From a virus, in IMG/VR virus record IMGVR_UViG_3300042469_000516, positions 1-35,235 of that record: 35,235 bases of DNA. One strand, 5' to 3'. The position numbers were made by a program, and so were the translations under genes. Shown one piece after another: positions 1 through 35,235 of the stretch (within the stretch, counting starts at the first letter, position 1; each line of letters opens with the position of its first letter). The notes under the pieces were generated by a model, which made no database searches, was not told the origin of the DNA, and worked only from the letters and a program-made list of their open reading frames with translations.

Positions 1-781
1 CTAAATAAGAAAAGATGGTAGTTTTAGTAGTGTTTGGAAACCGCCCTTGCCAGTTGCCTAAATTAGCCCAATTTTCAACCTCAGATTTTTTAAAAAACCT
101 TCCTGCCCTTGCATCACAAAAAGGTCTGGAAGTATCTATTCGAGTTCCGACGTAGGTGTAAAACTGAAGGTTAAGATCATCACTAACGACTTGGTTGTAT
201 TCCCGACTAAAAACCATCACAGCATCGTTTGTCGTTTGTTTGACATATCTTTCCAAGTAAGCTTTTTGCTCAGGCGTTCCCTTTATAAACTCCCTTAAAA
301 CTTTTTGCAGATTGGTCCGATTGGTATTTCCTGCAATGTTTTCTTTCAATACTTGAGTAATGGCATTATCAAAGTTAGACCTGATTTCAGCACCTAAAAG
401 AAGGTCTGAGGTCGTTTGGATGTTACTTTCAAGTATCTGTTTATAAAGTTCAGATTTAGCGGAATAGCCATCGATTAAAGCTGAATAGTAACTATCTGAA
501 AGTTTTTTAATTTCTTTGAAGCCAGTTAATACTTCTTTGACCGCTAATTGATAAGCAGTATTATTGACAATTGTATCAGCAATTTGGGTTTTTAGCTTTC
601 TGAGTTTTTGCAGGTTTGCGACTCTTTCTTTGGCATCAAATGTAAACTCATTAGAAATTTCAATAACCTGGTCGGATAGGTCTTTGAAAATGGTTGGTAG
701 TTTTCCATCCATGTCATTAATCAACTTATCTTGTAAGTCTTGAATGGATTTGATAATTGCTAATTGTTCATCTGAAAGCAT
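1..781 (-). CDS. Minor head / head morphogenesis protein, 3' end beyond window
   Basis: An open minus-strand frame starts at the ATG at 781 and runs off position 1 without a stop, giving 260 visible codons. The N-terminal ~200 residues are helical and charged. The visible C-terminus reads YVGTRIDTSRPFCDARAG, then a W..LG.W.GRFPNTTKT stretch, which is the pattern I associate with the Mu gpF / SPP1 gp7-like minor head domain of Bacteroidota phages. In that family it is normally followed by a Gly-Gly..CRH segment, which would lie outside the window. Family members sit near the portal and act in head assembly. Here the gene is far from the portal on the map and on the opposite strand. A -7-like TACTTTTG lies four bases before the ATG. 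The family call is from motif recall, not a search. Confidence 0.75.
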   Translation of the reverse strand, partial: MLSDEQLAIIKSIQDLQDKLINDMDGKLPTIFKDLSDQVIEISNEFTFDAKERVANLQKLRKLKTQIADTIVNNTAYQLAVKEVLTGFKEIKKLSDSYYSALIDGYSAKSELYKQILESNIQTTSDLLLGAEIRSNFDNAITQVLKENIAGNTNRTNLQKVLREFIKGTPEQKAYLERYVKQTTNDAVMVFSREYNQVVSDDLNLQFYTYVGTRIDTSRPFCDARAGRFFKKSEVENWANLGNWQGRFPNTTKTTIFSYL

Positions 782-785
782 TTGG

Positions 786-793
786 CAAAAGTA
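786..793 (-). promoter_or_regulatory. -7 promoter element for the minor head gene
   Basis: On the minus strand TACTTTTG matches the Bacteroidota -7 consensus TAnnTTTG. It ends four bases before the ATG at 781, so a transcript would be nearly leaderless. No good -33 TTG is present at the expected spacing. Confidence 0.4.
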
Positions 794-838
794 AAAAATA
801 ACCAGTGAAAAAATATTTTCATTATTTTATTATAAAAG

Positions 839-869
839 TTTGCAGATATAAAAAAAGGTTGTACTTTTG
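839..869 (+). promoter_or_regulatory. Bacteroidota-type promoter for the 896 gene
   Basis: TTTG at 839-842, a 19-base spacer, and TACTTTTG at 862-869 match the TTG-N19-TAnnTTTG consensus well. The A-rich leader to the ATG at 896 is 26 bases and contains a CAACAAA-type sequence shared with other small genes in the window. Confidence 0.8.
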
Positions 870-895
870 ACCCAACAAATAAAAACAACAAAAAA

Positions 896-1135
896 ATGAC
901 AACTTTCACCGCAGAAAACGCAACATACACAACTACAAATGTTCAAGTAAAAGGAAATACTTTTGCAATTTTGGTTGTAACAGGAGCATTTAATTATGTA
1001 TCAGTTCGAAAAGTTACAAATAATCCTTTTGGAACTTTAGGTAAAGAGTTTAAAAACTTTGCAGAAGCAACAAGCCATTACAAAAGTCCTGAAATGCAAA
1101 TAGCTTTACTTAAAGTTGAACTTGGGATTTTATAA
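896..1135 (+). CDS. Hypothetical small protein (79 aa)
   Basis: I do not recognise this protein. It is 79 residues, starts MTTFTAENATYTTTNVQVKG and looks like a small beta-rich soluble domain, with no signal peptide or membrane segment. It stands alone between its own strong promoter (839-869) and a hairpin terminator (1143-1166). This makes it a monocistronic moron-like unit facing the lysis cassette. The 5' arrangement is the same as for the 2560 gene, which suggests co-regulation. The start is set by promoter position and the absence of an upstream in-frame ATG in the transcript. Confidence 0.7.
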   Translation: MTTFTAENATYTTTNVQVKGNTFAILVVTGAFNYVSVRKVTNNPFGTLGKEFKNFAEATSHYKSPEMQIALLKVELGIL

Positions 1136-1142
1136 AAATAAT

Positions 1143-1166
1143 CTAAGCCCTACGGGGCTTTTTTTA
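1143..1166. terminator. Bidirectional terminator between 896 gene and lysis cassette
   Basis: Stem AAGCCC (1145-1150) pairs with GGGCTT (1155-1160) around a TACG loop, followed by a T run on the plus strand. The minus-strand cassette's last stop codon lies inside the T run. On the minus strand the T tract is weaker. Confidence 0.8.
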
Positions 1167-1385
1167 TTCCCCTTCTTTTTTAACCGGATTACTTTCAATC
1201 CGGTTTCTTTTTTTAATCATGTCCCAGAATCCAGTAATAAACTGACCTAAAACGTAAATCAGGATAGTATCTGAAGTATCAATCTTTTCAAACTTATAAA
1301 GCCAACCAACGCCAATAAGAAGCCCACCTGTAAAGATTATTACAGCGACAAATGAAAACAGTTCCATCCATCTTTGAAAACTCAT
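1164..1385 (-). CDS. Small two-helix membrane protein, holin candidate
   Basis: This 73-residue protein has two hydrophobic segments (about residues 9-30 and 41-57) and a basic C-terminus (KKRNRIESNPVKKEGE). Its start codon overlaps the stop of the upstream lipoprotein gene as TAATG at 1385, so the two are translationally coupled. It is the last gene of a four-gene minus-strand cassette headed by an endolysin. Size, topology and position fit a holin, but the 1720-2037 protein is an equally valid candidate. Confidence 0.6.
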   Translation of the reverse strand: MSFQRWMELFSFVAVIIFTGGLLIGVGWLYKFEKIDTSDTILIYVLGQFITGFWDMIKKRNRIESNPVKKEGE

Positions 1386-1726
1386 TATAACCCGGGAATT
1401 ATCCGTTTAGCAGCTTCTCCAAAAACCTGACCTAATATTCTCCAACCTTTACCCTTTTCGCCTGGTAGCTTTGAAAGAGAATCCATTTTTGAATGCAGCC
1501 TTTGAAAATCCATGTTCAAATAGTATTCGGTAGTCCTTTGGTCTTGCTGAATGCTTAAGCACAAATTGACCAAGGAATCATTTTCTGCATAAAGCTTAGT
1601 AATTTCCAGATCCTGCAATTTGGATTTTTGCTCAATCGAATCTAACCTGCTATCGGTATTTCCGAGGTCAGCTTTTGGACCATTACACGAAAAAGCAATC
1701 AGGAATAAAAACAGATATTTTACCAT
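1385..1726 (-). CDS. Coiled-coil lipoprotein, o-spanin candidate
   Basis: This 113-residue protein begins with a signal sequence ending in a lipobox-like FLIAFSC, with the lipidated Cys at position 14. Residues ~25-90 are polar and heptad-like, consistent with a coiled coil. The C-terminus has a basic, mildly amphipathic stretch (GEAAKRIIPGL). A small outer-membrane lipoprotein in a lysis cassette suggests a spanin component that disrupts the outer membrane at the end of lysis. Its ATG overlaps the upstream gene end by seven bases (ATGGTAA). The spanin role is inferred from position and topology. Confidence 0.6.
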   Translation of the reverse strand: MVKYLFLFLIAFSCNGPKADLGNTDSRLDSIEQKSKLQDLEITKLYAENDSLVNLCLSIQQDQRTTEYYLNMDFQRLHSKMDSLSKLPGEKGKGWRILGQVFGEAAKRIIPGL

Positions 1727-2037
1727 TTTAAAAATTGTTTGATTTTAGAAATAAAATTTTGCCAAAAGGATTTTTTACGATTTTGAACCGCTTCTTTTTT
1801 AAGCACAGGAATCACAATATTATCCCATTCAGGCTTTTTAACGTCTCTTATTCTTTTGTAAGCATCTGCCAGTAAAAGCACAATTCTGCCAAAGATTAGG
1901 AAAGCGGCTCCATGAATTAGTAGCCAGTTTTCGGAGTTGGTTAGTATTGAAGCAATGCCAACTGTTGAAATGTCGGAAATAAACTTGTAGGAATCCTCTT
2001 TAAGCTTACAAGCGAATTGAAAAAATGTTTCTTTCAT
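1720..2037 (-). CDS. Membrane protein of lysis cassette (holin or i-spanin-like)
   Basis: From the ATG at 2037 this is 105 residues with one strong hydrophobic segment (WLLIHGAAFLIFGRIVLLL, about residues 38-60). A basic amphipathic tail rich in Lys, Arg and Trp follows. An alternative ATG four codons upstream exists, but 2037 forms a TAATG overlap with the endolysin stop, the same coupling seen elsewhere in the cassette. The profile suits a phage holin or a membrane-anchored spanin subunit. I cannot decide between them. Confidence 0.6.
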   Translation of the reverse strand: MKETFFQFACKLKEDSYKFISDISTVGIASILTNSENWLLIHGAAFLIFGRIVLLLADAYKRIRDVKKPEWDNIVIPVLKKEAVQNRKKSFWQNFISKIKQFLKW

Positions 2038-2396
2038 TACTTTGACCAAATAACTTTTGAAGGTAAGGAAGGATCAGAATCGCAATGAATCCAGGTTTTA
2101 TAAATTCCCAATCGGGTAAAACCAACCTGCATTAAAGCTGTTAGAATCTTATAACCATTGGACCCACCAGAATAAGCAATGTCGGCAGCAAAACCCTTCG
2201 TATGGGCTGAATTAGGTTCACCACCAACCTTTTTGTTATGGGCTTCAGTACGATAGCCAGAATTGATTTTAAAAGGTATTCCAGCAATTGCTCTGGCTTT
2301 ATCCAACCTTTCAAGAAAGTCAGGATTCATTTTTGAGCCACTGCCTAATTGATCGGGTGAATCAAATTCTGACAGTTTAAAGTTCTCTAATTCCAT
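2037..2396 (-). CDS. Endolysin, peptidase M15A family
   Basis: This 119-residue protein matches the M15A metallopeptidase domain along its whole length. It has FDSPDQLGSGSKMN near the N-terminus, INSGYRT at 44-50, NSAHTKGFAADI at 62-73, and IHCDSD near 103-108. The expected zinc ligands H65, D72 and H104 are present. Phage members cut peptide cross-links of host peptidoglycan. It has no signal peptide, so release would depend on a holin, and two membrane proteins are encoded immediately downstream in the same coupled cassette. A -7-like element lies just before its start. Confidence 0.93.
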   Translation of the reverse strand: MELENFKLSEFDSPDQLGSGSKMNPDFLERLDKARAIAGIPFKINSGYRTEAHNKKVGGEPNSAHTKGFAADIAYSGGSNGYKILTALMQVGFTRLGIYKTWIHCDSDPSLPSKVIWSK

Positions 2397-2400
2397 TTCG

Positions 2401-2407
2401 CAAATTA
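2401..2407 (-). promoter_or_regulatory. Possible -7 element for lysis cassette
   Basis: On the minus strand TAATTTG lies four bases before the endolysin ATG at 2396. It is one base short of TAnnTTTG, and an upstream TTG is about 23-24 bases away. This is a weak match, supported mainly because other modules in the window show the same near-leaderless layout. Confidence 0.3.
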
Positions 2408-2505
2408 AACGACAAAAAAATTAAATTTTATCAATTATTTGTCGGTCTGAAAATCAATAAGTTATAATTTATTTTAAAAATATTTTAATTATTTTATTAA
2501 ATATG

Positions 2506-2536
2506 TTTGCAGAATTAAAAAGTAGTATTACCTTTG
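2506..2536 (+). promoter_or_regulatory. Bacteroidota-type promoter for the 2560 gene
   Basis: TTTG at 2506-2509, exactly 19 bases, then TACCTTTG at 2529-2536. The leader to the ATG at 2560 is 23 bases, A-rich with a CAACAAAAACA stretch. Layout and spacing copy the promoter at 839-869. Confidence 0.8.
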
Positions 2537-2559
2537 TCTCAACAAAAACAAAAAGACAA

Positions 2560-2730
2560 ATGAAAACTTTCAAATTAACATTCAAAAACACTTCCGCAAA
2601 AATTGACTTTGTTTTAATTGATGCAGAAAATGAAGGAGTTGCAATTGATATTTTTATAGCAAATGCATCATCAGAAAGCATGATTTCAATTGATAATGTA
2701 ACGGGCCAATTTGTGGATTTTAACTCTTAA
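2560..2730 (+). CDS. Hypothetical small protein (56 aa)
   Basis: I do not recognise this protein. From the ATG at 2560 it is 56 residues, starting MKTFKLTFKNTSAKIDFVLI and rich in alternating hydrophobics, so a small beta-strand fold is likely. A longer in-frame ATG at 2503 was rejected because the promoter's -33 and -7 boxes lie inside that extension. It is followed within five bases by the ribbon-helix-helix gene and is probably cotranscribed with it. Confidence 0.65.
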   Translation: MKTFKLTFKNTSAKIDFVLIDAENEGVAIDIFIANASSESMISIDNVTGQFVDFNS

Positions 2731-2734
2731 TCCA

Positions 2735-2926
2735 ATGCCTAAAGGAATACCAAAGTCCGGAACACGCAAAGCAGGGGCTGGCAGAAAGTCAGGCCCCGAA
2801 ACGACTACCATAAGCTTTCGAGTTCCAACAATTGAAAAGGAACGACTTAAAATTCTTATTGGTAATTTGATTGAGAATTATTTGGATCAAAAATGGACTG
2901 GTGAAGTTTTGATTAAAAAGGAATAA
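2735..2926 (+). CDS. Small ribbon-helix-helix-like DNA-binding protein
   Basis: The start at 2735 gives 63 residues. The N-terminus is basic and Gly-rich (MPKGIPKSGTRKAGAGRKSG). It is followed by TTTISFRVPTIEKERLKILI, which looks like the beta strand and first helix of an Arc/CopG-type ribbon-helix-helix fold. Such proteins are usually transcriptional regulators. It follows the 2560 gene closely, and a terminator-like hairpin lies just after it, so the two form a mini-operon. It is the best candidate in the window for a phage regulator. Its targets are unknown. Confidence 0.65.
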   Translation: MPKGIPKSGTRKAGAGRKSGPETTTISFRVPTIEKERLKILIGNLIENYLDQKWTGEVLIKKE

Positions 2927-2952
2927 AGATTTAAGTAAACGGTAAAAAGTTG

Positions 2953-2986
2953 AAAGGCCATTTCTTTTAGATTTGGCTTTTTTTAT
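2953..2986 (+). terminator. Probable intrinsic terminator
   Basis: AAA(G)GCCA at 2953-2960 can pair with TGGCTTT at 2974-2980, followed by a T run. The stem is short with one bulge, so the call is moderate. It follows the 2560-2926 gene pair. Confidence 0.5.
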
Positions 2987-2992
2987 TTTAAC

Positions 2993-3020
2993 TATTTGAA
3001 TTATCAAATTCTTATATTTG
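2993..3020 (+). promoter_or_regulatory. -7 element with adjacent operator-like inverted repeat
   Basis: TATATTTG at 3013-3020 matches the -7 consensus, 20 bases before the ATG at 3041. Just upstream, 2993-3011 holds TATTTGAATTATCAAATTC, which contains ATTTGA..TCAAAT arms. A 16-of-19 match to it occurs at 21586-21604, before the GT25 gene. No clear -33 TTG is seen at 19-21 bases. Confidence 0.45.
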
Positions 3021-3040
3021 CAAAACAAATTTTTAAAGCC

Positions 3041-3184
3041 ATGCCATTAAAACAAGGATATTCAGCTAAAACAGTTAGCAAAAATATTAAGACTGAAATG
3101 AAGTCTGGGGTTAAAAGAGACCAAGCAGTTGCAATTGCTTTAAGTGTAGCCCAAAAGGCAAAAAAGAAAAAGCCTAAAAAATAA
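3041..3184 (+). CDS. Small basic phage protein, DUF6496-like
   Basis: From the ATG at 3041 this is 47 residues, starting MPLKQGYSAKTVSKNIKTEM and ending in a Lys-rich tail (KKKKPKK). The GYSxKTxSxNIKxEMxxG...QAVAIAL pattern is one I recall from small phage proteins grouped as DUF6496; its function is unknown. The very basic C-terminus suggests nucleic-acid binding or a virion-internal peptide. Its stop overlaps the next start as TAATG at 3184. A longer in-frame ATG at 2996 overlaps the -7 box and was rejected. Confidence 0.65.
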   Translation: MPLKQGYSAKTVSKNIKTEMKSGVKRDQAVAIALSVAQKAKKKKPKK

Positions 3185-3414
3185 TGGCCGAAAAGAAGTT
3201 CAAAAAGACAATCGATGGCAAGACCGTAAAGTTTGGTGCAAAAGGCTATTCTATTGCTCCCGGTACTGCCAAAGGTGATTCCTATTGTGCAAGGTCGGCA
3301 GGAATTAAGAAATGCAATAATCCACCATGCGCCAACGACCTAAGCCGGCAAGCTTGGGGCTGTAAAGGTAAAAAGTCAGTTAAATCAAAAGCAGTAAAAT
3401 TTAAAAGAACATAA
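3184..3414 (+). CDS. Small basic Cys-containing phage protein
   Basis: This 76-residue protein is coupled to its upstream neighbour by TAATG. It has a recognisable phage small-protein signature: KTVKFGAKGYSIAPGTAKGD, followed by SYCARSAGI and a Cys-containing CNNPPC...WGCKGKKS region. The four or five cysteines could hold a zinc or disulfide. Related small proteins occur across diverse phages, often near structural genes, without a known role. It forms a trio with 3041-3184 and 3417-3575. Confidence 0.65.
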   Translation: MAEKKFKKTIDGKTVKFGAKGYSIAPGTAKGDSYCARSAGIKKCNNPPCANDLSRQAWGCKGKKSVKSKAVKFKRT

Positions 3415-3416
3415 AA

Positions 3417-3575
3417 ATGAAACCAGGATTATACGCTAACATAAACGCAAAGAAGAAACGCATTGCAGCAGGTTCAGATGAAAAAATGAATCGGGTTGGC
3501 TCTAAGGCTGCACCTTCAGCAAAGGACTTTAAGGCGGCTGCAAAAACGGCTAAGAAGCCAGCTAAAAAGAAATAG
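3417..3575 (+). CDS. Tiny basic phage protein (52 aa)
   Basis: ATG at 3417, stop at 3573-3575. The protein starts MKPGLYANINAKKKRIAAGS and continues DEKMNRVGSKAAPSAKDFK before an Ala/Lys-rich tail. The GLYANIxAKxxRIxxGSxEKMxxxGSKxAPxAxxFK pattern is one I recall as recurrent in small phage proteins. It starts two bases after the previous stop, so it belongs to the same three-gene unit. Function unknown. Basicity and size suggest a nucleic-acid-associated or virion-associated role. Confidence 0.7.
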   Translation: MKPGLYANINAKKKRIAAGSDEKMNRVGSKAAPSAKDFKAAAKTAKKPAKKK

Positions 3576-3625
3576 TCAATTATAAATATTTACCATGAAA
3601 ATGGAGGCACTTAAATTTAAAATGT

Positions 3626-4207
3626 ATGTCGGTTCAAACCGTTAAAATCAGTGAAGTAAAATCGAATCCAAATAACCCTCGATTAATAAAAAACGATAAG
3701 TTTGAAAAGCTTGTCCAGTCATTAAAAGACTTTCCAGAAATGGCAAAGGTTCGTCCGATTGTAGTTAATCAGGACTTTGTTGTTTTAGGGGGTAATATGA
3801 GGCTCAAGGCGATGAAAGAAGCCGGATGGAAAGAAGTACCAATTGAAGTTGTTGATTGGTCTGAGGATAAGCAAAGGGAGTTTATTATTAAGGATAATGT
3901 CGGTTTTGGCGAATGGGAGTCGGATATACTTGCAAATGAATGGGATGCTGATGATTTGGAAAAATGGGGTTTGGATGTGCCTAATTGGTCTGCTGGTTCT
4001 GATCTAAACGGAATGAATGAGGATGATTTGGATTTGAATGAGGAGTTTGATCCCAAAGGACTAGCAAAAGACCTGCATAAGATTGTTTTTATTTTTGATA
4101 ATGAAACAGGCTCTAAAGATTGGATTGAAAAAAACTTTCCAGGGATTGACCTAAAAAAATGCAATGGTATTTATCAAATAAACCTTTCAAGTACGTATGG
4201 AATTTAA
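3626..4207 (+). CDS. ParB/Srx-fold domain protein
   Basis: This 193-residue protein has an N-terminal ParB-like domain (residues 1-120): VKISEVKSNPNNPRLI, KVRPIVVN, then GGNMRLKAMKEAGWKEVP at 55-72, the position of the catalytic or CTP-binding loop. The segment at 80-120 (FIIKDNVGFGEWESDILANE) is typical of phage ParB-like proteins. A small alpha/beta C-terminal region follows an acidic linker (131-142). Such proteins occur near DNA-modification and packaging genes and may be nucleases or NTPases. It overlaps the downstream glycosyltransferase by 11 bases, so the two are coupled. A 16-codon reading frame starting at 3595 precedes it and may be a leader peptide. Confidence 0.85.
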   Translation: MSVQTVKISEVKSNPNNPRLIKNDKFEKLVQSLKDFPEMAKVRPIVVNQDFVVLGGNMRLKAMKEAGWKEVPIEVVDWSEDKQREFIIKDNVGFGEWESDILANEWDADDLEKWGLDVPNWSAGSDLNGMNEDDLDLNEEFDPKGLAKDLHKIVFIFDNETGSKDWIEKNFPGIDLKKCNGIYQINLSSTYGI

Positions 4208-4964
4208 AAATAAATTTCCTGTGTATATTGTTTCAAAAGGTAGGTATGAAAAAACATTTACAGCCGATATTTTTGAAAAGGCTGGTGTCAATTATTTAAT
4301 AGCAGTTGAGCCAAAAGAATCAGAATTGTATATAAAAAAACTTGGACCTGAAAAAGTTTTAGTCTTGCCTTTTTCAAATCTTGGTTTAGGAAGCTTTCCG
4401 GCAAGAAACTATTGCTGGCAACACGCAAAGCAAAATGGATTTCAATACTACTGGTGTTTTGATGATAATATTACCAGATTCCTAAAATGGGTAAATGGTA
4501 AAAGGCAAAAATGGATTGAACTATTAATCGCTTTAAAATATGTTGAAAGCCATGTCCTTAAAAATAATATTGATATTGGAGGATTTGAGGAACAAACATT
4601 TGTTGTAAAACCACCAAATACGCCATTTAAAGAAAACTGCCATGTTTATTCAGCAATGTTAATAAAAACAGCTTTGCCTTATAGGTGGAGGTTAAAATAC
4701 AATGAGGATGTAGATTTATGTTTGCAGGTTCTACATAATGGCGGTACAACCACAAGTTGTGTTTACTACGTTATGGATAAGGTGAGCACGGCAAATAAGA
4801 TGAAAGGAGGCAATCAAGATGAACTTTACAGAGGTAACGACCCCAAAAAGAAACTACTGAAAGCCAAGATGCTAGAGGCTCAATGGCCGCAATACGCTAA
4901 AACAGTAATTCGGTTTAATAGGATTCATCATTTGATTGACTGGAAGCAATTTAAAAGAAAGTAA
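4197..4964 (+). CDS. TET-associated-type glycosyltransferase (TAGT), predicted DNA-base GT
   Basis: This 255-residue GT-A fold enzyme resembles the phage TAGT family. It has PVYIVSKGR at 8-16, IAVEPKE at 35-41, VLVLPF then ARN at 69-71, a CFDDN motif at 87-91 (DxD-like metal or nucleotide-sugar site), NEDVDLCLQVL at 169-179, and a late KMKGGN motif. TAGTs have been predicted to glycosylate hydroxylated or otherwise hypermodified bases in phage DNA. It overlaps the ParB-domain gene and lies just upstream of the terminases, a common place for DNA-modification genes. No base hydroxylase, TET/JBP or hydroxymethyl-nucleotide synthase is visible in the window. The substrate is inferred, not seen. 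Confidence 0.8.
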   Translation: MEFKNKFPVYIVSKGRYEKTFTADIFEKAGVNYLIAVEPKESELYIKKLGPEKVLVLPFSNLGLGSFPARNYCWQHAKQNGFQYYWCFDDNITRFLKWVNGKRQKWIELLIALKYVESHVLKNNIDIGGFEEQTFVVKPPNTPFKENCHVYSAMLIKTALPYRWRLKYNEDVDLCLQVLHNGGTTTSCVYYVMDKVSTANKMKGGNQDELYRGNDPKKKLLKAKMLEAQWPQYAKTVIRFNRIHHLIDWKQFKRK

Positions 4965-4998
4965 TTTATATTTAATTTTCTTGCAATTAAAAGAAGTA

Positions 4999-5006
4999 TA
5001 TATTTG
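4999..5006 (+). promoter_or_regulatory. -7 element for the 5028 gene
   Basis: TATATTTG lies 21 bases before the ATG at 5028, with a CAACAAAACAGCAACAAA leader like those at 896 and 2560. The nearest TTG (4981-4983) is only 15 bases upstream, so the -33 is poor. Confidence 0.5.
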
Positions 5007-5027
5007 TCCCAACAAAACAGCAACAAA

Positions 5028-5261
5028 ATGGAAAATCAAATATTTCAGTCTTTAAATCAGCATATTATAGAATACTATCAAAATGGTAAATTTATAGGAG
5101 TTGAAACTTTTAATGGTACAATTGACCAATCAGAGGTTGGATATTCAAATGCTAAGTTTGTAAAAAACGAAAAAAAGAAATTCAAGCGTATTTTTGTAGC
5201 CACAAATGAAAGTCCTTTTAAGATTGTAAAGTATAATTTGCAAGGCAGAATGAACAAATAA
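5028..5261 (+). CDS. Hypothetical protein (77 aa)
   Basis: I do not recognise this protein. ATG at 5028 gives 77 residues starting MENQIFQSLNQHIIEYYQNG, with a basic second half (KNEKKKFKRIF). A TTG eight codons upstream is in frame but overlaps the -7 box, so it is not used here. It has its own promoter-like element and sits between the TAGT gene and the small terminase. Soluble, with no membrane segment. Confidence 0.6.
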   Translation: MENQIFQSLNQHIIEYYQNGKFIGVETFNGTIDQSEVGYSNAKFVKNEKKKFKRIFVATNESPFKIVKYNLQGRMNK

Positions 5262-5281
5262 ATAGGGTAAAAACAGGGAAA

Positions 5282-5575
5282 ATGAGGGGAGTTCCACCAG
5301 AACATACTAAATTCAAAAAAGGCACCACAGGGAACCCTAAAGGCCGACCCAAAAAGATACCTGAACTTCGGGAGTTATTGGCCAATGTTTTGGGTGATGA
5401 AAAGGACGGCAAAAGTGCTGCTGAAGCCATTTTAATGGCATTACGCAACAAAGCTATTAAAGGCGATGTTCGGGCTGCTGAGTTGCTATTGGATAGGGCT
5501 TATGGTAAGGTCAAAGATATTGACAATAGGCCAAATGATTTAGTAATTACCATTTCAGGACCAACTCCCGAATAA
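5282..5575 (+). CDS. DUF5681-like protein, probable terminase small subunit
   Basis: This 97-residue protein starts MRGVPPEHTKFKKGTTGNPK and continues GRPKK, the DUF5681 signature found in many phage small DNA-binding proteins encoded just before the large terminase. The remaining helical region (residues 27-80) includes an ALRNKAIKGDVRAAELLLDRAYGK stretch typical of small terminases that recognise packaging DNA. It is followed 39 bases later by the large terminase. The packaging role is strongly suggested by context; the DNA site is unknown. Confidence 0.8.
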   Translation: MRGVPPEHTKFKKGTTGNPKGRPKKIPELRELLANVLGDEKDGKSAAEAILMALRNKAIKGDVRAAELLLDRAYGKVKDIDNRPNDLVITISGPTPE

Positions 5576-5614
5576 TATCAGTTATACTAATTTGTTCCCG
5601 AAAGAAATTAGCAC

Positions 5615-6910
5615 ATGAATTATAATTTTAATAAAACATGGTGGCTCCGCTGGTATTGGCCCTATATTGAAACCCTTTACACCAAAGAAGGCCATTATGG
5701 AACCAGACAAAGCGCAAAGTCTCATAACATTGCCAGAAAGCTAATTTACCACAGTTTTCGGCCATATCAGTTCAATGTCATTCATTCCCGAAAGGTCTAT
5801 TCGGATATTGAGGGTTCGACCTTTGCGATTCTAAACAACCTGATTCAAAAGCATTTTAAAAATGATTTTATTGTCAGGAAAAACCATTTTGAGATAATCA
5901 ATAAGCATACTGGCAATTGGTTCAGAGGTCTTGGAATGGATAAGGCAGAAAAAGGGAAAGGAGTTGAAGGCGCAAATATTGCATGGCTAAACGAAGCCAA
6001 TCAATTTACAAGAGAGGACATGGATTATATTGATACAACCCTTAGAGGCGAATCGGGCGTTAAGATCAGTTTGATAATGGACTGGAATCCAGAATCAATT
6101 AATCACTGGCTTAAAAAAGAAGTTGATGAAAACAAAAACCAACCCGACTACCTCTTCCACAAATCAACTTTTTGGGATAATTATACAATTGATCGGGAAG
6201 CTTTACATGAAAGACTTTTAAGGATAAAAACGCATGGCATTGAAGGCGAAAGACGATATAAGGTTTGGGCTTTGGGCGATTGGGGAATTGAAGGAATTGA
6301 TAGAACTTTTGCTTATGCCTTTGACGAATCTAAGCACGTTTACAAAGGTTCTATTCCAGTTTCCAAAGATCATGACTTGGTTTTATCATTTGACTTTAAC
6401 GTAACCAATACTTGCGGTGTTTACCAGTTTTCAAAGAATGCACCTGGTCAATTGTATTATGGAACGGTCAATAAAATCAAAACCTATCGAATTGGCGATT
6501 TAAAGGTGCTTTGCGAAACAATCAAAGCAGAATATCCAAAAGCCAATTTCATTGTTACAGGCGACGCTTCAGGACAAAACAGAAGTGCTTTTACCTCAGA
6601 TAACATTTCAGCTTATACCCAAATCAAAGCACAATTAAAACTTACTGATTTTCAGTTAAGGGTTCCAAGTGCAAACCCTTCTCACATTCAATCAAAAATA
6701 GTTACCAATCTGGTTTTGCAGCATTGTAAAATAAATATTTCAGACCAAAACGACCTGACAATTGAGGATTTAAAACAGGCGCAAGTTGATGGAAACGGTT
6801 CTTTGGATCCTTGGAAAACAAAAAATCCAAACCTATCTCACAGTCTGGATGAAACAAGATATTTTTTTAATACTTTTTTTGGCGAAATTGCGGCCTTTGT
6901 AGAATTGTAA
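5615..6910 (+). CDS. terL: Terminase large subunit
   Basis: This 431-residue protein has both terminase domains. In the ATPase part, a Walker A-like GTRQSAKS (29-36) and a Walker B-like NIAWLNEA (121-128, catalytic E127) are visible. The Walker A has Ala in place of the usual Gly before Lys. In the C-terminal RNase H-like nuclease, acidic residues sit at LSFDFNV (D260), VTGDASG (D317) and HSLDETRYFF (D412). It is the motor that translocates and cuts DNA at the portal. The size and motif order match PBSX-like Terminase_3 proteins. It is directly downstream of the small terminase. Confidence 0.95.
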   Translation: MNYNFNKTWWLRWYWPYIETLYTKEGHYGTRQSAKSHNIARKLIYHSFRPYQFNVIHSRKVYSDIEGSTFAILNNLIQKHFKNDFIVRKNHFEIINKHTGNWFRGLGMDKAEKGKGVEGANIAWLNEANQFTREDMDYIDTTLRGESGVKISLIMDWNPESINHWLKKEVDENKNQPDYLFHKSTFWDNYTIDREALHERLLRIKTHGIEGERRYKVWALGDWGIEGIDRTFAYAFDESKHVYKGSIPVSKDHDLVLSFDFNVTNTCGVYQFSKNAPGQLYYGTVNKIKTYRIGDLKVLCETIKAEYPKANFIVTGDASGQNRSAFTSDNISAYTQIKAQLKLTDFQLRVPSANPSHIQSKIVTNLVLQHCKINISDQNDLTIEDLKQAQVDGNGSLDPWKTKNPNLSHSLDETRYFFNTFFGEIAAFVEL

Positions 6911-6914
6911 AATT

Positions 6915-7280
6915 ATGAGTTGTAATAATTGCGGATCTTGTTTTCAAATTTGTAATCCTTTTCAGGCTTGCTTTTCAGAAATGATTGTAAGCATTCCGGT
7001 AGCATTGACTGATACTGATTATATCATTTCAATTGCCAACGGTCAGGGAGTTGCATTTAAACAGGCCGTTGAAGTTGTTGATGGATTGGCAACAATTGAT
7101 TTACCCCTATTCCCAGATGGCTTTTTTAGTCCCTATGGCGGTCCTTATACGCTGCAATTTTTTGATGTTATAACAGGCGAGTTACTTAATTTTGTTGCAA
7201 CCAACGGAATTAGTTATACTTGCATCGAATTTGAATTTCAGAATGGTTCTGAGGTCGATTCGATAACAATTTCAGCATAA
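6915..7280 (+). CDS. Hypothetical Cys-rich phage protein (121 aa)
   Basis: I do not recognise this protein. It is 121 residues, starting four bases after the terminase stop. The first 20 residues hold five cysteines (CNNCGSC..C...C), which could bind metal. The rest is beta-rich (SIPVALTDTDYIISI, PYTLQFFDVITGEL) and resembles a small immunoglobulin-like or virion decoration domain. Context between packaging and tail genes suggests a structural role. This is inference only. Confidence 0.6.
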   Translation: MSCNNCGSCFQICNPFQACFSEMIVSIPVALTDTDYIISIANGQGVAFKQAVEVVDGLATIDLPLFPDGFFSPYGGPYTLQFFDVITGELLNFVATNGISYTCIEFEFQNGSEVDSITISA

Positions 7281-7284
7281 CAAA

Positions 7285-7533
7285 ATGAACAAAAAGGTAA
7301 TTGATATAATTTCATTATTCCTTGTAATTCTGTTTTTTGTAATTACAATTTGGGCTTTGACTGGATGCCAAAAAAAGCAGACAATCATTGAATACAAAGT
7401 CGCAATGATTGAAAAGCCAAATACTTTTGCTTGTAAATATACCCTGACTGCCAAAGGTCGGGAGCCAATTACAATGTTTGATATTTGCGGAAAGTTTAAG
7501 TCTGGTGATGTTGTTTTAAGGGTAATTGAGTAA
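7285..7533 (+). CDS. Small lipoprotein or membrane-anchored protein
   Basis: This 82-residue protein has a hydrophobic N-terminal segment (residues 8-25) ending in WALTGC, a plausible lipobox with Cys28, followed by a basic KK. The remaining 54 residues are soluble and contain two cysteines that could form a disulfide. It begins four bases after the previous gene and ends in a TAATG overlap with the next. Function unknown. A phage lipoprotein expressed in the host envelope can act in superinfection exclusion, but nothing here proves that. Confidence 0.6.
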   Translation: MNKKVIDIISLFLVILFFVITIWALTGCQKKQTIIEYKVAMIEKPNTFACKYTLTAKGREPITMFDICGKFKSGDVVLRVIE

Positions 7534-7682
7534 TGCATTTCAAGGGCGAAACAGTTAAATTCAGGCGTTCTTCCGGTGTGATTTGTTCGGGCGTTATCAA
7601 AAAAATTGAAGGCGAACAATTGACAATTAGTGGGAAATGTGGCCAATATAGAATTCATGAATCACAAGTAATCAATAAGTAA
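7533..7682 (+). CDS. Tiny protein (49 aa), SH3/KOW-like
   Basis: ATG at 7533 overlaps the previous stop as TAATG, and its own stop at 7680-7682 overlaps the next ATG the same way. The 49-residue product starts MHFKGETVKFRRSSGVICSG, and its strand pattern (GETVKF, GVICSGVIKKI, EQLTIS, QYRIHESQVI) looks like a small SH3 or KOW-type beta barrel. Double coupling makes it a real gene despite its size. Function unknown. Confidence 0.65.
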   Translation: MHFKGETVKFRRSSGVICSGVIKKIEGEQLTISGKCGQYRIHESQVINK

Positions 7683-7747
7683 TGGGGTGCAATTGCGGAT
7701 CAAAAAAGAAACCAAAACCAGTTGTTAAAAAACCAGTTAAGAAATGA
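7682..7747 (+). CDS. 21-residue basic micropeptide gene
   Basis: ATG at 7682 overlaps the upstream stop (TAATG), and its TGA at 7745-7747 overlaps the downstream ATG at 7744 (ATGA). The peptide is 21 residues: MGCNCGSKKKPKP followed by VVKKPVKK. It has a CxC near the N-terminus and eight lysines. I recall similar MGCNC-start micro-ORFs in Bacteroidota phages. Overlap at both ends supports translation. Its function may be only to couple its neighbours. Confidence 0.55.
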   Translation: MGCNCGSKKKPKPVVKKPVKK

Positions 7748-8175
7748 GTTTAGCAAACGAATTACGAATCGGAAATTGGGTTGAAATCCTTGGAAACTCT
7801 AAGCGATTAGATTTTTTCACAACTATTCAACCAAGTAGCTTTTCGGTCAATATTGACAAGACCTATGGACCTATTCCTTTGGATGAGGATTGGCTACAAA
7901 AGTTTGGGTTTCAATTGTATGATTATCTTGCAAATGATGAAATGTCGGATAATCCCGATTTCATTTATTTATCATATAAAATGGAATTAGAGGGAAAAAG
8001 ATATTATTACTCAATCACCAATACAGAATTTCACGATTGGGAATTTTGCCAAAAGGTTGAATGGGCTGAAGAAATGTTAATCGCTTCTTGTCAATATGTC
8101 CACCAACTCCAAAACCTTTATTTTGCATTAACCGGAACCGAATTACAATTCAAAAATGACAAACCTAATTTTTGA
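7744..8175 (+). CDS. Conserved hypothetical protein of Bacteroidota phages/genomes
   Basis: This 143-residue protein begins MSLANELRIGNWVEILGNSK, has PIPLDEDWLQKFGF in the middle, and ends near YVHQLQNLYFALTGTEL. This combination (an ELRIGN start, an LxEDWLxKFGF core and a QLQNLYFALTG end) is a recurring Bacteroidota family without known function. It looks soluble. Coupled by ATGA to the micropeptide gene upstream, and it overlaps the next gene by 20 bases. Confidence 0.65.
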   Translation: MSLANELRIGNWVEILGNSKRLDFFTTIQPSSFSVNIDKTYGPIPLDEDWLQKFGFQLYDYLANDEMSDNPDFIYLSYKMELEGKRYYYSITNTEFHDWEFCQKVEWAEEMLIASCQYVHQLQNLYFALTGTELQFKNDKPNF

Positions 8176-8440
8176 AGCCATTTCAACTGCCCTTTTTGCT
8201 CAGTTCTTTTGCTATGCCATTATTTGGGTTCCTTACCTTGAATGGTACTCTAATCTTATCAACAAACTACCTGACTACCTTTCTGACCCATTAGGCAATT
8301 GTCCTTATTGCATTGCGCCCTGGTTATTTTTAATCTTACATTATGTTCCAATTCCTCAAGAAATCAAAGAAGTCTGTTTCGCCTTTGGCTGGATCTATTT
8401 CGCCAATGCCGCTTTCAACAGATTCATCGACAACGACTAA
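8156..8440 (+). CDS. Small membrane protein with CPYC motif
   Basis: This 94-residue protein has hydrophobic segments around residues 5-27, 53-66 and 70-88. A GNCPYCIAPWL motif lies between the first two; its CxxC is reminiscent of thiol-redox or metal sites. I cannot name a family. It is embedded in a chain of overlapping genes leading to the tail chaperone: 20 bases of overlap upstream and 98 downstream. A membrane protein in a tail-assembly operon is odd and may be a host-interaction factor. Confidence 0.6.
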   Translation: MTNLIFEAISTALFAQFFCYAIIWVPYLEWYSNLINKLPDYLSDPLGNCPYCIAPWLFLILHYVPIPQEIKEVCFAFGWIYFANAAFNRFIDND

Positions 8441-9104
8441 GCCCGTTTATCAGGGCAATTGTGAACCTAAACATTGGGCCTCCATTCAGTTTGCCTTCAA
8501 ATCAGGCGATAGGAACTTCTTTTGTTGGAATCAGGATATAATGGTCGCATGGGAACGAATGGAAGCCGCTAAGTCAATTTATCGGGAACTGGAATACCAT
8601 ATCAATCCAGGCGTTTTATCACTGCATTTTGAAACTGTTGAAACCCTTTTAAAAAATCCAAAACTTAAAAACGAGGACAAGCTTTTCAAGATTGCTGAAA
8701 TCAATTCCCGGATGAAGGAATTACAAGGACTTTCAATAGACATCGACACTCAAATCAAACTTGCAACGGTTAAGTTCTTTGATGAATACGAAGACCCTTT
8801 TAAATTCGATTATAACTACAATGTTGAAAAGGTAAAGTTTTGGGCTTCAAATTCTGATGTACCAACTTTTTTTTTGAATCTGCCACAAAATCAATATCTA
8901 ACATCCTCAATCGAATTACAAGAGAATTTGCTGAATACTTTGAAAGCGGTAAGCGTGCTGAACCTAAAAAACATGGAGTTTCATTCTACCTTGATGAACT
9001 CGGAAAATATAAGTCTGGATATTCAGAAAGAATTAGATTTGCACAAGGAATTGGAACAGACTTTGAAAGCTTGGTCAGATGTTCCTATTACGAATACTAT
9101 CTGA
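8343..9104 (+). CDS. Tail-assembly chaperone, unshifted (short) product
   Basis: This 253-residue frame lies directly before the tape measure, the usual position of lambda gpG-like chaperones. Residues ~37-60 (GNCEPKHWASIQFAFKSGDR) and ~145-178 (DEYEDPFKFDY...VPTFF) resemble the pre-tape-measure protein of other Bacteroidota phages. The last 76 codons, after the T run at 8867-8875, overlap an alternative coding frame, so the true functional C-terminus of the short form is uncertain. The start at 8343 overlaps the previous gene by 98 bases; ATGs at 8406 and 8540 are alternatives. It would bind tape measure or tail-tube subunits during assembly. Confidence 0.7.
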   Translation: MFQFLKKSKKSVSPLAGSISPMPLSTDSSTTTKPVYQGNCEPKHWASIQFAFKSGDRNFFCWNQDIMVAWERMEAAKSIYRELEYHINPGVLSLHFETVETLLKNPKLKNEDKLFKIAEINSRMKELQGLSIDIDTQIKLATVKFFDEYEDPFKFDYNYNVEKVKFWASNSDVPTFFLNLPQNQYLTSSIELQENLLNTLKAVSVLNLKNMEFHSTLMNSENISLDIQKELDLHKELEQTLKAWSDVPITNTI

Positions 9105-9157
9105 AATATTCCTTTTGGATAGCGGCACTCAAAAAGAAGAATAAAAATGCAAATTGA
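8343..9157 (+). CDS. Tail-assembly chaperone, predicted -1 frameshift fusion (gpGT-like)
   Basis: Predicted product joins 8343-8873 to 8873-9157 by a -1 shift in the T run, giving about 271 residues. The -1 frame is open from 8858 to a TGA at 9155-9157 (99 sense codons) and contains no ATG, so it can hardly be made independently. Its composition looks strongly protein-like, with FYLDELGKYKSGYSERIRF and YYEYYLKYSFWIAALKKK. Its stop overlaps the tape-measure TTG start as TTGA. This matches the conserved arrangement of lambda G/GT and equivalents in many siphophages, where the fusion recruits the tape measure. A homopolymer read-length error is the main alternative. Confidence 0.75.
8867..8875 (+). 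other. Predicted -1 slippery site (nine T)
   Basis: In the reading frame of the chaperone the codons are ACT TTT TTT TTG. Both T TTT TTT (8867-8873) and T TTT TTG (8870-8876) satisfy the X XXY YYZ rule for simultaneous -1 slippage. No downstream pseudoknot was worked out. Confidence 0.7.
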
Positions 9158-11886
9158 GCACTCTATCGCAAAATAACATTGTAGTCAATTATGTACTCAA
9201 TGATGACCAGGTAAATAAAGCAAAAACAGGGTTTGACAAACTAACCGATTCTGAAAAGAAAGCGGTTGATGAAACCAGAAAGCTAAACGATCAATTAAAA
9301 AAGACTGGTCAGGAAGGGCAAGATTCTGGAAAGAAAACAGAAACCGCACTTTTAAGAGTTACAGGACCAATTCGACAAAATAGTGCTGCTTTATCTGCAT
9401 TTACATCTCAATTAAAAGTAGCCGGGGAAGTTGCTACAACTGCCGCAAATAAAGCCAGTGCAGGTTTTGCAGGTGTTGAAGCTAAACAGAAAGCCGCAGC
9501 AGCCGCAGCAAACGCATTTAGAAATGCCTTAGGATCAATAAGCCCTGAGCCAATAATAAAAGTTAAAGAAGAATCGCAAAATGCTGCTAAGGAGTTAAAT
9601 GGATTCAGTTCAATTGCAAAGTCAGGGGCTGGTTTGTTGGCTGGATTTTTTGCGGTTGGTTCTTTGGTTGCTTTTAAAGACCGATTAGTTGAAACTACAA
9701 TCAAATTTGAAGGCTATTCCAAAGCGATTCAATTTGGGTCCGGAAGTGCTGAAAACTTCGCAAAGAATCAACAATTCCTAAACGACCTTATTAATAAATA
9801 CGGATTAGGGCTTGCATCTACAACTGAGGCCTATAAATCTTTTTTCAATGCTTCCACATTGGCAGGGCAAAGTCAGGCCGAAACCAACAAACAATTTGAA
9901 GCGGTTACAAAAGCTGGAACGGTTTTAAAATTAACTACCGATCAAATGCAAGGTGCTTTTTTAGCATTGGGGCAAATGATGTCAAAAGGTACGGTTCAAG
10001 CTGAAGAACTAAGAGGGCAATTAGGCGAAAGAATTCCAGGTGCATTTTCCATAATGGCAAAAGCCTTAAATGTAAATGAAAGGCAATTGAATAAGATGTT
10101 GGAACAAGGTCAGGTTCTTTCCAGAGATGCTTTGCCAAAGTTTGCGGCTGAACTTGAAAAGACCTTTGGAAAAGATGCTGAAAAGAATTTGAATGGTATG
10201 GTGAATAGCCAAAACCGATTCAATAATTCAATAGATCAACTTGTTTTAGCCATTGGAACAAAGTTACAACCGTTTTTACAAGGTGCTTACGATTTAGCGG
10301 CTGGAATTGCAACTCAATTGGCTGGAATTGGTCAGGCTGCTAAAAAAGAAACAACCGAAAACATAGCCCTTAAAAAAGCTGAATCCGATATTGCCAAAAA
10401 GATTTTAGACGTATCTATTCAGCAGGGAGTTCAAATTGACAGGCGAAGGGCCGCAAGTGAATTGCTTATAGAAATTGACGCAAAAATATTTAATCAGTTA
10501 AGTAAAAATGCAGATTTCAGGATTGCAAAAGATGAATTAGGATTAAAAAAGGGCTTAGAAAAACTTGCCATACTTGAAAAAGAAGAAATTATTTTAACTC
10601 AAATTGCAGGTGTAGAGATTAAAAATTTAAAAGCAAAAGAGCCATTAACCGATGCTGAACTAAAAGCATTAAAAGCCCAATATGATGCCAGACTTGGACT
10701 TCTTGCCCTTGAAAAACAGGAAAGGGAGTTAAGGGGTAAATTAGCAAATGATCCAAATGCTGAATTGACTGCTGAGTTAAAATTCCTTGAAGATAAATTA
10801 GCCCTACAAGAACAATTTGCGGCCAAAGGCGTAAAGATTTCACAAACAGAAATAACTATTACCAAAGAGCAACAACAAATTGCTAAAAAAGATTATGAAG
10901 CTGCTTTAATGCAGAACTACAAAGACACTACCGATAATGAGGACGCAAAGGAAAAGGCCAGAAAAGCTGCAATGGATAAGACTTTGGAAATGACAAAAGA
11001 CTATGCCAAATTTAGTAAAGATATTTCTGATAAAAGCACACAGGACGAAATTGATAATATTGAAAAGACCGCAAGAATAAGAAGGGACGCTGAAGAAGCT
11101 AGGGCAAAGTATGAAAAGAAAAAAGCTGATGAAAAAAATGATATAATTCAAGCATCATTTGACCTTGCAGTAACAACAACAAACGGGCTTTTTAACCTAC
11201 AATCGCAATACGCTGCAAACGATATGGAGAGGAAGCAAAAGCAATTTGATCAAGAAATTAAACTGGCAGATGGTAACCAACAAAAAATAGATGAAATTAA
11301 TCAAAAAAGAACTGCGGCTGAAAAGGAATATAGGGAAAAGGAATTTAGGGCAAATCAGGCGCAAGCTGTGGCAAATGTAATTTTTCAAACTGCGGCAATA
11401 GTTGCAAAATGGGCAAGTAATCCAGTGACAGCACCATTGGCAGCATTGACACTTGGTGTACAAGCGGCTCAAATAGGTATTATTATGGCCCAACCAGTTC
11501 CGGAATTTGCCGAAGGAACCAAAGGAAAAGCTTTTAAAGGAAAAGCGATAGTTGGTGAAAAGGGAACTGAATTAGTAACGACCCTTTCAGGAAAGCAATA
11601 TTACACACCTCCGACAGCTACACTGGCCCAATTTGATGAACCAGTACACATTACTCCAAATCACTTACTTGGATTAAATGACAAGTATCTGAGTAGCCAA
11701 TATTTCAATGCTTCCAGTAAAACCGATTCAAGCGGTATGCAGATAGTAACTGAATTAGGGGAAATCAAAAGGGAATTAAGGTCATTGCCAGTTGCTGCAA
11801 TTTCCCTGGATGAAAAAGGATTTATGAAAAAGGTAAGAACGCCAAACCGATCAACTACAATTTTAAATAACAGATTTAAAAATTAG
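9154..11886 (+). CDS. Tail tape measure protein
   Basis: This 910-residue protein is helical and Ala/Lys/Gln-rich, with coiled-coil stretches at ~15-60 and ~600-740. Residues ~180-345 carry a conserved tape-measure domain, including EELRGQLGERIPGA at about 284-297. Hydrophobic segments occur near 158-174 and 745-785 (ASNPVTAPLAALTLGVQAAQ). The start is TTG at 9154: an in-frame stop lies at 9142 and the next in-frame Met is about 260 codons later. TTG overlaps the stop of the shifted chaperone. The protein sets tail length and is ejected with DNA; 910 residues at the usual ~0.15 nm per residue would predict a tail of roughly 130 nm. Confidence 0.93.
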   Translation: MSTLSQNNIVVNYVLNDDQVNKAKTGFDKLTDSEKKAVDETRKLNDQLKKTGQEGQDSGKKTETALLRVTGPIRQNSAALSAFTSQLKVAGEVATTAANKASAGFAGVEAKQKAAAAAANAFRNALGSISPEPIIKVKEESQNAAKELNGFSSIAKSGAGLLAGFFAVGSLVAFKDRLVETTIKFEGYSKAIQFGSGSAENFAKNQQFLNDLINKYGLGLASTTEAYKSFFNASTLAGQSQAETNKQFEAVTKAGTVLKLTTDQMQGAFLALGQMMSKGTVQAEELRGQLGERIPGAFSIMAKALNVNERQLNKMLEQGQVLSRDALPKFAAELEKTFGKDAEKNLNGMVNSQNRFNNSIDQLVLAIGTKLQPFLQGAYDLAAGIATQLAGIGQAAKKETTENIALKKAESDIAKKILDVSIQQGVQIDRRRAASELLIEIDAKIFNQLSKNADFRIAKDELGLKKGLEKLAILEKEEIILTQIAGVEIKNLKAKEPLTDAELKALKAQYDARLGLLALEKQERELRGKLANDPNAELTAELKFLEDKLALQEQFAAKGVKISQTEITITKEQQQIAKKDYEAALMQNYKDTTDNEDAKEKARKAAMDKTLEMTKDYAKFSKDISDKSTQDEIDNIEKTARIRRDAEEARAKYEKKKADEKNDIIQASFDLAVTTTNGLFNLQSQYAANDMERKQKQFDQEIKLADGNQQKIDEINQKRTAAEKEYREKEFRANQAQAVANVIFQTAAIVAKWASNPVTAPLAALTLGVQAAQIGIIMAQPVPEFAEGTKGKAFKGKAIVGEKGTELVTTLSGKQYYTPPTATLAQFDEPVHITPNHLLGLNDKYLSSQYFNASSKTDSSGMQIVTELGEIKRELRSLPVAAISLDEKGFMKKVRTPNRSTTILNNRFKN

Positions 11887-11938
11887 ATTTTGCTATCTGG
11901 TTTTATTTGATTTTCTTGCAAGCTAAAACAAGTATCAA

Positions 11939-12307
11939 ATGGAAGAATCAAAAACAAATAAATGGTGCGATGCCAGTAAATGCGCAAGCCTTTTAATAAA
12001 CACAATGGAATTAAGAGGCAGGCTAAATATGTATAGGCATTTGCAAGAAATAAATTGCTTAACAGGAAAAGGGAAATATGAATATTATGCAGAAAGTAGA
12101 TCAAGATTATTTGATTGGAAAGATACCAATTGTCAAAAAATAATGGGCGCAAGGCTTGCCAATCAATTACTTAAAATAGGTATAAAAAGAATGGGGCAAT
12201 TTGAAATTTACACAAAAGAACAGTTGGTTGAAAAAGGCATAAAAAAATCCTCTATCAATCGAATGTGGATGCACACAGATAAAATGAAAATTAGACTTGG
12301 TATTTAG
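11939..12307 (+). CDS. Hypothetical protein (122 aa)
   Basis: I do not recognise this protein. It is 122 residues, basic and mainly helical, with four cysteines and no membrane segment (MEESKTNKWCDASKCASLLI at the start). It sits between the tape measure and the next tail operon, with a terminator 77 bases downstream. The 52-base gap upstream contains TTTTCTTGCAAGC with the CTTGCAAG palindrome seen at other promoters, so it may be separately regulated. Confidence 0.6.
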   Translation: MEESKTNKWCDASKCASLLINTMELRGRLNMYRHLQEINCLTGKGKYEYYAESRSRLFDWKDTNCQKIMGARLANQLLKIGIKRMGQFEIYTKEQLVEKGIKKSSINRMWMHTDKMKIRLGI

Positions 12308-12383
12308 AATACAAAAATTAGTTGCATCTTTGCACAGCTTTAAAAAGCCGATTTGTGTTTTTTCATTTTGTTTAATTTGTTGC

Positions 12384-12415
12384 AAAAAAGCCAGGATTAA
12401 TTTTCTGGCTTTTTT
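12384..12415 (+). terminator. Intrinsic terminator after the 11939 gene
   Basis: AAAAAAGCCAG (12384-12394) pairs perfectly with CTGGCTTTTTT (12405-12415) around a 10-base loop; the 3' arm provides the T run. It separates the tape-measure block from the tail operon beginning at 12436. Confidence 0.85.
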
Positions 12416-12419
12416 GTTT

Positions 12420-12427
12420 TACTTTTG
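12420..12427 (+). promoter_or_regulatory. -7 element for the tail operon
   Basis: TACTTTTG lies eight bases before the ATG at 12436, directly after the terminator T run. No TTG at the normal -33 spacing is visible. If used, the transcript would have almost no leader. Confidence 0.45.
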
Positions 12428-12435
12428 GGGCAATT

Positions 12436-14679
12436 ATGGCAGGTTGGAAATTCTTTATAAACAATATTCAGGTCAATGAGCCTATTGGATGGGATGCAAT
12501 AGAATTCACTGCCATACGACTTGAATCGCATGGAATAGATCAACCCTTTTCAACTGAGATAAGTTTTTCTGGAAAACCTGGCAGATACGCCAATGGTGCG
12601 AAAATCCTAAAAGAGTATTTTGATAATGGATTTATAAATGATGAAATTCCATTTCAGATAACCAGTAACCAAAAGATAGATGGTTCAACTTATGACTTTC
12701 AAGGGATTATTAACATGGCCCTGTACTCCGAGCAAAACACTTGCGATACACAAGGCTGGCAGATAACCGTTGGAATAATTGAAAATAATTTTCAGGAAAT
12801 TTTTAAATCTAGGTCAGATGTAGATATTGACTTAACTACAAATACTGATTTAGATGGAAATGCCATTGATCCATTAACTGAAAAACAGATTAGATTACAC
12901 AGGCAAGATTTATACTTACAAGCAAATGGGAAAAACCTTGCAGATAGTTCAACCCACTTATACAATGGCCCATTAGGCGCAATTGCTCAAAGATTTGCAG
13001 TAGTTCCTACCTATTGGCAACAAAATGATTTTAAGGACAATTATGGTTCGGTTTTCAACACAAATGCAATCTTTGTAACAAGGGCAAATTGGGAAACAAC
13101 GCCAATACTTAAAAATAATGGATCGGTAACCAGAACATGGAATTATGAGGTAAAAATTGAATTTGAATTAAGAAATAATACAAGCAATAACATACAAGTT
13201 GAATTATACTTTTTAAGATTAGATGGTAATGTTCCAACCACTCTTATACCAAGTTTATATACAATCACTCTTACTTCTTTGCAAGTTGTTAATGTAAATC
13301 AAACCTTTACAGGGTCTTTTACCGTTGAAACCGGCAGGACAATTTCATTATTCTTTGGGCAAAATACTTTTAATACTGCAAGCGTTCCAGTTACTGTCAA
13401 TATTGAAAAAGGCTATACAATAAACTTAAATGAGGTTAATAGTGGCGAATTTGCATCAACTGCCAATTGTTTAACAATTGAGCAATGGTTAAGAAGGGCT
13501 ATTTATATAATAACCGGAAGTAACAATAAATTACTTTCAGATACTTTTTCCGAATCAGGTGATGGATGTTATTGGAACAGCGCTTTGACCAATGGATTAA
13601 GGTTAAGGCAGGCAGATGGTACAAATAATCTAGGGGCTTTAAAAACAAGCTGGCAAAAAGTTTTTGAGGACTTAAATAGAATCTTTTGTTTAGGATGGGG
13701 CTTTGAATGGACAGGAACTGAATGGAAAATTAGAGTTGAAAAATTAGAATATTTTTATCAAACTAATATTATTCAAACATTCAATAAAGTAAGTAATATT
13801 ACCCAAACAGCAAGTGTTGATCTTATTAAAAATTCCATTATATTAGGGTTTACTGAAACTTGGAAAAATATTCAACTAGCTGGTGTTTTTGCAACTCATA
13901 CAGATAGAAATTACTTTGTTGCTAATCGGGCCATGTCCCAAAATTCAACCGATAAATTAGATTTAAGGTCAGGAATAATTGGCGAAGGCTATGCCATTGA
14001 ATTTAGTAGAAGGCTTTCTGGAATAACCTTTGGCGGTGCTTCTTCAGATCGACCAAATGATTATGAAACATTTATAATTTGGCTAAACAGAAGCGAGCTT
14101 ACAATTAATCCAGTTGAAAATTCAAGATACAATTTACCGCAGGAATCTGGATCAGTTACATTTGATCCTGGAGAAATCAGTTGGAATTCCGATTACATAA
14201 CTTATAGCAGTTTGCCTTTTGGCGGCCTTTATAATATTTTCCACACACCTGCAAGAATTGCATTTAGGTGGTGGAAGTATTTAGGAATGAATACTTTTGG
14301 CCTTGCAAATCCAATGCTAAGATTTCAAGTAGGGCAATATCAGACAAATTATATTAGTAACATAGCATCTGCATTTTTAAGCGTTCCAACAGAGCCATGT
14401 AGGGAAATTGATGGGGTTTTAGACGAAAATATAAATATAGATCCTCAACTAATGATCTATGACAAAAAATTCTACCTTTTTAAACCAATTGAATTAGAGT
14501 TTAGTGTACCTCAAAACCTTTGTTCGTTTATTTCAATGGCAAACAATGGCTTTTTGCAAAACGCTACAAATAAACCAGTGGATCCAAAATCAGGAATTAG
14601 TAATTTTAAATTACTTTTGGCAAATAATGTGCCTTATGTAGCTGGATTCTCAGAAGGGTTTTCAGATGGATTTGGTTAA
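12436..14679 (+). CDS. Large tail/baseplate structural protein with FSxGF C-terminus
   Basis: This 747-residue protein opens a tail operon after the tape measure, where distal-tail and tail-hub proteins are normally encoded. The N-terminus (MAGWKFFINNIQVNEPIGWD) and following IEFTAIRLESHGIDQPFSTE resemble a tail-hub type beta domain. Residues ~210-340 look like an inserted beta-sandwich (VELYFLRLDGNVPTTLIPSL). The extreme C-terminus is AGFSEGFSDGFG, nearly repeated in the frameshifted extension of the capsid gene. No lytic motif was seen. The role in baseplate or tail tip is inferred from gene order. Confidence 0.7.
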   Translation: MAGWKFFINNIQVNEPIGWDAIEFTAIRLESHGIDQPFSTEISFSGKPGRYANGAKILKEYFDNGFINDEIPFQITSNQKIDGSTYDFQGIINMALYSEQNTCDTQGWQITVGIIENNFQEIFKSRSDVDIDLTTNTDLDGNAIDPLTEKQIRLHRQDLYLQANGKNLADSSTHLYNGPLGAIAQRFAVVPTYWQQNDFKDNYGSVFNTNAIFVTRANWETTPILKNNGSVTRTWNYEVKIEFELRNNTSNNIQVELYFLRLDGNVPTTLIPSLYTITLTSLQVVNVNQTFTGSFTVETGRTISLFFGQNTFNTASVPVTVNIEKGYTINLNEVNSGEFASTANCLTIEQWLRRAIYIITGSNNKLLSDTFSESGDGCYWNSALTNGLRLRQADGTNNLGALKTSWQKVFEDLNRIFCLGWGFEWTGTEWKIRVEKLEYFYQTNIIQTFNKVSNITQTASVDLIKNSIILGFTETWKNIQLAGVFATHTDRNYFVANRAMSQNSTDKLDLRSGIIGEGYAIEFSRRLSGITFGGASSDRPNDYETFIIWLNRSELTINPVENSRYNLPQESGSVTFDPGEISWNSDYITYSSLPFGGLYNIFHTPARIAFRWWKYLGMNTFGLANPMLRFQVGQYQTNYISNIASAFLSVPTEPCREIDGVLDENINIDPQLMIYDKKFYLFKPIELEFSVPQNLCSFISMANNGFLQNATNKPVDPKSGISNFKLLLANNVPYVAGFSEGFSDGFG

Positions 14680-14704
14680 ACAATAAATAAAAACTTCAAA
14701 TAAA

Positions 14705-15547
14705 ATGGCAAATACCAGAGCGCAAAACGCTACATTAATAACAACAAACATTCCTGACAATAACGAAAAGTTAGTTACTCCTTCAAAGGTTCGGGAAGTT
14801 GAAAATGCTTTAAATGATTCAGGCGTAAATATCAATGGCGATACTTTTGCGGAAGATGCAGTTTTTGAGTTTAACAACGGCTCAAAGTTAAGGGAAGGGG
14901 TTATTCAGCATGGTTTTGGCGGTGGCATTGCTCGAGTTTGTGCAAATGACAAAACAGACCAATGGGAGGATGGAGTTAGATATTTGACTTCAACAACTGG
15001 TTCAACTAATACTGTTATTTATGTAGAAAACATGAACGGAACTAATCCTGGCAGCACTGATGACGTTACTCAATCTTATGCAATTGGCTCAAGATGGAAA
15101 AATCTGGTTAGTGGGGTTGAATACATTTGTACAGATGATACGGAGGATGGTGCTGTTTGGGTTCCACTTTCTGGAAGTTATGAACCAGTTGCAGCAGATT
15201 TGGTGGAATTTAGTGAATTAATTATACAAGATGCAACATTTTCAACTACAGGTAATATTGTAAATTTACATGGTAGATTAAGACCCTCTACAAGTGGCGC
15301 ACCAACAGGCACTATGAGTGCAAACTTTCCACTTCCAACTGGCTTACGTGCAAAATTGAGCAGCCAGGCTGTAATTACAACGGTACCTTTAAATCTTTTT
15401 TCAGCGGCAGATATTACTGCAGCTGCGATTGCTACATCGGAAGTAGATGCAAACTGTTTTATCAGTTTTACAATTGGAGCAAGTCCAGCAGCATTAGGAA
15501 GTGACAGTATTATATTTCATTTACAATATGAAACTGATTTTCTTTAA
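14705..15547 (+). CDS. Tail fibre or tail-tip protein
   Basis: This 280-residue protein has an N-terminal segment TTNIPDNNEKLVTPSKVREV typical of fibre or baseplate attachment regions in Bacteroidota phages. A Gly/Ser/Thr-rich middle resembles collagen-free fibre shaft sequence (NMNGTNPGSTDDVTQSYAIG, RWKNLVSGVEYICTDDTEDG). A C-terminal beta-sandwich follows (~165-280). The middle resembles small receptor-binding or capping modules that follow fibres. The partial protein at the right window edge has a similar C-terminal style. Host-recognition role is inferred. Confidence 0.6.
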   Translation: MANTRAQNATLITTNIPDNNEKLVTPSKVREVENALNDSGVNINGDTFAEDAVFEFNNGSKLREGVIQHGFGGGIARVCANDKTDQWEDGVRYLTSTTGSTNTVIYVENMNGTNPGSTDDVTQSYAIGSRWKNLVSGVEYICTDDTEDGAVWVPLSGSYEPVAADLVEFSELIIQDATFSTTGNIVNLHGRLRPSTSGAPTGTMSANFPLPTGLRAKLSSQAVITTVPLNLFSAADITAAAIATSEVDANCFISFTIGASPAALGSDSIIFHLQYETDFL

Positions 15548-15558
15548 AATCAAACTCA

Positions 15559-16752
15559 ATGAAAAACCTATTATTACTTTTTAGCCTAATCCTGATTTCA
15601 ATGTCAGGATGCAGGCAAGACCAAAAAACAGAATTGGAAGAAACCAAAGATTCGGTTCAATTTGTTTTTAATGAAAATGACTATTTGATTCCTGACTCTT
15701 TAGATTTGGTTACAAAGCCAAACAGATTCGGAAGGGCTGCGGTGGTTGATATTAGTAAGAAAGTTGCAAGGGTTATGTATGTGGTTGAATACGACCTTTA
15801 TTTGCAGCTTGGAAGCGATTTGCAAAGGTGTAGTACATTTGTAATTGACAACCATAATAAGGCAATGAAACCCTTTGCCGCTGGCACAATTTACACAAAG
15901 ATAACCAAGATAGTAATTAACACAGTTCCAACGGTTTATACACCAATTACCAATAGTGCGCAAATGCTGGTAAGCTTTACAAACAATACTGTAAATGAAC
16001 CAAATATTGATGTGAAAGGGTTATTGGTTGCTAAAATATTTGGTGGAATTGCTTGGATAGGTGGAATTAATAGTTCTACTTCAAATTGCTTTGTCGCAGG
16101 TCTTTACCCTTATTCAAATGATTATAACCCCTACAATACATCTCATGAAATAGGGCATGTTTACGGTTCAATTCATACTCACGATTGTTGGCGGTTTTTA
16201 AATGGTTGGAGGCGATTAGATTCTTGTGCCACTGGATGCGGTCAGACCAATACAAAATTTACCTATAATGGAACTGTTATGAGTTATTGCAACAACAGGG
16301 GGACAATTAAAATGCCCCTTGAATTTCATCCGCTTTGCATGGACACAATGAAAAAGCTTTTAGCCAAAAATAGTTCTATTCCGACTGAGGGAAGTCCTGA
16401 ACCGCCAACCATTACAAGAACAATTGAATATTCTGGCACAACTCATTCGGGAATTCCGAACAACTCAACCGATGGTAATTTAACAACCAGATATTTGACA
16501 ACCGGACCTTTCAGAGTTCAATTTACTTATTCCGCACCTGTTACAATTACAAATGTGTTTTTAAATTCAGGTTTTCAAGGTGGCAGTCCAAACCAAACTT
16601 TAACATTAAAAGTTGATGGAGTAAATGTTTTGTTAAACTTTACGCCAATGATTAATTTTTCCAGGGCAATTAATGTTACTGGAAAAGTCTTTGAATTGAC
16701 AACAACAGGAACGGGGAATATTAGCAGGGTTTTTGAAATCGGAGTAAAATAA
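15559..16752 (+). CDS. Secreted metzincin metalloprotease lipoprotein
   Basis: This 397-residue protein has an N-terminal lipoprotein signal peptide (LILISMSGC, lipidated Cys18). An extended zinc site HEIGHVYGSIH follows at 196-206, matching HExxHxxGxxH of metzincins (reprolysin-like, M12B type), followed by HD. A Met-turn VMSYC sits at 240-244, at the expected distance. Eight or more cysteines around the active site could form disulfides. The C-terminal ~110 residues (after 285) look like a discoidin-like carbohydrate-binding beta-sandwich. Proteases of this type with signal peptides are uncommon in tail operons. It starts 11 bases after the fibre gene and ends just before a large tail gene, so it is expressed with virion genes. 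It may process virion or host surface proteins. Confidence 0.85.
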   Translation: MKNLLLLFSLILISMSGCRQDQKTELEETKDSVQFVFNENDYLIPDSLDLVTKPNRFGRAAVVDISKKVARVMYVVEYDLYLQLGSDLQRCSTFVIDNHNKAMKPFAAGTIYTKITKIVINTVPTVYTPITNSAQMLVSFTNNTVNEPNIDVKGLLVAKIFGGIAWIGGINSSTSNCFVAGLYPYSNDYNPYNTSHEIGHVYGSIHTHDCWRFLNGWRRLDSCATGCGQTNTKFTYNGTVMSYCNNRGTIKMPLEFHPLCMDTMKKLLAKNSSIPTEGSPEPPTITRTIEYSGTTHSGIPNNSTDGNLTTRYLTTGPFRVQFTYSAPVTITNVFLNSGFQGGSPNQTLTLKVDGVNVLLNFTPMINFSRAINVTGKVFELTTTGTGNISRVFEIGVK

Positions 16753-16756
16753 AATT

Positions 16757-18892
16757 ATGGGGCCATTTCCTTTTATTGGATTTAATCAAGCTGAAATTAC
16801 TGGCTATTTTGGCGATGAATTTACTTATCGAAAAAATCAGTTACAAGATTTAATTGATCTGTTTATAGTTGATTACTTTGTTGGTTTAAAAATATTTGTT
16901 GCTGAAAACCAAGTAAAAGAGCAAGTAATAATCAAAAATGCAGCCCCTTATTTTGCAGGATTACAAGTAACATTCCCAAACCCAAGACCTTCAAATACAG
17001 GTGCATTTAGCTATTCATTTAGGATCAAAAACAACCAAACCGATTCATCATATTTCAATGTGGTATTAGATGGAACGGATGGTGTTGTTACTTCAAGTTT
17101 ATCTGACCCTTATCTGGGAGTTGATGAAATCGATTCAGCTATAAACCGACCATTTATAAACGAAGAACTGAAAATAGCCAAAACGCTATCTGTTTACAAT
17201 CAAAATGGAGCCGCAATATTTCCAGATACTTTTACGTTCAATCAAAGCACTGGCATTGCTGAAAGGCGTTTATTAAGGGCTTACGATTGGTCCTTTAACC
17301 AAACAACCAACCAACCTCAAAGGGATGCAATAAGCGATTTAAGAGTTATTCCTAAAACCGTTTTTCAGCTTCGTGAACTTTCTGCAATTGAAAAAGCGAT
17401 GGTTTCTTTTTTTCTTGAAAAACCGATTAAAGAATCGATTACAAATGATGACTGGAATGATACTAATATTTATTTAACTCCTTTGCCCGAAGGTTGGACT
17501 TTTTCTTTTATATCCCATAGTTCGGTACAAAAACAACTTGCAGTTGTAAAAGAGAACCAAATCGCTTTAATTCTTGCAGGCCGAAAAGAATCTGGTCAAT
17601 GGTATTTTCAAAGGTTTATAGACCCTTTTTATACCACAGGTGCGCTTCCAAATATAGCTGCAATACTAATGGGAACTTTGCCTGCAAGTCCAAACAATGG
17701 AAAACTTTATAATCCAGGTTCTTCAATTAATTTTTACGATTATGACCAATGCGAATTTGGAACGGTTGAAAATGAAGAATCGTTTAACCTGACAATTAAG
17801 TCAGGCGATTCTTACCAAATTAACATTTTAAACGAATTTATATTTGAGCCTGAAATCGGTCCTGAAAGTTCTCAATTTCCTAGAATTGGAATATTTGACT
17901 GCAACGGAACTTACCTACAAGATATTGGAAGTTTAGTAAGTCCTTTTAATAAAACCTTGCAATGGAATATTGCAGCTGATGGATCAGGCGGTTATTATGC
18001 GATAACCAGTTTGATGTCAAATATTGATTCATTAAATCTAGATATAATTCTTTATGGTGGAAACGAACAATATTTTGGAATTACTGAATTAATAACAATT
18101 CCAAATGCAAGCATTAATACTGGTTCAACCGAATTTGTTTTTGCAAACTCAATTAGAGATTACCTAAATTCACAAGGCTTTACGAGCTATTGGGCTTCCA
18201 CCGTGATTAGTGGTGGTACTGTCATTCAGTTTTTTACAACAGTTCCAAGCATTCAAGAAAATGGAATAATTGCTTTTACTTCAAATGCCGACCCGATTTC
18301 AATAGCTGTTTTTGGGATAACAGCAACCCAATACCAAGCCAGTGTTACAATTCCACCACTGGTTAACAGTAATTACTTTATTGGAATTTTTCAAAGTTAT
18401 ATAGATGAAGGCGATAATTATTCCAGTTTACTGGCAATATCTCAGCCATTGCAATTGGATAATTTTGAAACCTTTACTCAGATTTTGGAATATGGGGCAA
18501 GTGAAAATTCAGTAATTGAGGGTTTTGAATATATCAATGGTTGGCTGCAAAAAGTTAGGGTTCCTTTAAATGGGGCAGGCCAAACCGCAAATTCTGAGGA
18601 AAGTATTTATCGCAATTCTGATGGTACTTTTCAAATTCCGCAAAATAGTACAGATGAAGTCTTATATTTGCATACTGATTATCTTGACTTAGAAACACAA
18701 AGAGCAATGATTTCCACCACGAAACACCCGATTTTTGTTTTAGCAAGTCAGAATTTATCAGTTCAGGGCGATCTTGAAATCACCAACACTCAGGATTTTA
18801 CCCAAAATTCATCCTTTCGGAAATTGCAGCAAATGCGATTCCAGGCACTTACACAGGGTTACCAGCCCGATAATAACAGCTGCATAAGCTAA
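16757..18892 (+). CDS. Large tail structural protein (711 aa)
   Basis: This 711-residue protein has no family I can name. It is beta-rich and Asn/Thr/Phe-rich, typical of tail-tip or fibre proteins. The first 150 residues (FNQAEITGYFGDEFTYRKNQ) and a following FRIKNNQTDSSYFNVVLDGT stretch look like stacked beta domains. Residues ~470-530 contain a possible insertion (SGGTVIQFFTTVPSI). No signal peptide. It starts four bases after the metalloprotease stop. Role inferred from operon position. Confidence 0.65.
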   Translation: MGPFPFIGFNQAEITGYFGDEFTYRKNQLQDLIDLFIVDYFVGLKIFVAENQVKEQVIIKNAAPYFAGLQVTFPNPRPSNTGAFSYSFRIKNNQTDSSYFNVVLDGTDGVVTSSLSDPYLGVDEIDSAINRPFINEELKIAKTLSVYNQNGAAIFPDTFTFNQSTGIAERRLLRAYDWSFNQTTNQPQRDAISDLRVIPKTVFQLRELSAIEKAMVSFFLEKPIKESITNDDWNDTNIYLTPLPEGWTFSFISHSSVQKQLAVVKENQIALILAGRKESGQWYFQRFIDPFYTTGALPNIAAILMGTLPASPNNGKLYNPGSSINFYDYDQCEFGTVENEESFNLTIKSGDSYQINILNEFIFEPEIGPESSQFPRIGIFDCNGTYLQDIGSLVSPFNKTLQWNIAADGSGGYYAITSLMSNIDSLNLDIILYGGNEQYFGITELITIPNASINTGSTEFVFANSIRDYLNSQGFTSYWASTVISGGTVIQFFTTVPSIQENGIIAFTSNADPISIAVFGITATQYQASVTIPPLVNSNYFIGIFQSYIDEGDNYSSLLAISQPLQLDNFETFTQILEYGASENSVIEGFEYINGWLQKVRVPLNGAGQTANSEESIYRNSDGTFQIPQNSTDEVLYLHTDYLDLETQRAMISTTKHPIFVLASQNLSVQGDLEITNTQDFTQNSSFRKLQQMRFQALTQGYQPDNNSCIS

Positions 18893-18901
18893 TATTTAAA
18901 A

Positions 18902-19759
18902 ATGAATTTTCTTTCCTGTCCGGTGGATGTTTGTTACACAAACTTTCCATGCGACATTGATCAAAAAGCCAAAATTATAGGTTTGGCTTTGGTCCAAAAA
19001 CAATATGCCAGCGAAGTAGATAAGACAAGCGGGGAAACCATGCTTGATTCTTTTAACATCATGGCAGTAAATGGCAAAGCGCAATTAATCCTAAACATCA
19101 ATGGAGAAAAACCATTGCCAGAAACTACCGAATTGCCAGGTAGGGGATTACAAGAGATTAAAGTTGGGTCAAGTTCCCATACTATTAATTTTGACGATTA
19201 TCAGGGCGTTATTAACATTGATTTTTATAATCAAATCAGAAAGACAAGTCAGAACTATGACCTGTATTTTTTAACACCTGGTCTTATTTGGGATGCAAGT
19301 TCCAAGCAAATCACGATGTATGGAAATGCAGTAATTGCTAATGATTTGAAGGCGTTTATTATGTCGCAAGGCAAAATTAAATGGACTGCAAATGGTGATC
19401 CTTCTGCAATTGTTACTGAAGAAGATTTGATTGAAGCGTTTTCGGTTCCATTGGTTTATGAGTTTGGTGTTGAATCTTTTGAGGATACTGTTTCTGAAGG
19501 CGCAACAATTACTGGAACATGGGGTGCGACATTAAACAAAAGTTTACCATCTGGTACTGTTCCTGATGTGGTTTATTCTTTGACCGAATTTGACCCAACA
19601 AATCAAGCAGGACTTGGATTGTTGTTTGACGAACTAACAGGCGAATACGAAATAAACCCAACGGACAACGGGGTTTATTCCTTCGTAGTTGTTGCCTCAA
19701 ATGAACTTTCTTGCATAACAGGTCAATTGCCAGTAACCATTACAGTAACAGCAGTTTAA
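18902..19759 (+). CDS. Structural protein with C-terminal Ig-like domain, tail tube candidate
   Basis: This 285-residue protein starts MNFLSCPVDVCYTNFPCDID with four early cysteines. Residues 1-190 could be a tail-tube or virion beta domain. Residues ~195-285 look like an immunoglobulin/cadherin-like domain of the kind displayed on phage tail tubes and capsids: a TEFDPTNQAG..FDELTGEYEINPTDNGVYSFVV sequence ending LPVTITVTAV. It lies between the tail and head modules, fitting a major tail protein with a decorated Ig domain. I rate that as a working guess. Confidence 0.55.
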   Translation: MNFLSCPVDVCYTNFPCDIDQKAKIIGLALVQKQYASEVDKTSGETMLDSFNIMAVNGKAQLILNINGEKPLPETTELPGRGLQEIKVGSSSHTINFDDYQGVINIDFYNQIRKTSQNYDLYFLTPGLIWDASSKQITMYGNAVIANDLKAFIMSQGKIKWTANGDPSAIVTEEDLIEAFSVPLVYEFGVESFEDTVSEGATITGTWGATLNKSLPSGTVPDVVYSLTEFDPTNQAGLGLLFDELTGEYEINPTDNGVYSFVVVASNELSCITGQLPVTITVTAV

Positions 19760-19763
19760 AAAA

Positions 19764-21563
19764 ATGATAGAAGTAATTCAGGGTTTATCCAATTTATTGA
19801 ACAATTCTAAGTATAGGAATGGTCAATCGGAATTTGCAATTGAAATCAGGGAAAAGGCAAAACACCTTAGACCTCATTTTGAAAACAAATACCCTGAATT
19901 CCTTTTACAATATCAACATCCAGGGGAAGAGTTATGGATGAAACAACACAGGGCGAATAACTGGCAAAGCCCTACAATTGCAGCTACTGGTCGGGTTCAA
20001 ACAAGCTGCCAAAAGATTCAACAATCTGATGACTTTTCAATTAAATGGAACGAATCGGAAACGGAAACTGGAATCATTAAGGAAAATGGACTTGAAAAAT
20101 ATTGCAAAGAGGATCTGCCAAAGTTTAAAAACCTAGAGGATTGGACCTTTTCAATTTACCTTAAACAACTTTTTGAAGATGCTAATTCTGTTTTTGTTGT
20201 TTTGCCTGATTTGTCAGATTTTATTGAGAATCAAACTCCATTAGATTTTACAAAACCATATCCGCAATTATTTGAATCTGATGATATTATTTATCACAAA
20301 TCGGATGCACTAATTGTCAAATTGGATGACATGAAAAAAGATGGTTCTAAATGGAATCGGTTTTTATCTGTTACAATGTCTGGAATTGTTTTATCGGTTC
20401 AATACATGGCCTACCAAGATGATATTGACGCATTTAAACATTATCCGGTTGCTTATGCTTTCCAAGATTTTCCAGTTACAAAAACAGGGCTAAAAATTGA
20501 CGAAATAGAAAATGGGGCATTGATTTACGATTCGTTTCTTGCGCCTTGCCTAACCTCTTGGAATAAGGCTTTAATGCGATCTGATGACCTAGAGGCGAAT
20601 TGGGTAATGCATGCAAACCCTCAGAGATGGAGAATTAAATCCGATGAATGCAAGACCTGCAAAGGACGTGGAACGGTTACCGTTAGAAAAACAAACGAAC
20701 TAACTCAATGTGATTCCTGCATGGGAACCGGTACAGGTTCTGAAGGTAGTTCATTCAATGAGATTTCAATTTCATTACCAAAGACAAGCGTAACCAGTCC
20801 AAATGCGCCTCAGATACCTTTTCCTCCAGCAGGGTACATTAAAAGAGATGATGAGGCAATCAAAAACCTAAAATTAGAAGTAAACGACAAAATCTTTGAA
20901 GGATTTCAGGCAATTGGTCTTGAATTGCTTTCAATAGTTCCAACGGCTCAATCTGGAATTGCAAAACAATATGACCGCAAGGAAATAAATACTTTCTTTT
21001 ATCAGGTTGCAATCATGATTCAGTACGGTTATACGCATACTGCCAAACTGATCTACAACTTAAGATATGCAACTACCATTGACTCTTTGGGAGGTATAAG
21101 CGAAGAAAAAAGACTTGCCTCATTACCAGTTGTTACCATTCCATCTGACTTTGATATTCTGACAATGGAAATGTTAGCTGCTAATTTATCGGTTGCTAAA
21201 AAGGACAATTACGACCCTATTATAGTTTTCGGTATTGAAAGACAATACACTGAAAAGCTTTTTGGCGAAGATTCTGACGAAGTTAAATTAATGTATGTTG
21301 TTAAAAATGTTGATCCTTTGTACGGGCAAACAATGGATCAAAAGATTTTAGCCAAAGATTCAGGCGGTTGCAGTGCAATTGATTTTACGCTTTCTTGCCA
21401 GATTTCAGGCTTTGCAAATCAACTTATTGAACAAAATCCAGACTGGCTTAATAAAAAACTACCAGACCAAAGAACTGATTTGGTTAAAATGGCAACTGAA
21501 AAGCAAGCTGAGATAAACAAGTCAATTATTCCGATTACGACTGATGTCAGGGCTTTCGCTTAA
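19764..21563 (+). CDS. Portal protein with DnaJ-like zinc-ribbon insertion
   Basis: This 599-residue protein shows portal-like features: an N-terminal region with YPEFLLQYQHPGEELWMKQH, a central alpha/beta region, and QSGIAKQYDRKEINTFFYQV at about 396-415, the SGxAxxY motif of portal proteins. It starts the head module (portal, then scaffold, then capsid). Unusually, residues 296-325 contain CKTCKGRG and CDSCMGTG, two CxxCxGxG motifs as in the DnaJ zinc domain, likely binding one zinc. Portal rings form the unique capsid vertex for DNA entry and exit. The portal call is by motif and order, not search. Confidence 0.75.
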   Translation: MIEVIQGLSNLLNNSKYRNGQSEFAIEIREKAKHLRPHFENKYPEFLLQYQHPGEELWMKQHRANNWQSPTIAATGRVQTSCQKIQQSDDFSIKWNESETETGIIKENGLEKYCKEDLPKFKNLEDWTFSIYLKQLFEDANSVFVVLPDLSDFIENQTPLDFTKPYPQLFESDDIIYHKSDALIVKLDDMKKDGSKWNRFLSVTMSGIVLSVQYMAYQDDIDAFKHYPVAYAFQDFPVTKTGLKIDEIENGALIYDSFLAPCLTSWNKALMRSDDLEANWVMHANPQRWRIKSDECKTCKGRGTVTVRKTNELTQCDSCMGTGTGSEGSSFNEISISLPKTSVTSPNAPQIPFPPAGYIKRDDEAIKNLKLEVNDKIFEGFQAIGLELLSIVPTAQSGIAKQYDRKEINTFFYQVAIMIQYGYTHTAKLIYNLRYATTIDSLGGISEEKRLASLPVVTIPSDFDILTMEMLAANLSVAKKDNYDPIIVFGIERQYTEKLFGEDSDEVKLMYVVKNVDPLYGQTMDQKILAKDSGGCSAIDFTLSCQISGFANQLIEQNPDWLNKKLPDQRTDLVKMATEKQAEINKSIIPITTDVRAFA

Positions 21564-21584
21564 AATAAGCAGCTAAGAATTTGA

Positions 21585-21619
21585 GTATTTGAATTTGCAA
21601 ATACTTTTATTTACTTTTG
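21585..21619 (+). promoter_or_regulatory. Promoter with operator-like inverted repeat for GT25 gene
   Basis: TTTG at 21588-21591, 20 bases, then TACTTTTG at 21612-21619, ending four bases before the ATG at 21624. GTATTTG (21585-21591) and CAAATAC (21598-21604) form an inverted repeat across the -33 and spacer. The 19-mer at 21586-21604 matches 2993-3011 at 16 of 19 bases. Confidence 0.65.
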
Positions 21620-21623
21620 TTGC

Positions 21624-22286
21624 ATGGTTTTGCCATTCGACAAAATATATTTTATAAGCCTAAACAAATCAAGCGGCCTGAAAAGGCGAAAGTTACTGAT
21701 TGATCAATTTGATAAGCTGGAAATAGTTGATAGAAATGGAACTAAACCAGAGTGGATAATTGCAGATTCTGGAGTTTTTGTAAATCATGAAATTGATAAT
21801 AACTACCGAAAAAAGAACCTAAGACGTGGGGCCGTTTCCATTTCGGAAGTTGGTTGTTTTTCAAGTCATAGAAAGGTCTGGCATAAGTTTTTGGAATCTG
21901 GTTTAGAAAACTGTTTAATCCTTGAGGACGATGCTTTATTTTCTGATTTATCAATTTTTGAGGCCTGGGATAAAATGCCAGATTGGGATTTTGTAAACTT
22001 TGGTTTTATAAGGAATAAGGCCTCAATTCAGGACTCCATTGAAATAGTAAAAAACGAAAACTTTCATGGTCTTTGGTCAGGCTCAGGAATGTGGCTTACC
22101 CATGCTTATTGCATAAACCAAAAAGCCTGTAAAATCCTTTTGGAAGAAACCAAAACGCAAACAGGCGGATTAGATTGGCAATTGACAGGCGTACAATCAA
22201 AGTTTAAAACTTACGGTTTTATGCCTGGTAAAATTAATCAGCAACCCTTAAAAATTGCACCAACACAAATTCATCATACATCTTAA
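21624..22286 (+). CDS. Glycosyltransferase family 25 (LPS-type)
   Basis: This 220-residue protein matches GT25. It has IYFISLNKSSGLKRRKLLID at 8-27, SISEVGCFSSHRKVWHKFLE near 72-91, and LILEDDA at 98-104, with the EDD nucleotide-sugar/metal motif. A late LDWQL follows. Family members transfer galactose or related sugars, often in lipopolysaccharide or glycan synthesis. It is the only non-structural gene between portal and scaffold and has its own promoter and inverted repeat, which marks it as a moron. It could alter host surface sugars or decorate virion proteins. The acceptor is unknown. Confidence 0.85.
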   Translation: MVLPFDKIYFISLNKSSGLKRRKLLIDQFDKLEIVDRNGTKPEWIIADSGVFVNHEIDNNYRKKNLRRGAVSISEVGCFSSHRKVWHKFLESGLENCLILEDDALFSDLSIFEAWDKMPDWDFVNFGFIRNKASIQDSIEIVKNENFHGLWSGSGMWLTHAYCINQKACKILLEETKTQTGGLDWQLTGVQSKFKTYGFMPGKINQQPLKIAPTQIHHTS

Positions 22287-22297
22287 TTTATAAATAT

Positions 22298-22765
22298 ATG
22301 ACTTTAGAAGAAGTAAAGGCAAAGGCACAAAAAGACCCTTTAGCCAAAGTAACGGTTTTCCGAAAACTCGAAAACCCTAAAAACGGAAAAGTAGTCTGGA
22401 ATACCCGGGAGTTTCTGGCTAAAATGGTTTACAAAAACCTTTCATTGCCATTTGAAAGAAGAAGTTCCGGTTGGAAAAGGGTTTATCTTGAAAAAGCTGG
22501 TGAATTTATTCAAAGCAATTTTGAACCTCGATTTGATAAAAATTCTTTGTCTGACCCTGCTTTAATTCAAGCTTTAAAAGATGCTGGATTTGAAAAAGTA
22601 TCTGAACCAGTTAAATCTTTGGATCCAGTTTTAAGCCCTCAAATGTCGGATGCTGAAATGCTGGAATACCTAAAAAATAAAGGTGCAATTCATGGAAAGG
22701 TGAAATTGAAAAATGATGAACCGGAAGCCGAAACATTAGAAACCGAAACTTTAAATCCAGAATAA
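22298..22765 (+). CDS. Head-module hypothetical protein (155 aa)
   Basis: I do not recognise a named domain. The 155-residue protein has a compact N-terminal part (VTVFRKLENPKNGKVVWNTR) and a helical acidic C-terminus (EAETLETETLNPE). It is encoded between the portal and the putative scaffold and is coupled to the latter by a TAATG overlap at 22765. Position suggests a head-assembly or decoration protein. Confidence 0.6.
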   Translation: MTLEEVKAKAQKDPLAKVTVFRKLENPKNGKVVWNTREFLAKMVYKNLSLPFERRSSGWKRVYLEKAGEFIQSNFEPRFDKNSLSDPALIQALKDAGFEKVSEPVKSLDPVLSPQMSDAEMLEYLKNKGAIHGKVKLKNDEPEAETLETETLNPE

Positions 22766-23664
22766 TGAAAATTACCGATTTTTTAAAACGTCAGGCAAAA
22801 AGTGCTGGCATTGAAAGTCAAAAGGAATTGACTGAATTTTTGGAAGCCAATAAAGATGCTTTGGCCGGGTTCGATATTCCGGATGTTGCAGTTAATTTCA
22901 TTGTCGATAACCTTTGGACTTTGGAGGTTGCCAAAACCAAGGACGAACTCAAGAAACACTTTGCAGGCCAAATGTTACCAGGGATTGAACAAGGCGCAAT
23001 GGAGAGGGCCAAAGCAATGGGAGTAAGTGATTCTAAAATTGCAGAAATCCATGCAGAAACTCAATCCAGTGGAAAAAGGGTAAATCTTTACTTGGAAGCG
23101 GCAAATGAAATCCTAAAAGAAGCTGGCAAAAAGCAAAAGGGTAGTGAGGAATTTATGAGGCAAATTCAAGAGGAACAAAACAAAGTCCTTGCCTTAGAAA
23201 AATCCAAAGCTGATGAAATCAACTCTTTAAAAAGTAAATACGAATCTCAATTTGAGGATTTGACATGGCAAAATGAAATCGGGAAAGTCAAATGGAATAA
23301 AGCTATTCCAGAAGATATTCGATCAATTGCCTTAAAAAATGCAATAAATAAGGAAGTTGAAAAGTCAGGTGGAAAACTTGTTTTTGATGCTGAAAAACGA
23401 ACCTTTAATATTGTAAACGCAAATGATGCTTCAATGCAAGTTTCTAAAGATGGAAAAATTTTGGATTACCAAACTCTTTTTCCATTAGCTTTGCAAGAAC
23501 ATAAACTTTTGGATATTGAAGTTCCTGGTGGTGCAGGAAATCCAAATCCAGGCAATCCATTTTTTGTACCGCCTACTGGTGGACAAGGCAACGAAACAAA
23601 GATTCCAGAATACATTCTGAATTCTTTAGGCAGCGCAAACAAGGCTGTCGATTTTTCCAAATAA
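22765..23664 (+). CDS. Putative capsid scaffolding protein
   Basis: This 299-residue protein is largely helical. Residues ~120-175 form a likely coiled coil (QIQEEQNKVLALEKSKADEI), and a Gly/Pro/Asn-rich stretch (GGAGNPNPGNPF) precedes the C-terminus. It is encoded immediately before the major capsid protein, where scaffold proteins usually lie. No protease motif was seen. Scaffold is inferred from composition and order. Confidence 0.7.
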   Translation: MKITDFLKRQAKSAGIESQKELTEFLEANKDALAGFDIPDVAVNFIVDNLWTLEVAKTKDELKKHFAGQMLPGIEQGAMERAKAMGVSDSKIAEIHAETQSSGKRVNLYLEAANEILKEAGKKQKGSEEFMRQIQEEQNKVLALEKSKADEINSLKSKYESQFEDLTWQNEIGKVKWNKAIPEDIRSIALKNAINKEVEKSGGKLVFDAEKRTFNIVNANDASMQVSKDGKILDYQTLFPLALQEHKLLDIEVPGGAGNPNPGNPFFVPPTGGQGNETKIPEYILNSLGSANKAVDFSK

Positions 23665-23670
23665 TAAAAA

Positions 23671-24819
23671 ATGTCAGTAAATTTAGCCTATGTTCAGGCG
23701 GCCTTACTTATTTTGGCCTCTGATGATGGCATAACAAATGCTTTGTCTGCAAGGACAAACACAGGAATTTTAGGTGCTTTATTAACACCTGAAAATAGAT
23801 CATACGCACAGCAATTAAGGCTTGCAAATGATAATGGAACAGGACATATTAGAGAGGTACGGGTTGCTACTAAGCAGCGTTTAACCCTTGCAGATAATCC
23901 TGATCTTGAAATGGATGGTTGCGAGTTTGGCGATGAAATGCCATACTTGGAAGAAACCGTAACAATCACACAACAAGCTGCGGCAGGTTTTACAATTTCT
24001 GAGGCTCAGATCAGACTTTATCCTGACTTGGTTACAAGGTTGCAAAACATTACTGGGACCAATATCCCTGCTCAAATGGTAATGATTGGTCGTAACCTTC
24101 CAGAAGGTCGTCAAATTATTCAGGCAATACGAGAAATCACTTTAAATTTCTCTTTGTCTTACGATTCACTAATCCAAAAAATGAATGTTATTCTATTGAA
24201 CGACTTCGTTTCTAAGGTTGGTGATTGGAAAGGCGGAACCGCTTCAAAAACATACACCGTTCAAACTGCTGCTGCTTATGCAAGTGGAAATGGAACGGTA
24301 GATGCTGGTGAGTTGTTCCGATGGAAGCAAGACCTTCGACAGCAAATGTTGATGGGAACGCCTCACACCATTTCTGGCTTTGGTGCTTTGGATAGAATTG
24401 TAGCGCAAAACGCTGAATACTTTGGACAAGGTGCTAATGGTGTTGATTACGGTTCTTTGGTTGCAAACGCAAATCAAATCAGTCGTTATTTCGTAGATCA
24501 GAATATTGCTGATGTTTTGGGATCCGAAAATGATGCTTTGATCTTTATGCCTGGTTCTGCCAATTTCCTTCCATACTTACAATATGTTGGTTCATTTGGT
24601 AAGATTGGTGTAATGGATAGATTCACAATGCCAATTCCAACAGCTCCCGGGCTTGAGGTAGATGTTAAAATCTTGCCAGTTGAATGTGATGAAATTTACC
24701 AGGTTAAATTCGGTCTTCACTTTGAACTTTACATTCCTGAAATGGAGTTGTTCAAGTCAAGCGATTATTTGAGCGGTGTAAATGGAACATTCCAAGCGGT
24801 TTTCAATCAGGCCAGTTAG
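23671..24819 (+). CDS. Major capsid protein, unshifted product
   Basis: This 382-residue protein is encoded after the scaffold and before a strong terminator. It has the composition of a capsid protein, starting MSVNLAYVQAALLILASDDG with core stretches such as DALIFMPGSANFLPYLQYVG and EVDVKILPVECDEIYQVKFG near the C-terminus. I assign it as the major capsid protein by position, length and style; no search was possible. The stop TAG at 24817-24819 is preceded by a G GTT TTC heptamer five codons earlier. Confidence 0.8.
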   Translation: MSVNLAYVQAALLILASDDGITNALSARTNTGILGALLTPENRSYAQQLRLANDNGTGHIREVRVATKQRLTLADNPDLEMDGCEFGDEMPYLEETVTITQQAAAGFTISEAQIRLYPDLVTRLQNITGTNIPAQMVMIGRNLPEGRQIIQAIREITLNFSLSYDSLIQKMNVILLNDFVSKVGDWKGGTASKTYTVQTAAAYASGNGTVDAGELFRWKQDLRQQMLMGTPHTISGFGALDRIVAQNAEYFGQGANGVDYGSLVANANQISRYFVDQNIADVLGSENDALIFMPGSANFLPYLQYVGSFGKIGVMDRFTMPIPTAPGLEVDVKILPVECDEIYQVKFGLHFELYIPEMELFKSSDYLSGVNGTFQAVFNQAS

Positions 24820-24860
24820 GAAACGCCTTTTCCGATGGTTTTTCGGATGGATTCAGCTAA
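23671..24860 (+). CDS. Major capsid protein, predicted -1 frameshift extended form
   Basis: A -1 shift at G GTT TTC (24798-24804) would replace the final NQAS with QSGQLGNAFSDGFSDGFS, giving 396 residues and ending at TAA 24858-24860. The extension frame has no ATG of its own. The encoded repeat FSDGFSDGFS is almost the C-terminus of the 747-residue tail protein (FSEGFSDGFG), which argues it is real coding sequence and not chance. The same arrangement exists in T7 gene 10, where a -1 shift near the capsid gene end yields a minor extended capsid protein; I recall its slippery site as the same heptamer. A recent one-base indel is the alternative. Confidence 0.6.
24798..24804 (+). other. Candidate -1 slippery heptamer GGTTTTC in capsid gene
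   Basis: In frame the codons are GCG GTT TTC AAT CAG GCC AGT TAG. After -1 slippage the A-site Phe tRNA pairs with TTT, while the P-site Val tRNA is less well matched. A stable hairpin (24874-24903) lies 70 bases downstream. Confidence 0.55.
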
Positions 24861-24873
24861 TTGGCCTTAAAAG

Positions 24874-24903
24874 AAAAAGCCCTGACAAAATCGGGGCTTT
24901 TTT
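24874..24903. terminator. Intrinsic terminator after capsid gene
   Basis: AAAAAGCCC pairs with GGGCTTTTTT around a ~12-base loop, followed by T residues. It separates the late plus-strand head genes from convergent minus-strand early genes and is A-rich on both sides, so it may work both ways. Confidence 0.85.
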
Positions 24904-24930
24904 CATTATCTGTACACCAAAAATTAACAA

Positions 24931-25296
24931 TTACAAATCTTTCAAAAGTTCTGGATTTTCATAGATGTTGCCATGTACTATGTAGTGATTGCAATCCTTT
25001 TTTAACAATTGATTCCAATCCATAGATTCATACTCATCATTTATATGTTTAGACTCCCAATATGTATAACAACAAAAATTGCTATTCCATTTTACAACTC
25101 CAGCAGGATCATCTTCAAATGAAACAACATCCCCTTCAAAAATTTCCTTTCCGTTTTTGTCTTTTAGGCCAGTAAATTGTCGAACATATCTTAATGGCAA
25201 AAGGCCAAAGTTTGGGATTTCAAGTAAGTTCCAAACTTTTTTTACTATTTCATTTTTGCTGTCAAAACCGAATTCAAACTTTAATTCTCTATTCAT
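24931..25296 (-). CDS. YopX family protein
   Basis: This 121-residue protein has the YopX signature RQFTGLKDKNGKEIFEGDVV at about 39-58, preceded by a variable N-terminus and followed by a VVKW strand and a C-terminal GNIYENPELL. The family is small, phage-associated and of unknown function. It is the last gene of a minus-strand early operon. Confidence 0.9.
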   Translation of the reverse strand: MNRELKFEFGFDSKNEIVKKVWNLLEIPNFGLLPLRYVRQFTGLKDKNGKEIFEGDVVSFEDDPAGVVKWNSNFCCYTYWESKHINDEYESMDWNQLLKKDCNHYIVHGNIYENPELLKDL

Positions 25297-25309
25297 AAAT
25301 ATAAGTTTT

Positions 25310-25780
25310 TCAATCTTTCAAAGTTACTACAACTCCAGTTTTAGATGTTTTGTAAGCAGGGAATACCTCTATTAATTCTCCCGTTTCTTCATCAAGAATA
25401 GATGTTTTTTGTTTCAAAGATTTCAGGAAAGTTTCACGATCTTTTCTTTTAGTATCCCACTTTTCAAGTTTGGATTTGATGCTAAAATATATTAAATCAT
25501 TTGACTTATCAAAATGCCATTTGCTGCCAAGTTCTTTGACTTCCACCCTAGCAGATTTAAAGTCAAATGACTTACCGTATTTTTCAGCCTCTGAAAGCGT
25601 TGTTGTTTCAATTGACTCTATCACTTGGTTAAGTGATAAGATCAACGCCTTGCATCTAATGTGAACGTCTAGTGAGTCAATATTGCCAGATTCAACTTGC
25701 TCTATTATTTGTTGTGCGAATATTTGAGCCTGACTTTTTGTTTCAGGCCCAAGAAATAAAATTGATTGTGCGGTTTCCAT
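25310..25780 (-). CDS. Hypothetical early protein (156 aa)
   Basis: This 156-residue soluble, charged, mostly helical protein includes AEKYGKSFDFKSARVEVKEL in its middle and a Lys/Glu-rich coiled-coil-like region near 108-128. I recall similar proteins encoded beside replication genes in Bacteroidota phages but know no function. It lies nine bases downstream of the NGO0469-like gene and 13 bases upstream of the YopX gene, so it is in the same operon. Confidence 0.6.
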   Translation of the reverse strand: METAQSILFLGPETKSQAQIFAQQIIEQVESGNIDSLDVHIRCKALILSLNQVIESIETTTLSEAEKYGKSFDFKSARVEVKELGSKWHFDKSNDLIYFSIKSKLEKWDTKRKDRETFLKSLKQKTSILDEETGELIEVFPAYKTSKTGVVVTLKD

Positions 25781-25789
25781 GTTTTTAAA

Positions 25790-26449
25790 TTAAAAAGGTA
25801 ATGGCTCTAAGTCTTCTTTGTCTGGCACTTGCCAGTCGGAAAGTTTTTGTTGGACTTCGTCAAAGTGCTTAATTTCAGGAGAAAGCATTGTTTGGTATTC
25901 TTTTGACTTTTGAATCTTTTGCTTTAAAAAGTCAGGCAACGAATCAAACTTATCTTTGTCAAATTTTTCAAGAGTGAACTCAAAGTTTTTATTGATTTGG
26001 TCAGGCATAACAACACCTTTCATAACTGTACTTACAGAAGCAATTTTGTCATAAGTTTTGGAAGGATCCGCTTTGCCTGGTTCATGAATGATTGAAAGCA
26101 TACAAGGAACTCCAAGAAGCTTAGTAACATCAAAAGCCCTAGCTTCTTCGTCTGTAAATCCTTTGCCCCTCCACGAGGTTAAAAAAGCCCTTAAAGAACT
26201 TTTTTCGTGCATTGACAACGTAAACTCCTTACTAATCGCCTGCGGTTGTTCACCCTTCTCAGGGTTAAACACTTTTAGTTCGGTTGGTAATTCCCAAGTA
26301 ATTCGCACTTTGTTTACGAATTTTTTTACGCCTTGGAACTCTTCTTCAACGGTTCCAATCTGGACCATTGAATAACATCGGGCAAGGTATGTACCTGCCG
26401 GGATTGGTTCGTAATTTGAACCGCCTGAATTTGTTGCTGTAATTGCCAT
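25790..26449 (-). CDS. NGO0469-family phage replication / ssDNA-binding-like protein
   Basis: This 219-residue protein matches a pattern I recall from the NGO0469 phage replication family. It has PIPAGTYLARCYSMVQIGTV near the N-terminus, VRITWELPTELK, SKEFTLSMHEKSSLRAFLTS, WRGKGFTDEEARAFDV and LLGVPCMLSIIH. The family is linked to phage replication and single-strand DNA binding. It heads a three-gene early operon (with 25310 and YopX genes). It follows a tetraloop terminator that ends the upstream transcript, so a promoter should lie in the short gap, but I do not see a clean consensus. Confidence 0.75.
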   Translation of the reverse strand: MAITATNSGGSNYEPIPAGTYLARCYSMVQIGTVEEEFQGVKKFVNKVRITWELPTELKVFNPEKGEQPQAISKEFTLSMHEKSSLRAFLTSWRGKGFTDEEARAFDVTKLLGVPCMLSIIHEPGKADPSKTYDKIASVSTVMKGVVMPDQINKNFEFTLEKFDKDKFDSLPDFLKQKIQKSKEYQTMLSPEIKHFDEVQQKLSDWQVPDKEDLEPLPF

Positions 26450-26482
26450 TTATTTATTTGTTTTTAAAATTTGAAACTTTTG

Positions 26483-26501
26483 AAAAAGGGCCGAAGCCCT
26501 A
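26483..26501 (-). terminator. Intrinsic terminator with UUCG tetraloop
   Basis: On the minus strand AGGGC-TTCG-GCCCTTTTT: a perfect five-base stem closed by the very stable UUCG loop, followed by T residues. It directly follows the stop of the 26505 gene. Confidence 0.85.
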
Positions 26502-26504
26502 TTG

Positions 26505-26687
26505 TTAATCGGATGAATCTACGTTATAAGTATAATTACAAACCTTACAATTCATTTCCCGATAACCTAAATTTTTTGTGTAAAAAATAGTATGAGTACA
26601 ATTTTTTACAATTTCGGGAGTTTTATCCCATCCATTTTGCCAACCTAAATAAAGCTGCTTTTCAATTTTGACCTGATTGTTATTCAT
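26505..26687 (-). CDS. Small zinc-ribbon-like protein (60 aa)
   Basis: From the ATG at 26687 the protein is 60 residues, starting MNNNQVKIEKQLYLGWQNGW. It contains Cys and His residues spaced as NCTH and CKVC near the C-terminus, suggesting a small zinc site. An in-frame ATG 22 codons upstream lies beyond the promoter boxes and is rejected. It forms a monocistronic unit with its own promoter (26714-26744) and a UUCG terminator. Function unknown. Confidence 0.6.
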   Translation of the reverse strand: MNNNQVKIEKQLYLGWQNGWDKTPEIVKNCTHTIFYTKNLGYREMNCKVCNYTYNVDSSD

Positions 26688-26713
26688 TTCTTTGTTGTTA
26701 AAATTTGATAGGA

Positions 26714-26744
26714 CAAAAGTATAATAAATAAATTTACCTTGCAA
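26714..26744 (-). promoter_or_regulatory. Bacteroidota-type promoter for 26505-26687
   Basis: On the minus strand TTG (26744-26742), 20 bases, then TACTTTTG (26721-26714), 26 bases before the ATG. The -33 lies inside the palindrome CTTGCAAG. AAAACTTGCAAGG is identical to the sequence at the 27554 promoter. Confidence 0.75.
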
Positions 26745-26769
26745 GTTTTCCAATTAAATAATTAAAAAA

Positions 26770-26803
26770 AGATCAAAAAAAATAGCCCGAAAAGTTCAGG
26801 CTA
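26770..26803 (-). terminator. Intrinsic terminator after 26834 gene
   Basis: On the minus strand TAGCC pairs with GGCTA (26799-26803 with 26783-26787) and is followed by a T run (26775-26782). It isolates the 26834-27067 gene from the next unit. Confidence 0.65.
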
Positions 26804-26833
26804 GTTTAAAACTTTAAAACTAATTTATGGACA

Positions 26834-27067
26834 TCAAGATTTTACAGGCTTCTTTTTGCCTTTTGCATTTGGCCGTTTTTGGGCCTCTGACATAATTTGA
26901 TTTGCCAGTTTAATATTATATTCATTGTCAAACGGTTTAGGCTTATCATGGCCCGGATCCGTTTCAAACAGATACTTTTTCTTTGACAGACAATAATCTG
27001 GAATGTTATATTTCCTTGCAAATTCTGCCCATGTTAATACACTTACTATTTTTTCCGCTTTTGCCAT
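26834..27067 (-). CDS. Hypothetical basic protein (77 aa)
   Basis: ATG at 27067 gives 77 residues starting MAKAEKIVSVLTWAEFARKY, with a basic C-terminus (KGKKKPVKS). A longer in-frame ATG nine codons upstream lies inside the shared divergent promoter and was not chosen. The LTWAEFARKYNIP stretch could be part of a helix-turn-helix, so a small regulator is possible. Transcribed divergently from the VRR-NUC gene, with its own terminator. Confidence 0.6.
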   Translation of the reverse strand: MAKAEKIVSVLTWAEFARKYNIPDYCLSKKKYLFETDPGHDKPKPFDNEYNIKLANQIMSEAQKRPNAKGKKKPVKS

Positions 27068-27126
27068 TCCTATTTTTATTTTAGAAAGTTGCAAAGTAGC
27101 TTACTTAAAATTACATTCGCAAATTA
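27068..27126. promoter_or_regulatory. Divergent promoter region
   Basis: On plus, TTG (27091-27093), about 18-20 bases, then TACATTCG at 27112-27119, seven bases before the ATG at 27127. On minus, TTTG, then about 21 bases, then TACTTTGC. The two promoters overlap, so one regulator could act on both genes. Each -7 has one deviation from TAnnTTTG. Confidence 0.5.
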
Positions 27127-27549
27127 ATGGCAAGATTTTCAATGAAAATTTTAAAACCTGAACGAATAGGAGAATTTAAGCCTTATGAAGGTTCTGAAGA
27201 TCAATTCCAGATTGCGGCTGCTCAGTACCTGGACTTAAAGGGGCTATTGTGGACACATGCAGCAAACGAAAGAAAGACCAAAACATATACAACCAAAAAA
27301 GGTGTTACATTTAGTTTAGAAGGTATTTTTCTAACCAAAAAAGGAGTAAAAAAAGGCGTTCCGGATTGTCTTATTTTTGAACCCCGAAAAGGTTTTGCAG
27401 GGTTCTTTATTGAATTGAAATGCGGTAAAAATAAACCAACTGAACATCAAATATCATTCCTTAAAAATGCAAAAAAACGAGGTTACAAAACTTTGATTAC
27501 TTGGAGTTTAGATGAATTTATTTACGAAATTGATAATTATTTATCCTAA
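27127..27549 (+). CDS. VRR-NUC domain nuclease
   Basis: This 140-residue protein matches VRR-NUC. It has EDQFQIAAAQYLD near 24-36, WTHAANE at 42-48, then KKGVPDCLIF at 75-84 and GFFIELKCGKNKPTEHQ at 92-108. The catalytic residues of the PD-(D/E)XK fold (D80, E96, K98 and Q108) are present. Phage VRR-NUC proteins are structure-specific nucleases used in recombination or Holliday-junction resolution. It opens the plus-strand early operon and is transcribed divergently from a possible regulator. Confidence 0.92.
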   Translation: MARFSMKILKPERIGEFKPYEGSEDQFQIAAAQYLDLKGLLWTHAANERKTKTYTTKKGVTFSLEGIFLTKKGVKKGVPDCLIFEPRKGFAGFFIELKCGKNKPTEHQISFLKNAKKRGYKTLITWSLDEFIYEIDNYLS

Positions 27550-27553
27550 AAAC

Positions 27554-27585
27554 TTGCAAGGAAAAATAATAAAGTTATACCTTTG
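27554..27585 (+). promoter_or_regulatory. Bacteroidota-type promoter for the 27610 gene
   Basis: TTG at 27554-27556, 21 bases, then TACCTTTG at 27578-27585, with a 24-base leader to the ATG. The -33 is inside CTTGCAAG. The leader contains AACAAATAACAAA. Confidence 0.75.
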
Positions 27586-27609
27586 GCGAAAATTTTAACA
27601 AATAACAAA

Positions 27610-27762
27610 ATGTATATCAATATCGATTGCGAAGAAGCCTTTATCGTTCCAAGTGGGCATCAAAAAATAACGGTTCAAATTTTGGATGCCGACCTAACTC
27701 AAATTTTAAAACAAATTGATTTAGAAAAAATATTAGAATTTGTAAAAACCTCAAACAAATAA
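27610..27762 (+). CDS. Hypothetical small protein (50 aa)
   Basis: ATG at 27610, TAA at 27760-27762. The 50-residue product starts MYINIDCEEAFIVPSGHQKI. The N-terminal half looks beta and the C-terminal half helical and acidic, ending FVKTSNK. It has its own good promoter and is four bases upstream of the next gene. Promoter and coupling make it a real gene. Function unknown. Confidence 0.65.
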   Translation: MYINIDCEEAFIVPSGHQKITVQILDADLTQILKQIDLEKILEFVKTSNK

Positions 27763-27766
27763 AAAA

Positions 27767-28348
27767 ATGGGAAAAGCAAAATTGCCAGTTGAACTTAAAC
27801 CAGGTCTTAGAATTGGCGTTGGTGTAGGTCGTTTAATTCTTTCGCATTCAGCCAGAAAAGAAGATGGTCTGGAAATGTGGGCTGTAAATTATCAATTAAA
27901 TGCTGATGGACCGATTAGAGAAACTTTCTATATGAGTTCTCAGATTGTTCGGGAATTGCTTAAAGTTGAAACATTGGAACGGGATTACAAATCTGCTTAT
28001 GAACATGGCAGGCGATTGAAAATCCGGAAAGAAGAACTGGAAGCACAATTGGCAAAATCTGAGAACCTGCGAGATGTGGCTCAAAAGACCAATAAGCAAC
28101 GGATTGATGAATTGGAAAGGGTTAATATTGAACTAAGTGGAAACTTGGAAGAAAACAGGCTTTACCATTTAGAAAAAATTGATCTTAAAAATAGAGAGGC
28201 AAATCAGCTTAATTCAATTATCCAATCTGAGCAAAAGCAAAACAAAATCGCTTTTAAAATTATTGACAAGCTTAAATTCTGGAATATGGTTTGTTCAATA
28301 CTTGGTTTAATGTTTTTTGCCTTGTGGCTTTCTGCATTGTATTTTTAG
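27767..28348 (+). CDS. Coiled-coil membrane-anchored protein
   Basis: This 193-residue protein has a soluble N-terminal part (1-60), a long heptad-rich coiled coil (~65-165, RRLKIRKEELEAQLAKSENL) and a C-terminal hydrophobic segment (FWNMVCSILGLMFFALWLSA, about 171-193). It could be tail-anchored in the inner membrane. No family recognised. It lies in the early region after the VRR-NUC gene, which suggests a host takeover or replication-site role. Confidence 0.65.
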   Translation: MGKAKLPVELKPGLRIGVGVGRLILSHSARKEDGLEMWAVNYQLNADGPIRETFYMSSQIVRELLKVETLERDYKSAYEHGRRLKIRKEELEAQLAKSENLRDVAQKTNKQRIDELERVNIELSGNLEENRLYHLEKIDLKNREANQLNSIIQSEQKQNKIAFKIIDKLKFWNMVCSILGLMFFALWLSALYF

Positions 28349-28349
28349 T

Positions 28350-28357
28350 TATATTTG
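28350..28357 (+). promoter_or_regulatory. -7 element upstream of structured RNA
   Basis: TATATTTG matches the -7 consensus exactly. A start about 5-7 bases downstream would fall at the first base of the structured RNA. No TTG at 19-21 bases upstream. Confidence 0.5.
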
Positions 28358-28361
28358 CATT

Positions 28362-28458
28362 GCCGAAAGGTAGCGGAGTCGCAGCCGTTAAAAAATCTTG
28401 GTTTTAAACCAAAAGCCTGAATGATAGAGACTGCGACCTCTGGATTTCGGGCTTTTTT
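28362..28458 (+). ncRNA. Candidate structured small RNA or structured 5' leader
   Basis: The 121-base gap between two genes has nested pairing. An outer stem CCGAAA (28363-28368) pairs with TTTCGG (28445-28450). A second stem GAGTCGCAG (28376-28384) pairs with CTGCGACCTC (28431-28440) with one bulged C. An inner hairpin has TTGGT (28398-28402) with ACCAA (28408-28412). The 3' end is followed by a T run (28453-28458), as in intrinsic termination. A -7 box sits just upstream. It could be a phage small RNA of about 95 nt, or a cis-acting leader of the 28470 gene. It does not resemble a tRNA or 6S RNA. Confidence 0.55.
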
Positions 28459-28469
28459 ATTTTAAAATT

Positions 28470-28685
28470 ATGATAAGCATTGGATTAAGAATTGAATCGG
28501 AAAACAATTTGCAATGTATTAGAATGGCTTTTGGTTCTGACGATCAATTAATTGAATTTGACCTTGCAAGTAGGGATGATATAGATAAGGAATTTAGGAT
28601 TAAGCATAAAGCAGAATTTAACGCTGAAACTATTGAGCAATTGCAGTTATTTATAGATGCAGTTAGACCATTAATTAAAATATAA
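28470..28685 (+). CDS. Hypothetical protein (71 aa)
   Basis: I do not recognise this protein. It is 71 residues, acidic and likely beta/alpha (MISIGLRIESENNLQCIRMA). It begins just after the structured RNA and ends two bases before the replication gene start. If transcribed with the RNA upstream, its expression could depend on that structure. A CTTGCAAG palindrome lies inside it. Confidence 0.6.
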   Translation: MISIGLRIESENNLQCIRMAFGSDDQLIEFDLASRDDIDKEFRIKHKAEFNAETIEQLQLFIDAVRPLIKI

Positions 28686-28687
28686 TT

Positions 28688-29476
28688 ATGGCAAAAGACC
28701 CTGCATTTTTATTTTATCCGGCAGATGCTAGTCAAGATACTCAGTTTATGAATAGGCTTGAAAGAGGCGCGTATTTTGATCTTGTAAAAGGTCAAAGAAT
28801 GTACGGTGGTTTTACCGTGGTACAACTAAGGAAAATACTTGGTAATGACTTTGAATCGGTTTGGCCTTCGCTTGAATTGGTTCTTGAATTTGATGGTGAA
28901 AGGTATTTTGTAGGTTGGTTACGCTTAAGTATTTCAAAAAGAGATTCTTATAGTGAAAAACAAAGCGAAAGAGTTAAAAAGAGATGGAATAACGATGGTA
29001 ATACCGTGGTATTACCTAAAAAAGAAATTGAAATTGAAAATGAAAATGAAACTTTAATTGATATTGAAATTAAAGAAGAAAATCAAAAATTTCAAAGTTT
29101 AAAAAAATCAGAAAGCATAGAAGATCGAAAGCTGAAATTTGCGGAAACCTTAAAACCATTTATTGAAAAATATGGTCGGGAGTTTTTAATTGAATTTTAC
29201 AATTACTGGACCGAACCAAATAAGTCTGGTAAAAAATTCAGGCAAGAGGATCAAAATTTTTGGGATTTATCAAAAAGACTTTCTACATGGGAGAAAAATA
29301 ATAAAGGCAATTCATATACAAATGGATTTCAAAACCAACCAAAAACAATTCAGCAAGATTTCGCAAATTCAAAAATCGGAAAAGCTATGCAAGCAAGTCA
29401 AGAAGCGGATTTTATAATTGATGAAATGGTAAGACTTAAAAATGAAAAACAAAATGAATCAGCAAATTCAAATTAG
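28688..29476 (+). CDS. Phage replication-initiation-type protein (DUF7833-like)
   Basis: This 262-residue protein begins MAKDPAFLFYPADASQDTQF. The N-terminal ~100 residues resemble a winged-helix replication-initiation domain, as in DUF1376/DnaD-type phage proteins. A charged linker follows. The C-terminal region (about 165-210) has FLIEFYNYWTEPNKSGKKFR and a late RLSTWEKNN, a domain found at the C-terminus of Bacteroidota phage replication proteins. It overlaps the next gene by 35 bases. It is the best origin-recognition or helicase-loader candidate in the window. Confidence 0.75.
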   Translation: MAKDPAFLFYPADASQDTQFMNRLERGAYFDLVKGQRMYGGFTVVQLRKILGNDFESVWPSLELVLEFDGERYFVGWLRLSISKRDSYSEKQSERVKKRWNNDGNTVVLPKKEIEIENENETLIDIEIKEENQKFQSLKKSESIEDRKLKFAETLKPFIEKYGREFLIEFYNYWTEPNKSGKKFRQEDQNFWDLSKRLSTWEKNNKGNSYTNGFQNQPKTIQQDFANSKIGKAMQASQEADFIIDEMVRLKNEKQNESANSN

Positions 29477-30290
29477 TGCAAAAAGAGAAGGCGGCTATTT
29501 GCAGACCCATACGATGCAGGAAGGGCGTCTTAGAAAGCATTTAACCGATTCGGAGGCAGATACTATTAAAGCGGTCAAAAATGCGATTATAGAGGCTCAT
29601 AGGGTAATGGGTCTAAATGTATCACAAGTTGGAGTTGCGGCCGCTGCAAGCGATGTTATCGAGTTTGTTTTGAAGGATTACAGGCTTGCCTACTTTGACG
29701 ACCTGATAAAAGCAATACAATGGGGTTCTTTTGGCAAATTGTCATCAAACAATGAATTGACAATTGTTTCCGCAAGAAATGTTTTTCAATGGTATGAGAA
29801 ACTAAGAAAAGACTTTCCGCATGAATTGAAAAAGCCAATGTTACCTGCTCCAAAAGTTGAATTGCCAGAACCAACCAAAGAAGAAAAAGTAAACCTGACC
29901 ATCCAAGCGTTTGAAATTTTCCTAAATGGTAACAAGCAAGTCAAAAATGAAAGGGCTTTGTTTTACTACGATTCACTAATCGAAAAGGGTTTATTTTTGC
30001 TTCCAAGTTCTGAGGTTAAACTTGCTAAATATCGGGAAGTCGTTAATAAGATTTTAACGCAAAAGCCAACTGATTGGTTTTTAGAACCTAGAAAAAGGCA
30101 AGCCTGTAAAGATTATCAATTTCAGATTGACGAAAACCAGGGCAATGATTTAACCAAGTTTCCAAAAGACTGGAATAATCTTTTACACATTTTTGCGGTC
30201 AATCGGGCAAAGGAATTACTGATTTTAGACTTTATTGAAAAGTCGGATAAGGAAAAGTTATTAGCAGATTTTAAAGAGTATTTTAAGTAA
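29442..30290 (+). CDS. Early replication-associated protein (282 aa)
   Basis: This 282-residue protein is helical, soluble and basic, without a domain I can name. It overlaps the replication gene by 35 bases from the ATG at 29442, or by 23 from the in-frame ATG at 29454, so translational coupling is likely. Residues 40-75 contain SEADTIKAVKNAIIEAHRVM. A helicase-loader or ssDNA-binding partner is a reasonable guess from context. No ATPase motif was seen. Confidence 0.6.
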   Translation: MKNKMNQQIQISAKREGGYLQTHTMQEGRLRKHLTDSEADTIKAVKNAIIEAHRVMGLNVSQVGVAAAASDVIEFVLKDYRLAYFDDLIKAIQWGSFGKLSSNNELTIVSARNVFQWYEKLRKDFPHELKKPMLPAPKVELPEPTKEEKVNLTIQAFEIFLNGNKQVKNERALFYYDSLIEKGLFLLPSSEVKLAKYREVVNKILTQKPTDWFLEPRKRQACKDYQFQIDENQGNDLTKFPKDWNNLLHIFAVNRAKELLILDFIEKSDKEKLLADFKEYFK

Positions 30291-30301
30291 ATTTTATTAA
30301 C

Positions 30302-30309
30302 AATATTTG
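30302..30309 (+). promoter_or_regulatory. Possible -7 element for the methyl/glycosyl operon
   Basis: AATATTTG, one base off TAnnTTTG, lies five bases before the ATG at 30315. It would give a near-leaderless transcript. The -33 is weak (a T-rich stretch near 30281). Confidence 0.35.
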
Positions 30310-30314
30310 CAACG

Positions 30315-30806
30315 ATGAAAACAATAAATTTTAAAGGCATAGATTATCCACATTTTCAAGCTGAAGGGTTTGCGGCTCAATTTGCTTTTCCATTTGCTCA
30401 AAAGGTTTGTATTGGTAACGGTGTTGATGTTGGATGTATGAAAAAAGAATGGGCTTATCCTGGTTCAATTCCAGTTGATATATCATTTCCTGATGGATTA
30501 CACGCTTTAAACCTGCCTGATAACCTTGACTACATTTTTTCAAGTCATTGCCTTGAGCATCTTGATAATTGGGTACAAGCGATTGAATACTGGCATTCCC
30601 GATTAAAAGTTGGTGGTCATTTGTTTCTTTATTTGCCAGATATGAATAGTCAAAAATATTGGCGGCCCTGGTCAAACAGAAAACACATACATTATTTATT
30701 TCCTGAATTGTTAATACTTTATGGCCAAGATTCAAATTTATGGGAAAACTCTTTTGTTTCAAATACCGACCTAAATTCATCTTTTTACGTTATACTTGAA
30801 AAATAA
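30315..30806 (+). CDS. Class I SAM-dependent methyltransferase
   Basis: This 163-residue protein has a short Rossmann-type core: VCIGNGVDVGCM at 31-42 (motif I-like), IPVDIS at 52-57, and LDYIFSSHCLEHLDNWVQAI at 71-90. It continues LKVGGHLFLYLPDM at 97-110. This is the pattern of Methyltransf_11-type enzymes, here a shortened version. It opens a four-gene operon and overlaps the FkbM gene by one base (TAATG). The substrate may be a sugar or a small-molecule precursor. The specific substrate is not visible. Confidence 0.8.
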   Translation: MKTINFKGIDYPHFQAEGFAAQFAFPFAQKVCIGNGVDVGCMKKEWAYPGSIPVDISFPDGLHALNLPDNLDYIFSSHCLEHLDNWVQAIEYWHSRLKVGGHLFLYLPDMNSQKYWRPWSNRKHIHYLFPELLILYGQDSNLWENSFVSNTDLNSSFYVILEK

Positions 30807-31525
30807 TGAAAGTTAATTTAGGAGAATTTGAATTTGAAGTAAAAGGAGATAAGCAATTTTGGCCTAATATTCAAAACTGGGAACCCGAAACCTTTGAAAT
30901 CGTAAAACAATATGCTGACCCAAAAAAGGCATTTATTGACATTGGGGCTTGGAATGGAGTTGTTTCGCTTTATGCCTCTGGTTTGTTTAAAGAGGTTATT
31001 GCAATTGAGCCTGATGTAATCGCTTTTGATAAACTGTTTAAAAATGTCAAGGCCAATAAGTTAAAAAATGTTTTTTGTAGAAATGTAGCAATTTCAAATA
31101 CAAATGGCAGTTCAATTTTAAACCTTTCATTGGCGGGGGATTCAATGTCAAGTTTATTACCAAGAGATACGGAACAATTTCCAACGGTTGATTTTCAAGG
31201 CGTAGAAACAAAGACTTTTGAAACCTTGATTTCTACTTTTGATATTGAAATTGGATTGATAAAAATGGATATTGAGGGCGGGGAAGTTTTGGTTATTCCC
31301 AATATGATCAATTTTTTAAAACAGCATAAAACCCCGATTTACATTTCATTTCATCCTTTTTGGTTTGATCAGGAAATTAAAGGGCATTCAATTTTGTGGC
31401 TGGCATTGGCATTATTTGAAATTTACTCAGTGGTTCGTGATGCTCAATTAAACCAAGTCAATATGGATGAATTTATTGAAGGCATGAACGCAAATTCATT
31501 TTCCTACATATTTGATACAAAATGA
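30806..31525 (+). CDS. FkbM family methyltransferase
   Basis: This 239-residue protein has FkbM hallmarks: FIDIGAWNGVVSLYA at 43-57, EVIAIEPD at 63-70, and LIKMDIEGGE at 151-160. FkbM enzymes O-methylate sugars or polyketides and are frequent in glycan clusters. It overlaps upstream by TAATG and downstream by ATGA, so it is tightly coupled in the operon. It is likely to methylate a sugar made or added by its neighbours. Confidence 0.9.
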   Translation: MKVNLGEFEFEVKGDKQFWPNIQNWEPETFEIVKQYADPKKAFIDIGAWNGVVSLYASGLFKEVIAIEPDVIAFDKLFKNVKANKLKNVFCRNVAISNTNGSSILNLSLAGDSMSSLLPRDTEQFPTVDFQGVETKTFETLISTFDIEIGLIKMDIEGGEVLVIPNMINFLKQHKTPIYISFHPFWFDQEIKGHSILWLALALFEIYSVVRDAQLNQVNMDEFIEGMNANSFSYIFDTK

Positions 31526-32172
31526 AAACAGGGCTTTTAATAACGGCCTACAATCGGCCAGAATACTTAAAACAATGCCTTGAATCAGTTTCTAAGATTG
31601 GTTACTTTGGAGAGTTGGTAATACTGATTATTGACGATTGCAGCCAGTCAAAAGAAACCATTCAATTAATAAAAGCCTTTCAATTTTCAGATGCGGAGGT
31701 CAATAAAATGTATCTGACAAAAAACCAAGGAATTAAAAACGCTTTGCAAATTGGATTTAATTATCTATTTTCAAAAAATTGTGATTTGGTTTTTAACCTC
31801 GATGGCGATGCAATTGTAAAGCCTCAATTCTTAAAAGTTTTAACTGATTTAAAACAGGCTTACCCTTTTCACATTGTTTCTGGTTTTAATACACAAACGA
31901 TTGATTTAAAAACCAAAAAATTAAGGCATAGAACTTTAAACGCATTTTCAGACCATTGCATAAAAGAATCAATCGGAGGTATTAATATGGTAATTAATAA
32001 AAATGACTATTTAAAAAAGGTTTTGCCATCATTAAAAAGACCAGGTCATTGGGATTGGAACGTTTGCGCCTTGGTCAAAGAATTTGTTGTTTCAACTCCT
32101 TCAGTAGTTCAACACATTGGAATTGAAAAAGGGACCAACTTAAATAATCCTGACATAGCTTTTGACTTTTAA
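31522..32172 (+). CDS. Glycosyltransferase family 2-like
   Basis: This 216-residue GT-A enzyme has LLITAYNRPEYLKQCLESVS at 5-24, ILIIDDCSQS at 34-43, and VFNLDGDAIVKPQF at 90-103, with the DGD (94-96) nucleotide-sugar site. A late HWDWNVCALV follows. It is compact, without a membrane anchor. It is coupled by ATGA to the FkbM gene and followed closely by a GT-B-like gene. It is predicted to add one sugar to a glycan or protein acceptor. Confidence 0.88.
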   Translation: MKTGLLITAYNRPEYLKQCLESVSKIGYFGELVILIIDDCSQSKETIQLIKAFQFSDAEVNKMYLTKNQGIKNALQIGFNYLFSKNCDLVFNLDGDAIVKPQFLKVLTDLKQAYPFHIVSGFNTQTIDLKTKKLRHRTLNAFSDHCIKESIGGINMVINKNDYLKKVLPSLKRPGHWDWNVCALVKEFVVSTPSVVQHIGIEKGTNLNNPDIAFDF

Positions 32173-32173
32173 T

Positions 32174-32875
32174 ATGGCAGTAATTGTTTTACAACCGCAT
32201 GGTCTTGGAGATCACATTTTTTGCCAAAGCTTGGTTAATCAACTGGCAGATTTAGAATATATTGTTTGGCCTGTTTTGCCTCATTTTATTCAGGGCTTAA
32301 AAAATGCCTATCCAGAAATTAACTGGATTCCGGTTGGAAGCCTTTCACCACATATTGAAAACTGCAAAAGAGATTCAATAATACAGGGCAACAGGATTTT
32401 GCCAATTCGTTGGGCCGATTCAATTACAAGGGTTAAATATAAAGACTGCATGAAGTCCAAATATGAGATGTACGGCCTTGATTGGAATACATGGAAGGAT
32501 TTTACATTTGAACGCAACACAGAAAGGGAAAACGACCTATTTTACAATGTTTTAGGGCTTGCCGATTATTCAGAACCTTACCGATTAATAAACAAGCGGT
32601 TTACAAGCAATGAAAGCAAATCTGTTAATATTACAGAAAGCAAAGAAATACGAAATGTAGAAATGAAATCAATAGATGGGTTTAGTCTTTTCGATTGGTC
32701 AAAGGTTATTGAAAGGGCAAGTGAAATTCATACAGTGGGAACCTCAATTAATTACATTATTGAACTTTTAGAACTAAAAGCCAAAGAGGTGAATCTTTAC
32801 AAAAGATTGCCTGACGAAAATCATTATCAAAATTACGACTACATTTTAAAAAGACATAGCTACATTTACACTTAG
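32174..32875 (+). CDS. GT-B/heptosyltransferase-like protein
   Basis: From the ATG at 32174 the protein is 233 residues. The N-terminus MAVIVLQPHGLGDHIFCQSL resembles the GLGD motif of heptosyltransferase-type (GT9) GT-B folds, and a late IHTVGTSINYIIELLEL resembles their C-terminal nucleotide-sugar site. It is shorter than canonical two-domain GT9 enzymes (~330 residues), so it may be a reduced form. An ATG 12 bases upstream overlaps the previous gene and is an alternative start. It closes the four-gene operon before a terminator. Confidence 0.7.
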   Translation: MAVIVLQPHGLGDHIFCQSLVNQLADLEYIVWPVLPHFIQGLKNAYPEINWIPVGSLSPHIENCKRDSIIQGNRILPIRWADSITRVKYKDCMKSKYEMYGLDWNTWKDFTFERNTERENDLFYNVLGLADYSEPYRLINKRFTSNESKSVNITESKEIRNVEMKSIDGFSLFDWSKVIERASEIHTVGTSINYIIELLELKAKEVNLYKRLPDENHYQNYDYILKRHSYIYT

Positions 32876-32913
32876 AAAATTGGGTTTTCAATAAATAGAA
32901 AGGTTAATAAACG

Positions 32914-32946
32914 AAAGCCAGATTTATTTTAAGTCTGGTTTTTTTA
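32914..32946 (+). terminator. Intrinsic terminator after glycan operon
   Basis: AAAGCCAGA (32914-32922) pairs with TCTGG (32934-32938) plus T residues, followed by a T run. It lies between the convergent plus-strand operon and the minus-strand virion genes. Confidence 0.8.
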
Positions 32947-32950
32947 TTTC

Positions 32951-32975
32951 AGTTGTTCGGGATTCTCGAACAACT
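32951..32975. repeat. Perfect 9-bp inverted repeat
   Basis: AGTTGTTCG (32951-32959) and CGAACAACT (32967-32975) flank a seven-base loop. There is no T run on either side, so it is not a standard terminator. It sits just past the minus-strand gene's stop and could be a 3' stabilising hairpin or a protein-binding site. Confidence 0.6.
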
Positions 32976-32980
32976 CAATA

Positions 32981-34024
32981 TTATGGCCTTATCCCCCGAT
33001 TTTGAACAACTGCCGCATCTGAATAATTAAATGCCAATCCTTCCCCTTGTAAGTTCAACTGGTTAGCCCAAATCTTAATAGCGGTCAAATACTTTTGCTC
33101 AAAAGTTGCCATGTTTGCATTGGTTGTTTCCAAGTTTGAGTTTGTAAAGTAATTAACCCGATTTGATGAAATCTTAAACCAAAGCGTATAATAACACAAA
33201 AAGCTAGTCCAGGCACTAAGTAATTTCTTTTTCTGAGCACTTACAAAAGCATCCAAAGAAACGACTAATTCAGCATCCCAATAAACACCTGATTGACTGG
33301 CATCATTACTCCAACCGTTTCCTTTGACGTAATCCAAAGGGGCCGTTAATGGAAATATTGAGTACCCTGCAAAAACCCAATTGGAAAATTGAGATGGGCA
33401 AGAATCCATTAAATCGCCCCATCCAAAAGTTCCGTAATCCATAAAGGTACCATTTAAGGTTGGCAGGTTGGTGCAATCAACCAAAAGGGCAATATTGATT
33501 TTGTCAAAATCGGAATAGAAAACTTCATTTACTGGAATCTTATTCATTCCAGGATCTAATGTTTCATTTAGTTGTTTTAAAATCCTGCCTGTTTGAGTTT
33601 CAACTAAACGAATATCAACATAGGGCACGTCTGTTTCACCTGAATTGTAAATCAGTATTTCTTTGACGTTTAAGCCTACATATCGGGAACCAGCAACTGA
33701 AGCAATACAACCTCTATAAATTTCTGCGGCAGGTTCACCTTCAATTTCTGACCATTGCTGAACAAATGGCTTTTGGGTTTGATACAAAACTTCATCAAAT
33801 CTTGCAGAACCGGCAGTTACCAAAGCATCTTGAATTAAATTACTAAAATCTAAGTAAGCCGATGTTTGAATGTCATTCCAAACTTGCTTAAATGTAATTT
33901 GGTCCTGACTGGCTATTTTGTCCATCAACTCCGTACTCATGCCAGGGAACTGGTTTATAAATATTCCAGATTCAGGAGTTACACCACAGCTTCGAATTCC
34001 AACGTAATCTAAAAGAGGATTCAT
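32981..34024 (-). CDS. Phage structural protein (347 aa)
   Basis: This 347-residue protein begins MNPLLDYVGIRSCGVTPESG. Its N-terminal SCGVTPESGIFINQFPGMS stretch resembles a family I recall in virion modules of Bacteroidota phages but cannot name. It is beta-rich with a helical C-terminal region (SAQKKKLLSAWTSFLCYYTL). It is last in a minus-strand operon that includes probable neck and tail-completion genes. It may be a tail or baseplate protein. Confidence 0.65.
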   Translation of the reverse strand: MNPLLDYVGIRSCGVTPESGIFINQFPGMSTELMDKIASQDQITFKQVWNDIQTSAYLDFSNLIQDALVTAGSARFDEVLYQTQKPFVQQWSEIEGEPAAEIYRGCIASVAGSRYVGLNVKEILIYNSGETDVPYVDIRLVETQTGRILKQLNETLDPGMNKIPVNEVFYSDFDKINIALLVDCTNLPTLNGTFMDYGTFGWGDLMDSCPSQFSNWVFAGYSIFPLTAPLDYVKGNGWSNDASQSGVYWDAELVVSLDAFVSAQKKKLLSAWTSFLCYYTLWFKISSNRVNYFTNSNLETTNANMATFEQKYLTAIKIWANQLNLQGEGLAFNYSDAAVVQNRGIRP

Positions 34025-34051
34025 TTTAATATTTTTTGTAAAAGTACGATT

Positions 34052-34516
34052 TTAACAATCCAAACAATCAACCAATTCCACAATAGAAAAATCAATCGTA
34101 ACGAAATACGTTTCAAAGTCGAATTGATCTATTCCAAAGTACGTTTGTGCTATTGATTTAGCATCATTGCTGGTATCCCCTAATTGGACCTCTTTGATGT
34201 TATTTAGGATAAAATTTAAGTTGTAATCATTTGAAGCTGTTTTGGAATTGGCTATCAATTTAAAATTAACAGTTCTGGAAAGCTTTTGTTTTAAGCCCCT
34301 TCCTTCGTCATCGTTAAGACTTGAATTCTCCCTGACAAAGAATATTACCAAATCGTAATTGTCATCCACTGAGCAAGGTCTTTCTGAATCAATTGATCTA
34401 AAATTAAAGCCTTGGTTTTCTGTTATAACCTCATGCGATTCTCCATAATTCAAAACTTTGATTTTCAAAAGTCTTTCGATTTCAGAACAAATCTTTTTTA
34501 GCGGTCCGTTTTTCAT
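34052..34516 (-). CDS. Neck / tail-completion-like protein (154 aa)
   Basis: This 154-residue protein has the size and style of head-tail connector or tail-terminator proteins: a small N-terminal helix, a beta-rich middle and a final ETYFVTIDFSIVELVDCLDC. No firm family. It lies between two structural genes in the minus-strand operon, 27 bases upstream of the 32981 gene. Connector role is inferred from size and order. Confidence 0.55.
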   Translation of the reverse strand: MKNGPLKKICSEIERLLKIKVLNYGESHEVITENQGFNFRSIDSERPCSVDDNYDLVIFFVRENSSLNDDEGRGLKQKLSRTVNFKLIANSKTASNDYNLNFILNNIKEVQLGDTSNDAKSIAQTYFGIDQFDFETYFVTIDFSIVELVDCLDC

Positions 34517-34527
34517 TTTAAAATATT

Positions 34528-34764
34528 TTACAAGGTATTTAATAACAGTTCAACCGGATTACCTAAAGCAGCAAGCAGTTCAGATAATGTTTCAAAACTA
34601 GCACCGTTTACAGTTGTTTCTTCAACAATCAAGCAAATAAACATTGAATTAATTTCATTTATAATCAATAAATGAATGCTATCAATGTCAATATTTTGAT
34701 AACCAATAATGCTATAATTGGCATTTTGAAAAGTTAATATTTCAGAATTATAAATTAAATTCAT
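34528..34764 (-). CDS. Hypothetical protein (78 aa)
   Basis: From the ATG at 34764 the protein is 78 residues, starting MNLIYNSEILTFQNANYSII. It has a beta-rich core and a helical C-terminal region ending VELLLNTL. An in-frame ATG at 34860 overlaps the upstream gene by nearly 100 bases. The 34764 start overlaps the upstream stop as TAATG, the coupling used elsewhere in this phage, so it is preferred. Function unknown. Confidence 0.6.
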   Translation of the reverse strand: MNLIYNSEILTFQNANYSIIGYQNIDIDSIHLLIINEINSMFICLIVEETTVNGASFETLSELLAALGNPVELLLNTL

Positions 34765-35235
34765 TAACCTATTGGATAAATATGTGTGCAAAAATGTTTT
34801 GTAATCTGGCTCGAGGATCCGTTTTGAATTGCAATGATCAGATATTGATTTACAGTCCAATTAATATTGACATTTGATGAAGCCACAGAATCAACTTGAA
34901 AGTCATGTGTATAACCTCTGGCGGCTCCAAGCATAACGGTTTCGGTAGCAGCTTTTATAAAAACATTTTTCTTTGTTAGGGTAAAAAGCTGACCCGATGG
35001 CAAAGGTGCGGTTGCTATTAATGTTCCGCCCAATAAGGCAGCACTCGTATTAAGATAGTGCCTTATTGTAATAGTCGCATTTACCGCATTGGTAAGCTGA
35101 ATTCTGGAAACAAAATCAAAAGACTGGCTAACAGAAAATGTATTTGCAGGAATCAGAATAGAAGCAACCATGGTATTATTAGTCGTACCAGTTACGTTTG
35201 CATCATTTACATTTTTCAGATACTGAGCTGCAAGA
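34764..35235 (-). CDS. C-terminal part of a fibre/receptor-binding-like protein, start beyond window
   Basis: The minus-strand frame is open from the right edge to TAA at 34766-34764, with at least 156 residues visible. An ATG at 35171 exists, but the frame continues upstream without a stop (LAAQYLKNVNDANVTGTTNN), so this is a truncated longer gene. The visible beta-rich part, with TITIRHYLNTSAALLGGTLI and LPSGQLFTLTKK, resembles C-terminal receptor-binding or capping domains of phage fibres, in style like the C-terminus of the 14705-15547 product. Role inferred. Confidence 0.6.
   Translation of the reverse strand, partial: LAAQYLKNVNDANVTGTTNNTMVASILIPANTFSVSQSFDFVSRIQLTNAVNATITIRHYLNTSAALLGGTLIATAPLPSGQLFTLTKKNVFIKAATETVMLGAARGYTHDFQVDSVASSNVNINWTVNQYLIIAIQNGSSSQITKHFCTHIYPIG

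Follow-up and report, generated by a model that had tools for sequence, protein, structure and literature searches.

Does the major capsid gene of this virus always end at its stop codon, or do some ribosomes slip back one base just before it and make a longer protein? The window, the whole stretch of DNA analyzed here, is a 35,235-base virus record, and the original prediction placed a T7 gene 10-style -1 shift at the end of its capsid gene. The following features of the window bear on this question; L numbers denote the viral loci with which it was compared.

23671-24819, plus strand: major capsid protein, 0-frame product of 382 amino acids (aa), stop TAG at 24817-24819, predicted HK97 fold

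24798-24804, plus strand: putative slip site G GTT TTC at Val377-Phe378, in frame and in the X_XXY_YYZ phase, read directly

24804-24860, plus strand: -1 frame extension QSGQLGNAFSDGFSDGFS, stop TAA at 24858-24860, with counterparts in L005, L006, L009, L011, L020, and L226

24809-24819, plus strand: 5' arm of a predicted stem, starting about 4 to 5 nt past the slip site and holding the 0-frame stop

24857-24867, plus strand: 3' arm of that stem, pairing with 24809-24819 and holding the -1 frame stop

24873-24904, plus strand: intrinsic terminator AAAAAGCCCTGACAAAATCGGGGCTTTTTT, read directly, distinct from the frameshift stem; the same element is present in L005 and L006

Sequence searches with the open reading frame (ORF) at 23671-24819 returned zero matches in PHROGs, Pfam, and the PDB, and no relatives were found among host genomes or cultured phages. 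Its structure was predicted with AlphaFold2. An alignment of 41 sequences of relatives gave a model with a pLDDT of 73 and a pTM of 0.74, compared to a pLDDT of only 28 with a 4-sequence input. The best Foldseek matches of this model were HK97-fold capsid proteins (E 3.6e-9 in the PDB and 3.3e-11 in BFVD), and HK97-fold capsids occupied the top of both structure libraries throughout, with TM-scores of 0.3 to 0.6 and probabilities of 0.99 to 1.00. The window also holds a terminase gene and a tape measure gene (9154-11886; PF20155, E 3.1e-28), which indicates a tailed phage with this ORF as its major capsid protein. Judged by the predicted structure, the ORF is an HK97-fold major capsid protein. 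Among the other genes, glycosyltransferase-like sequences were seen at 21624-22286 (GT25, immediately upstream of the head genes), 31522-32172 (GT2), and 4197-4964 (a relative of phrog_842, glucosyl-HMC-glucosyltransferase). A 599-aa protein encoded at 19764-21563, in the structural region, matched the DnaJ-type zinc finger (PF00684) weakly, scoring below the cut-off.

Read directly, the capsid ORF ends GCG GTT TTC AAT CAG GCC AGT TAG, so that the heptamer G GTT TTC lies in frame near the capsid stop at 24798-24804, just as had been claimed. After a slip, the -1 reading continues CAA TCA ... AGC TAA, and the predicted extension of 18 residues closed by TAA at 24858-24860 was recovered as described. 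The short product has 382 aa and ends NQAS; the long product would have 396 aa and end ...AVF-QSGQLGNAFSDGFSDGFS. In the proposed mechanism, tRNA-Phe, together with tRNA-Val in the window, would re-pair one base back at G GTT TTC, aided by the RNA stem 4 to 5 nt downstream. A minority of capsid chains would thereby gain QSGQLGNAFSDGFSDGFS in place of NQAS, giving the trans-frame peptide ...AVFQSGQLGNAFSDGFSDGFS alongside the short-form end ...AVFNQAS. Taken alone, this arrangement could be a coincidence, that is, a common heptamer beside an open frame with no frameshifting at all. The window contains 11 copies of GGTTTTC, and 8.9 would be expected; since it is not over-represented, the heptamer by itself is no evidence. 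A frame that stays open for at least 17 codons and closes within 28 is found at 14% of positions; given both frequencies, heptamer and open frame alone are weak evidence. A repeat of the extension's kind ahead of a stop is rare, present at 0.03% of positions across these genomes, even with the real sites counted in. The slip and extension region, including its base count, was the same across six close-relative assemblies. The sole change was GGA to GGC, which is synonymous in the -1 frame.

Relatives of the capsid were collected by two scans of viral contigs, which yielded 59 and 61 overlapping loci. Five near-identical loci (L001 to L004 and L007) came from neighboring IMG samples and were counted as one lineage. 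Relatives that carry an extension are 39 to 82% identical to the window capsid, and the window and these relatives have an NNT-TTY slip in the form of GTT TTC, ACT TTT, AGT TTT, or CTT TTT. L005 (82%) and L006 (80%) both read GCG ACT TTT A in the slip region, with the -1 continuations FYSGFIDQNDYNPFDYNPLDYN and FYARLLDSRDYNSTDYNPLDYS, respectively. L009, L011, and L020 (about 40 to 44%) carry AGT TTT, CTT TTT, and AGT TTT and continue in the -1 frame as FYLSPGFIGAYADGYSDGYS, FYLSPGFIGAYSDGYSDGYS, and FYLNPDVTGAYSDGYSDGYA. The relatives' extensions end in a short aromatic repeat, for example, AYSDGYSDGYS, AFSDGYTDGFA, or DYNPFDYNPLDYN. The last residues are FSDGFSDGFS in the window, DYNPFDYNPLDYN in L005, DYNSTDYNPLDYS in L006, YADGYSDGYS in L009, YSDGYSDGYS in L011, YSDGYSDGYA in L020, and FSDGYTDGFA in L226. 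Every one of the 7 rows with an extension has a T at the third position of the codon preceding Phe, compared to 3 of the 28 rows without one. In about 50 capsid relatives that lack the extension, a terminator follows immediately after the stop. Aligning the homologues had been proposed as a check on whether heptamer and extension are both conserved. The extension is indeed kept in the relatives at 39 to 82% identity; the heptamer is not. The strong heptamer is found only in the window and T7, and the relatives' sites (U_UUU) re-pair well at one tRNA only, so the efficiency of the shift there may be low. By the refutation criterion given with the original prediction, loss of the heptamer would count against frameshifting, yet the claim stands because both the extension and a weaker slip at the Phe codon persist in the relatives.

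The overlapping -1 frame is conserved as a coding sequence across relatives. Over five pairs, substitutions in the extension fell 15, 12, and 33 times at positions 1, 2, and 3 of the -1 frame, and synonymous changes were most frequent when the extension was read in that frame. We also scanned 2.9 million viral contigs with the motif by itself (two copies of F/Y-x-D-G followed by F/Y-x and a stop codon), which matched 30 stretches with a TAA stop and 7 with TAG. One of the TAG matches, L226, picked up solely through the extension motif, turned out to be a relative of the capsid, 39% identical to the window and 51% to L011. Its capsid gene ends GCG ACT TTT ACT CAG GCG TAA, and the motif lies in the -1 frame, as FYSGVIGTTAFSDGYTDGFA. 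The scan for motifs ended by TGA gave no real case, its matches being low-complexity or chance; a scan with a DYNP motif recovered L005 again, and everything else was chance. When genomes were scanned, one similar case appeared, with the remainder low-complexity or chance: a 138-aa protein ending TRAFSDGFSDGFS on a contig of a Bernardetia MAG (L107:736-768), possibly a prophage virion protein. In the tree of capsid relatives, clades with the extension stand on both sides of the deepest split, which implies that it was lost once or gained twice.

The predicted 11-bp stem (24809-24819 with 24857-24867) encloses nearly the whole extension and an inner hairpin (24831-24835 with 24843-24847). Its spacing agrees with the downstream structure of -1 frameshift cassettes, about 5 to 9 nt past the site. 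The 69 nt past the slip site of the window fold with a minimum free energy of -25.7 kcal/mol (z -4.25), and the corresponding z scores are -4.74 for L001, -3.73 for L005, -4.65 for L006, -6.30 for L009, -7.80 for L011, and -2.99 for L020. In these seven sequences, the predicted stems start about 4 to 7 nt past the Phe codon. As a control, we folded windows of the same genome placed after in-frame Phe codons. Control windows that folded as well numbered 0 of 457 for the window, 5 of 298 for L005, 5 of 325 for L006, 1 of 123 for L009, 1 of 216 for L011, 35 of 479 for L020, and 36 of 124 for L226. By these counts, the stem is strong in five genomes and ordinary in two (L020 and L226). The stems of the window, L005, L006, and L226 differ in sequence and lie in nearly the same register, with 95% of cells paired and changes on both sides at 7 of 10 stem pairs. 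Each 3' arm was picked from its own sequence's fold, so this pairing count leans to structure and is supporting only. A longest-helix test discriminated the window and L005 only, and an Rfam search of 24700-25000 gave nothing near the gathering score.

These results bear on three other accounts of the locus. Coincidence is strongly disfavored already, and we regard it as very improbable: the motif, whose frequency is at most 0.03% of positions, is kept in the -1 frame over several capsid lineages, L226 was recovered by the motif alone, substitutions are biased to the third position, and a strong stem stands beside the site. The extension might instead belong to a separate small protein initiated inside the capsid gene, with no fusion to the capsid. 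The -1 frame is open for 39 codons in the window, and rare start codons could serve; however, the original prediction had already noted that the extension frame has no ATG, an in-frame stop lies shortly upstream in L005 and L006, and the T-ended codon before Phe with a stem right after it fits a shift and not initiation. We consider this account exceedingly unlikely. The same low probability applies to transcriptional slippage, in which polymerase would produce mRNAs with an altered base count at the T run. The site contains TTTT, and TTTTT in L011, but 4 to 5 T make a short run for the polymerase to slip on, and ribosomal shifting accounts better for a stem a few nucleotides past the site. 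A one-base ribosomal slip very probably yields a minority longer form of the capsid protein. The anatomy of the cassette, its retention in distant relatives, and its coding signature are seen in the sequences; the shift itself and its rate we infer from them. The extension frames of distant relatives, the third-position substitutions, and the predicted stem-loop after the slip thus lend support to the proposed -1 shift close to the capsid stop.

We compared the locus directly with T7 gene 10 (NC_001604), which ends GTG GTT TTC AAA GTG GAG TAA. The likeness to T7 extends to the place of the proposed -1 shift, shortly before the capsid gene ends, and to the same in-frame heptamer, G GTT TTC; a review gives the T7 shift site as G_GU... 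(PMC5009743). To this extent the T7 style of the prediction applied, and it failed for the conservation of the heptamer, for kinship of the extension, and for the stimulator. The T7 10B extension is longer than that of the window and unrelated to it. The stimulator described for T7 is a CCCC more than 200 nt downstream (PMC5009743); in contrast, the window has a terminator (24873-24904) about 70 nt from the site and a local stem 4 to 5 nt away. Moreover, the window capsid has no sequence relative among PDB chains and shares with T7 gp10 the general HK97 fold alone. Frameshifted capsid extensions are known from T7, T3, A2, A118, A500, and PSA (PMC5009743). Lactobacillus phage A2 and Listeria phages A118 and A500 (-1) and PSA (+1) resemble the window in that recoding yields a second, C-terminally longer capsid protein (PMC5009743). 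Several of these extensions, such as those of T3 and A2 but not that of T7, are Ig-like domains (PMC5009743). At 18 residues, the window extension is far too short for an Ig-like domain; it is a repeat peptide resembling the C terminus of the phage's own tail hub.

That resemblance, which the original prediction had missed, is the most informative part of the locus. The features involved are as follows.

12436-14679, plus strand: tail hub or tail-tip-like protein of 747 aa (phrog_15220, E 1.4e-32; labeled "virion structural protein" in PHROGs), encoded by the next gene but one after the tape measure gene

14641-14676, plus strand: in-frame C-terminal motif of the hub, AGFSEGFSDGFG, matching the capsid extension NAFSDGFSDGFS, with counterparts in the relatives' hubs

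14705-15547, plus strand: gene after the hub, candidate fiber (phrog_3614 over residues 1 to 43, E 1e-6)

In every genome that has both genes, the capsid extension resembles the in-frame C terminus of its own hub, and the flavor of the two varies jointly. The hub and extension pairs are AGFSEGFSDGFG and NAFSDGFSDGFS in the window, DYFSGDYFTGDYFTGD and DYNPFDYNPLDYN in L005, RAYSGAYSNAYL and GAYSDGYSDGYA in L020, and GAFSTGFSNGFDVF and TAFSDGYTDGFA in L226. The two members are similar and not identical within a genome, and they change together in these four genomes. The hub motif is also kept in relatives without a capsid extension, for example, as GAFDTGFDDGYQIGD. Six-frame scanning of the records of the window and eight relatives turned up such motifs at the hub and capsid ends and otherwise just a few weak matches. 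This likeness suggests that a single docking or sticking tag is displayed by two parts of the virion. Proteins from Polaribacter phages and from one Rhodobacteraceae phage show weak similarity to the hub, and the Polaribacter similarity makes a Bacteroidota phage a plausible source of the window. Two genes past the hub, 15559-16752 encodes a reprolysin-like metallopeptidase (PF13688, E 3.6e-8).

What the putative tag binds can be framed in two ways. It may be a docking peptide for the fiber encoded at 14705-15547, in which case frameshifting would put the same fiber on the capsid. The N-terminal domain of that protein (MANTRAQ..IPDN..VTP), by comparison of N termini, is common to most genes at that place in the relatives; the candidate fiber might dock on the hub motif. 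In L005, where the hub motif has another flavor (DYFTGD), the N terminus of the downstream gene product is divergent as well. This is, however, a single divergent case, and J-like proteins with the motif have other genes after them; we hold docking as a tentative possibility. Alternatively, the tag may act as an adhesin, binding directly to a host or environmental glycan or protein and mediating weak attachment by capsid and tail tip. Most other matches of the motif scan were in-frame C termini of large tail proteins, namely, phrog_15220 proteins (L061, L062, L084, and kin) and phrog_469 J-like proteins (L072, L076, and L082). In L224 (8418-8850, minus strand), a head-closure Hc1 protein (phrog_161) ends in frame in HSGFSDGFSDGFG, so the tag occurs on a connector protein too. 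The motif thus ends virion proteins that are unrelated to each other, the J-like ones with different downstream genes, and its presence on J-like and head-closure proteins leans slightly toward an adhesin. Phage Ig-like domains are similarly spread over virion proteins (PMC5009743). Against an adhesin, the motif differs between phages and binding is putative; we place this reading at somewhat below even chances. The likeness to Ig-like domains is that of a display module: some virion proteins carry it in frame, and in others it is reached by a frameshift (PMC5009743). The module here differs in being a short aromatic/Gly repeat, with close versions on two proteins of one phage.

A second capsid family points in the same direction by another route. 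In L070, an unrelated capsid-like gene (591-1622; phrog_11320, with weaker matches to head-and-packaging families) has TGA as its stop codon, beyond which the frame stays open through TGNGYSDGYGDGYG to a TAA; the peptide behind the in-frame UGA is GNGYSDGYGDGYG. Its relatives L098 and L099 likewise have TGA and then NTSAYDSGYGAGYD, whereas in relatives L092 to L097 the stop is TAA and the peptide is missing. These genomes use TGA as a normal stop codon, which closes 9 of 22 and 4 of 11 of their long ORFs. A search for a tail hub in the L070 capsid family found none. The arrangement in these two lineages suggests, as a lead, that in L070, L098, and L099 UGA readthrough would add a peptide of this type. 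In the RNA phage Q-beta, UGA readthrough in the coat gene gives a minor coat form, the A1 protein. The predicted readthrough in L070, L098, and L099 would likewise give a minor coat form past a UGA, in an unrelated virus and with an unrelated extension.

Together, these experiments in silico make it highly likely that a programmed -1 frameshift puts a hub-like tag on a minority of capsid subunits, with either a fiber or a molecule of the host or surroundings as its ligand. The hub match can be read from the genomes themselves; that the long form would enter virions, and that the tag would have such a ligand, we infer. According to our model, one ligand, either a phage fiber or a molecule carried by the host or present in the surroundings, would bind the tail-tip tag and a few capsid subunits, and frameshifting would hold the number of capsid tags low, leaving assembly undisturbed. 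More broadly, we think it fairly probable that phages use a short C-terminal tag that is present in full on tail-tip proteins and sub-stoichiometrically on the capsid, by -1 frameshifting or UGA readthrough, so that the same ligand-binding peptide stands on head and tail tip at different copy numbers. The tag has an aromatic residue every four or five positions with Gly or Asp between, as in AFSDGFSDGFS, AYSDGYSDGYS, and DYFTGDYFTGD. Frameshifting in capsid genes is already known; a case in which recoding gives the capsid the tag of the tail tip seems to be undescribed, and the string SDGYSDGY had no match in the open-licence literature. The reason why some capsids carry a minority of C-terminally extended subunits is largely unexplained, with T7 10B as the standard example. 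An extension that resembles the phage's own hub turns this into a testable question: what is the ligand of the tag at the tail tip, and does that ligand attach to the capsid too? The short motif may also be used to find recoded capsids that annotation pipelines have missed.
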